A stretch of 45,585 nucleotides of DNA from an uncultured Caulobacterales bacterium (lineage in GTDB: Bacteria > Pseudomonadota > Alphaproteobacteria > Caulobacterales > Caulobacteraceae), in the NCBI GenBank assembly GCA_903858685.1, contig CAIOJR010000234.1, forward strand, positions 1 through 45,585, written 5' to 3'. The translations under genes were made by a program, and so were the position numbers. Under the pieces are notes generated by a model. The model saw only the letters and a program-made list of their open reading frames with translations, made no database searches and was not told the origin of the DNA. Below are positions 1-45,585 of this stretch, in pieces. How positions within the stretch are numbered: the first letter of the stretch is position 1; every line of letters begins with the position of its first letter.

Positions 1-497
1 AGCTTGATGGCGACCGGTGCAATCAGACCCGCCTCCCACGCGCCATCGCCGACGCCGCTGCGCGCCGTTGGCGCCTTGACATAGGGGATCAGGGCGACCT
101 CGACCGCGCCTTGCGAGTAGACCTTGTCCTTCAGGCGAAAGAACAGGTCGCTGTCGCCGCTCAGGGTCCTGGTCTGACCGTTGGACCGGGTCCGCACCGA
201 CATGAGGGGCGACCAGGTCGCCTCGACATCCAGCGTGGGGCCAAGTCCGTATTTCAGGGTCGGGTTGATCACCAGCCAGGTGTCGGTCGTCACACCGTCC
301 AGACGCTGAAAGGTCCCATTGACGATATCGGCCTCGACCTGAAAATGGCCGGCGTCTGCGGTGCAGGCGGCGGACGCCTTGCCGGGACGGTCCGTGCAGA
401 TGGGCGAGGCGGCGGGCGCCTCCTCGGCCTGTACTGCGGGTCCAAAGCTGAGAACCGTCAGGGCAAGGCAGCCGGCAAGGGCCGAAAGGATGCGCAT
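1..497 (-). CDS. Outer-membrane transporter-like protein (phenol MetA-pathway family), 3' end cut off
   Basis: The first 165 codons are inside the window; the gene continues past the left edge. The product begins MRILSALAGCLALTVLS and has a Sec-type signal peptide ending near residue 23 (PAVQA). A CTDRPGKAS segment follows, then alternating polar and hydrophobic stretches such as KYGLGPTLDVEATW, as expected for beta strands of an outer-membrane barrel. I recognise the pattern as the transporter family related to the MetA-pathway of phenol degradation; members are thought to sit in the outer membrane, but their substrates are mostly unknown. The ATG at 497 has a GGAG about ten bases upstream. 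Family assignment is from memory of the motif style, and the missing C-terminus prevents a length check. Confidence 0.6.
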   Translation of the reverse strand, partial: MRILSALAGCLALTVLSFGPAVQAEEAPAASPICTDRPGKASAACTADAGHFQVEADIVNGTFQRLDGVTTDTWLVINPTLKYGLGPTLDVEATWSPLMSVRTRSNGQTRTLSGDSDLFFRLKDKVYSQGAVEVALIPYVKAPTARSGVGDGAWEAGLIAPVAIK

Positions 498-655
498 CGG
501 ATATCGGGCTCCGCAGGTTTGGGCTCGTCCAGTCAGCCCGCGCGCAGTTAGCCTCAGCCGAGCCGATAAGCAAAGGGGCGCCCGACAATCGCCGGCCGCC
601 CCTTCAAACTCCGTCCCCCGCCAGTGCGAAAACGCGCGGCGGGCGGCGCTCAGGA

Positions 656-2128
656 TCAGTCTGGGCGACGGCCGCCGCCGGTCTGGGCGCGACGCGGACG
701 CGCCTGACCCACGGCCTCGCGACCGCCATCCCGCGCCGGGCCGCCATGACCGCCGGGCGCACGATGGGCGTGCGGACGCACGGGCTTGGCCTCGGTCGTC
801 GGGGCCGGACGCTCGCCCGACATCGGGTCCCAGCGCGCTTCGGCGCCTTCGGGCTTGCGATGGGCGGGGCGGCGTTGCTGTTGCGGACGCTGGGCGTTGC
901 GGCCCTGATGTTCCCGTCCCCCGCCATTGCGGTCCTTGGCGCGGGCGTCGCCCTCTGCGGCGGGTGCGCGCGGCGCATTGACCGGAACAGGGATGGAGCC
1001 GTCGCGACGACGATCTTCGGCAGGAAGGGTCTGACGCGTGGTCTTCTGGATGGCGCGCAGCAGTTGACGCTCGTCGTCGCCGCACAGGCTGATCGCCGAT
1101 CCGCCAGCGCCCGCACGGGCTGTCCGGCCGATCCGGTGAACATAGGCCTCAGGCGTCATGGGCAGCTCGAAATTGACCACATGGCTCACCGCATCAACAT
1201 CGATGCCGCGAGAGGCGATATCGGTGGCGACCAGAGCGCGGACCTTGCCCTGCTTGAACTCGGCAAGTGCGCGTTCGCGCTGGCCCTGACGCTTGTCGCC
1301 ATGGATGGCGGCGGCCTGAATGCCCGCCTTTTCCAGATATTCCGCGACGCGGTCAGCGCCGTGCTTGGTGCGGGTGAAGACGATCACGCGGTTGAAGGCC
1401 TCGTCGGCGAACAGTTCGGCCAGAAGCGAACGCTTCTTGGCGGGCTCGATGAAGATGACCTTCTGAATGACGCGCTCGACCGTCGTGGCGGTCGGCGTCA
1501 CCGACACATGGAACGGATCGACCAGCAGCTCCGCCGCCAGCTTGCCGATTTCCGAGGGCATGGTGGCGGAGAAGAACAGGTTGTGACGCTTCTTGGGCAT
1601 GAAGCCGACAATCTGACGGATGGGGCGGAAGAAGCCCAGGTCCAGCATCTGGTCAGCCTCGTCGAGCACGAAGATTTCGGTCTCGGACAGATTGATGGTC
1701 TTCTGGCCCATATGGTCGATCAGGCGACCGGGCGTGGCCACCAGCACGTCCACGCCCGGCGCCATGGCGCGGACCTGGGTGCTCATCTTGGCGCCGCCGA
1801 AGACGACCGCAACGGTCATGTTCAACAGCTTGCCATAGGCGCGGAAATTGTCCGCAATCTGGGTCGCCAGCTCACGCGTGGGCGACAGGACCAGACAGCG
1901 GCAGCCGCGACGCGGCGCATATTTCCGGTCTTCGGCCAGTCGGTGAAGGATGGGCAGGGCAAATGCGGCGGTCTTGCCGGTGCCGGTCTGGGCGACGCCC
2001 AGAATATCGCGTCCCGTCATGGCGGCGGGAATCGCCTGGGCCTGGATAGGGGTCGGGGCAGTATAGCCCTTCGCGGTCAGGGCGCGCAGAAGGGGTTCGG
2101 CGAGGCCGAGGTCTTTAAAGGTCGTCAA
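656..2128 (-). CDS. rhlE: DEAD-box ATP-dependent RNA helicase, RhlE type
   Basis: This cytoplasmic helicase unwinds short RNA duplexes using ATP and is usually linked to ribosome maturation, RNA decay and cold growth. All core motifs are present in order: Q motif near residues 4-32, Walker A AQTGTGKT at 46-53, PTRELA near 83, TPGRL near 132, DEAD at 156-159, SAT near 187, and ATDIASRGID and HRIGRTARAG near 300-340. After about residue 375 the protein turns into a basic, Arg/Pro/Gln-rich low-complexity tail, the typical RNA-binding tail of RhlE proteins. The start is a TTG at 2126-2128, chosen because the product then begins MTTFKDLGL like its relatives and no ATG lies near it in frame. Length (490) is normal for the family. 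The gene stands alone, with a 329-base gap upstream. Confidence 0.93.
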   Translation of the reverse strand: MTTFKDLGLAEPLLRALTAKGYTAPTPIQAQAIPAAMTGRDILGVAQTGTGKTAAFALPILHRLAEDRKYAPRRGCRCLVLSPTRELATQIADNFRAYGKLLNMTVAVVFGGAKMSTQVRAMAPGVDVLVATPGRLIDHMGQKTINLSETEIFVLDEADQMLDLGFFRPIRQIVGFMPKKRHNLFFSATMPSEIGKLAAELLVDPFHVSVTPTATTVERVIQKVIFIEPAKKRSLLAELFADEAFNRVIVFTRTKHGADRVAEYLEKAGIQAAAIHGDKRQGQRERALAEFKQGKVRALVATDIASRGIDVDAVSHVVNFELPMTPEAYVHRIGRTARAGAGGSAISLCGDDERQLLRAIQKTTRQTLPAEDRRRDGSIPVPVNAPRAPAAEGDARAKDRNGGGREHQGRNAQRPQQQRRPAHRKPEGAEARWDPMSGERPAPTTEAKPVRPHAHRAPGGHGGPARDGGREAVGQARPRRAQTGGGRRPD

Positions 2129-2457
2129 AGTGTTGCGTCTTTCGCAAAATGCGCAGGCTCCGGTCAGCCAGAGGCCGTGACCGGATTGCGCGGGGGGAAG
2201 GAAACCCGCCCCGCGTGTATGGGCGAACCATATGTTGGAAGTCTAATCCGTCGCTCGACAGCCGAACCGGGAAACCCGATTCCACACGCCGCTGGAGCGC
2301 CGTTCATCGAACGCGGAATGCGCTCGGTGGGCGGCTAATGGGCCGGTCCGTCGGCAAAGTCAAGGAAATACCGCGCCTTGACCATTTCGAGGCAGATTCG
2401 CCCCGGTTCCCTTGGCCAAGCGGGTAAGCTATCACCCTGCCTGGCTTGAGGTCGCGC
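2129..2457. other. Intergenic region between divergent helicase and FAD oxidoreductase genes
   Basis: This 329-base gap, the only one over 300 bases in the window, must hold the divergent promoters of both genes. I see no coding signal, tRNA or strong terminator. Small inverted repeats are present (CGGG-AAA-CCCG within 2260-2280 and a GGGG/CCC pair near 2200), but none is long enough to call a site. A GAGG about eight bases before the ATG at 2458 is the ribosome-binding site of the plus-strand gene. Confidence 0.5.
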
Positions 2458-3573
2458 ATGACGGATTTCGAAACAGACACCCTGATCATCGGCGCGGGCG
2501 TGGTGGGTCTGGCCTGCGCCGTGGCCCTGGCGCGCTCCGGGCGCGAGGTGTTCGTGCTGGAGCGTGAGGCCGGTTTTGGCAGAGGCGTCTCTTCCCGCAA
2601 CAGCGAGGTGATCCATGCCGGGCTCTATTATCGCCAGGACAGCCTCAAACACCGCCTTTGTCTGGACGGGCGTCGCCGCCTCTACGCCTATTGCCAGACG
2701 CGCGGCGTCGACCACGCCCGACTGGGCAAGCTGGTGGTCGCCACATCTGAAGAAGACCTGAATGAAATCAATGCCCTGATGGAGGCGGCCCAGGCGAAGG
2801 GTGTCGAAGGCCTGTCCCTGCTGGACCCGGCTCAGGCGCGCAGGCTGGAGCCGCAACTGGCCTGCCACGGCGCGCTGCTGTCGACGGAAACGGGCATTGT
2901 CGACGCCCAGGGCCTGATGCGCGCCCTGGTGGGGGAGCTAGAGGACCATGGCGGCCAGATGGTGCGCCTGACGCCCGTGACGCGCCTGTTCCAGCGCTCA
3001 TCCGGCGGGTTCGAGGTCGCCACCGGCGGCGCGGCGCCGACGAAGATCGGCTGCCGCCAGCTGGTCAATGCCGCAGGCCTGCACGCCCATGGTCTGGCGC
3101 GCGATCTCGTGGGCGACGCGGCGCCCAGGCTGCACCTGGCCAAGGGCAGCTATTTCACCTGCGCCGGTCGCTCGCCCTTCAGCCGCCTGATCTATCCGGT
3201 TCCGGTTCCGGGCGGACTGGGGGTGCATCTCACCCTGGATCTGGGCGGTCAGATGCGGTTTGGCCCGGATGTGGAATGGCTGGCCGATCCCGACCCGGAC
3301 TCCGTGGACTACCGCGTCGATCCCACGCGCGCCGAGGGCTTCTATGCTGCGATCCGACGCTATTGGCCAGACCTGCCCGACCTCGCCCTGACGCCCGCCT
3401 ATAGCGGGTGCCGCCCCAAGCTGTCCGGGCCGGGAACGCCGGCCGCCGATTTTCGCATCGACGGGCCGGACGACCATGGGATTGCCGGTCTTGTGCAGCT
3501 CTTCGGCATGGAATCGCCGGGTCTGACCGCCTCGCTGGCGGTTGGCGACCATGTGTCGGGGCTTCTTGGCTAG
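2458..3573 (+). CDS. FAD-dependent oxidoreductase of the L-2-hydroxyglutarate dehydrogenase family
   Basis: The product is 371 residues. It has an N-terminal FAD-binding Rossmann motif (IIGAGVVGLACAVALARSG, about residues 9-27) and then SSRNSEVIHAGLYY near 49-62, which I recognise as the signature of the L2HGDH/LhgO branch of the DAO superfamily. LhgO enzymes oxidise L-2-hydroxyglutarate to 2-oxoglutarate and pass electrons to the quinone pool. A second FAD-contact segment (NAAGLHAHGLA) lies near residue 205, and a C-terminal substrate-domain motif (YSGCRPKLSGPG) near 318. The ATG at 2458 is preferred over the in-frame TTG at 2446 because GAGG lies eight bases before it. The gene converges on sodC, and the two stop codons share the bases CTAG. 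L-2-hydroxyglutarate as substrate is inference; a related hydroxy acid is possible. Confidence 0.78.
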   Translation: MTDFETDTLIIGAGVVGLACAVALARSGREVFVLEREAGFGRGVSSRNSEVIHAGLYYRQDSLKHRLCLDGRRRLYAYCQTRGVDHARLGKLVVATSEEDLNEINALMEAAQAKGVEGLSLLDPAQARRLEPQLACHGALLSTETGIVDAQGLMRALVGELEDHGGQMVRLTPVTRLFQRSSGGFEVATGGAAPTKIGCRQLVNAAGLHAHGLARDLVGDAAPRLHLAKGSYFTCAGRSPFSRLIYPVPVPGGLGVHLTLDLGGQMRFGPDVEWLADPDPDSVDYRVDPTRAEGFYAAIRRYWPDLPDLALTPAYSGCRPKLSGPGTPAADFRIDGPDDHGIAGLVQLFGMESPGLTASLAVGDHVSGLLG

Positions 3574-4115
3574 TTGGACTTGATCACGCCGCAGGCCACC
3601 CGCGCGCCAGAGCCGCCGATGGGCTGGCTGAGCTGATCGTCGCGGCTGGCGTGAACGACGACCGCGCCTTCGCGGATCAATAGACGCGCCCCCGAAGCCT
3701 TGGTCGGGTCAAGCGTCACGCGATCGGTGAACACCTCCACGGTCGCCGTCCCGTCCACGCCCGCATAGAGGTTGGGCAGATCGCCCGGCTCCGAGCCTGC
3801 GGGGCTCAACAGGCCGTGCGACCCGCCCGTATGGTGGCCCATATGGGCGCCCGCCGCCTTGAAACCATCGGCGCCGCAGACCCCGAACTCATGCAGGTGC
3901 GCGCCGTGCCAACCGGGCGTCAGGCCGCTGACGGCTATCGTGACCAGCACGCCGTCCGGCCCTTCAGCCAGGGTGGCGGTCCCGACCTCGGCGCCGGCGG
4001 CGTTGACGATCCGGGCGGTGGCGCCGCTATTGGCGGCCAGCGCGGCGCCCGTCGCCGAAACGGCGATGAGTCCAGCCAGAGCCATAGGCGTGGCGATGCG
4101 GCGAAACGGGGTCAT
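3570..4115 (-). CDS. sodC: Periplasmic Cu/Zn superoxide dismutase
   Basis: SodC converts superoxide to peroxide and oxygen in the periplasm. A signal peptide covers residues 1-28 (ending ATGAALA). The copper site is recognisable: HGAHLHEFGVC supplies two His and the first disulfide Cys, GAH supplies the bridging His, and VVVHASRDD supplies the fourth copper His. The second Cys is in GARVACGVI near the end. Zinc ligands look incomplete: the SHG His and the GDLPN Asp are present, but the His expected three residues before that Asp is Glu (S-E-P-G-D). The usual HFNP is HMGH. Length (181) is normal. AGGAG lies about nine bases before the ATG. The leader upstream holds overlapping inverted repeats (4135-4193). 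The gene appears monocistronic. Confidence 0.92.
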   Translation of the reverse strand: MTPFRRIATPMALAGLIAVSATGAALAANSGATARIVNAAGAEVGTATLAEGPDGVLVTIAVSGLTPGWHGAHLHEFGVCGADGFKAAGAHMGHHTGGSHGLLSPAGSEPGDLPNLYAGVDGTATVEVFTDRVTLDPTKASGARLLIREGAVVVHASRDDQLSQPIGGSGARVACGVIKSN

Positions 4116-4134
4116 GAGCGCATACTCCTGAAGT

Positions 4135-4193
4135 CAGATGCGCGGCGCAACGCGCCGCCATCCTCCACAGGGTGCTACCCTTCGCCGCATCTG
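4135..4193 (-). promoter_or_regulatory. Structured leader of sodC with overlapping inverted repeats
   Basis: Read in the sodC direction, CAGATGCGGCG (4193-4183) is followed by GCGGCGC-GTT-GCGCCGC (4158-4142) and then GCATCTG (4141-4135). The middle piece is a perfect 7-bp stem with a 3-base loop. The outer pieces CAGATGC and GCATCTG are also perfectly complementary and could enclose it. Alternatively the first piece can pair over 11 bp, with a 2-base bulge, with the right side of the inner hairpin, which would break that hairpin. The AGGAG of sodC begins only a few bases after the last arm. This could be a translational control element or simply a stable 5' untranslated structure. Confidence 0.45.
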
Positions 4194-4239
4194 TCATGTC
4201 ACTTAAGCGTTCCGACGAGGAATCGGGCTCGCCCTGACA

Positions 4240-4641
4240 TCATTCGGGCGCCACTTCACACAGCGCCGCCTTGAACCACTTGGCCAGGTCGTGTTCCGGC
4301 TCCTTGGTCAGGTCCTTGCCGATGGTCTCGAGAATCTCGATCTTGCCCGCAAGTTGACGCTTCAGTTCGCCGATCAGTCGCGTCGGCGCGGCCAGAACAA
4401 CTTCGGAAAACCCGCCGTGATTGGCCACGACCAGGGTCTGGGCCGCGACCTTGGCCATGAAACTCTCCTTCACCGCGCGGGTTGCATCCTCACCCGGATG
4501 AGCGGCGCGCGCCTCTTCAATCTGATGGTGCTGGTCGATCTGCGTCAGCCTTACGAAGCTGGTGGTCGCGGCGTGATATTCCACGAAATGGGCGCGCCCC
4601 CCGTCGGTCAGAACGAACAAAAGCTTTCTGGCTCGGATCAT
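4240..4641 (-). CDS. Host-attachment family protein
   Basis: This is a 133-residue soluble protein without signal peptide or membrane segment. It starts MIRARKLLFVLTDGGRAHFV and contains LVVANHGGFSEVVLAAPTRL in the second half, the pattern of the family annotated as protein required for attachment to host cells, widespread in alphaproteobacteria. The fold resembles archaeal release-factor (baeRF-like) domains; the biochemical role is not established. The ATG at 4641 is chosen because AAGGAG stands six bases before it; an upstream in-frame GTG (4656) and ATG (4647) would place that ribosome-binding site inside the gene or too close. The gene lies alone between sodC (same strand, downstream) and a plus-strand racemase. 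Confidence 0.72.
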   Translation of the reverse strand: MIRARKLLFVLTDGGRAHFVEYHAATTSFVRLTQIDQHHQIEEARAAHPGEDATRAVKESFMAKVAAQTLVVANHGGFSEVVLAAPTRLIGELKRQLAGKIEILETIGKDLTKEPEHDLAKWFKAALCEVAPE

Positions 4642-4764
4642 GGTCATCTCCTTCACGAGGGTTTAGGACTGCGCCAGAAGCAGGTCCCGCGCCTTAACGC
4701 TGCGCAAGGCCTGAGGTCATCCGTTCAGAAAGCGCGCCGCCCCATGCTCCAGCTCGTTCCACAG

Positions 4765-5466
4765 ATGAAGCGCATCGGTATTCTGGGCGGAACCAGCGAT
4801 GTGGCGACGGCGGACTATTACCGCCAGCTCAATGCGGAGGTGAATGCGCGGCTGGGCGGCAAGAACACGGCCGAGCTGCTGATTTCATCCATGAATTTCG
4901 CCCTCTGCGCCGCCTGCGTGCAAGGCGGACACTGGGAGGAGCTGGGCGCCTATCTGGCGGACCGGGCCAAGGCGCTGGAAGCGGCGGGATGCGATGCGAT
5001 CATCTGCGTTTCCAACACCTTGCACCGCACAGCCCCGGTTTTCATGGCGGACCGAACCATCCCGCTCCTGCATATAGCCGACCCGACAGGCGCAGCGATG
5101 CAGGCCGCCGGGGTCACGCGGGTGGCGCTGCTCGGCACCCTGCCCGTCATGTCCGGCGACCATATCAAGGCCCGCTACCGTCGGGAGTTTGGCGTGGAGA
5201 CCCTCGTTCCCACGCCTGAAGAGCAGATCGAGGTCGACCGGATCATCTTTGACGAACTGTGCAACCACACCTTCACCGAGGCGGCGCGCCAGACCTATCT
5301 GTCCATCATCGACCGACTGGCGGCGCAGGGCGCTCAAGGGGTGGTGCTGGGCTGCACCGAAATCCCCCTGCTGATCAGCCAGAAGGACCGACCCGACCTT
5401 CCGATGTTCGACACCACCGCCCTTCATGTTCAGACGGTGGTGGATTTCGCTGTCGGGCGGGCCTGA
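4765..5466 (+). CDS. Aspartate/glutamate racemase family protein, YgeA type
   Basis: This 233-residue cytoplasmic enzyme is expected to interconvert L- and D-amino acids without cofactor. It begins MKRIGILGGTSDVAT and carries the two halves of the racemase active site: CVSNTLH at 81-87 and GCTEIPLLI at 196-204. With this start, the second catalytic residue is Cys197 and the first falls on Ser83. E. coli YgeA, as I recall, uses Thr83 and Cys197 at the same numbers, which supports both the family assignment and the start. An in-frame ATG at 4744 would add seven residues; neither start has a strong ribosome-binding site. The gene converges on the acylase with only three bases between stops. Substrate preference cannot be read from the sequence. 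Confidence 0.82.
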   Translation: MKRIGILGGTSDVATADYYRQLNAEVNARLGGKNTAELLISSMNFALCAACVQGGHWEELGAYLADRAKALEAAGCDAIICVSNTLHRTAPVFMADRTIPLLHIADPTGAAMQAAGVTRVALLGTLPVMSGDHIKARYRREFGVETLVPTPEEQIEVDRIIFDELCNHTFTEAARQTYLSIIDRLAAQGAQGVVLGCTEIPLLISQKDRPDLPMFDTTALHVQTVVDFAVGRA

Positions 5467-5469
5467 CGG

Positions 5470-7647
5470 CTACTGGCCGGGACGATAGACACGCTCCACA
5501 TGACCCTTCAGATCGTCGGGATAGAAATAGACCTTGCGCAGCTCGCCCGCGGCGTAACGATCGGCCTGATCGTCAAAGTGCCTTGAGCCCGGATGACCGC
5601 TCTCGCCGCCCGCTGTCACAGCCACGGCGCTGACCCGGTCGCCAAATTCAACCGACGCCAGGAAGCTGTTGCCGGACGTGCCATAGTACCGCTTCGTGCC
5701 GGGATAGCGCTTGGCGCCGAAGGAGGCGAGAGAGCCCCATTGCGCCGAGGTGAACGGCACAGGGATAGAGGGCGCGGCGTCGTTGAAGGGCTGTTGCAGC
5801 TCGCCATTGATCCGCTGGAACCGGTTGATCTGGCCCCAGGGCGTCTTCCAGTCGCCGAAGTCCTGGGTGAGCCGGTCCACCGCCCGGGCAAGCGCCTCAA
5901 GCTTTTCCGTCGGCGTCGTGTCCTTGGCGATAGCGACTTCAGCCGTATCCTCATCGGCCTTGGCTTTCGCCGCCACCTTCGCCCACAGATCATCACCCCA
6001 GAAGACGGCCAAAGACGTGGCCGTGGACTGGGCCGACCAGCGGTCGTCCCAACTGCGCAACAGGGCGATGGGCTCAGCCAGCTTGATCTTCAACGCCCCG
6101 CCGTCGGGCAGCGCCTCATAGGCAGCGACCAGTGTGGGGATCAGGCTGGCGAAGGCGGGCAGATAGGGATCAAACGCGGCCTTGATCAGCGAAGCCTGGG
6201 TGAAGTCATTCCGCCCGTTCAGAACCAGCGGATAGTGCTCGCCGCGCGGGTTCTCGCCCGCTGTATCCATATAGCGGGGATAGTCGGCGCGTTTGGGACT
6301 GAACTCGGCCGCGGCGGAATAGGGCCAGTTATTGGTGTTGGCGATCCAGCCGCTGCCCGGATTGTAGAGATGCGGCGCCTCGTCCTGCTCGTGCAGGCCC
6401 TTCCAGTCCGTCGCAGGATCAGACCCGTCGACGGGCCGGGCATAGTCAAACCGGTCGTCGCGGCGCGGGATGAATTGCGGGTGCAGATAGGCGATCTCGC
6501 CCTTTCTGTCGGCGAAGATGGTGTTGTTGGAGGAATTGGCCTTCAACTCGGCCACCTTACGGAACTGGGCATAGTCATGAGCCTTGGTGCGCAGAAAGCT
6601 CTGGCTCAGCGCCTCCACCGGCTTGTACATCATGGCGAAGCTGACCCACTTGTCACCCTTCTGCCGGATGATCGGGCCGTGATGGGTGCGCCAGGTAGTG
6701 AAGCTGCGGCTGGCGAGTGAACCGTCGGCGGTCTTGTATCGGATCACCACCGTCGAGGTCTGAACGGGGCGAAGCTCTGGGCCGTAGCGATAGAACAACT
6801 TGCCGTCCTTCTTGACGACCGTCTCCACAAATTCGTCAACCGAATCAACGCCGCTGGAGGTGTGCATCCATCCCGCATCGGCGTTGAAGCCCTGATAAAT
6901 GAAGAACTGGCCCCAGGTCGCCGCGCCATAGACGTTCAGTCCGGCATCGCTGGTCACCTGTTCCTCCGCCCGGAAGAAGAAGGTGGTGTGCGGATTGATC
7001 CACAACAGGGCGTGGTGGTTCAGCGTATTCTGCGGCGCAATGGCGAAACCGTTGGAGCCGCGCGGCTCCTCGACCAGAGGCGTCACAAAAGCGATTCGGG
7101 TCTCGGTCGGACGCCCATAGACGTCCTGAAGATCGTTGAGCGAGATGCGTTCAATATCGCCGCCAATGCTGCCTTCGCTGAAGCTCAGCGCCATCCAGGG
7201 CTCGAAGCGACGAATAGCCCTGGGGTGCACATCCCTGTGCGTTGCGAGATAGAAGTTCAGGCCGTCGGCCCAGGCGTTCATCAGCTTTTTCAGGAAGGGC
7301 GGGCTTTTCTCATAGCGAGCCTTGAGGTCCACCGGGTTGATATAGAGCCGGGCGCGCAGATCGCTCCAGATGGCGCCCTCGCCTTCCGCCTCCGCGCGCA
7401 TGCCCAGATTGGTCAGATAGTTGGACTCCACACGATTGAAGTCGTCCTCCGCCTGGGCGTAGATCATGCCAAAGACCGCGTCAGCATCGGACTTGCCGTG
7501 AATGTGAGCGATGCCCCAGTCGTCGCGCGTAATGGAGACGCGCGCCGCTTCGGCCTTCAGGCGCGACAGACCGGCGGGCGCGGCCTGTGCGCCCAGCGGG
7601 ATTAACACCGTCAGCGCCAAGGCCGCCAACCGATTCTTCAACGCCAT
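5470..7647 (-). CDS. Exported penicillin-acylase family Ntn-hydrolase (possible acyl-homoserine lactone acylase)
   Basis: The product is a 725-residue periplasmic or secreted amidase precursor. A signal peptide covers residues 1-22 (ending GAQA). The alpha part runs to about residue 197, and the autocatalytic cleavage site lies before Ser198 in EEPRGSNGFAIAP. That Ser would become the N-terminal nucleophile of the beta chain. LLWINPH and WGQFFIYQGFNADAGWMH downstream are typical of this branch. Family members cleave the amide of acylated compounds such as N-acyl-homoserine lactones, penicillins or aculeacin; the substrate here is unknown. The ATG at 7647 fits the signal peptide and has GGAG eight bases before it, so I prefer it to the longer reading frame starting at 7722. 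No quorum-sensing synthase or receptor gene is in the window. A small membrane-protein gene lies 71 bases upstream on the same strand. Confidence 0.88.
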   Translation of the reverse strand: MALKNRLAALALTVLIPLGAQAAPAGLSRLKAEAARVSITRDDWGIAHIHGKSDADAVFGMIYAQAEDDFNRVESNYLTNLGMRAEAEGEGAIWSDLRARLYINPVDLKARYEKSPPFLKKLMNAWADGLNFYLATHRDVHPRAIRRFEPWMALSFSEGSIGGDIERISLNDLQDVYGRPTETRIAFVTPLVEEPRGSNGFAIAPQNTLNHHALLWINPHTTFFFRAEEQVTSDAGLNVYGAATWGQFFIYQGFNADAGWMHTSSGVDSVDEFVETVVKKDGKLFYRYGPELRPVQTSTVVIRYKTADGSLASRSFTTWRTHHGPIIRQKGDKWVSFAMMYKPVEALSQSFLRTKAHDYAQFRKVAELKANSSNNTIFADRKGEIAYLHPQFIPRRDDRFDYARPVDGSDPATDWKGLHEQDEAPHLYNPGSGWIANTNNWPYSAAAEFSPKRADYPRYMDTAGENPRGEHYPLVLNGRNDFTQASLIKAAFDPYLPAFASLIPTLVAAYEALPDGGALKIKLAEPIALLRSWDDRWSAQSTATSLAVFWGDDLWAKVAAKAKADEDTAEVAIAKDTTPTEKLEALARAVDRLTQDFGDWKTPWGQINRFQRINGELQQPFNDAAPSIPVPFTSAQWGSLASFGAKRYPGTKRYYGTSGNSFLASVEFGDRVSAVAVTAGGESGHPGSRHFDDQADRYAAGELRKVYFYPDDLKGHVERVYRPGQ

Positions 7648-7718
7648 TCCCAGACTCCACACCCTACCTGAACGCCAGGCTGCCCAGCCTGCATCAGCAC
7701 AAGCGGGCAATGCAACAC

Positions 7719-8168
7719 TCATCGTGACAGGCCGGACCGGCGGCGACGGCGCAGGGACAGACCCAAAAACCAGACGCTCAGCGCGACGACGACCAGGCTG
7801 GCAAAATGCTCCGGTGGATGAGAACCCGAGCGCGCGCCCTTGCCCAGCCAGACGTCAAAAGCCATCAGACCGCGTTCCAGCAGCACAAGCGACAGCATCA
7901 GCGGCGTCAGGGCGCGATATCGCAGGCTGATGAGCATCTCGGCCAGACCATGAGCGATCTGGATGGCCCCCAGCGAGGCGAACATGGCCACCACCATGTC
8001 GCGACGCGTCGACAGGTCGATAGGAGCGACAAGACCCGCGCCGCCGTCCGGCAGAAAAAAGTGGATGCCGCCGAGAACGAGCGTGAAGGCGCCTGCGGCC
8101 AGAAGAAACCACGCCGACATGTGGGATCCGGCGTAATAGTCATTATTGCTGCGGGGCAGAAAGGACAT
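7719..8168 (-). CDS. Small four-helix membrane protein of unknown function
   Basis: I do not recognise this 149-residue protein. It has four predicted membrane helices at about residues 17-39, 57-80, 86-108 and 121-139, and a basic C-terminal tail (RRRRR near 139-144) that should stay in the cytoplasm. Asp/Arg pairs lie at the helix ends (DLSTRRD at 51-57). The ATG at 8168 is chosen because GAGG lies about nine bases upstream and the membrane topology then begins sensibly; a longer frame reaches 8333 but would add a non-homologous-looking, helix-poor segment. The gene is divergent from the arylsulfatase at 8402 and 71 bases upstream of the acylase, with which it may be co-transcribed. Confidence 0.65.
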   Translation of the reverse strand: MSFLPRSNNDYYAGSHMSAWFLLAAGAFTLVLGGIHFFLPDGGAGLVAPIDLSTRRDMVVAMFASLGAIQIAHGLAEMLISLRYRALTPLMLSLVLLERGLMAFDVWLGKGARSGSHPPEHFASLVVVALSVWFLGLSLRRRRRSGLSR

Positions 8169-8324
8169 GAAGACGCCTCGGCGCTGGAGAAAACCCGGTT
8201 GAAGTCCCGCCACGCCCAAAAGCCGCGCCGAAGCGAGATCGACGACCTTGGACCTGTTCTCCAGCGGCGTCAGAGAAATATTTTCTTTGCGGCAGAGCCG
8301 CGCTGCGGGCACTAGCGGCACATA

Positions 8325-8338
8325 AAGTGTCAATATAT
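8325..8338 (+). promoter_or_regulatory. Shared motif AAGTGTCAATATAT upstream of sulfatase 1
   Basis: This 14-base stretch lies 64-77 bases before the start of the sulfatase at 8402. It matches 13 of 14 bases of the site at 30941-30954 (other strand) and 11 of 14 at 25646-25659. All three have the same orientation relative to the gene they precede. It is AT-rich against a GC-rich background, so an operator or promoter element is plausible. Confidence 0.4.
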
Positions 8339-8401
8339 GCTGGCCTCAAGACGATGGGCCAAGGCGGACACCCAAAGACGCCACGCCCGTGGGAGATGGT
8401 C

Positions 8402-10078
8402 ATGAAGATATGGATCTGGCTTGGCGCTGTCGTCGCCGCCCTCGCCGCCTTGCTCGGCTTGGCGGCCCTGAACCGTGAAACCCTGCTGATCTGGGTCGCG
8501 CATTCCCAGATGCCGCCGGTCGGGCCCAATCATCCGGTGACCTGGGCCCAGGGGCCTGACATAGCGACGAGCTTGAAGCGCCCGCCCAATATCGTCCTGA
8601 TCCTGGCCGACGACATGGGTTTCAACGACATTACATTCAATGGCGGCGGGATTGCGGGCGGGCTTGTGCCCACGCCCAATATCGACTCCATCGGCCATGA
8701 AGGCGTCAGCTTCGCCAATGGCTATGATGGAAACGCCACCTGTGCGCCGTCCCGCGCCACGATCATGACGGGACGCTACGCCACCCGTTTCGGCTTTGAG
8801 TTCACCCCCGCCCCGGTGGCGTTCCAGAGGATGGTGGGCACGGATCACGAGGAGAGCGACTTCGTCCTGCCGCACTTCTTCGCAGACCGGGTGAAGGACA
8901 TGCCGCCCGGCACGACAAAGGGCGCCGGCGCCATGAATAATCTGGCCGTGCCGACCAGCGAAATCATGATCGCCAAACTTCTGAAACAAAAAGGCTATCA
9001 CACAATCCATCTGGGCAAGTGGCACCTTGGCTCCTCTGCGGGCGCACGGCCGGAAGAGCGCGGCTTTGACGAAAGCCTGGGCTTCATGGCGGGCGGGGCC
9101 ATGTACCTGCCGGAACATGATCCTCAGGCGGTCAATTCCAAGCAGCCCTTCGACGCCATCGACCGCTTCCTGTGGCCCAACCTGCCCTATGCCGTGCAGT
9201 TCAACGGCTCGCCCATGTTCCAGCCCAAGGGCTACATGACCGACTATCTGACGGACGAAGCGGTCAAGGCCATCGGCGCCAATCGCAATCGGCCCTTCTT
9301 CATGTATTACGCGCCCAACGCCATCCACACGCCGCTTCAGGCGACCAAGGCCGATTACGACGCCCTGCCCCAGATCGCCGACCACCGGCTGAGGGTCTAT
9401 GGCGCCATGATGCGCAGTCTGGACCACAATGTCGGGCGACTTTTGCAGGCCCTGAAAGACCAGGGGCTGGACAAGAACACCCTGGTGATTTTCACCAGCG
9501 ACAATGGCGGGGCTGGCTATATCGGCCTGCCGGAAGTCAACAAGCCCTATCGCGGCTGGAAGGCGACCTTCTTCGAGGGCGGCATCCACTCCCCCTTCTT
9601 CATGCGCTGGCCAGGCGTGATCCCGAGCGAGGCGCGCTATCCCTATCCGGTGGGCCATGTCGATATCTTCGCCACAGCGGCGGCGGCGGCTGGCGCAGCG
9701 ATCCCCAGCGATCGCACAATGGATGGAGTGAACCTGCTGCCCTATATTTCCTGCCAGGCCAAGGGGCGGCCGCACCAGCGCCTGTTCTGGCGATCGGGCC
9801 AGTACAAGGTGGTGCTGGACGGGGACTGGAAATTACAAAGCAGCGAAGCGCAGAAAAAGGTCTGGCTCTATAATCTCAGCGCCGACCCGACCGAGCAGCA
9901 TGAGCTATCCGCCAGCCAGCCAGACCGGGTGAAGGCCATGCTCGCCATGCTCGCCGATCAGGACGCCGATAGCGTCAAGCCGCTCTGGCCCTCCCTGCTG
10001 CAAGGCCCGATTTTCATCGACCACCCGTCAAACCAGCCGCAGAAAAGGGGTCAGGACTACATCCTCTGGGACAACTGA
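8402..10078 (+). CDS. Arylsulfatase-type sulfatase, membrane-anchored or exported
   Basis: The product has 558 residues. A hydrophobic segment at 3-23 (signal peptide or anchor) places the enzyme in the periplasm. The sulfatase core follows: metal Asp70/Asp71 in LILADDMGF, the maturation motif CAPSRATIMTGR with Cys114 as the residue oxidised to formylglycine, GKWHLGS near residue 203, and FTSDNGG near 365. The enzyme should hydrolyse a sulfate ester; the substrate is unknown. Maturation needs a formylglycine-generating enzyme, and one candidate is encoded at 28713. GGGAG lies six bases before the ATG at 8402. The gene converges on an unknown exported protein, with two bases between the stops. 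A motif shared with sulfatase 2 and the GST/FGE group lies at 8325-8338. Confidence 0.9.
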   Translation: MKIWIWLGAVVAALAALLGLAALNRETLLIWVAHSQMPPVGPNHPVTWAQGPDIATSLKRPPNIVLILADDMGFNDITFNGGGIAGGLVPTPNIDSIGHEGVSFANGYDGNATCAPSRATIMTGRYATRFGFEFTPAPVAFQRMVGTDHEESDFVLPHFFADRVKDMPPGTTKGAGAMNNLAVPTSEIMIAKLLKQKGYHTIHLGKWHLGSSAGARPEERGFDESLGFMAGGAMYLPEHDPQAVNSKQPFDAIDRFLWPNLPYAVQFNGSPMFQPKGYMTDYLTDEAVKAIGANRNRPFFMYYAPNAIHTPLQATKADYDALPQIADHRLRVYGAMMRSLDHNVGRLLQALKDQGLDKNTLVIFTSDNGGAGYIGLPEVNKPYRGWKATFFEGGIHSPFFMRWPGVIPSEARYPYPVGHVDIFATAAAAAGAAIPSDRTMDGVNLLPYISCQAKGRPHQRLFWRSGQYKVVLDGDWKLQSSEAQKKVWLYNLSADPTEQHELSASQPDRVKAMLAMLADQDADSVKPLWPSLLQGPIFIDHPSNQPQKRGQDYILWDN

Positions 10079-10080
10079 GC

Positions 10081-10770
10081 CTAGTCCTTGTCCGTCCCGT
10101 ACACGACCCTCGCCGGCGGATGGGTCAGCCAGATGGCGCGCGCATTGGCCAGGCGCGCGGGATCAAAGGCGGGCCCATCCTTGGACATGGGCAGGGGAAT
10201 GGCGTGACCGTCCGGCGTCACCGCCGTTCCCGATCCCGCCCCGACAAAGATCGCCTTGGAAAAGTGCGGCACGACAAAGCTCATCAGGCCCGCAGCCCTA
10301 TGGGCGCTGCGGTTGACCTGATCCAGCCCGGCGGACAGCTCCGCGGCCGCATATTGAGGGCGCGGCGGCAGGGTGGAGATCACATTGATGTCCTCCATCA
10401 CCTTCAGCCCCTCGGGCCCCTGCATCAGCATCCGGGTGCGCGCCTTGATGTCCTCTCGCGTGGGAAGCTGCTCTATCCAGCCCTCGGCATTGACCGTGAC
10501 CGGCGTCTGATCCGAGCCTCGCAGATAGAACAGCTTGATCGGCGGAGGCTGATCGCTGCCCTGCAGGCGAAAGCGGTAGATCAGCTGAAAGCCGGACCGA
10601 TCCGATTCAGGCAGGTTGAAATAGGCGCCCAGCATGGGAAACAGCCGCGCCGCGTCCACCGTCACCGACTTGACGCCGCCGCCCGCAAAGGCCAGCGCCG
10701 TCGATCCGGCCACAAGGCAGGCGACAAACCCGCCGCCTGCCGCAGCGGCGGCCTTCATGATCCTGTTCAA
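10081..10770 (-). CDS. Exported protein of unknown function
   Basis: I do not recognise this 229-residue protein with confidence. It begins MNRIMKAAAAAGGGFVACLVAGS, a signal peptide ending near residue 29, so the mature part should be periplasmic. The mature region contains FPMLGAYFNLPESDRSGFQL, a positively charged middle and the motif HFSKAIFVGAGSG; it has no metal or catalytic signature that I can name. The TTG at 10770 is chosen because GGAGGGG lies five bases before it, while the ATG at 10758 (four codons later) has that sequence 17 bases away. The gene converges on the sulfatase and is divergent from the FAD oxidoreductase at 10956. Confidence 0.62.
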   Translation of the reverse strand: MNRIMKAAAAAGGGFVACLVAGSTALAFAGGGVKSVTVDAARLFPMLGAYFNLPESDRSGFQLIYRFRLQGSDQPPPIKLFYLRGSDQTPVTVNAEGWIEQLPTREDIKARTRMLMQGPEGLKVMEDINVISTLPPRPQYAAAELSAGLDQVNRSAHRAAGLMSFVVPHFSKAIFVGAGSGTAVTPDGHAIPLPMSKDGPAFDPARLANARAIWLTHPPARVVYGTDKD

Positions 10771-10775
10771 TTCAG

Positions 10776-10782
10776 CCCCTCC
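10776..10782 (-). promoter_or_regulatory. Strong ribosome-binding site deciding a TTG start
   Basis: GGAGGGG is followed by a five-base spacer and TTG at 10770-10768. It supports the TTG over the downstream ATG as start of the exported protein. Confidence 0.6.
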
Positions 10783-10955
10783 ACATTCAAAGAGACCCTT
10801 GCGGGAAATTACGGCCTTTATAGGCGCGAATTTCGGGCGACTTTGCGCAGATGACACACGACATGGCGCGATCGGTCGAACGTCCGACCTGACGGCTGGG
10901 CCCGGCTGATATAGGGTCAGGTCATGTGCAGCTCGCATGAGGCGTTTTTGCGGTC

Positions 10956-12101
10956 ATGACCCAGGTCAAGGCGGATTTCATCGTCATCGGCGCGGGCGTC
11001 GCCGGGATCACCCTGGCGGCTGAACTTTCAAGCTACGGGCATGTCGTGGTCCTGGAACGTGAGGACCAGCCCGCCTATCACGCGACCGGCAGGTCCGCTG
11101 CCATCCTGATCGAGTCCTATGGTTCGGGTCCAGCCCAGATCCTGACCGCCGCAAGTCGTGGCGTATTCGCGGCGCTGGATCTGTTAAAGCCGCGCGGGGT
11201 TTTGCATCTGGCGCTCAAGGACAGCAACGGACGGGATGCGCCGGACGTGGCGGGTCACCTGTTGACGCCGCTCACCGCCTCGCAGGCGCACGCTTCGGCG
11301 CCGCTCGTTCCGCTGGACAGCATCAAGGCCGGCTGGCTGGAGCGATCCGCCGCCGATATTGACGTCCATGGGCTGCTGACCCGCTATCTTGACCGCCTGC
11401 GTCGCGGCGGCGGGCGGCTGATCACAGGCGCGGCTGTGACGGACGCGCGACGCACAGGCGGGCTGTGGCGACTGACTGCGGGAGGCGAGGCCTATATTGC
11501 GCCGGTAGTGGTGAATGCTGCGGGCGCATGGGCGCGGCAGATCGGCCGGTTGCACGAGGCGCGCGACATAGCGGTGCGCCCCTTGCGTCGCACGGCCGCC
11601 CTGATCGACACCCCCAATGGCCTGGAGTCCAGCCTTTGGCCCCTGGTCGTCACCCTCGACGAGGACCTCTATTTCAAACCCGAATCCGGCGGCCTGATGG
11701 TCTGTCCGGCGGACGAGACCCCCAGCCCGCCTTGCGACGCCAGCGCAGACGAGCTTGACCTGGCCATCGCCATGGAACGGTTCGAGCGACTGACCCGCAC
11801 CCGCACGCCCCGCCTTCGCAGCCGCTGGGCCGGACTTAGGACCTTCGCCTTTGACCGGGCGCCCGTGATCGGGTTCGACCGGCAGGCGACGGGCTTCTTC
11901 TGGCTGGCCGGTCAGGGCGGATTTGGCGTCCAGACCGCACCCGCCGCCGCATTGCTGGCGACGGCCATGATCACAGCCAGCGACGGCGGTGTCGCGCAAG
12001 CCCTGTCCATCGGACTTGGCGCCGAGACCGTATCTGCGACGCGGGCGGATCTGGAGCGCGAAATTGAGGCGACGCCGCTGGCGGCGGCGGTGGAGGGATG
12101 A
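10956..12101 (+). CDS. FAD-dependent oxidoreductase, D-arginine dehydrogenase (DauA)-like
   Basis: This is a 381-residue member of the DAO/glycine oxidase superfamily. The FAD-binding motif is at residues 8-28 (FIVIGAGVAGITLAAELSS), followed by YHATGRSAA near 43-51, which is characteristic of the branch that includes D-arginine dehydrogenase DauA. A second FAD motif (VVVNAAGAWARQIG) is near residue 185, and a C-terminal FAD-contact motif (WLAGQGGFGVQTAPA) near 318. Such enzymes oxidise D-amino acids to 2-oxo acids and pass electrons to the respiratory chain. The substrate here is inferred only from family resemblance. The gene is divergent from the exported unknown gene and converges on a hybrid kinase nine bases away. 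Confidence 0.8.
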   Translation: MTQVKADFIVIGAGVAGITLAAELSSYGHVVVLEREDQPAYHATGRSAAILIESYGSGPAQILTAASRGVFAALDLLKPRGVLHLALKDSNGRDAPDVAGHLLTPLTASQAHASAPLVPLDSIKAGWLERSAADIDVHGLLTRYLDRLRRGGGRLITGAAVTDARRTGGLWRLTAGGEAYIAPVVVNAAGAWARQIGRLHEARDIAVRPLRRTAALIDTPNGLESSLWPLVVTLDEDLYFKPESGGLMVCPADETPSPPCDASADELDLAIAMERFERLTRTRTPRLRSRWAGLRTFAFDRAPVIGFDRQATGFFWLAGQGGFGVQTAPAAALLATAMITASDGGVAQALSIGLGAETVSATRADLEREIEATPLAAAVEG

Positions 12102-12110
12102 CCTGCCCCG

Positions 12111-14627
12111 TCAGGCCCGCCTGGCCGATGCTTCAGCCTCTTCACGACGCATCAGCGCAGCATTGACCGCAGCGAAGAGCACCGCCGCTTCAATCGGCTT
12201 GGCCACATGGTCGTCAAAACCGGCGGACAGATACTCGCCCACCTGATGGGCCATGGCGTTGGCGGTCAGTGCAATGACCGGCGTGCGATAGCGCCCGACC
12301 GCCTGTTCGAACTGGCGGATGCGCCGCGTGGCCTCCACGCCGTCCATCTCCGGCATCTGGATGTCCATCAGGACCAGATCATATTCGCCGGTTTCGTAGG
12401 CGTGAACCGCAGCGCGACCGTCGGCCACCACGGTGGTGTCGCAGCCTCCCTGCATCATCAGGGTTTTGACCACGAGTTGGTTGGTCAGATTGTCCTCCGC
12501 CGCCAGCACGCGGATGCGACGCTGATCCGGACCCGCTTGCAACGGGCTGGCGGAAGCGACCGCCGCCTCGCCCGCCTCGGCGCTGGCCACGCGGCTGAGC
12601 GGAAGGGTGACCGTAAAGGCCGACCCCTGTCCGGTCTCCGACCAGACCGTGATGTCGCCGCCCATGGCGGCGCTGAGCTGCTTGCAGATGGACAGGCCCA
12701 GACCTGTGCCGCCAAAGCGCCGCGTCGTGGAAATGTCGGCCTGCTCGAATTTGGAGAATATGCGGGCTGCGGCCTCTGCGCTCATGCCAATGCCGGTGTC
12801 CTGCACGACAAAGCGAACCACCTCCGCGGGTCGACTGATCTGGACCGTCACACCGCCATTCTGAGTGAACTTGATGGCGTTTGAGATCAGATTGTCGAGA
12901 ATCTGACGTACCCGCGTAGGGTCTCCGCGATAGCAACCTGCGGCGCCCGGCGCGATGTCAATCGTGAGATAAAGTCCCTTCTGTTCGATCAAGGGCTCGA
13001 AAGCGGCGCGCACGCCGCGGGCAAGCTCGGCCAGATCAAAGTCGACCTGTTCCAGGTCCATGCGCCCCGCCTCGATCTTCGACAGGTCCAGAAGGTCATT
13101 CAGGATGGTCAGAAGCGCCGCGCCTGACTGGCTGATCACTTCCAGCCGGGCGCGCTGTCGTTGCGGCAGTTCGTCGGCGGCGATGGCCTGAGCCATGCCC
13201 AGCACGCCATTCAGAGGCGTGCGAATCTCATGGCTGATATTGGCCAGAAAATCGCTCTTGGCCCGGTTGGCCGCATCGGCCCGCAGCTTGGCTTCGCGGA
13301 ACTGACGCGACAGGGACCTCTGGCGGATGAGCAGGAACACCCCGCCCGCCAGTATCATCCCGCCCAACACGCCGACAGCCCATTGAAAGTAGATGATGCG
13401 CTCGTTGAGTTCTTCATTGCGCTGGAGCGCGCCAAGCTGTTCCTCAAGTTGGGATGTGATCTGGTGGACGCCGCTGTTGAAATGGGCCGCATTGGTCGTG
13501 GTGGAACTGGCCATATAGCCGCGCATGACACTGAGAGCCCGATCTGGACGGCCCTGAGCGGCAAGGAGTTCTGCTTCGATCTGTGGCTCGCGCTCGAAGG
13601 CGGTCGCGTCAAACTGTCCGGAGGCTTTCAGATGACGCAATTGCGCCAGGTCCGCCTGGGCCTCATCCACCCGATGCAGCCTGGCCAGGGCCACGGCGCG
13701 AGACGACAGGAGCCTGGGCGCCAGAAACGCCGCATCCGCCAGATTGGGCTGCAGCCCTTTGAAGCAGTCGATGGTCTGTTGCGGCTGGCCAAACGATTCA
13801 GCGACCGACGCGCACAACCCTTTGTCCCACACCGCCAGGTGCGGCAGGTCGGCGCGCTGGGCCAGTCTGTGATGGACCGCCGCCAGCCTCTGAGCCAGCG
13901 GCGCGTCGCCCATCTGCACCGCCAGACGGGTCATGTTGTAGACGGCGTCAAAATCGGGATGGGGATAGGCCGGGTTGCTGTAGTCGATCTCGGCCCGCGC
14001 CAAGGCGTCGGCCGAACCCTGCATGTCATAGAGAGACAACAGGGCCAGCCCCACCGCTTCCCAGATTTCAGAGCGGGCGGACATGGCGTCCGGATCCCGC
14101 TCCTTCACCAGCCCGCCAGCCTCCGACAGATGTTTCAGCGCCGACCCGGCGTCCTTGGAAGCGATCTCTGCGAAGGCCTGATTGGCCATGGCGTGCACCC
14201 GCACATACCAGTCGGGGTCGGAGCGGGCGTAGCGCTCAAACACCGGCACGACAGACCGATCGCCATTGTTCAATTTTTCGACCAGCGCATTGATGCGCGC
14301 GACTTCGATATAGCGCTGATTATGGTCAGCCAGGGCGTAGGCGCCGAGCTGATTGTTCCATTTCTCGAACCGGTCGAACTCCGACTGATTCAGAAAAATT
14401 CCGGCGGCATGGTTGAGCCGCGCCAGTCTCTCCCGGCCTGACAGGCGACGCGCATCATCAGCGAACTTTTCAAGGCTGGCGAAATTGGACTGTTGGGCGC
14501 GGCGCTCTATGGCGGCCGCAAGCTCGGATGGCGTGATCTGGGCGCGCCCCTGTGCGGAGACGAAAGCCATGGCTCCCATCCCGTACAAGATCGCCAATAC
14601 GATCCCCGCTAGCCGCGCCAGACGCAT
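12111..14627 (-). CDS. Hybrid sensor histidine kinase with periplasmic helical sensor domain
   Basis: The product is 838 residues. A signal peptide (1-26) is followed by a periplasmic region to about residue 410, rich in short amphipathic helices that look like TPR-type repeats. A membrane helix lies at about 414-435 (VGVLGGMILAGGVFLLI). HisKA with phospho-acceptor His466 (SHEIRTPLNG) and the ATPase domain (N, G1 and G2 boxes with DTGIGMS and GGTGLGLSICKQL) follow. A C-terminal receiver domain has Asp755 (LMDIQMPEMDG). The hybrid layout implies a His-Asp relay through a separate phosphotransfer protein, not found nearby. GGAG is about seven bases before the ATG. The thioesterase gene lies 103 bases upstream on the same strand, so co-transcription is possible. 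The signal sensed is unknown. Confidence 0.93.
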   Translation of the reverse strand: MRLARLAGIVLAILYGMGAMAFVSAQGRAQITPSELAAAIERRAQQSNFASLEKFADDARRLSGRERLARLNHAAGIFLNQSEFDRFEKWNNQLGAYALADHNQRYIEVARINALVEKLNNGDRSVVPVFERYARSDPDWYVRVHAMANQAFAEIASKDAGSALKHLSEAGGLVKERDPDAMSARSEIWEAVGLALLSLYDMQGSADALARAEIDYSNPAYPHPDFDAVYNMTRLAVQMGDAPLAQRLAAVHHRLAQRADLPHLAVWDKGLCASVAESFGQPQQTIDCFKGLQPNLADAAFLAPRLLSSRAVALARLHRVDEAQADLAQLRHLKASGQFDATAFEREPQIEAELLAAQGRPDRALSVMRGYMASSTTTNAAHFNSGVHQITSQLEEQLGALQRNEELNERIIYFQWAVGVLGGMILAGGVFLLIRQRSLSRQFREAKLRADAANRAKSDFLANISHEIRTPLNGVLGMAQAIAADELPQRQRARLEVISQSGAALLTILNDLLDLSKIEAGRMDLEQVDFDLAELARGVRAAFEPLIEQKGLYLTIDIAPGAAGCYRGDPTRVRQILDNLISNAIKFTQNGGVTVQISRPAEVVRFVVQDTGIGMSAEAAARIFSKFEQADISTTRRFGGTGLGLSICKQLSAAMGGDITVWSETGQGSAFTVTLPLSRVASAEAGEAAVASASPLQAGPDQRRIRVLAAEDNLTNQLVVKTLMMQGGCDTTVVADGRAAVHAYETGEYDLVLMDIQMPEMDGVEATRRIRQFEQAVGRYRTPVIALTANAMAHQVGEYLSAGFDDHVAKPIEAAVLFAAVNAALMRREEAEASARRA

Positions 14628-14730
14628 GAACCCACTCCAGAAGAGAGCGAGTCTTATCAGCTACGGTTTGCCAACAGGTTTACGCAGCCGGCGCGCCGAA
14701 ACCTGCATGTCCGAAAAGAGCCGTCTGGGT

Positions 14731-15627
14731 TTATCGGGGGCGGATGAGGCCTTCCTGCGCCACGCTGGCCAGCAATTGTCCGTCCTGACCATAGATGGCG
14801 CCGCGGTTGAAGCCGCGCGCGCCGGAGGCGGAGGGACTATCCTGCACATAGAGGTGCCAGTCGCTGATCCGGCTGGGTCGGTGGAACCATAGAATATGGT
14901 CGAGACTGGCCATCTGCACACCCACCTGCCAGCTGACCCCATGCGGACGGGCGCAGGTCGACAAAAGGGACATGTCGGTCGCATAGGCCAGAATACACTG
15001 GTTCATCGCCGCATCATCGCCCACATCCCCCGCCGCGCGGAACCACAGTTTCTGATGGGGTTCGGCCTTGACCGGCTTCATGGGATTGATCGGATCGATC
15101 CTGCGCATCTCAATGGCGAAATCGCGCGCCACGAGTTCCTTCATCGCTTCATTGCGGACGGACTGAGACGCTTTTTCCACCGCCAGCCGCAACAGATCAG
15201 CATCGCTGGGCAAGGTGTCCGGGCCCGGCGTCGGGGGCATGGGGAAGGCGTGCTCGAAGCCGGGCTCGTCGACCTGAAAGGAAGCGGCGAGATTTAGAAT
15301 TTGCTCGCCATGCTGGATGGCGATCACGCGCCTTGTGGTGAAGGACTTTCCCTCGCGCGAGCGCTCCACCTCATAGAGAACCGGCGCCTTGGGGTCGCCC
15401 GGCCGGATGAAATAGGCCTGCAAGGAATGGCACCGCCGCCCATTGACGGTCTGATAGGCCGCCATCAGGGCCTGGGCTATCACCTGCCCGCCATAGATGC
15501 GCTTGGCGTGGCGCTCATCCAGCGGCGTCTGCCCCCGGAACAGGTTCACCTCGATCGGCTCAAGGGTCAGGGTGTCCACAAGGGTCTCGATAGCGGTCAC
15601 GACGGGCCTCACAAATGATTCGCCCAT
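14731..15627 (-). CDS. tesB: Acyl-CoA thioesterase II
   Basis: TesB hydrolyses acyl-CoA to free fatty acid and CoA in the cytoplasm. The protein is 298 residues and has the double hot-dog layout. The N-terminal half contains IEVNLFRGQTP and YGGQVIAQAL; the middle has HSLQAYFIRPGD. The C-terminal half holds the expected catalytic area, with Asp in SLDHILWFHRP, Ser/Thr-rich QDSPSASGARGF and Gln in SVAQEGLIR. Length is normal for the family. The start ATG at 15627 gives roughly ten extra residues ahead of the conserved region; no better start is seen. The gene lies 46 bases downstream of the D-lactate-dehydrogenase-type gene on the same strand. Confidence 0.92.
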   Translation of the reverse strand: MGESFVRPVVTAIETLVDTLTLEPIEVNLFRGQTPLDERHAKRIYGGQVIAQALMAAYQTVNGRRCHSLQAYFIRPGDPKAPVLYEVERSREGKSFTTRRVIAIQHGEQILNLAASFQVDEPGFEHAFPMPPTPGPDTLPSDADLLRLAVEKASQSVRNEAMKELVARDFAIEMRRIDPINPMKPVKAEPHQKLWFRAAGDVGDDAAMNQCILAYATDMSLLSTCARPHGVSWQVGVQMASLDHILWFHRPSRISDWHLYVQDSPSASGARGFNRGAIYGQDGQLLASVAQEGLIRPR

Positions 15628-15673
15628 GGCTTAAGGCTCTGTTGCGCAAGGCACAAGCCGCAAGCCCGCCGCG

Positions 15674-17101
15674 TCAGGCGGCCGGTATGGTCTTGCCCGG
15701 ATTCATCAGGCCCAGCGGATCGAGCGCGGCCTTGATGGCGCGCATCACCTCCACGCCCTCGCCGTTCTCGCGTTTCATGGCTTCCAGCTTGTGCACGCCA
15801 ATGCCGTGCTCGCCGGTACAGGTGCCGCCATGGGCCTGAGCAATGACGCTGACCGCCTGGGCCACGGCCTCTGCGCTCTCGCGCTCCTCGGGCGAATGGG
15901 GATCGAAGAGCAGCAACATGTGGAAATTACCGTCGCCGACATGGCCGACGATGGGCGCAGACAGACCGGCGCTTTCCACCAGGGCTGCACATTCAGCAAT
16001 GGTCGAGGCCAGCTCCGAGATCGGCACACAGGCGTCCGTGACCAGGCTTTCCTTGCCCGGCGACAGGGCCAGGCCCGCATAATAGGCGTCATGGCGCGCC
16101 TTCCACAGGCGGGAGCGGTCTTCTTCCTTTTCAGCGAAGCGAAAGGCGCTGCCGCCATAGCCGTCGGTGATGTCGCGCATCTGGGCGATCTGTTCAGCCA
16201 CGCTGGCAGGGCCGCCGTGAAACTCCAGAAACAGGGTGGGCCTTGGCTCCAGATCGGTCAGTTTGGAGAACTTGACCACGCCCGCGACCGTAAGCGCGTC
16301 TGCAAACTCGATCCGCGCAACGGGTATGCCCGCTTGCAGCGCCTCGATCACCGCGCTGATGGCGTCGCCAAGGGTGGGGAACTGGCAGATGGCGGCGGCG
16401 ACCTTTTCAGGAATGCCGAACAGACGAAGCTGCACCTCGGTAATGACGCCGAGCGTGCCTTCGGCGCCGATATAGAGCCGTGTCAGGTCGTATCCCGCCG
16501 ACGATTTGCGCGCCCGTCCGCCCGTGGTGATCACATTGCCCTGGGGCGTGACGACGGTGAGGCCAAGCGTCACCTCGCGCATGGTGCCATAGCGCACGGC
16601 ATTGGTGCCGGACGCCCGCGTGGCCGCCATGCCGCCGATCGTGGCGTTTGCGCCCGGATCCAGCGGGAAGAACAGGCCCTGATCTCGCAGATAGGCGTTC
16701 AGGTCGAGGCGCGTGACGCCCGCCTGCACCCGACAGTCGAGATCGGCCGCATTGACCGACAAAATGAGGTTCATTCGGCTGAGGTCGATGCACACCCCGC
16801 CATAGGGCGCGCTGACATGGCCCTCCAGCGAGGTTCCGGCGCCGAATGGAATGATCGGCAGACCACGCGCCACCGCAGCCTTGACCACCAGCGCCACCTC
16901 GTCGGTGCTTTCAGGAAAAACCACCAGATCGGGCGCGGCAAGGTCGCGCAGCCCTTCTCCGCGCCCATGCTGCTCGCGCACCGACAGGTTCAGGGTCGCG
17001 CGGTCGCCAAAGCGATCGGCCAGCGCGGCGTGAACCGCCGCGGCCTTATGCTCGCGGTCTGCAAGGCTGGCGACCAGGTGGGGATAGAGCGGCTGGTTCA
17101 T
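15674..17101 (-). CDS. FAD-linked D-lactate dehydrogenase (cytochrome type) / glycolate oxidase GlcD family
   Basis: This 475-residue flavoprotein should oxidise a D-2-hydroxy acid, most likely D-lactate, to the oxo acid. The N-terminal PCMH-type FAD domain contains PFGAGTSLEGHVSAPYGG near residues 90-107 and GRARKSSAGYDLTRLYIG near 197-214. The C-terminal FAD-oxidase domain carries VGHVGDGNFHMLLLFDP, with the metal or substrate His, and TCTGEHGIGVHKLEAM near 440, typical of D-LDH and GlcD enzymes. No signal peptide is seen. GAGG lies six bases before the ATG at 17101; an in-frame TTG at 17113 overlaps that site and is rejected. Downstream on the same strand are tesB and a hybrid kinase. Confidence 0.87.
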   Translation of the reverse strand: MNQPLYPHLVASLADREHKAAAVHAALADRFGDRATLNLSVREQHGRGEGLRDLAAPDLVVFPESTDEVALVVKAAVARGLPIIPFGAGTSLEGHVSAPYGGVCIDLSRMNLILSVNAADLDCRVQAGVTRLDLNAYLRDQGLFFPLDPGANATIGGMAATRASGTNAVRYGTMREVTLGLTVVTPQGNVITTGGRARKSSAGYDLTRLYIGAEGTLGVITEVQLRLFGIPEKVAAAICQFPTLGDAISAVIEALQAGIPVARIEFADALTVAGVVKFSKLTDLEPRPTLFLEFHGGPASVAEQIAQMRDITDGYGGSAFRFAEKEEDRSRLWKARHDAYYAGLALSPGKESLVTDACVPISELASTIAECAALVESAGLSAPIVGHVGDGNFHMLLLFDPHSPEERESAEAVAQAVSVIAQAHGGTCTGEHGIGVHKLEAMKRENGEGVEVMRAIKAALDPLGLMNPGKTIPAA

Positions 17102-17272
17102 GGCGGACCTCAAACGGGTTGACCATGGCGCCGCCGCCCCTGAGCGACCCTGCTACACGTCAAGCCAACCGGCATTACCAGCCCAGGACTATAGTCCGGA
17201 TTGACCCATCGCAAAGACGCAAGTCGGAAGGGCTGAACAAATAGGCTCACTCCCTCGGCTCTGCGCGAATCC

Positions 17273-17284
17273 CCCCGCGCGGGG
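17273..17284. terminator. GC palindrome downstream of efp, possible terminator
   Basis: CCCCGCGCGGGG is a perfect palindrome 30 bases after the efp stop. On the plus strand it is followed by GTTTCTTCTT, but efp is read from the minus strand, where no T-run follows. It may act as a weak stem after efp; the call is tentative. Confidence 0.25.
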
Positions 17285-17313
17285 CCGTTTCTTCTTCCGC
17301 CCGCTTCGGTAGC

Positions 17314-17880
17314 CTAGTCCTTGGCGCGTTCCAGATAGGAGCCGTCTTCCGTCAGCACGACAATACGCGTGCCCGGCGCAATATAGGGCGGGACCATGGT
17401 GCGAAGGCCATTGTTCAGCATGGCCGGCTTGTAGGAGGACGAGGCGGTCTGGCCCTTCACGCTGGGCTCGGTCTCGGTCACTTCCAGGGTCACGGTGCGC
17501 GGCAGGTCCAGCGCGATCGGCACGTCTTCATGCGTCGACAGCATGACGGTCATGCCTTCCTGCAGATAGGGCGCAGCATCGCCGACCACTTCCGGCGTCG
17601 CCACCAGCTGATCGAAGGATTCCGGGTTCATGAAGTGGAACCCTTCGCCGTCCGAATAAAGGAAGGTGTGCGGGCGGTCGTCGACGATGGCGCGTTCGAC
17701 CTGCTCGGTCGTGCGATAGCGTTCCGACACCTTCACCCCGTCAGAGATCCGGCGCATGTTCAGCTGGGTCACGGGCGTGCCCTTGCCGGGGTGGATATTT
17801 TCAGCGTTCATGACGACATAGAGCTTGCCGTCCATGTCCACCACATTGCCCTTGCGCAGCGAGCTGGCGATGACCTTCAC
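17314..17880 (-). CDS. efp: Translation elongation factor P
   Basis: EF-P relieves ribosome stalling at proline runs. The product from the GTG at 17880 is 188 residues, the standard length, starting [14 protein letters not shown]. The KOW-like N-domain carries the modified lysine in HPGKGTP (Lys33, equivalent to Lys34 of E. coli). The middle OB domain follows, and the C-terminal OB domain contains [14 protein letters not shown] and [13 protein letters not shown]. EpmA and EpmB encoded just upstream on the other strand should attach beta-lysine to this residue. The GTG has only a weak upstream site. An in-frame TTG at 17943 has AGGAG six bases before it and would add 21 residues, so the true start is uncertain. 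Confidence 0.95.
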
Positions 17881-17943
17881 TTCGGACCGTCCGTGTTCAG
17901 GCGCGAGCCGGGAGGCTGGCGCATCGTGTCTGGAAATTGACAA

Positions 17944-17954
17944 TTGGGGCTCCT
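17944..17954 (-). promoter_or_regulatory. Strong ribosome-binding site before an upstream TTG of efp
   Basis: AGGAG (17954-17950) plus a six-base spacer (CCCCAA) precedes TTG at 17943-17941, in frame with efp and with no stop between. It competes with the canonical GTG start at 17880. Confidence 0.5.
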
Positions 17955-18030
17955 ATAGCGATCCACACGAAGTTCGCTAGGGGTAATTTCAGGAACCGCC
18001 CCCGCCGCCATCCCTCCGCATCGAGCCGAA

Positions 18031-19083
18031 ATGACCTCCAAGAGCCCTGATTCAGCCGCCTGGTGGCGCCGCGACGTGCATGCCGACCGGCGCCCCTTCC
18101 TGATGGGGCGAGGCGCCATCACGCGTGCTGTTCGGCGCTGGTTCGAGGCGCGCGATTTCGTCGAGGTCGAGACCGCCGCCCTCCAGATCTCGCCCGGCAA
18201 TGAGGCGCACCTCCACGCCTTTGAAACCCAGATCGTGCAGCCGGACGGAACCCGCGCACCCCTCTATCTGCATACCTCGCCCGAGTTCGCCTGCAAGAAA
18301 CTGCTGGCGGCGGGCGAAAGCCGGATCTTCAGCCTGGGCAAGGTCTGGCGCAATCGCGAACGGGGACGGCTGCACCATCCGGAGTTCACCATGCTGGAAT
18401 GGTATCGCACCGGCGCGCCCTATGAGACCCTGATGCAGGACTGCGCCGATCTGACGGCGCTTGCGGCGGAAACGGCGGGCGCGCGCAGGTTTGAATGGCG
18501 CGGCCTCAGCATGGACCCTTTCGCAGAACCGGTCCGGATCACGGTGGCGCAGGCCTATCTGGACTATGCCGGCATCGACCTGTTCGACAGCATCGACGCG
18601 CACGGCGCCACAGACCGCGAGTCCCTGGCGAGGGCTGCAACCGCGACCGGCGTGCGCATCGCACCGGACGATGTGTGGGCGGACATTTTTTCACGTATCA
18701 TGGTGGAAAAGATCGAACCGCGGCTTGGTCAGGGGCGCCTGACCATCCTGTGCGAATATCCGTGCGCCGAAGCCGCCCTCGCCCGCCGCAAACCGTCTGA
18801 CGGGCGGGTGGCGGAGCGGTTCGAGCTCTATGCCTGCGGGGTCGAACTGGCCAACGCCTTTGGCGAGCTGACCGATCCGGTCGAGCAACGCCGCCGTTTT
18901 GAAGCCGAGATGGACGAGAAGGCGCGCGTCTATGGCGAGCGCTACCCGCTGGATGAAGATCTTCTGTCGGCGCTCGCCCAGATGCCCCAAGCGTCGGGCG
19001 CCGCGCTCGGCTTCGACCGCCTGGCCCTGCTGGCGACAGGCGCGCGGCGGATCGAGGATGTGCTGTGGACGCCGGTGGCCTAG
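18031..19083 (+). CDS. epmA: EF-P--(R)-beta-lysine ligase EpmA (PoxA/GenX)
   Basis: EpmA activates beta-lysine with ATP and attaches it to the conserved lysine of EF-P. The 350-residue protein is a class II lysyl-tRNA-synthetase-like catalytic domain without the N-terminal anticodon-binding OB domain, which separates it from LysS. Motif 1 region GAITRAVRRWFEARDFVEVE lies near 30-50, motif 2 region LGKVWRNRERGRLHHPEF near 105-122, and motif 3 ALGFDRLALLATG near 325-337. Length is slightly above the E. coli protein (325). The gene starts 150 bases from the efp GTG on the opposite strand and is followed by epmB after 67 bases, so epmA-epmB probably form one transcript. Confidence 0.94.
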   Translation: MTSKSPDSAAWWRRDVHADRRPFLMGRGAITRAVRRWFEARDFVEVETAALQISPGNEAHLHAFETQIVQPDGTRAPLYLHTSPEFACKKLLAAGESRIFSLGKVWRNRERGRLHHPEFTMLEWYRTGAPYETLMQDCADLTALAAETAGARRFEWRGLSMDPFAEPVRITVAQAYLDYAGIDLFDSIDAHGATDRESLARAATATGVRIAPDDVWADIFSRIMVEKIEPRLGQGRLTILCEYPCAEAALARRKPSDGRVAERFELYACGVELANAFGELTDPVEQRRRFEAEMDEKARVYGERYPLDEDLLSALAQMPQASGAALGFDRLALLATGARRIEDVLWTPVA

Positions 19084-19150
19084 GCTGCGACCGTTGCGTC
19101 GTCGCGCCTCATGGCCCATATGCGCGGCTCGTCTGACAGGTTCTTCCCCT

Positions 19151-20203
19151 ATGATCGCGTCCTCCACCCTTCGCACGCCTGAAGCTCTGGCCGACGCCGG
19201 ACTGGTGGCGCGTGAGCGGTTGCCGGCGCTGGAGGCCGTGGCGGCGCGCTACGCCGTGGCCCTGACGCCCGCCGTCATCAGCCTGATAGACCCGCAAGAC
19301 CCCGCCGACCCGATTGCGCGCCAATATTCGCCGCACGAGGCGGAGCTGGACCCCGCGCCGGGCGAGACCGCCGATCCCGTCGGCGATGAGACCCATAGCC
19401 CGGTGGAGGGCGTGGTTCACCGCTATCCTGACCGCGCGCTATTGAAACTGACCCATACCTGCGCCGTCTATTGCCGGTTCTGCTTTCGCCGCGAAGTGGT
19501 CGGGCCGGACGGCGCCGGAAACCTGACGGGCGCCGCTCTTGACGCCGCCATGGACTATCTGGCCGCCCACCGGGAGATCTGGGAGGTCATCATCACCGGC
19601 GGCGATCCGCTGGTCCTGTCGCCTCGACGGCTGACGGACGCCATGACGCGACTGGCGAAGATCGAACACATCAAGGTCGTGCGGCTGCACACCCGAATCC
19701 CGGTCGTCGATCCTGAGGCGGTGACAGCGGAACTGGCACGGGCCCTGACCTGTGCGGGCAAGGCGGTCTATGTCGCCCTGCACGCCAACCATCCGCGCGA
19801 ACTGACGCCTGAGGCCCGAGCGGCCTGTGATCGGCTGGTCGAGGCGGGCCTGCCCATGATCAGCCAGACCGTGCTGCTGAGGGGCGTCAATGACGATCCG
19901 GCCGTACTGGGCGCCCTGATGCGCGCCTTTGTCGAGACGCGGATCAAGCCCTATTATCTGCACCATCCGGACTTCGCGCCCGGCACGGCCCACATGCGGG
20001 TCGACATCGAGACCGGCCAGCGCCTGATGCGCGCCTTGCGAGGTCACTATTCGGGCCTGTGCCAGCCGACCTATATCCTCGACATTCCCGGCGGCTACGG
20101 AAAGGTCCCCGTAGGGCCCGCTTATCTGGACGGCGAGGGCGGCGAGGATCTGGTCCTGACCGACCCTTGGGGCGGGGCGCACGCCTATCCGCCCCGGGCG
20201 TGA
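19151..20203 (+). CDS. epmB: EF-P beta-lysylation protein EpmB (lysine 2,3-aminomutase-like)
   Basis: EpmB is a radical SAM, PLP-dependent aminomutase that makes (R)-beta-lysine from lysine, the substrate of EpmA. The product is 350 residues. The iron-sulfur cluster motif is CAVYCRFC with Cys104, Cys108 and Cys111. EVIITGGDPLVLSPRRL carries the SAM-binding GGDPL, and HPDFAPGTAHMR lies in the C-terminal half, as in EpmB and KamA. Length agrees with EpmB (about 340) rather than with the longer clostridial KamA, which has an extra C-terminal zinc-binding region. The ATG at 19151 gives the normal N-terminus; the frame stays open further upstream within epmA but is not homologous there. Sequence together with efp/epmA context makes the assignment firm. 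No epmC gene is present. Confidence 0.92.
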   Translation: MIASSTLRTPEALADAGLVARERLPALEAVAARYAVALTPAVISLIDPQDPADPIARQYSPHEAELDPAPGETADPVGDETHSPVEGVVHRYPDRALLKLTHTCAVYCRFCFRREVVGPDGAGNLTGAALDAAMDYLAAHREIWEVIITGGDPLVLSPRRLTDAMTRLAKIEHIKVVRLHTRIPVVDPEAVTAELARALTCAGKAVYVALHANHPRELTPEARAACDRLVEAGLPMISQTVLLRGVNDDPAVLGALMRAFVETRIKPYYLHHPDFAPGTAHMRVDIETGQRLMRALRGHYSGLCQPTYILDIPGGYGKVPVGPAYLDGEGGEDLVLTDPWGGAHAYPPRA

Positions 20204-20222
20204 CGGAACCCGACCTGCCCCT

Positions 20223-20245
20223 TCGAAATTAACTCTAAATTTCGA
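20223..20245. repeat. 8-bp inverted repeat between epmB and the hybrid kinase gene
   Basis: TCGAAATT-AACTCTA-AATTTCGA is a perfect inverted repeat with a 7-base spacer in an AT-rich spot, 19 bases after the epmB stop and 62 before the kinase start. It could be an operator for the kinase gene or a weak stem-loop ending epmB; there is no T-run. Confidence 0.45.
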
Positions 20246-20307
20246 TCAGCAGGCACATGGTTGACCAACGTCTGGTCCACCGGACTGAGTAACCCTTGTG
20301 TGTACCC

Positions 20308-22725
20308 ATGCCCAATGAAGCCGCTCGCCTGAGGTCATTAAACGCCCTGAAGGTGCTGGATTCGGGTTCGGAGGAGCGCTTCGACCGCATCACCCGTCTG
20401 GCCGCCGACCTGTTTGACGCCCCCATCGCGCTGGTGTCGCTGATTGACAAGGACCGGCAGTGGTTCAAGTCCAGGGTGGGGGTCGAACTGTCTGAAACGC
20501 CAAGATCCTGGGCCTTTTGCAGCACCACCATCACGCTCCCCCCCGGCGAAGTGCTTGTGGTGAATGATGCCAGCATCGACCCGCGCTTCAACTCAAGTCC
20601 GCTGGTCATGGACGCGCCCCATATCCGCTTCTATGCCGGGGCGCCTATTCAACTGTCGAATGGCAAGATGGTCGGGGCGGTCTGCGTCATCGACCCGGCC
20701 CCGCGCGAGGCCCCGCCTGAGGCGCTGCTCCGCCGCCTGACCACCCTGGCCGCGATTGCGGCGGACGAACTTGAACTGCGCCAGGCCCACGCTGCGGCGC
20801 TTGACCAGCAGAGAATGCTGCTTCTGGCGGAGTCCATGGCCAAGATCGGACACTGGCGACTGTCTTTGCCAACCAGAAGACTGAGCTGGTCAGACGAGGT
20901 CTATCGTATCCATGGACGCGAGCCGGACGGTCAGGAACTGGATCTGGACGACGCCACCCGTGACTACGACCCCGAAAGCCGGGCGCGAATCGCCACCTTC
21001 ATGGAAGCGGCCGCCCGCCGGGGCGAGCCATTCAACACCCAGTTCCGGCTGAAGCTGGCGGACGGTAAAACAACGATTCTGGCCTGTCGCGGCTGTCTGG
21101 AGCAGGACGACAAAGGTCGCTCGACCGCCGTCTACGGCGTGATCCAGAATGTGTCCGAACAGATGGAGATGGTCCAGACCATCACCGACCAGATGGCCAG
21201 ATACCGGCTGATCACGGAAAACGCCAATGATGTGGTGACCCAGATCGGGATGAACGGGGTGGTGGTCTACGCATCGCCCGCCTTGACCCAGTTGTCGGGC
21301 TATTCGCCGGCGGAAGTGATCGGGCGATCCGGTTGGGAGTTCATTCACGCCCAGGATCTGCCGATCATCACCAAGGTCATGCAGGCCGCCACACGCGGGG
21401 ACGGCAATACGCGGGTGGAGTATCGCTTCCGGCGCAAGGACGGATCCCATGTTTGGGTCGAGTCCCAGCCGAATCTGCTCCGCGATCCGATATCTGGAGA
21501 AATCACCGGATATTCCGACGTCATCCGCGACATCAGCGAGCGCCGCCATCTGGAAGACGCCCTTCGCGCCGCGCGGGAAGAGGCCGAGGCGGCGGCACAG
21601 GTCAAGGCGGAGTTTCTGGCCAATATGAGCCATGAACTGCGCACGCCCCTGACCTCGATCCTGGGATTTGGAGCCCTGATCCAGAAGGCCAAAGACCTGT
21701 CGCCTGAAACCCGCCGCTATGTGGATCGCGTCTCGTCCGCCAGTCAGGCCCTGTTGACCACCGTCAATGACATACTGGACTTCTCCAAGCTGGAAGCTGG
21801 CCAGGTGGAGATCCGCACGCGCCCCACCCCACTACCCCAACTCATCAGTGAGACCGCCGATCTGTTGCGTTATCAGGCGGAGCAGAAGGACATCGCGCTG
21901 ATTGTGGACATAGAGGCCGCCAGTGCGCCAGCGTTGGTGGACCCGGACCGCCTGCGCCAGATCCTGCTGAATCTGATCGGAAACGCCGTCAAGTTCACGG
22001 CGCGGGGCGAGGTGCGGGTGAGCGCGGCTCTCGATGTCTCCAGCGGGCGCCTCAGGTGCAGGGTCGAGGATACGGGCATCGGCATACCGCCCGAACATCT
22101 GGCGCGCCTGTTCGGACGCTTTGCCCAGGTGGACGGCGCACGCAACTCGTCCCAGGCCGGAACCGGGCTCGGCCTCGCCATCTGCAAGGGTCTGGTCGAA
22201 CTGATGGGCGGCGCCATCGAGGTGCAGAGCGAACCGGGGCGCGGCAGTTGTTTCGCGTTTGACATTGCGGCTCCCGTCGCGGCTCGCAGCGACGGACAAT
22301 GCGAGGATGAACCCGGTCTGGACTTTGCCGGCTTCCGGGTGCTGATCGTGGACGACCACGCCGCCAACCGCGATCTGGTGCGCGTGCTTTTGACGCCTCT
22401 GGGCTGTGACGTCTTCGAAGCCTCCAGCGGCGAGGCGGCCCTGGAGCGTTGCGGCGACGCCGCCTATGATCTGGTGATCATGGACTATCGGATGCCGGGT
22501 ATGAACGGCGTCGAGACCCTGCACGCCATCCGCGCCAGGCCCGGCCCCAATCAATGGACGCCCATGGTCGCCTTTACGGCCAGCACGGGCGACGAAGATC
22601 GCCACGCCATGCTTTCGCAGGGCTTTGACAGCTTCGCCTCCAAGCCCATCGAGCCCCGCACCCTGATCGGCGCCATGGTCGACGCCCTCACCCGGCCCGA
22701 CCACATCGTGGATCTGGCGGGCTGA
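20308..22725 (+). CDS. Cytoplasmic hybrid histidine kinase with GAF and two PAS domains
   Basis: The 805-residue protein has no membrane segment. Domain order: GAF (about 10-160, including APIALVSLIDKDRQWF and FCSTTI), PAS 1 (about 180-290), PAS 2 (about 300-420, with VYASPALTQLSGYSPAEVIG), a short coiled coil, HisKA with His442 (SHELRTPLTS), ATPase (DTGIGIPPEH, GTGLGLAICKGL), and a receiver with Asp726 (IMDYRMPGMNG). The GAF type is common in kinases sensing small intracellular ligands or redox; the ligand is unknown. The ATG at 20308 is preferred to an in-frame TTG at 20296; neither has a clear ribosome-binding site. An output partner is not visible nearby. The methyltransferase gene follows after 72 bases. 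Confidence 0.92.
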   Translation: MPNEAARLRSLNALKVLDSGSEERFDRITRLAADLFDAPIALVSLIDKDRQWFKSRVGVELSETPRSWAFCSTTITLPPGEVLVVNDASIDPRFNSSPLVMDAPHIRFYAGAPIQLSNGKMVGAVCVIDPAPREAPPEALLRRLTTLAAIAADELELRQAHAAALDQQRMLLLAESMAKIGHWRLSLPTRRLSWSDEVYRIHGREPDGQELDLDDATRDYDPESRARIATFMEAAARRGEPFNTQFRLKLADGKTTILACRGCLEQDDKGRSTAVYGVIQNVSEQMEMVQTITDQMARYRLITENANDVVTQIGMNGVVVYASPALTQLSGYSPAEVIGRSGWEFIHAQDLPIITKVMQAATRGDGNTRVEYRFRRKDGSHVWVESQPNLLRDPISGEITGYSDVIRDISERRHLEDALRAAREEAEAAAQVKAEFLANMSHELRTPLTSILGFGALIQKAKDLSPETRRYVDRVSSASQALLTTVNDILDFSKLEAGQVEIRTRPTPLPQLISETADLLRYQAEQKDIALIVDIEAASAPALVDPDRLRQILLNLIGNAVKFTARGEVRVSAALDVSSGRLRCRVEDTGIGIPPEHLARLFGRFAQVDGARNSSQAGTGLGLAICKGLVELMGGAIEVQSEPGRGSCFAFDIAAPVAARSDGQCEDEPGLDFAGFRVLIVDDHAANRDLVRVLLTPLGCDVFEASSGEAALERCGDAAYDLVIMDYRMPGMNGVETLHAIRARPGPNQWTPMVAFTASTGDEDRHAMLSQGFDSFASKPIEPRTLIGAMVDALTRPDHIVDLAG

Positions 22726-22740
22726 ATTGAACGCTTCAAT
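22726..22740. repeat. Short inverted repeat after the hybrid kinase gene
   Basis: ATTGAA-CGC-TTCAAT directly follows the kinase stop codon, and an alternating CG run comes next. It is a perfect 6-bp stem with a 3-base loop. It could be a weak transcript end or an operator of the methyltransferase gene. Confidence 0.3.
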
Positions 22741-22797
22741 CGCGCGCGCGCTGGAGTATGAGAGTGCGGTCAGCCTTCGCGCCCGGAGACGCGTTCC

Positions 22798-23646
22798 ATG
22801 AGCCAGTCCGCAAATGCCGCCCAGATCGAATACTGGAACACCTCGGTGGGACATAGCTGGGCGCATTATCAGGAATTGCTCGATCGCCAGATCGCGCCCC
22901 TGGGACAGGCCGCCATCCGCGCGGCGGTCCCGAAGCTCGGCGAACGGGTGCTGGATGTCGGCTGTGGCTGCGGTGAAACGACCCTGGCTCTGGCCGAACA
23001 GGTCGGCGAAACTGGCCGGGTGACGGGCGTCGACATTTCGCGCCCGATGCTGGATGTGGCCGAGCGGCGCGCTGCGGCGTCGCCCCAAGCCTCATACATT
23101 GCGTTCATTGAGGCCGACGCCCAGACCGCCGATCTGGGCGCTGGCGGCTTCGACCTGATCTTCTCGCGCTTCGGCGTCATGTTCTTCGCAGACCCGACCG
23201 CGGCCTTCGCCAATTTGCGGCGCTTGCTGAAACCCGGCGGGCGACTGAGCTTTGTCTGCTGGCGGCCCTATGTCGAAAATCGGTGGATGAGCGCGCCCGC
23301 CGAGGCGGTCAGCGCCCTCTTGCCGCCCTCGCCGCCGACAGACCCGCTGGCGCCGGGCCCCTTTGCCTTCGCAGATCCGCAAAGGATCTCGACCATACTA
23401 AGCGACGCTGGCTTCAACTTGATCCAGATTGATCCACATGACCAGAATATCAGTGCAGGCGACATGGAAGCCCAGGTGACGCTGGCCTATCGGCTCGGAC
23501 CTCTGGGCAGCGCCGCCCGGGCGCATCCGGAGCTGATCGAACGGCTAGACCCGCTCGTGCGCGCTTCGCTCGAAACGTTTCGCACCGCCGAGGGCGTGCA
23601 GATGCCCGCAGCCTGCTGGATCGTGCAGGCGCGCAACCCGGCCTGA
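22798..23646 (+). CDS. Class I SAM-dependent methyltransferase
   Basis: The product is a 282-residue soluble methyltransferase. Motif I is VLDVGCGCGETTLALAEQ near residues 51-68, motif II VTGVDISRPML near 79-89, and an acidic SAM-contact segment (FIEADAQTADL) follows near 103. FDLIFSRFGVMFFADP lies near 119, and LKPGGRLSFVCWRPY near 145. The N-terminal segment QIEYWNTSVGHSWAHYQELLD is typical of UbiE/COQ5-like small-molecule methyltransferases. The substrate is unknown. CGGAG lies nine bases before the ATG. It precedes the AtuA-like gene by 125 bases on the same strand; a functional link is possible but not shown. Confidence 0.85.
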   Translation: MSQSANAAQIEYWNTSVGHSWAHYQELLDRQIAPLGQAAIRAAVPKLGERVLDVGCGCGETTLALAEQVGETGRVTGVDISRPMLDVAERRAAASPQASYIAFIEADAQTADLGAGGFDLIFSRFGVMFFADPTAAFANLRRLLKPGGRLSFVCWRPYVENRWMSAPAEAVSALLPPSPPTDPLAPGPFAFADPQRISTILSDAGFNLIQIDPHDQNISAGDMEAQVTLAYRLGPLGSAARAHPELIERLDPLVRASLETFRTAEGVQMPAACWIVQARNPA

Positions 23647-23771
23647 ACCTGAGCCTGGGACGCCGAAAGCGACCCATGACGCAGGGGCGCCGTTGCACCC
23701 AGCCCCACCCGACGCGCATTGTGGCGCACAACAATCGGCGAGACGCTGCGGGTTGAGGGAGGGATGCGATC

Positions 23772-25583
23772 ATGGCCAGAACCGTGAGGATCGGCGGGGC
23801 CGGGGGCTTTCTGGGCGACTCCTCCGTCGCGGCGCCGCAACTGCTCCGCGGCGGCCGGCTGGACTATATGATCCTGGACTATCTGGCGGAGGCGACCATG
23901 TCGTCTCTGGGCCAGCTCAAGGCCGCGCGTCCCGACCAGGGCTATGCCCGCGACTTCACCGACTGGGTCTGGAAGGACAATCTGGCGGAGTTCAAGGCGC
24001 AGCATGTGCGCATCGTCACCAATGCGGGCGGGCTAAACCCTCGCGCCTGTCGCGCCCGGATGGAAGAGATAGCGGCCGCCGCAGGGATGAGCTTCCGCAT
24101 CGCCGTCGTGGAGGGCGACGATCTGGCCGCGCGTGTGCCGGACTTCCATGCCGAGGGCGTGCGCGAGATGTTCACCGGCCAGCCCTTTCCGCCTGCGGAC
24201 AAGGTTTTCAGCGCCAACGCCTATTTTGGCGGATCCCCCATAGCTGCGGCCCTGGCGGCGGGCGCTGACGTCGTCATTACCGGCCGGGTGGTGGACTCGG
24301 CCCTGACCTTGGGCCCCCTGATGCATGAGTTCGGCTGGACAGCGCAGGACTTTGACCTGCTGTCCGCAGGGTCGCTGGCAGGCCATGTGATCGAGTGCGG
24401 CGCCCAGGCGACGGGCGGCCTGTTCACCGACTGGGAGGAGGTCCCGGACTGGGCCCATATCGGCTATCCGGTCGTGGAGTGTCACGCGGACGGCACGTTC
24501 GTTCTCACCAAACCGGAAGGCACGGGCGGCCTTGTCACACCCGCCGCCGTGGCTGAACAGATTCTCTATGAGGTCGGCGACCCTCAAGGCTACGCCCTGC
24601 CAGATGTGGTGTGCGACTTCACCCAGGTGCAGGTGGCGAGCATCGGCGAGCACCGGGTCAGGGTCAGCGGCGCGAGGGGCTATCCGCCCAGCGGCGCCTA
24701 CAAGGTCTGCGTCACCTGGGGCGACGGCGCGCGCTTCATTGGCGCCATGCCTGTGGTGGGTCGTGACGCGGCCAGAAAGGCGGCGAGGCAGGCCGAGGCG
24801 GTGCTGATCCGGATGGGCGACATGCTGCGAGAACGCAACCTGCCCCCTTTGCGAGACAGTCGTATCGAGGTGCTGGGCGCTGAATCAAGCTATGGCGCCA
24901 ATGCCCGCCCCGAGGCCCTGACCAGCCGCGAGGTCATATACCGACTGGGCGCAGAGCATGACGACCCCACGGCGCTGAACCTTCTGATGCGGGAATTCCA
25001 GTCCCCCACCACCTCGATGAGCGTCGGCACCACCGGCTGGTTTGGAGGTGCGCCCAGCATCACGCCGGTCAGTCGCGTGTTTTCGTTTCTGATCCCTCGA
25101 GAAGAGGTTCCGGCGACCATCTCGCTCACCGACCACACCACTGAGATCGGCGTGGAAGCGCCGTTGGTGACGTTTGACATGATCGCCGTCATCCGCCCTC
25201 CACAGCCGCCAATTCCCATGGGGCAAGGCGCGACGGTGCGCGTCCCGGTGATCCGTCTGGCCTGGGCGCGTTCGGGCGACAAGGGCGATGCGTTCAATAT
25301 CGGTGTGATCGCACGCAAGCCCGACTACCTGCCCTGGCTGCGCGCCGCCCTGACGCCTCAGGCTGTGCAGGCCTATTTTGCTCACGAATTTGACGGCGCT
25401 GAGTCGCCGCAGGTGCTGGTCTATGACCTGCCCGGCATGAACGCCCTGAACCTGCACCTGATCCAGTCGCTGGGCGGCGGTCAGTTCTCCAGCCTTCGTC
25501 TCGATCCTCTGGCGAAGGGCAAGGCCCAACAGCTTCTGGATATGGAGATCGAGGCGCCGGCGGCGCTTCTCAAGCCGCAATAG
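23772..25583 (+). CDS. AtuA-like (DUF1446) acyclic-terpene-utilisation family protein
   Basis: The 603-residue cytoplasmic protein starts ARTVRIGGAGGFLGDS. The N-terminal DUF1446 domain (to about residue 445) contains LDYLAEATMSSL, IVTNAGGLNPRAC and DVVITGRVVDSALTLGPL, which I recognise as AtuA hallmarks. The C-terminal ferredoxin-fold-like AtuA domain (about 475-600) contains LAWARSGDKGDAFNIGVIA. AtuA is needed for catabolism of acyclic terpenes such as citronellol and geraniol in Pseudomonas; its reaction is not clear. Here no atuC/F carboxylase is nearby, so a different branched or isoprenoid-like acid could be handled. GGAGGG lies eight bases before the ATG. The sulfatase gene follows 88 bases downstream. 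Confidence 0.85.
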   Translation: MARTVRIGGAGGFLGDSSVAAPQLLRGGRLDYMILDYLAEATMSSLGQLKAARPDQGYARDFTDWVWKDNLAEFKAQHVRIVTNAGGLNPRACRARMEEIAAAAGMSFRIAVVEGDDLAARVPDFHAEGVREMFTGQPFPPADKVFSANAYFGGSPIAAALAAGADVVITGRVVDSALTLGPLMHEFGWTAQDFDLLSAGSLAGHVIECGAQATGGLFTDWEEVPDWAHIGYPVVECHADGTFVLTKPEGTGGLVTPAAVAEQILYEVGDPQGYALPDVVCDFTQVQVASIGEHRVRVSGARGYPPSGAYKVCVTWGDGARFIGAMPVVGRDAARKAARQAEAVLIRMGDMLRERNLPPLRDSRIEVLGAESSYGANARPEALTSREVIYRLGAEHDDPTALNLLMREFQSPTTSMSVGTTGWFGGAPSITPVSRVFSFLIPREEVPATISLTDHTTEIGVEAPLVTFDMIAVIRPPQPPIPMGQGATVRVPVIRLAWARSGDKGDAFNIGVIARKPDYLPWLRAALTPQAVQAYFAHEFDGAESPQVLVYDLPGMNALNLHLIQSLGGGQFSSLRLDPLAKGKAQQLLDMEIEAPAALLKPQ

Positions 25584-25645
25584 CCAGGCTCGCGTTCGCG
25601 GAGCCGATTGACGCTCTGGCCAGGCGTCGCAACATATGACAGACT

Positions 25646-25659
25646 GAGTGACAATATAA
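25646..25659 (+). promoter_or_regulatory. Shared motif GAGTGACAATATAA upstream of sulfatase 2
   Basis: This matches the site at 8325-8338 in 11 of 14 bases with the same orientation and lies 13-26 bases before the sulfatase start. It overlaps a TGACA direct repeat (25637-25641 and 25649-25653). Protein bound here would sit just upstream of the ribosome-binding site. Confidence 0.3.
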
Positions 25660-25671
25660 TGGGAGGACCCG

Positions 25672-28074
25672 ATGTCGGACAAGAAGGACGACCCGAAAGC
25701 AGGGCGCAAAGGGCTGGACCGGCGCTCCCTTCTGATCGGCGGCGGACTGGGCGCTGGCGGCGCGGCGGCTCTGGCGGCCGGCGGCGGCGCGATCAAGCAG
25801 GCGACCGCGCCATTTGTCGCGCAAAAGGCGGTCAAGGCGGGCGAGGCTCCGCAGGTCGCCCTGTCCTATACTGACAGCCATCCAGCGCTCGAAAGCGTCA
25901 GACAGGCCCCCAGGGGCGCGCCCAACATCGTGGTCATCATTCTGGACGATGTGGGCTATGCTGATCTGGGTTGCTATGGCGGCGACATCCAGACCCCGGC
26001 GATGGACGCGCTGGCGGGCAAGGGGCTGCGCTACGCAAATTTCCGCACCACCGCCATGTGCTCCTGCACGCGCGCTTCATTGCTGACCGGACTGAACCAC
26101 CATTCTGCAGGCATGGGCTGGCTGGCCGATATTGACAGCGGCTATCCAGGTTATCGCGGCGACCTGACCCGCGACGCCGCGACCATCGCCGAAGTGTTGA
26201 AGGACGCCGGATGGTCCACCTTCCTGGTCGGCAAGTGGCATGTCAATAATGTGGAGAGCAACGGCCCCGCCGGTCCATTCCACAACTGGCCGACCAATCG
26301 CGGCTTTGAGCGCGCCTATTGGTATCAGGGCCATTCGACGGACTATTTCCGCCCCGGCGCGCTCTTTGATGGACTGACCCCCGTCACCCCGCCCGAGCGC
26401 GACGACTATTATGTCACCGACGATCTGACCGATAACGCCATCCGCTTTGTGCGGACCCAGAAGGCGGCCGCGCCGGAAAAGCCGTTCTTCCTGCAACTGG
26501 CCTTTTCAGGCGCCCATTCGCCCCTGCATGCCCGGGCGCAGGATCGCGACCTCTATCAGGGCAAGTTCGACAAGGGGTGGGACGCGGTGCGGCGCGAGCG
26601 GCTGGAGCGCCAGAAGGCGCTCGGCGTGGTGGACGCATCGACCGAACTTCCGCCCCTGTCCTTCGGCGCCGATCCCTGGGACAGCCTCACCCCACAGCAG
26701 CGCAAGATCTATGCGCGCTATATGGAGGTCTATGCCGGCGTCATCACAGCCGTTGACCGCAATATAGGTCGGCTGATGACGGAACTGGACGAGATGGGCG
26801 AGCGGGACAACACGCTGGTCATGGTGTTTTCCGACAATGGCGGCTCGGCGGAGGGCACGCCGACCGGCACGCCCAACATCTTCGCCGCCGCCCTTGGGGG
26901 GGCCGTGCCGCTGGACGAGGTGGAAAAGCTTCTGCCGATCATGGGCGAGAACGGCACCTTCCCCCACTATCCGATTGGCTGGACCAACGCCTCCAACACG
27001 CCTTACCGGCTCTATAAACAGTACACCAATCTGGGCGGGGTGGCCGACCCCCTGATCGTGTCCTGGCCCAAACGGATCGCCGAGCATGGCGCGGTCCGCA
27101 AACAGTTCGTCCATGTGGTGGACCTGTTTCCGACGCTTCTGGAGGCGGCCGGCGTCCAGCGCCCCGCCACCTATCAGGGTCGACCGCAAAAGCCGCTGGA
27201 AGGCGCCAGCGCCCTGTCCACCTTCGGCTCTCCCGCCGCGCCCACCCGGACCGAGCAATATTACGAGCTGGGCGGCTTTCGCGCCTATCAGGACGGAAAC
27301 TGGCGGCTGGTCGCAGTCCACAAGCGTGGCCAGACCTTCGAGACCGACCACTGGGCGCTCTTCGACACCAGGACAGATCCGACCGAACTGCATGATGTGT
27401 CCGACAAGCATCCCGAGATCGCCAAGGCCATTTTGAGCAAGTGGTTCGCCGCCGCTGCGAAGTATGATGTCCTGCCGCTCGACGACCGCAATCTCGTGAT
27501 CAAGATGATGCAGCAGCGCATGCGCAACATGCGTCCGCACTGGGCGTTCCGCCCGCCGGTCGACGTCATCGCCAATGATGTCGCCCCGTTTGTCTGCGGT
27601 CAGGACCATGTGATCGACGTGGAATTTGACCGACCGGCGAACGTCCGCGACGGGGTTCTGGTCAGCCACGGCTCGGCCCCCGCAGGCTACACCCTCTATC
27701 TGAAGAACGGACGGCTCTATTATGAATCGAGCATGATCCCGTGGCGGGACGTGATCGACGCCGGTCCCTTGCCCTCAGGCCGGGTCAAGGTGCGCTATCA
27801 GCAAAAGATGAAGGTGCGGCCGTTCGAGGGCTCCGGCCTCATCTTCGTCAATGGCGAACAGCGCGCGGAGCACGTGTTCGCCAAGGTGATCGCCACCGCA
27901 AGCTATGACGGATTCGCCATCGGCTCGGACCCCGGCAATCAGGTGTCGACGGCCTATCATGGCGCCAATCCCTATCCGGCCGCCATACATCATGTGACCA
28001 TAGACGTGCAGGCGCACCCGCCGACCGTGCAGGAGACCCTGCGCTTCATGCGTCAGATGAAAATCAATGTCTGA
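25672..28074 (+). CDS. Large Tat-type arylsulfatase with altered maturation motif
   Basis: The 800-residue sulfatase has a twin-arginine signal (GLDRRSLLIGGG near 14-25 and an Ala/Gly-rich core to about 40), so it should reach the periplasm folded. The catalytic core has Asp92/Asp93 (ILDDVGYADLGCYGG), GKWHVNN near 186 and VFSDNGGSAEG near 385. The maturation motif is CSCTRASLLTG: Cys130 is in the formylglycine position and Arg134 is present, but the usual Pro at 132 is Cys. The core runs to about residue 620 and is followed by a beta-rich C-terminal domain typical of 780-residue AtsA/AtsD-like enzymes. GGAGG lies six bases before the ATG. The substrate is unknown; nearby genes suggest a sulfated alcohol. 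It converges on the tetR gene. Confidence 0.9.
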   Translation: MSDKKDDPKAGRKGLDRRSLLIGGGLGAGGAAALAAGGGAIKQATAPFVAQKAVKAGEAPQVALSYTDSHPALESVRQAPRGAPNIVVIILDDVGYADLGCYGGDIQTPAMDALAGKGLRYANFRTTAMCSCTRASLLTGLNHHSAGMGWLADIDSGYPGYRGDLTRDAATIAEVLKDAGWSTFLVGKWHVNNVESNGPAGPFHNWPTNRGFERAYWYQGHSTDYFRPGALFDGLTPVTPPERDDYYVTDDLTDNAIRFVRTQKAAAPEKPFFLQLAFSGAHSPLHARAQDRDLYQGKFDKGWDAVRRERLERQKALGVVDASTELPPLSFGADPWDSLTPQQRKIYARYMEVYAGVITAVDRNIGRLMTELDEMGERDNTLVMVFSDNGGSAEGTPTGTPNIFAAALGGAVPLDEVEKLLPIMGENGTFPHYPIGWTNASNTPYRLYKQYTNLGGVADPLIVSWPKRIAEHGAVRKQFVHVVDLFPTLLEAAGVQRPATYQGRPQKPLEGASALSTFGSPAAPTRTEQYYELGGFRAYQDGNWRLVAVHKRGQTFETDHWALFDTRTDPTELHDVSDKHPEIAKAILSKWFAAAAKYDVLPLDDRNLVIKMMQQRMRNMRPHWAFRPPVDVIANDVAPFVCGQDHVIDVEFDRPANVRDGVLVSHGSAPAGYTLYLKNGRLYYESSMIPWRDVIDAGPLPSGRVKVRYQQKMKVRPFEGSGLIFVNGEQRAEHVFAKVIATASYDGFAIGSDPGNQVSTAYHGANPYPAAIHHVTIDVQAHPPTVQETLRFMRQMKINV

Positions 28075-28098
28075 GGCCTTGCGCGAGCCGCCCGCGTC

Positions 28099-28698
28099 TC
28101 AGCGGATCAGAGCGGCGACGGTCGATCGGACCACCTGACGGGCCCGATCGGCTGAAAGCCTCTGGTCCAACCGCAGCCTGATCCAGCTGTCGACGCTCAT
28201 GACCAGATCCAGCGCCTCAACAAGATCAGGATCCAGATTATCGGGCAGCACGCCCGTCAGCACGCCGCGCAGCGTCCTGACCAGCATGTCATTTTGCTGT
28301 TGCAGCACCTCAGACCGGTGGCGGTGCATGGTCCCTGCGCGACGATAGGGCATGATCTGATCAAACAGATCCGCCCGCCGATCGATCAGGCTGAAGAGGC
28401 GTTCCCGCCAGTTCTCCCCCGCCAAGGGCGCAGCGGCGGTAGCGCGAAGACGGGTCTCGATTTCTTCGCCGATCTCCTGCCGAAGTCCCTCCATGTCCTT
28501 GAAATGACGAAAGACGCTGCGAAGGCCAACCTGGGCGCGGTCGGCGACGGCCTCAGCGCTCGGCTCCAGATCGCCCGCCGCCACCAGCTCCAACAGGGCC
28601 GCGATGATGCGACGGCGACTGCCCTCCGACCTCAGGCGGCGACCATCGGGGCGCTCGTCTGTCTCAGGCGAGGAGGGCGCATTGACTGGTGCGGACAT
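28099..28698 (-). CDS. TetR-family transcriptional regulator
   Basis: The product is 199 residues. The N-terminal helix-turn-helix spans about residues 22-70 (GSRRRIIAALLELVAAGDLE, AVADRAQVGLRSVFRHFKD), and the C-terminal ligand-binding and dimer domain is helical with few conserved residues. TetR proteins are usually repressors released by a small ligand, often a substrate of the nearby pathway. GAGGGAG lies about nine bases before the ATG at 28698. The gene is the last of the minus-strand group GST-FGE-tetR and lies 14 bases after the FGE stop. A candidate operator shared by three nearby or related promoters is at 30941-30954; the link to this regulator is inference. Confidence 0.85.
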   Translation of the reverse strand: MSAPVNAPSSPETDERPDGRRLRSEGSRRRIIAALLELVAAGDLEPSAEAVADRAQVGLRSVFRHFKDMEGLRQEIGEEIETRLRATAAAPLAGENWRERLFSLIDRRADLFDQIMPYRRAGTMHRHRSEVLQQQNDMLVRTLRGVLTGVLPDNLDPDLVEALDLVMSVDSWIRLRLDQRLSADRARQVVRSTVAALIR

Positions 28699-28712
28699 TA
28701 TGAACAGCTCCC

Positions 28713-29819
28713 TCACCGGCGTCCGGCATTTGGCTTCACCAGCCCACGAAAGACCGTCCTGAAACCAATATGCGAAGCCCCTCCATCGGGAGGGCCGTCT
28801 GTTCGCGCCGCTGGTCTATAGCGATAACAATATTCGTCCGAACACAAGAACGAGCCGCCCTTTATCACGTGGCGCGCAATATTGTGATGAGCGGGATCAA
28901 GACTGGCGATTTCAGGCGTCCCGCCCTGCGCTACACCCGCGCCGGGACCTGCTGGATCAAACAGATCAGTGGTCCACTGCCAGACATTGCCCGCCATGTC
29001 ATAGAGCCCATAGCCGTTGGGCGCGAAACAGCCCACGGGCGAGGGGCCGGCCTTGAAGCCGTCGCGTCCGGCGTCCTCCACCGGGAAGACCCCCTGCCAC
29101 GTATTGGCGCGGGGCTGGCTCTGGCCGGGCGGGTCGTCGCCCCACACATAACGCTTGTCCGACAGCCCCCCACGGGCGGCATATTCCCACTCCGCCTCGC
29201 TGGGCAGGTCGCGACCCAGCCAATGGGCGTAGGCGAGCGCATCCTCATAAGCGACATGAACAACGGGAAAGGCGCCCAGTCCTTCAATCGTGGAGTCAGG
29301 GCCCCAAGGGTGTCGCCAGTTTGCACCGGGCATGACCCGCCACCACTGGCTGGGATCATTCAGATCAACCCTGCCCTTCGCGCCGACAAAGACAAGCGAT
29401 GCGGGACGGCGCTGTTCCTGGGTCAGGCCAGGATATTTCACCCCGTCCAGAGGCCGCTCAGCCAGGGTGCGATAACCCGTCGCCGTGACGAAACGGGCGA
29501 ACTGAGCGTTGGTGACATCGGTCGGATCGATCCAGAAGCCCGCCACCCGCACGCTGTGGGCCGGCCCCTCCTCCGGTCTCACCGGAACCGCGCCCATATT
29601 GAAGCGCGCGCCGCGAATATGGACCATGCCCAGGGTCGGTCGCGCGGGATCGGGCATGACCGGCACGCCACGCAGGCAGGATGTGCGCGAAGGAGCAGGC
29701 CTTTGCACCGCCTGGCGACTGCACGCGCCCAGCAGCAGCCCACCCAGCGTCAGGGCGACCACGACCCGAAGGGCCGCCGCCAGGGCGCTGGTGCGGCGAT
29801 CAGTTTGACGATTTATCAC
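28713..29819 (-). CDS. Formylglycine-generating enzyme family protein with lipoprotein signal
   Basis: The 368-residue protein has a lipoprotein signal (VVVALTLGGLLLGAC) with lipobox Cys33, so it should be membrane-anchored outside the cytoplasm. The SUMF1/FGE domain runs from about residue 60 to the end: GARFNMGAVPVRPEEGP, FWIDPTDVTNAQFARFV, LPSEAEWEYAARGG, NGYGLYDMAGNVWQW and GGSFLCSDEYCYRYRPAA. The last motif holds Cys326 and Cys331, spaced exactly as the copper-binding catalytic pair of true FGE (Cys336/Cys341 in the human enzyme), so oxidation of a sulfatase Cys to formylglycine is likely. Bacterial FGE is normally cytoplasmic; the export signal is unusual. Start is a GTG at 29819 with GGAG five bases upstream. 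It lies between the GST-like gene and tetR. Confidence 0.88.
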   Translation of the reverse strand: MINRQTDRRTSALAAALRVVVALTLGGLLLGACSRQAVQRPAPSRTSCLRGVPVMPDPARPTLGMVHIRGARFNMGAVPVRPEEGPAHSVRVAGFWIDPTDVTNAQFARFVTATGYRTLAERPLDGVKYPGLTQEQRRPASLVFVGAKGRVDLNDPSQWWRVMPGANWRHPWGPDSTIEGLGAFPVVHVAYEDALAYAHWLGRDLPSEAEWEYAARGGLSDKRYVWGDDPPGQSQPRANTWQGVFPVEDAGRDGFKAGPSPVGCFAPNGYGLYDMAGNVWQWTTDLFDPAGPGAGVAQGGTPEIASLDPAHHNIARHVIKGGSFLCSDEYCYRYRPAARTDGPPDGGASHIGFRTVFRGLVKPNAGRR

Positions 29820-29877
29820 TTCAACTCCGGTCGGACAGTTCAGCGCGCCCCACGCCAGTCCTTAGATACGGCGCGCC

Positions 29878-30909
29878 TTACAGATCCGCAAACAGGACCT
29901 CGCAGCCGGTTCCCGCCATAGCCGCCCGGGCCGCATCACGATCCGTCCCGGTCAGGGCGCGATAGTCCTCACGCAACCAGTTCAGGCACTTGGCGTGATA
30001 GGGGAAGGAATGCTGCACCCATTGGCGCCCGTCGATCTCGGTCTCGACCCTGTCCGCCCCCGTTTGCAGAGCCTGTGCATTGGCGAGCAGAAGGGGTGCG
30101 TAGACACGGCCGATCTCGCACAACAGGTCGCGAGTCGTGGCCGGCAGGGCCGCCGGGTCCAGCCAGTCCGACCCCTCCGGCTCCAGACCCGACAGATCCT
30201 CCATGGTCGCAACCCAGGCCACGACGCGCGGGGCGCTCTCAGTCGCCAGAGCCATGGGGGTGGGATCGAAATGCGCCAGTTGGGTCATCTGTCCGTAGAC
30301 GCCGAAATCGCCCGAACCCGGTCGCGCGCCCAGCAGAAAGGCGTGGCTGGCGAAATGGCGGTCCAGGATATCCAGAACGCGACCATAGCTATGCTCTATG
30401 GTGTCCGCCGTGATGTCATTGGAGCCGACAAAGCGCAGACGCCCGATCTGACGCTCCGAGAACACCTTCCCCATGGCAGCCAACTCATCATCCGACAGGG
30501 GCTTGTCCATCCAGTTCGGCAGCACGGTCGCGGACTTCCGGATGTCGGCGGCGTAATGCCAGCGATAGTGGAACATGCACTTGGTCAGCCACTCGTCGCC
30601 ATAGTCCTCGATCAGGGCGTCGATAAAGGCCAGCGCGGGATTGGCCGGAATGACCGGGCGCGCGCCAAAGCTTCGCTCCAGCCTGCGGATGATCGGGCTG
30701 GAATCGGTCACGGCCTGCAAGTCGCCGGCTTCATCTGGCAGATAGAAGGTAGGCAGCAGGCGAACCTTCGGCGCCGGCAGGCCTGTCAGGCGGCGCGAAC
30801 CCGCAAGAAACCGGTAGGCGATGCGCCTGTAGCGCAAAACCGCCAGCATCTTGCGGGTATAGGGCGATCCGGGCGACCCGCTCAGGGTCAGGGGCTGATC
30901 GATGCTCAT
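29878..30909 (-). CDS. Glutathione S-transferase-like protein
   Basis: The product is 343 residues, longer than classical GSTs (about 200-230). The N-terminal thioredoxin-like GST domain carries SGSPGSPYTRKMLAVLRYRRI (residues 10-30) with the Ser/Tyr-type active-site loop, and LPTFYLPDEAGDLQAVTDSS, which includes the gamma-Glu binding Asp-Ser, near 52-71. The all-helical second domain follows, with ARPGSGDFGVYGQMTQL near 215, as in other GST C-domains, and a C-terminal extension of about 80 residues. Its role could be glutathione conjugation, isomerisation or detoxification of a catabolic intermediate. GGAGG lies five bases before the ATG. It is the first gene of a likely GST-FGE-tetR transcript. 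Only the GST assignment is firm. Confidence 0.78.
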   Translation of the reverse strand: MSIDQPLTLSGSPGSPYTRKMLAVLRYRRIAYRFLAGSRRLTGLPAPKVRLLPTFYLPDEAGDLQAVTDSSPIIRRLERSFGARPVIPANPALAFIDALIEDYGDEWLTKCMFHYRWHYAADIRKSATVLPNWMDKPLSDDELAAMGKVFSERQIGRLRFVGSNDITADTIEHSYGRVLDILDRHFASHAFLLGARPGSGDFGVYGQMTQLAHFDPTPMALATESAPRVVAWVATMEDLSGLEPEGSDWLDPAALPATTRDLLCEIGRVYAPLLLANAQALQTGADRVETEIDGRQWVQHSFPYHAKCLNWLREDYRALTGTDRDAARAAMAGTGCEVLFADL

Positions 30910-30940
30910 GGCGTCCTCCGTCGTCGCGGGCTTGACTGCG

Positions 30941-30954
30941 ATCTATTGACACTT
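30941..30954 (-). promoter_or_regulatory. Shared motif AAGTGTCAATAGAT upstream of the GST/FGE/tetR group
   Basis: On the minus strand this 14-base site ends 32 bases before the GST-like start. It matches 13 of 14 bases of the site upstream of sulfatase 1 (8325-8338) in the same orientation relative to the downstream gene. On the plus strand it reads as part of CTAT-TGACACTT-ATAG, a partly symmetric sequence. Confidence 0.4.
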
Positions 30955-31007
30955 ATAGCGCCAGATTATGCGCCCGGAGTCTACGCCCGTCAGCCCCCGG
31001 CCCCGGA

Positions 31008-32093
31008 TCAGGCGTCGAACACAATGACGGAACGGGCGATCTCGCCGCGCTTCATCTCCACAAAGGCTTCGTTCACGTCGGCAAGGCCGATGCGGCGGCT
31101 GACCAGTTCGTCCAGCTTCAGCTTGCCATTGAGATAGAAGTCGACCAGTCGCGGCATATCCACCGGGAAACGGTTGGAGCCCATGAGCGAGCCCTGAATC
31201 CGCCGCTCGCCCAGGAACATGAAGCCCGGCACCTCGATCGTCTGGCCGATCGGGATCATGCCGATAATATTGGCCGTGCCGCCGCGCGCGGTCATGTGGA
31301 AGGCCTGCTCGGAGGTCTTTTTCAGCCCAACCGCCTCAAAGCTGTGATTGACCCCGCCCCTGGTCAGTTCCTGGACGGCGGCCACCGGATCTGTCTCCGC
31401 CGCACAGATGAAGTCGGTGGCGCCAAAATGCCGGGCCAGATTGGCTTTAGCCGGGGACATGTCGATGGCGATGATGCGCCCGGCGCCGGCAATCGCAGCG
31501 CCATTGATCGCGGCAAGCCCGACGCCGCCGCAGCCAATCACGGCTACCGTCTCGCCCGGCCTGACATTGGAGGTGTGGATGACCGAGCCGACCCCCGTCA
31601 TGACCCCGCAGCCGATCAGGGCGGCGCGATCCAGCGGCATGTCCTTGCGGATCGCCACGCAGGCGTTCTCATGGATAAGCATCTGCTCCGCGAAGGAGGA
31701 CAGGTTGAGGAACTGGCCCATCGGGGCGCCGTCCTGCGTCAGGCGCGTGGCCTGTTCCTCGCCGCGCCGCGTCTCGGCCCCGTCGCACAGGGACAGATGG
31801 CCTGTCACGCAATGGGCGCAGTGGCCGCAGAATGCGGACAGACAGGTGATCACATGGTCGCCCGGCTTGACCGAGCGCACATCGGACCCGACCATCTCGA
31901 CGACACCCGCGCTCTCATGGCCCAGAACCGCCGGCAGCGGATGGGGATAAGAGCCCTCGATGAAATGCAGGTCGGAATGGCACACGCCCGCGGCGACCGT
32001 GCGGATCAGCACCTCGCGCGGGCCGGGCTTGCCGATCTGGACATTTTCAATCTGAAGCGGCTTGCCCACTTCGCGCAATACGGCTGCCTTCAT
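31008..32093 (-). CDS. Zinc-dependent alcohol dehydrogenase (MDR superfamily)
   Basis: The 361-residue protein should oxidise an alcohol to an aldehyde or ketone with NAD(P). Catalytic-zinc ligands are Cys38 and His59 (GVCHSD, GHESAG) and a Cys near 173 (LIGCGVMTG). Structural-zinc ligands are Cys89, Cys92, Cys95 and Cys103 (FCGHCAHCVTGHLSLC). The nucleotide-binding Rossmann motif is AVIGCGGVGLAAINGAAIAG near 195, followed by an Asp (IAIDMSPAK) that favours NAD. It belongs to the class related to class III and aryl-alcohol dehydrogenases. Together with the two sulfatases it could oxidise an alcohol freed from a sulfate ester. It is divergent from the SDR gene at 32254 and lies 98 bases upstream of the GST gene on the same strand. 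Confidence 0.9.
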   Translation of the reverse strand: MKAAVLREVGKPLQIENVQIGKPGPREVLIRTVAAGVCHSDLHFIEGSYPHPLPAVLGHESAGVVEMVGSDVRSVKPGDHVITCLSAFCGHCAHCVTGHLSLCDGAETRRGEEQATRLTQDGAPMGQFLNLSSFAEQMLIHENACVAIRKDMPLDRAALIGCGVMTGVGSVIHTSNVRPGETVAVIGCGGVGLAAINGAAIAGAGRIIAIDMSPAKANLARHFGATDFICAAETDPVAAVQELTRGGVNHSFEAVGLKKTSEQAFHMTARGGTANIIGMIPIGQTIEVPGFMFLGERRIQGSLMGSNRFPVDMPRLVDFYLNGKLKLDELVSRRIGLADVNEAFVEMKRGEIARSVIVFDA

Positions 32094-32198
32094 AGTCGGG
32101 TCTCCATTTCCTCACTGTTGTCGGCGCAACGTCTTGTGGTCGCGTCCGAGCCCCGTTGATTAACCCAGGGTCAGGGTGACAGGCTGGCTGAGCAATGG

Positions 32199-32215
32199 TT
32201 CGGGATCAACCCGAA
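32199..32215. promoter_or_regulatory. Inverted repeat in the divergent ADH/SDR promoter region
   Basis: TTCGGG-ATCAA-CCCGAA is a perfect 6-bp inverted repeat with a 5-base spacer, placed in the 160-base gap that must hold both divergent promoters. It is a candidate operator for coordinated control of the two arms of the catabolic cluster. Confidence 0.4.
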
Positions 32216-32253
32216 ATCCGAAAATAAAGACATCCGGGAGGCTGAAGCGAACC

Positions 32254-32988
32254 ATGAATGACACCGATTTTACCGGCGCAAGGGTGCTGGTGGTGGGCGG
32301 ATCCAGCGGCATCGGCAATGGCGTGGCTCATGCCTTCCGAGCACGCGGCGCACACGTGGCCGTATGGGGCACTCGGCCAAGCGCGCTGGATTATCAGGGC
32401 TCGGACGGTTCCGACCTGACCGGTCTCGACTATGCCTGTGTCGATGTGGGCGATCCAGACGCCATTGAAGCGGCGCCTGCCCCGTTCGACGGGCTGGACG
32501 TGCTGGTCCTGTGTCAGGGCGTCGTGGTCTATTCACGCGGCGAGTTCGAGCGGCCGGGCTGGGACCGGGTCATGGCCGTCAATCTGGACAGCCTGATGCA
32601 CTGCGCCCGCAGGTTCAAGGCCGACCTGTCGGCGGTGCGCGGCTCCATCATCATTGTCAGCTCGATTTCAGGTCTGAAGGCCAATCGCGGCAATCCGGCC
32701 TATGCCGCCTCAAAGGCGGGCGCGATCAGCCTGACCAGGACCCTGGGTCAGGCCTGGGCCGTGGACGGTATCCGCGTCAACGGGCTGGCGCCCGGTCTGG
32801 TGGACACCAAGCTGACCAAGATCACCACTGAAAATCCCAGGCGCAGAGACGGCGCCATCGCCGCCATCCCCGCGGGGCGCATGGGCACGCCAGCCGATAT
32901 GGCCGGTGCGGCCCTGTTTCTCGCCTCCCCCCTCGCCGCCTATGTCAATGGCCACACCCTGGTGGTCGATGGCGGGCTGTCCCTCTGA
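32254..32988 (+). CDS. Short-chain dehydrogenase/reductase (SDR)
   Basis: The 244-residue NAD(P)-dependent oxidoreductase has the cofactor motif VVGGSSGIGNG (about 11-21), a central CQGVV in place of the usual NAG-type motif, catalytic Ser in VSSISG, and Y-x-x-x-K in AYAASKAG near 151. The C-terminal LFLASPLAAYVNGHTLVVDGG is typical of classical SDRs. It should oxidise or reduce an alcohol/ketone pair. The ATG at 32254 is chosen because the SDR fold begins there; GGGAGG is about 13 bases upstream. It is the first gene of the plus-strand group, followed by the crotonase gene after 11 bases. Confidence 0.9.
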   Translation: MNDTDFTGARVLVVGGSSGIGNGVAHAFRARGAHVAVWGTRPSALDYQGSDGSDLTGLDYACVDVGDPDAIEAAPAPFDGLDVLVLCQGVVVYSRGEFERPGWDRVMAVNLDSLMHCARRFKADLSAVRGSIIIVSSISGLKANRGNPAYAASKAGAISLTRTLGQAWAVDGIRVNGLAPGLVDTKLTKITTENPRRRDGAIAAIPAGRMGTPADMAGAALFLASPLAAYVNGHTLVVDGGLSL

Positions 32989-32999
32989 GGAGCTTCACC

Positions 33000-33815
33000 A
33001 TGTCTGCAAAATATGAGCACCTGATCATCGAGCGGGACGGCGGCGTCGACTGGGTCACCATGAACCGGCCCGAAGCCCTCAACACGCTGAATCGCAAGCT
33101 GATTCAGGAAATGTTGGACTATTTCGGCAATCTCTATTTTGACCGTGACACCCGTATAGTGGTGTTGCGCGGCGCAGGACGCGCCTTCAGCGCCGGTCTC
33201 GACATCAAAGAGAACTCTGAACGGCGCGCAGGCGAAAATGTTCCGGTCGGACCGTCGGCGGGCCTTCTGCATCAACGCAGCATTTCCGAGATCGTGATGC
33301 GGATGCGTCGCTGCCAGCAGCCGATCATCTCACTGGTGCAGGGCCCCGCCTGCGGCGGCGGCTTCGCCTTCGCCCTGGCCTCGGACATCCGCATTGCGGG
33401 CGAGAGCGCGCGCATGAACGCCGCCTTTATCCGCATCGGCCTGTCAGCCTGCGATATCGGCGTCAGCTACTTCCTGCCCCGGCTGGTGGGCGTGTCGGTG
33501 GCCTCTGAACTGATGCTGACGGGCCGCTTCATCAATGCCGAGCGCGCGTTGCGCGTCGGACTCGTCAGCGAAGTCGTACCGGACGACCAGCTGAGCGAGG
33601 CGGTAAAGCCCTATCTGCAGGAGATGCTCGCCACCACGCCCATCGGGCTTCGCATGACCAAGGAATGCCTGAACATGAGCGTGGATGCGCCCAGCCTGGA
33701 GTCGGCCATCGCCATGGAAGACCGAAACCAGATTCTGTGCAGCCAGTCGGAAGACTTCCGCGAAGGCATGGCCGCATTCCTGCAAAAACGCGCGCCCGTC
33801 TATCGCGGCGCTTGA
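33000..33815 (+). CDS. Enoyl-CoA hydratase/isomerase family protein lacking both usual Glu
   Basis: The 271-residue crotonase-fold enzyme has the two oxyanion-hole segments: FSAGLDIKENSE near 63-74 and GPACGGGFAFALASD near 115-129. The position of the first catalytic Glu of classical hydratase (GGGCE) is Ala here (GGGFA), and the second (QPE) is replaced in MNAAFIRIGLSACDIGVSYF, where an Asp follows four residues after the Ser. Loss of both Glu argues against simple syn-hydration and for another crotonase reaction, such as isomerisation or C-C cleavage. GAGGAG seven bases before the ATG overlaps the stop of the preceding SDR. It lies in a four-gene group SDR-ECH-SDR-BVMO. The substrate is probably a CoA thioester formed from the same pathway. 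Confidence 0.85.
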   Translation: MSAKYEHLIIERDGGVDWVTMNRPEALNTLNRKLIQEMLDYFGNLYFDRDTRIVVLRGAGRAFSAGLDIKENSERRAGENVPVGPSAGLLHQRSISEIVMRMRRCQQPIISLVQGPACGGGFAFALASDIRIAGESARMNAAFIRIGLSACDIGVSYFLPRLVGVSVASELMLTGRFINAERALRVGLVSEVVPDDQLSEAVKPYLQEMLATTPIGLRMTKECLNMSVDAPSLESAIAMEDRNQILCSQSEDFREGMAAFLQKRAPVYRGA

Positions 33816-33830
33816 ACAAGGACCCCTAAA

Positions 33831-34604
33831 ATGACCTATCAAACACCCAACTTCTCCATCGACCTGGCAGGCCAGACAGCCATTGTCACCGGCGCATCAT
33901 CCGGCCTTGGCCTGCGCTTCGCTCGTGTTCTGGCCGCATGCGGGGCCAAGGTGGCGCTGACGGCGCGGCGGATTGACCGGCTGGAGGCCATTGCGGCGGA
34001 GATCACGGCGGCAGGCGGAACGGCGCAAGCTTTCCAGCTAGACGTGGCTGACAGCGACCAGCTCAAGGCCATCGTTCCCCAGGTGGAAGCCGCGCTCGGA
34101 ACCGTGACCATTCTGGTCAACAACGCCGGCATTCCCGACGCCCAGCGTGCGATCAAGATGTCGGTCGAACTCATTGATCAGGTAATGGACGTGAACCTTC
34201 GCGCGCCCTTCATCCTGTCCTGCGAGGTGGCGCGCCGCCTGATCGACCTGAAGCAGACGGGACGCATCGTCAATATCGCCTCCATCGCCGCCTATGACTA
34301 TGCGGGCAATGGCGCGGCGCTCTATTCCATCACCAAGGCCGGCGTGGTGCGCCTGACCGAGGCGCTGGCCGTGGAATGGGCGAAGTTCCACATCAATGTG
34401 AACGGCATCGCGCCGGGCGCCTTCTCGTCAGAAATGATGGACGGGATGCTGGAGCGCATGGGCGACATCACCCAGCGAATGCCGCGCAAGCGTCTGGGCG
34501 ACCCGGCCCAGATGGACTCCACCCTGCTCTACCTTCTGTCGCCAGCTTCCGACGCCGTGACAGGGACCGTGATCAAGATCGATGACGGCCAGCACGGAAG
34601 GTGA
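33831..34604 (+). CDS. Short-chain dehydrogenase/reductase (SDR)
   Basis: The 257-residue classical SDR has the cofactor motif VTGASSGLGLRFARVLAACG (about 18-37), then TARR, which favours NADP, then NNAGI near 102, Ser in IASIAAY and the catalytic YSITKAG near 164-170. The C-terminal LSPASDAVTGTVIKIDDGQ is normal. It resembles 3-oxoacyl-ACP reductase and hydroxysteroid dehydrogenase types; the substrate is not readable. AAGGA lies about eight bases before the ATG, 15 bases after the crotonase gene. The BVMO gene follows 93 bases later, past a long imperfect hairpin. Confidence 0.9.
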   Translation: MTYQTPNFSIDLAGQTAIVTGASSGLGLRFARVLAACGAKVALTARRIDRLEAIAAEITAAGGTAQAFQLDVADSDQLKAIVPQVEAALGTVTILVNNAGIPDAQRAIKMSVELIDQVMDVNLRAPFILSCEVARRLIDLKQTGRIVNIASIAAYDYAGNGAALYSITKAGVVRLTEALAVEWAKFHINVNGIAPGAFSSEMMDGMLERMGDITQRMPRKRLGDPAQMDSTLLYLLSPASDAVTGTVIKIDDGQHGR

Positions 34605-34625
34605 CGCGCGCTGAAACTCTGCTAA

Positions 34626-34657
34626 GGTGATCGCCATTCAGTCAGCGGCGATGCACC
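34626..34657 (+). repeat. Imperfect hairpin between SDR and monooxygenase genes
   Basis: GGTGATCGCC and GGCGATGCACC are complementary over 10 bp with one bulged base, separated by an 11-base loop. There is no T-run, so it is not a classical terminator. It may stabilise or process the transcript between the two genes, or serve as an operator for the BVMO gene. Confidence 0.45.
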
Positions 34658-34697
34658 GTTAGACGCCTTGGGACGGTCTGCAGGAAGGGTTCTACAG

Positions 34698-36203
34698 ATG
34701 GAGCATTTTGACGTTCTGGTGGTCGGCGCCGGGATTTCCGGCATTGGCGCGGGCTACTATCTGCAGAACCGCTGCCCAGGCCGCACCTACGCCATCTTCG
34801 AGGGCCGGGCGCAGCTTGGTGGCACCTGGGACCTGTTCCGCTATCCGGGCATTCGTTCGGACAGCGACATGTACACCCTGGGCTTCTCCTTCCGTCCATG
34901 GACCGAGGCCAAGGCCATAGCCGACGGTCCGTCGATCCTGAACTATCTGAATGAGACGGCCAAGGCCTACGGGATCGACCGCCATATCCGCTATCAGCAC
35001 ATGGTCAAAAAGGCCTCGTGGGACAGCGAGCGGTCGGTCTGGACGGTTGAGTTCACGCGCGGCCCGGATGCTGAACCGGACAAGGTCACGTGTAACTTCC
35101 TGCACATGTGCGCGGGCTATTACAATTACGCCAGCGGCTATCGCCCGGAATTCCCGGGCGAGGCGGCCTATATGGGCGAGATCATCCATCCCCAGCACTG
35201 GCCTACGGATCTGGACTATGCGGGCAAGCTGGTCGTCATCATCGGGTCCGGCGCCACTGCGGTCACGCTGGTGCCGGAAATGGCCAAGACCGCGCGCCAC
35301 GTGACCATGTTGCAGCGCTCGCCCACCTATGTGGTGTCGCGCCCGGCGGAGGACGCCTTCGCCAACTGGCTGCGCACCGTCCTGCCCGGCAAGCTGGCCT
35401 ATGACATTGTGCGGTGGCGCAACGTGCTCCTGCAGATGTTCTTCTACAATCGCGCGCGCGCCAGGCCGGACCAGTTGAAAAAACTGATCATCGACGGGGT
35501 CAAGGCCCAGCTCGGCCCTGACTATGACGTGGCCAGACACTTCACCCCGACCTATAATCCGTGGGATCAGCGCCTTTGTCTGGTGCCCGATGCGGATTTG
35601 TTCGACGCCATCAAGACCGGGTCGGCGTCGGTCGTGACCGACCAGATCGACACCTTCACCAAGACGGGCATCCTGCTGAAGTCCGGACTCGAGCTCGACG
35701 CCCAGATCGTCGTCACGGCGACTGGACTGGACATGCAGCTCATGAGCGGGCTGGAGCTTGTGGTCGACGGCGCGCCGGTCGACCTCAGCCAGACCTTCAG
35801 CTACAAGGGCATGATGTATTCGGGCGTGCCCAACCTGTCCTCGACCTTTGGCTACACCAATGCATCCTGGACGCTGAAGGCCGACCTGACGGCGGAATAT
35901 CTGTGCCGACTGCTGAACCAGCTTGACCGGACGGGCATGACCGAGGCCCGCCCCGTCAATGACGACCCTAACCTCGAGGCTACGCCCTGGCTCGACTTCT
36001 CGTCCGGCTATGTGCAGCGCGCGCTTTCCCGTCTGCCCAAGCAGGGCAAGGCGGCGCCATGGCGGGTCTACCAGAACTATGCGCTGGACCTCTTGGCCTT
36101 CCGCTATGGCAAGCTCGATGACGGGGTGATGCGCTTCTCAAAGGCGAAAAAGCCGGTCATCGAGGCGCCCGCTGTCACGGCGCGGGCCTCTGCGGACGCC
36201 TAG
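34698..36203 (+). CDS. Flavin-containing monooxygenase, Baeyer-Villiger type
   Basis: The 501-residue enzyme binds FAD at VVGAGISGIGAGYYL (about 7-21), and a GGTWDLFRYPGIRSDSDMY motif follows near 47-65, as in Baeyer-Villiger monooxygenases. The BVMO fingerprint F-x-G-x3-H-x3-W-P appears near 166-177 as YMGEIIHPQHWP, with Tyr for Phe. The NADPH-binding Rossmann motif is IIGSGATAVTLVPEM near 188-202. It should insert oxygen next to a ketone to give an ester or lactone, using NADPH and oxygen. With the ADH and SDRs it suits alcohol-to-ketone-to-lactone degradation. GGAAGGG lies eight bases before the ATG at 34698; an in-frame start at 34668 is less likely. Confidence 0.88.
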   Translation: MEHFDVLVVGAGISGIGAGYYLQNRCPGRTYAIFEGRAQLGGTWDLFRYPGIRSDSDMYTLGFSFRPWTEAKAIADGPSILNYLNETAKAYGIDRHIRYQHMVKKASWDSERSVWTVEFTRGPDAEPDKVTCNFLHMCAGYYNYASGYRPEFPGEAAYMGEIIHPQHWPTDLDYAGKLVVIIGSGATAVTLVPEMAKTARHVTMLQRSPTYVVSRPAEDAFANWLRTVLPGKLAYDIVRWRNVLLQMFFYNRARARPDQLKKLIIDGVKAQLGPDYDVARHFTPTYNPWDQRLCLVPDADLFDAIKTGSASVVTDQIDTFTKTGILLKSGLELDAQIVVTATGLDMQLMSGLELVVDGAPVDLSQTFSYKGMMYSGVPNLSSTFGYTNASWTLKADLTAEYLCRLLNQLDRTGMTEARPVNDDPNLEATPWLDFSSGYVQRALSRLPKQGKAAPWRVYQNYALDLLAFRYGKLDDGVMRFSKAKKPVIEAPAVTARASADA

Positions 36204-36325
36204 GTCGGGTCAAGCCTGGCGCGGCGACGGCCGCCCATCCCGTAAAAGCTCAACAAGAACTGAAGCTTGACACAACAGGTCCGCCGCCCCTCACTATGCC
36301 CTAAGGGAAACATCGGGACCGGCGC

Positions 36326-39300
36326 TTGAACGGATTGGAAATACTCGGCCTGTCGGGGGCCTATCTGGCCTTCCTGTTTCTGGTCGCCTGGAGATCGGAG
36401 CGGGGAACGCGCGCCCTGCGCAGGCCAGGACGTTCAGCCATCTACGGCCTGTCGCTGGCCGTCTATTGCACCTCGTGGACCTTTTTTGGCGCGGTCGGCA
36501 CGGCGGCGCGCTCAGGCTGGGACTATCTGCCCATCTATATCGGCCCCTCACTCGCCATAACCGTGCTGTTCCCCCTGTGGAAAAGGATTGCGGCGGCGTC
36601 GAAGCGCGAAAACACAGGCTCGATCGCAGACTTCCTGTCCGCGCGCTATGGCAAGAGCCAGACGGTGGGCGCGGTGGTGGCGGGCGTGGCCATACTGGGC
36701 GCCCTGCCCTATATCGCCTTGCAGCTGCGATCCCTGACCATGGTGGTGGGTCTGCTGGGCGGCGGCACAGCCCCGGCCTCGACCACCTTCCTGCTGGCGG
36801 CGGTGCTGGCGGGGTTCGCCTTCCTGTTCGGCGCGCGACGCGTCGACCTGACCGAGCTTAATCCCGGGCTGGTGCGCGCCATTGCCGCGGAGTCCGTGGT
36901 CAAGCTGACCGCCCTCCTCGCCGCAGCCGCCTTCGCCGTCTACCTGCTGATGCGAACACCCGACCTGACCGCAGCACTCGCCCCGCGCCTGTCCGTCGCG
37001 CCCCAGTTCGACCTGCGCTACGCCACACAGATCATCCTGTCCGCCGCCGCCGTCTTCTGCCTTCCGCGCCAGTTCCATGTCGCCTTTGTCGAGCTGGAAG
37101 ACACGGCCGACATGACCGCAGCGCGCACCATGTTCCCGCTCTATCTCGGCCTGACCTGTCTGGCCGTCATCCCACTGGCCAGTGCGGGGCTGAAGCTCAA
37201 CGGTCCGCTTATGTCCAATCCCGACCTGTTCGTGCTGGCCGTCCCGTTTTCCGCAGGCTTCAGAGCCTTGACGGCGCTGGTCTATATTGGCGGCTTCTCG
37301 GCGGCGACAGCGATGGTGGTGGTCGAGACCGTCGCCCTGTCCGCCATGGCCTCAAACCAGCTCATCCTGCCCCTTCTGACGCGGGGCTGGACGGCGAGAC
37401 CGCGCGCCAATGGGGTCCAGCCCCTGATCATGGGCGCAAGGCGGCTGTCCATACTGGCGGTGCTGTTCGTCGCCTGCTTCTATGCCCAGGCCCTGAATAC
37501 ACAGGAAAATCTGGCGTCCATCGGTCTGTTGTCCTTCGCCGCCGCTGCGCAACTCGCACCGGCTCTGGCGGGCGCGGTGCTGTGGCGCAAGGCTCACGCC
37601 ACCGGCGCGCTCAGCGGCGTCTGCATAGGCTTTCTCAGCTGGGCTGTCCTTCTGGCGGCGCCCCAACTGCTCGGGCCGCTGCATCCCTATAGTCTGGCGG
37701 TGTCGGCGGGACTGGAAAACCTGTTCGGACTGGACTCCCTGACCGGCGGGGCCCTGATCAGCCTGGGACTGAACCTCAGCGCCTTTATCGGCCTGTCGCT
37801 CGCAGCGCAGCCCCGCGCGGTGGACCATGTCCAGGCCCGCGCCTTTGTCAGCCCCGCCGCCGGAACCGCGGAGGCGGGCGTCGGCCTTGGCGACAAGATC
37901 GGCGGTCTACAGGCCGTGGTGGCCAGATTTCTGGGCGAGGAAGGCGCAAGGCGCGGCTTTGAGCAGGTGGGCCATGAGCTGGGTCGCAACCTGCCGGCCT
38001 CCGACCAGGTGGACGCGGCTCTGGCTCTGGCGGCGGAGCGAATGCTGGCGGGCGCCATCGGGGCCTCTTCCGCGCGCGGGGTGATCGCCGAGGCCCTGGC
38101 GGGCGGAGCGCGTCGCCCGCGCGACGTGGTGCGCATCCTCGACAACGCCGCTCAGGCCGTCCAGTTCAATCGCGAACTGCTGCAGGCGACGCTGGATAAT
38201 CTGAGCCAGGGCGTCAGCGTGGTGGATGCTGATCTTCGACTGGTCGTTTGGAACCAGCGCTATGTGCAGATGTTCGACCTGCCGTCGGACTTCATTCATG
38301 TCGGCAAGCCGATCGCCGACGTCATCCGATATAACGCCGTGCGCGGCGAATGCGGTCCTGGCGAGGTCGACGGACATGTGGAGCGCAGACTTGAACATCT
38401 GCGTCGTCGCCGCCCGCATGAATCCGAGCGCGTGCGACCCAATGGCGACATCATCCGCTCCACCGGCGCGCCCATGCCCAATGGCGGCTATCTGACCAGC
38501 TATACCGACATTACCGAATTGCGCACCGCGCTGATCGGACTGGCGGAGGCCAATGAAAGGCTGGAGGCGCGGGTGGTGGAACGCACCGAAGCGCTGGAGG
38601 CGGCCAAGGCGCAGGCGGAGGCGGCCACCGCCTCCAAGACCCGCTTTCTGGCCGCCGCCAGCCACGACCTGCTTCAACCGCTGCATGCGGCGCGGCTGTT
38701 TCTGGCGGCGCTGGAGAGCGAACTGGCGGACCAGCCCGCGCGCCATGACCTTGTCACCCATGCGGACCAGTCCATTGACAGCGCCCATCGCCTTTTGCGC
38801 GCGCTTCTGAACCTGTCCAAGCTGGAGGCGGGCGGCGTGCGCCCGGAGGTGCGCGACTTCCCCATGGCGCCGCTGTTCGACGGTCTGTCGCGTGAATTCG
38901 GCCCCCAGGCTAAGGCCAAGGGTCTGAAGCTGCGCTTCGTCGGCGCCGGCGCCTGGGTGCGCTCCGACCACGACCTGATCCGCTCCGTGCTCCAGAATCT
39001 CATCACCAACTCCATTCGCTACACGGATGACGGCGGCGTCCTCGTGGCCTGTCGACGCCATGCCGGCGGCTATCGGCTGGAGGTCTGGGACACCGGCGCG
39101 GGCATCCCCCAGGAGCGGCGGGAGGAGGTGTTTGGCGAGTTCGTCCGCCTGCCCGGCTCCGGCCACGGCGACGGCGGCGTCGGCCTTGGACTGGCGATCG
39201 TGCGCAAGGTGGTGGAGATTTTGGGGGAACAGGTGACGCTTCACTCCCAGGTCGGTCGTGGCTCGGTCTTCGCCGTCAGCATTGCACGCGCTGCGCCGCC

Positions 39301-39685
39301 CGCCAGCGCCGACGTCGCTGCGCCCTCACGATCAGGCGTCATGCGCCCTGGTCTGCGCGTCCTGTGCGTGGACAATGAACCAGCCATCCTGCGCGGGCTG
39401 AGCGCCGTGCTCCAGCGGCTGGGGGCGGAGGTCCACACCGCCCGCAATGCGGCGGAGGCCGTCGCCTTGCCCGGCGACTTCGATCTGGCGCTGGTGGACT
39501 ATCATCTGGATCATGGCGACGGTCTGTCGCTTCGCGCGCCTCTGGCGGGTCGGGTCGGACGGTTCGTGGTGGTCACCGCCGACACGTCCGATGTGGTGGC
39601 CATCCGCGCCGCTCAGGCCCATGCCGAACTGGTGCACAAGCCCATCAAGCCTCAGGTTCTCAAGGCGCTGCTGGCCTCCAGCTAG
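36326..39685 (+). CDS. crbS: Hybrid histidine kinase with sodium:solute symporter domain (CrbS/MxtR type)
   Basis: This 1119-residue membrane sensor has, in order: an SSS transporter-like domain with about 12-13 helices (residues about 1-480), a linker, a PAS domain (about 615-735, LDNLSQGVSVVDADLRLVVW), a coiled coil, HisKA with His780 (ASHDLLQPLHAARLF), ATPase (DTGAGIPQERRE, GVGLGLAIVRK) and a receiver with Asp1058 (LVDYHLDHGDG). This is the layout of CrbS of Vibrio and MxtR of Pseudomonas, which control acetate use, including acs. The start is TTG at 36326: a TAA lies in frame nine codons upstream and no ATG follows for well over a hundred codons. It converges on the regulator gene, and the two stops overlap in CTAG. 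Confidence 0.9.
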   Translation: MNGLEILGLSGAYLAFLFLVAWRSERGTRALRRPGRSAIYGLSLAVYCTSWTFFGAVGTAARSGWDYLPIYIGPSLAITVLFPLWKRIAAASKRENTGSIADFLSARYGKSQTVGAVVAGVAILGALPYIALQLRSLTMVVGLLGGGTAPASTTFLLAAVLAGFAFLFGARRVDLTELNPGLVRAIAAESVVKLTALLAAAAFAVYLLMRTPDLTAALAPRLSVAPQFDLRYATQIILSAAAVFCLPRQFHVAFVELEDTADMTAARTMFPLYLGLTCLAVIPLASAGLKLNGPLMSNPDLFVLAVPFSAGFRALTALVYIGGFSAATAMVVVETVALSAMASNQLILPLLTRGWTARPRANGVQPLIMGARRLSILAVLFVACFYAQALNTQENLASIGLLSFAAAAQLAPALAGAVLWRKAHATGALSGVCIGFLSWAVLLAAPQLLGPLHPYSLAVSAGLENLFGLDSLTGGALISLGLNLSAFIGLSLAAQPRAVDHVQARAFVSPAAGTAEAGVGLGDKIGGLQAVVARFLGEEGARRGFEQVGHELGRNLPASDQVDAALALAAERMLAGAIGASSARGVIAEALAGGARRPRDVVRILDNAAQAVQFNRELLQATLDNLSQGVSVVDADLRLVVWNQRYVQMFDLPSDFIHVGKPIADVIRYNAVRGECGPGEVDGHVERRLEHLRRRRPHESERVRPNGDIIRSTGAPMPNGGYLTSYTDITELRTALIGLAEANERLEARVVERTEALEAAKAQAEAATASKTRFLAAASHDLLQPLHAARLFLAALESELADQPARHDLVTHADQSIDSAHRLLRALLNLSKLEAGGVRPEVRDFPMAPLFDGLSREFGPQAKAKGLKLRFVGAGAWVRSDHDLIRSVLQNLITNSIRYTDDGGVLVACRRHAGGYRLEVWDTGAGIPQERREEVFGEFVRLPGSGHGDGGVGLGLAIVRKVVEILGEQVTLHSQVGRGSVFAVSIARAAPPASADVAAPSRSGVMRPGLRVLCVDNEPAILRGLSAVLQRLGAEVHTARNAAEAVALPGDFDLALVDYHLDHGDGLSLRAPLAGRVGRFVVVTADTSDVVAIRAAQAHAELVHKPIKPQVLKALLASS

Positions 39686-40347
39686 GCTTCGGACTCGCCG
39701 CTCAGCATCTGTCTCGCCACCAGCACCGCCTGGGTGCGGCTCTGGACGCCCAGCTTGCGGAATATGGCGGTCATATGCGCCTTGACCGTGGCTTCGCTGA
39801 TCCCGCTGTCAAAGGCGATCTGCTTGTTCAACAAACCCTTTTGCAGGCCCATCAGCACGCGTTGCTGCGCCATGGTCAGGCTGGCTATGCGCTCGGCCAA
39901 CCCATCAGCGGCGGGGTCGTCCACATCGGGCGCCCAGCTCATGCCGGCGACCAGATCGCCAATCGCCTCGACCATCACCTCCAGAGTCGTGGATTTGGGG
40001 ATGAAGCCCGCAGCCCCAAGCCTCAGGGCCATATGGACATTAGCAGGGCTCTCGTCCCCGGACACCATGGCCACAGGTGCGCCGCCGGCCCGATCGCGCA
40101 GTTCGATCAGGCCGCTGAATCCCTCTGCATCCGGCAACCTCAGATCAAGCAGCGCCAGAAGCGGGCGGCCTCGTTGGGCCAGCGCCGCCCAGCCCTGTTC
40201 CAGGCTGCCCGCCTCCACCACTTCGGCCTCTGGGCAGGCGCGCTCAATGGCCAGCCGCAGCGCCGAGCGAAACAGCGGATGATCATCTATCGTCAAGATA
40301 TAGGATGGCGGCGCCCGTTCAGGGTCCACGGCGATTTTCCTTCCCAT
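39682..40347 (-). CDS. crbR: LuxR/NarL-type response regulator (CrbR/ErdR type)
   Basis: The 221-residue regulator has a receiver domain with Asp68 (LLDLRLPDAEG), the acidic pocket IDDHPL and the conserved Lys in GFIPKST. A C-terminal LuxR helix-turn-helix follows (about 158-212, LTMAQQRVLMGLQKG, ISEATVKAHMTAIFRKLG). It is the expected partner of the SSS-domain kinase next to it. In Vibrio and Pseudomonas such pairs (CrbR, ErdR) activate acs for acetate assimilation, and acs is 3.8 kb downstream here. I chose the ATG at 40347 over an in-frame GTG at 40356; both lack a strong ribosome-binding site. It is divergent from the porin gene, so the 40357-40567 gap is a likely place for its binding. 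Confidence 0.87.
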   Translation of the reverse strand: MGRKIAVDPERAPPSYILTIDDHPLFRSALRLAIERACPEAEVVEAGSLEQGWAALAQRGRPLLALLDLRLPDAEGFSGLIELRDRAGGAPVAMVSGDESPANVHMALRLGAAGFIPKSTTLEVMVEAIGDLVAGMSWAPDVDDPAADGLAERIASLTMAQQRVLMGLQKGLLNKQIAFDSGISEATVKAHMTAIFRKLGVQSRTQAVLVARQMLSGESEA

Positions 40348-40423
40348 CTCGTCCACCCCGATACTCGCGAAGACGCAACTCCGGGGCTGTTCGTTCTTTG
40401 GTTTGCACCTGTGTCGCGCGATC

Positions 40424-40435
40424 CGACTTTAGTCG
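40424..40435. promoter_or_regulatory. Inverted repeat between regulator and porin genes
   Basis: CGACT-TT-AGTCG is a perfect 5-bp inverted repeat in an AT-rich part of the 220-base divergent region, about 133 bases before the porin ATG and 77 before the regulator start. It is a candidate binding site, for example for the LuxR-type regulator. No consensus is known to me, so this is tentative. Confidence 0.3.
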
Positions 40436-40567
40436 CAATTAGACGATTGGATAATTTAACGAAACCTTCCGGCGCCCCAGCGTGGGCCTACCGCAGATTT
40501 TGGGGGGGCCCGAACTGCGGGGTCGAGCCTGAACAACAGGCCGCCAGAACACTATCGGGAGGAATCC

Positions 40568-42265
40568 ATGAAGCCGACACATCTGCTATTGGCTGGTTGC
40601 GCCATTTTGCCTCTGCTGGCGACCCAGGCTCAGGCCGCGCCGAAGCCACACCACGCCAAGGGCCCGACAACCACCGAACTCGCCGCCGAACTGGAGCAGT
40701 TGAAGGCCAATAATCAGGCGCTTCAGGCCAAGGTGGATGCGCTGGTCGCGGCGCTTCAAACCACAACCGCCAAGGCTGACACCGTTCAGGCGCGCACCGA
40801 AGCCGTCGCCGCCACGGCCGCGAAAGCCGAGGCCGAGGCCTCTGCGGCCCAGGGCGAGGTCAAGGCCCTGCCGACCAAGGTCGCCGCCGCGGTCGAGGCC
40901 GCCAAGCCAAAGACCGACAGGATCGCCTATAAGGGCCTGTCCATCGTGCTGGGCGGCTATCTGGACATGACCAGCATCTATCGGTCGCGCAATGAACTGG
41001 CCGACGACACCTCCACCTTCTCCAAGATTCCGTGGGCGAACAACCCGCTGAACCATCAGAACGAAGGCCGCCTGTCCGGTCGCGGCAGCCGCGTGTCGCT
41101 CAGGGCCGACGCCGATGTGTCCAAGACCATCCATGTCACTGGCTATGGCGAAATCGACTTCCTGGCCGCCGCCCAGACCGCCAACAATAACGAAACCTCG
41201 TCCTACAATCCCCGCATCCGTCAGGGCTGGTTGAATGTGGACTGGTCTGATCTGGGCCTGAACCTGACGGCGGGTGAAGGCTGGTCCCTGGCCACCCTGA
41301 ACAAGACGGGCATCAAGCCCTTGACCGAAGCCATCCCTGACGTGCTCGAATATTCCTACATGCCGGGCTTTGTTTACGCCCGTCAGGCGGAACTGCGCGT
41401 CGCAAAGCGTTTTGACAGCGGCCTGACCCTGGCCGCCGCTCTGGAAAATCCGGCGACGCTGGTCGGGGGAACCGCGCCGACCAAGGACGCCAGCGGCAAT
41501 CCTCTGACCATCGCCATCAGCACCGCGGGCGGCACGGCGTTCAACAGCGCCAACCTCTACACCTATCACTCCACTCCGGACGTGATCCTGAAGGCGGCCT
41601 ATGACGCCAAACTGGATGCTGCGCGCAACCTGCACGTCGAAGCCTTCTATCTTGACCGTCAGTTCAAGGATCAGGTGACGACGAACGCCACGCTGGCCAC
41701 CGCCGCCCTTTCCAGCAAATCCTCGAGCGGGGGCTCATTCGGCGTTGGCGTCTACACAAACCTCGTGCCGAAGGTTCTGGACCTCCAGGCGGACCTGATC
41801 ACGGGCGAGGGCGTGGGCCGATACGGCGCCTCGACCCTGTCGGATGCGACCTACGCCAATGACGGCTCGCTCAAGCCTCTGAAGGAAACCGCCTGGATGG
41901 TGGGGCTGACCTGGCACGCCACGCCCACCTGGGACATCTACGCCTATGACGGCGCGGAGCGTCTGAACGCTAATGCCGGAACCGACGGCGCTGGCAAGGC
42001 GTTTGGCTATGGCAACGCCCTGTTCAACAATGCACAGTGCGGTTCCATCGCGCCAATTGCGGGCGCCGCCTGTACAGCCAACGTCAAGGACGTGACCCAA
42101 AGCTCGATCGGGTTCTGGCACAAGCTCTATGTAGGCAATTTCGGTCGCGTGCAGTATGGCGCTACCTATACCTACACCAAGCAGTCCGCATTCGCAGGCA
42201 TTGGCGGCGCGCCCTCGGTTGACGAAAACATCATCATGACCAGCGTGCGTTACTACCCATTCTAA
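40568..42265 (+). CDS. DcaP-like outer-membrane porin with N-terminal coiled coil
   Basis: The 565-residue precursor has a signal peptide at 1-23 (ending ATQAQA). A coiled coil with Ala/Glu/Lys-rich heptads follows (about 33-115, LAAELEQLKANNQALQAKVD), the trimerising or peptidoglycan-proximal region of DcaP-type porins. The barrel begins near GLSIVLGGYLDMTSIYRSRN (about 124) and ends with VRYYPF, whose terminal aromatic suits assembly by BAM. Such porins admit small acids; dicarboxylates are typical for DcaP. GGGAGG is about five bases before the ATG. It lies between the CrbR-like gene and the MHS transporter gene, and with acs it may form an acid-uptake and activation route. Confidence 0.85.
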   Translation: MKPTHLLLAGCAILPLLATQAQAAPKPHHAKGPTTTELAAELEQLKANNQALQAKVDALVAALQTTTAKADTVQARTEAVAATAAKAEAEASAAQGEVKALPTKVAAAVEAAKPKTDRIAYKGLSIVLGGYLDMTSIYRSRNELADDTSTFSKIPWANNPLNHQNEGRLSGRGSRVSLRADADVSKTIHVTGYGEIDFLAAAQTANNNETSSYNPRIRQGWLNVDWSDLGLNLTAGEGWSLATLNKTGIKPLTEAIPDVLEYSYMPGFVYARQAELRVAKRFDSGLTLAAALENPATLVGGTAPTKDASGNPLTIAISTAGGTAFNSANLYTYHSTPDVILKAAYDAKLDAARNLHVEAFYLDRQFKDQVTTNATLATAALSSKSSSGGSFGVGVYTNLVPKVLDLQADLITGEGVGRYGASTLSDATYANDGSLKPLKETAWMVGLTWHATPTWDIYAYDGAERLNANAGTDGAGKAFGYGNALFNNAQCGSIAPIAGAACTANVKDVTQSSIGFWHKLYVGNFGRVQYGATYTYTKQSAFAGIGGAPSVDENIIMTSVRYYPF

Positions 42266-42275
42266 GACTATGGTG

Positions 42276-42306
42276 GGCTGACGGCGTCGCCAAAACGTCA
42301 TCAGCC
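42276..42306 (+). terminator. Weak stem-loop after the porin gene
   Basis: GGCTGA and TCAGCC (42276-42281 and 42301-42306) can pair around a loop that itself holds GGCG-T-CGCC. No T-run follows. It may reduce read-through between porin and transporter or protect the porin mRNA; weak call. Confidence 0.22.
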
Positions 42307-42353
42307 TCGCCTAATCAACCACACAAGACGAAACAAAAACCTTGGAGGAAATG

Positions 42354-44072
42354 ATGTCAGGAAGTGCAGAGGTATTAGTCGATATACCAAAGGGAGAGAC
42401 CCATCCCCGGCTGGTGATCTTCGCCTCGTCCCTCGGGACGGTGTTCGAGTGGTACGACTTCTTTCTATATGGAACTCTGGCGGTCTTTTTTGGCGCCAAG
42501 TTCTTCCCCAGCGGGAATGAAACCGCCACCATCCTGGCCAATCTGGCCGTATTCGGCGCGGGCTTTGGCGTGCGCCCCCTGGGCGCCATCGTGTTTGGCC
42601 ATCTGGGCGATCTGTGGGGCCGCAAGCACACCTTCCTTCTGACCATCGCCATCATGGGCGCCTCCACCTTCTTCGTCGGCCTGGCGCCGACCTATGACAT
42701 GGTGGGTCTGTGGGCCCCGGCGATCCTGGTCTTCCTGCGTCTGGCCCAGGGTCTGGCGCTGGGCGGCGAATATGGCGGCGCGGCCACCTATATCGCCGAG
42801 CACTCGCCCGAGCATACGCGTGGCGTCCATACCGCGTGGATCCAGACCACCGCCACGGCGGGTCTGTTCCTGTCGCTGCTCGTGATCATGGCCTGTCGCG
42901 GCCTGATGTCGGAAGCCACCTTCAAGGATTACGGCTGGCGCATCCCGTTCCTGCTTTCCGTCGTTCTGCTGGGCGTATCCCTGTGGATCCGCCTGATGCT
43001 GAACGAAAGCCCGCTGTTCGCCGCGATGAAGGCGTCCGGCAAGCATTCGACCAACCCCTTCGCCGACGCTTTCGGCAACTGGAAGAACGGCAAGATCGTG
43101 CTTCTGGCCATTTTCGGCCTGACCATGGGCCAGGGCGTCGTCTGGTATTGCGGCCAGTTCCAGGCCCTGTTCTTCCTGCAGAACGCGCTGCACCTCGACT
43201 ACACCTCAGCCTATATCGCCATCATGGCGGCTCTGGCGCTGGGCACACCCTTCTTCATCATCTTTGGCTGGCTGTCCGACAAGATCGGCCGCAAGTGGAT
43301 CATCATGGCGGGCTGTATTCTGGCCGTCCTGACCTATTTCCCCCTGTTCAATGCGCTGGGATCAGCCGTCAACCCCGACCTGATCGCCGCACAAACGGCC
43401 TCGCCGGTCTCCGTGGTCGCCGCCAAGTGTGAAACAAGCTTCTTCGCCAAGGCGTTCAACCCGGCCCCGTCAACCGTGTGCGACAAGTCGATGAACGCCC
43501 TCTATGCTCAGGGTGTGAACTATAGCCGTGCAGAAGCCGTGGCTGGTCAGCCTGAACTGTCCATCGCTTTCGGCTCCGCCGCCAATCTGACCTATGACTC
43601 GGCGAGCAAGACCTACACCGTCGTGACCACCAAGGACGGCAAGAGCGAAGTGTTCCCCAAGGCGGGCGCAGACAAGGCCACCGCCGCCAAGGCCCTGCCC
43701 TCGGCTCTGGGCGCAGGCCTGAAGGCCGCCGGCTATCCGGCCAAGGCGGATCTGAAGAAGGTGAACTGGCCGATGACGATCGGCATCCTGTTCATCCTGA
43801 TCCTCTATGTGACCATGGTCTATGGCCCCATAGCGGCCTATCTGGTGGAGCTGTTCCCCACGCGCATCCGCTACACCTCCATGTCGCTGCCCTATCACAT
43901 CGGCAATGGCTGGTTCGGCGGGTTCCTGCCCTTCTTCATGCTGGCCATCGCCACCTTCAAGGGCAACATCTTCGCCGGACTGATCTATCCGATCGTGATC
44001 GCGGCGGTGACGGTGGTGATCGGGGTTCTGTTCCTGCCCGAGACCAAGGACCGCATCCTGAAGGAAGACTGA
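42354..44072 (+). CDS. MFS transporter of the metabolite:H+ symporter (MHS) family with large inserted loop
   Basis: The 572-residue inner-membrane transporter has MHS hallmarks: [17 protein letters not shown] near the start, [13 protein letters not shown] between helices 2 and 3, [17 protein letters not shown] near helix 4-5, and [20 protein letters not shown] in the second half. About 12 helices are expected. Family members import small carboxylates, betaines, shikimate or proline with protons. Between helices 8 and 9 (about residues 337-475) is a hydrophilic insertion of about 138 residues with two Cys (KCETS and VCDKS), longer than in classical MHS proteins (about 430-500 residues in total). 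GGAGG stands five bases before the ATG at 42354; an ATG at 42351 and TTG at 42342 are alternatives. A strong terminator follows. Confidence 0.9.
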
Positions 44073-44086
44073 ACATCGTGCGACCT

Positions 44087-44125
44087 GCGCGGGCGGGCCC
44101 GTTCCGCCCGCGCTATTTTCAATTC
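44087..44125 (+). terminator. Rho-independent terminator after the MHS transporter gene
   Basis: GCGCGGGCGG (44087-44096) pairs perfectly over 10 bp with CCGCCCGCGC (44104-44113) around a 7-base loop, followed by TATTTTCAATT. It begins 14 bases after the transporter stop and is the clearest intrinsic terminator in the window. It suggests acs has its own promoter or is reached by partial read-through. Confidence 0.85.
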
Positions 44126-44160
44126 AAATGACTGACAAGGCGCTCGGAGGCGCAACTCCC

Positions 44161-45585
44161 ATGTCCGACACCAATCTGTTTCCTGTTCGCCCTGAATGGG
44201 CCGCCCGGGCGCATGTGGACGCTGCGGCCTATGATCGGCTATGCGAGGAGGCCGTCTCCAGCCCCGACACCTTCTGGCGCCGCATCGGCGAGCGCCTGAC
44301 CTGGCGCACGCCCTTTTCCGAGGTGCGCGACGTCAGCTTCAAGGCCGATGATTTCCGGATCAGCTGGTACGCCGACGGCGCCCTGAACGTGTCAGAAAAC
44401 TGCATCGACCGCCACCTGCCCCGCCGCGCCGACCAGACCGCCATCATCTGGGAAGGCGATGACCCGCGCGCCTCGCAGCACATCACCTATCGCCAGCTTC
44501 ACGACAGCGTCTGCCGCCTCGCCAATGTGCTCAAGGCTCGCGGCGTGAAGAAGGGCGACCGGGTCACCATCTATCTGCCCATGATCCCCGAAGCCGCCTA
44601 TGCCATGCTGGCCTGCGCGCGCATCGGCGCCATCCATTCGGTCGTGTTTGCGGGCTTCTCGCCGGACGCGCTGGCCAGCCGGATCAATGACTGCGGCTCC
44701 AAGGTCGTGATCACCGCCGACGAGGGCGTGCGTGGCGGTCGCGGCGTGCCCCTGAAGAGCAATGTGGACGCCGCCCTGTCTCACGCCACCGGCGTGGAGA
44801 CCGTTCTGGTGGTCGCGCGCACAGGCGTCGCCATACCCATGACCGAAGGACGCGATGTCAGCTATGAAGCCGCGGTGGCCGACGCCTCGCCCATCTGCGC
44901 TGCGGAAGTCATGAATGCGGAAGACCCGCTTTTCATTCTCTATACGTCTGGCTCCACGGGCAAACCCAAGGGCGTGCTGCACACCTCCGGCGGCTATCTG
45001 GCCTGGGCCAGCTATACGCATGAAATCATCTTCGACTACCGCCCCGGCGAGGTCTTTTGGTGCTCGGCTGATGTGGGCTGGGTGACCGGCCACTCCTATA
45101 TCGTCTACGGCCCTCTGGCCAATGGCGCCACCACCGTGATGTTCGAAGGCGTGCCGACCTTCCCCTCGGCCAGCCGCTTCTGGCAGGTGGTCGACAAGCA
45201 TCAGGTGGAGATATTCTACACCGCCCCCACCGCCATCCGCGCCCTGATGCGCGAGGGCGAGGAACCGGTGCGCAAAACGTCGCGCAAGTCCCTGCGCCTG
45301 CTGGGCTCGGTCGGCGAGCCGATCAATCCTGAAGCCTGGCTCTGGTACAACCGCGTGGTGGGCGAGCATCGCTGCCCCATCGTGGACACCTGGTGGCAGA
45401 CCGAGACCGGCGCCTGCATGATCAGCCCACTGCCCGGCGCCACGGCGCTGAAGCCAGGCTCGGCCTCGAAGCCGATGCCCGGCGTTCAACTGCAACTCGT
45501 GGATCAGGAAGGCAACGTGCTGGAAGGGGCGGCGGAAGGCAATCTATGCCTGACCGACAGCTGGCCCGGTCAGGCCCGCACCCTG
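44161..45585 (+). CDS. acs: Acetyl-CoA synthetase, 3' end cut off
   Basis: Acs activates acetate with ATP and CoA to acetyl-CoA through acetyl-AMP. The first 475 codons are present; the full protein is about 650. It starts [20 protein letters not shown]. Visible motifs are the ATP-binding core [18 protein letters not shown] near 260, [20 protein letters not shown] near 300, [12 protein letters not shown] near 381 and [15 protein letters not shown] near 408. These are diagnostic for acetyl- (or short-chain acyl-) CoA synthetase. The C-terminal domain with the acetylated Lys is outside the window. GGAGG is ten bases before the ATG. A CrbS/CrbR-type pair upstream is the likely regulator. Confidence 0.95.

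Follow-up and report, generated by a model that had tools for sequence, protein, structure and literature searches.

Human formylglycine-generating enzyme (FGE), the SUMF1 product of the ER lumen, is similar to the lipoprotein-type FGE described here (lipo-FGE) in its catalytic Cys pair and its fold (Z 36.7). According to PMC7279497 and PMC4505483, the human enzyme works in an oxidising compartment and contains structural disulfides as well as an N-terminal extension with Cys, features that lipo-FGE is proposed to share. It differs in carrying an ER signal where lipo-FGE has a bacterial lipobox, and in Cys positions that are other than C48 and C264. The FGEs of Streptomyces coelicolor and Thermomonospora curvata contain the same catalytic pair and FGE core as lipo-FGE, and neither is known to have an export signal. 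They differ in location, as prokaryotic FGE is said to reside in the cytosol in the 2015 study of Holder et al., which asks how enzymes this similar can work in both reducing and oxidising compartments (PMC4505483). Signal-less FGEs of Caulobacteraceae (contig C155; L116-L135; L139-L147) belong to the same family and keep the Cys pair, whereas they have no signal, carry free Cys, lack C264 and nearly all contain a CC motif. PvdO, a periplasmic FGE-fold enzyme of pyoverdine maturation, is matched weakly by lipo-FGE (58.4 bits against a cut-off of 500). The T9SS proteins PorK/GldK likewise present an FGE fold on a lipoprotein, and lipo-FGE scores 110.8 bits with their NCBIfam equivalog model, below the cut-off of 350; according to PMC12421860 the catalytic Cys are absent from these proteins, whereas lipo-FGE has the pair. 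No description of an exported bacterial FGE was found in searches of the open-licence PMC literature, and the location proposed for lipo-FGE is, as far as could be found, new for bacteria.

Identification of the FGE gene

The following features belong to the FGE gene in the window, which is the whole stretch of 45,585 nucleotides that was analysed.

28713..29819, minus strand: lipoprotein-type FGE, 368 aa with a GTG start, identified by Pfam and solved relatives
28827..28844, minus strand: catalytic motif C326-SDEY-C331 in the block GGSFLC-SDEY-C, aligned with the FGE pair
29721..29738, minus strand: lipobox LLLGAC, residues 28-33, with C33 as the predicted lipidated Cys; position conserved in relatives
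29676..29678, minus strand: tail cysteine C48, candidate disulfide partner, invariant in the 11 rows of alignment A1
29028..29030, minus strand: C264, candidate partner of C48

The stop-to-stop frame of the gene has no start codon earlier than the GTG (the first start is at index 14), which is preceded at a distance of 4 bases by CGGAGT, in agreement with AGGAGG at 4 of 6 positions. An alternative GTG at 29762, which is also located before the lipobox, has an equal ribosome-site match (4/6). A start downstream of the lipobox, held by the original prediction to be at odds with a lipoprotein, was examined as well, and the three such starts that we tested match only 3, 2 and 3 of 6 positions.

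The FGE-sulfatase domain (PF03781) matches residues 64-356 with 259.9 bits and covers positions 4-254 of the 255 in the profile, and the best solved relatives by sequence are the human, T. curvata and S. coelicolor FGEs. The catalytic pair of FGE is matched in the alignment by C326 and C331, the Cys pair to which the original prediction had pointed. The C-x4-C pair is found in all of the family relatives picked by score (29 of 29); its invariance in the 106-row alignment A2 is no test, because those rows were chosen by the Cys-pair motif. The AlphaFold2 model built from the 106 rows reaches pLDDT 88.4, superseding a model from 11 sequences (48.6), and it superimposes on human FGE (1y1j) with Z 36.7 and rmsd 2.1 over 267 residues. 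Judged by sequence and predicted fold, the protein is an FGE.

The lipobox and its distribution

The N-terminus of lipo-FGE contains a hydrophobic stretch ending in LLLGA, directly followed by CSR. The lipobox named in the original prediction thus follows a hydrophobic segment, and it is kept in relatives. The lipoprotein signal was judged by pattern, hydropathy and reading, and on this basis the presence of an export and lipidation signal is supported.

By score, lipo-FGE was assigned in 47 of 199 Caulobacteraceae genomes, 40 of them at E 1e-114 or better and 7 with weaker, borderline matches that are partly split into pieces. Reading of the N-terminus in each of the 47, the source genome included, showed a lipobox in 46, imperfect in G080 (LQGAC) and G053 (VCAC). 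The exception, G105, has no lipobox, and its upstream frame looks broken. In this locus (L020) and in L047 from Caulobacter sp. BP25, the FGE domain is intact while the signal region lies upstream out of frame, so that either the gene is broken or the sequence contains an error.

Among the loci of named genomes (best 80 of 402), the family belongs to Caulobacteraceae, chiefly Caulobacter and Phenylobacterium, with further members in Sphingomonadales, Hyphomonadaceae and Zavarzinia; those of Zavarzinia have a Sec-type signal without lipobox. Besides, a membrane segment is present at the N-terminus of two Undibacterium FGEs, and eight FGEs from cyanobacteria carry Sec-type signals. The latter (L096, L103, L104, L105, L107, L109, L110, L112) each have a sulfatase gene within the stretch examined, as well as a tail Cys and C96 in place of C264. 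In a class-level survey, 7 of 385 genomes (the source genome and six others) had matches at E 1e-85 or better, a cut-off at which weaker exported forms would be missed. Five of the six others were parsed: three loci (L260, L264, L265) show a hydrophobic N-terminus and C264 with no clear lipobox, L261 has a Zavarzinia-type signal, and L262 is readable only in its C-terminal part.

A strict rule requiring both lipobox and hydrophobic stretch assigns a lipoprotein signal to 54 of 70 rows with C264, compared with 0 of 37 rows without it (cyanobacteria excluded). Ten of the 16 rows with C264 that the rule missed have a lipobox by eye and fall below the hydropathy threshold; the others are the broken L020, L081 (cut), L082 (Sec signal), L091 (imperfect box), and L101 and L114 (membrane segment).

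Exported-type FGEs without lipobox occur in at least nine further genomes of the family (G052, G056, G064, G070, G085, G090, G127, G141, G145), the FGE N-termini of the 152 genomes outside the lipo-FGE set having been read in part only. These nine proteins contain a hydrophobic N-terminus, the Cys pair, the tail Cys and C264, and a Sec-type sulfatase gene lies near each of them, with the motif CSPTR in eight cases and CGPTR in G052. No sulfatase of the type at 8402 (see below) was found in these nine genomes at E 1e-100. Their loci (L266-L273 from G070, G141, G145, G064, G056, G085, G090 and G127, and L274 from G052) keep C-x4-C with an altered NFR or RYR motif tail, and a motif filter requiring RYR after the Cys pair left them out together with G015 and G030. 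FGE-domain proteins of the last two genomes (L284 and L283, respectively) have a hydrophobic N-terminus and C-x4-C, and neither the tail Cys nor C264. Export is therefore not confined to lipoproteins, nor is the Cys pattern described next universal.

Cysteine pattern and phylogeny

For the cysteine count, 115 FGE rows were chosen by motif with the window copy left out, 3 of them without readable tail, and they were classed by N-terminal hydropathy alone, not by C264. All 76 rows with a hydrophobic N-terminus have a tail Cys no more than 34 residues from the domain and none has a CC motif; C264 is present in 68 of them, the other 8 being cyanobacterial. Of the 36 rows without hydrophobic N-terminus, C264 is missing in all but the broken L020 (35 rows), and CC occurs in 34. 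Outside the catalytic pair, a single core Cys is found in 69 of the 70 rows that have C264 and in 8 of 8 cyanobacterial rows (C96), while the other 37 rows have 2-6 (L137 and L138 among these have a truncated N-terminus). Few free Cys together with a pair between tail and body would be favoured in an oxidising compartment. The co-occurrence of C48 and C264 suggests that a disulfide between them probably stabilises lipo-FGE.

In the phylogenetic tree, the signal-less FGEs form one side of a branch with support 100/99. On this tree, an origin of the exported FGEs by scattered, independent gains found no support. Since the lipoprotein rows are one lineage, their shared Cys pair counts as few events. 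When the human and T. curvata FGEs are added, the signal-less rows stay apart (99/96) and the exported group taken alone is weak (52/7). Both the human FGE, an ER enzyme, and the T. curvata FGE fall on the exported side, so the side of the tree alone is no predictor of location.

An anchored sulfatase as the proposed client

8402..10078, plus strand: anchored Sec-type sulfatase (MKIWIWLGAVVAALAALLGLAAL..., motif CAPSR), the proposed client; a longer ORF starts at 8327

This type of anchored sulfatase is present in 70 of 199 family genomes at E 1e-100 or better. It occurs in 46 of the 47 genomes with lipo-FGE versus 24 of the 152 others (Fisher p 4e-26, indicative only, as the genomes are related), and G143 is the one with lipo-FGE and no anchored sulfatase at this threshold. 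The Sec sulfatase to which the original prediction had pointed is thus a conserved partner of lipo-FGE. The two genes share a contig in 35 of 47 genomes and lie within 10 kb in 33; in 20 they are on the same strand within 500 bp, with the sulfatase upstream in 18 of these. In the window they are 18.6 kb apart on opposite strands, and the Tat sulfatase described below is nearer.

In 32 of the 47 genomes, no FGE domain other than that of lipo-FGE reaches E 1e-30 (lipo-only genomes). Eight of these (G095, G125, G129, G133, G166, G169, G184, G189) contain a single sulfatase at E 1e-25 or better, which in every case is the anchored CAPSR type, located 0-45 bp from lipo-FGE. The anaerobic maturase (anSME, TIGR03942) was over its cut-off in none of 33 genomes, with sub-threshold matches in 7. 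From these gene associations, the anchored CAPSR sulfatase emerges as the best-supported candidate client of lipo-FGE.

Proposed mechanism

We propose, with a probability of about 0.74, that lipo-FGE is an exported, lipidated and periplasm-facing enzyme which matures Sec-exported anchored sulfatases of the CAPSR type, here the one at 8402. The enzyme, with its active site intact, would leave the cytoplasm through Sec, receive its lipid on C33 and stay in the envelope on the periplasmic side, where a disulfide from the tail (C48) to the body (C264) would probably stabilise it. The motif Cys of the N-terminally anchored CAPSR sulfatase would be converted to formylglycine after translocation and before folding, a timing that can be likened to that of the ER enzyme of animals. 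The catalytic pair, the lipobox, the Cys fingerprint, the gene pairing and the genomes with one FGE and one sulfatase are read directly from sequence; from them we infer the actual location, the disulfide, copper loading in the periplasm, the substrate and the timing. Against this reading speak the lack of an anchored sulfatase in G143 at the threshold used, the larger distance of lipo-FGE from the Sec than from the Tat sulfatase in the window, the single lineage of the lipoprotein rows, the FGEs of G030 and G015 that deviate from the Cys pattern, the place of the human and T. curvata FGEs on the exported side of the tree, and the signal-less and RR-type sulfatases of the lipo-only genomes described below.

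As the first alternative, lipo-FGE might act in both compartments or in the cytosol, with the pre-lipoprotein or a form from an internal start modifying sulfatases before export and the lipid anchor mattering little. An in-frame ATG at 29657 (residue 55) would yield such a signal-less form, although its ribosome site is weak (3/6) and no matching Met occurs in the other 10 rows of A1. This alternative also draws on the sulfatase content of the lipo-only genomes. The expectation that these genomes are free of signal-less Cys sulfatases failed, because a signal-less CxPxR sulfatase occurs in at least 14 of the 32 (G006, G039, G053, G059, G080, G089, G110, G139, G143, G153, G178, G187, G195 and G198, the start being unsure in G198), a lower bound from 62 rows (one misparsed) plus further rows among 113 matches. 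Such sulfatases may be left unmodified, be modified by lipo-FGE before export, or be served by another maturase. Against action in the cytosol, the Cys pattern (no CC, few free Cys, and C264 together with the tail Cys) suits an oxidising compartment, and we regard this alternative as unlikely.

Several other sulfatases were observed in the lipo-only genomes. Two genomes (G102, G107) have an RR-type sulfatase. Signal-less CTPSR sulfatases (L184, L185, L188, L189, L211, L221, L224, L234) are found in genomes without a visible cytosolic FGE, where no anaerobic maturase was over the cut-off. Besides, sulfatase homologues without a signal, most of them around 750 aa long, carry CSTTR with Thr for Pro in 12 lipo-only genomes (L157, L159, L163, L179, L180, L186, L199, L206, L214, L218, L223, L229), and these may not be formylglycine enzymes.

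The neighbouring Tat sulfatase and the gene slot

25672..28074, plus strand: Tat-type sulfatase (DRRSLLIGG, motif CSCTR)
28099..28716, minus strand: TetR-type regulator, adjoining the FGE gene downstream with a 4-base overlap; syntenic in L256 and L257
29878..30909, minus strand: glutathione-S-transferase-like gene, upstream of the FGE gene, marking the syntenic slot

The original prediction described the FGE as encoded beside a sulfatase. A sulfatase gene is indeed nearby (25672-28074), but it is on the other strand and the TetR-type gene, whose match of 23.3 bits is just under the Pfam cut-off of 24, lies in between.

The DRRSLL motif is kept in all close orthologues of the Tat sulfatase with readable N-terminus (11 of 11, the window copy itself counted). 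CSCTR, with Cys for the Pro of CxPxR, is present in 11 of 12 readable close orthologues (the window; L137-L145; L149), while L146 and the Sphingomonas loci L090, L094 and L095 contain CSPTR instead. Orthologues at 59% identity or more were found in 13 genomes, 9 of which have an FGE of a third lineage 15-843 bp away, signal-less wherever its start is readable. Two congeners (G020, G045) share the gene order of the window, namely three genes, sensor kinase, Tat sulfatase, TetR, FGE, GST, ADH and onward. In that slot both carry a third-lineage FGE (about 65% identity to this lineage) instead of the lipo-FGE of the window; the start of the third-lineage gene gives no signal in G045 and is ambiguous in G020, as the frame continues upstream. 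In G045, lipo-FGE is found elsewhere, 77 bp from the anchored sulfatase. It appears from this synteny that lipo-FGE displaced the third-lineage FGE from the slot by the Tat sulfatase in the source genome. The window also has two genes at 22798-25583 (22798-23646 and an AtuA-type gene) between the kinase and the Tat sulfatase, for which no match was found at that spot in the two congeners.

A second FGE of cytoplasmic type, which the original prediction suggested looking for, was found in the source genome: a signal-less FGE with intact Cys pair on contig C155. Of the three sulfatases in this genome, two are in the window and one of RR type with CTPSR is on contig C127, and none lies beside the C155 FGE. 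Elsewhere, signal-less FGEs adjoin signal-less sulfatases (L116, L117, L126, L127) but also Sec-type ones (L123, L125, L133). L003 (G000, contig C217) is not a sulfatase FGE: by reading, a methyltransferase-like part comes after an EgtB/OvsA-like FGE-fold part in its 718 aa.

The shared order in G020 and G045 with a third-lineage FGE in the slot would suit a second alternative, that lipo-FGE took over the Tat sulfatase at 25672 in place of the signal-less-type FGE, as would the three Sphingomonas loci (L090, L094, L095), where the lipo-FGE gene is convergent with the Tat sulfatase gene. However, these Sphingomonas clusters also keep a signal-less FGE, and the source genome retains both its signal-less FGE on C155 and the anchored sulfatase at 8402. 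Moreover, a Tat substrate should be folded before export, which speaks against this takeover, and we consider it improbable. That lipo-FGE is an FGE-fold lipoprotein with another job, as in PorK/GldK (structural) or PvdO (pyoverdine maturation), is very improbable. In its favour, PorK is a lipoprotein with this fold, and the GldK and PvdO models match, below their own cut-offs. Against it, the catalytic Cys pair is kept in every relative picked by score, PorK is without the two Cys (PMC12421860), and co-occurrence with the CAPSR sulfatase is near-complete.

Division of labour

The original prediction further proposed that a membrane-anchored FGE would serve Sec-exported sulfatases and leave folded Tat substrates to others. 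One part of this stands, since the Tat orthologues are usually near a signal-less-type FGE of the third lineage (9/13) and the 8402 type pairs with lipo-FGE. The other part does not hold strictly, as the window has lipo-FGE in the slot beside the Tat sulfatase and signal-less CxPxR sulfatases are present in the lipo-only genomes counted above. With these points weighed, we lean towards the wider view that bacteria have a distinct extracytoplasmic FGE branch, which uses a lipid anchor in Caulobacteraceae and Sec or membrane anchoring in other groups and would make formylglycine after Sec translocation, with signal-less FGEs serving cytosolic and Tat sulfatases and exported ones serving Sec sulfatases.

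Implications

If the proposed location is true, bacteria would offer a natural example of FGE in an oxidising compartment. Copper is handled in the periplasm, and a copper enzyme would thus be placed where its metal is handled. The Caulobacter strains that have a single FGE and a single sulfatase would provide a clean test, and an exported FGE may serve protein labelling in the periplasm. For these bacteria, formylglycine could be made after Sec export, and sulfatase maturation would be compartmentalised in bacteria.
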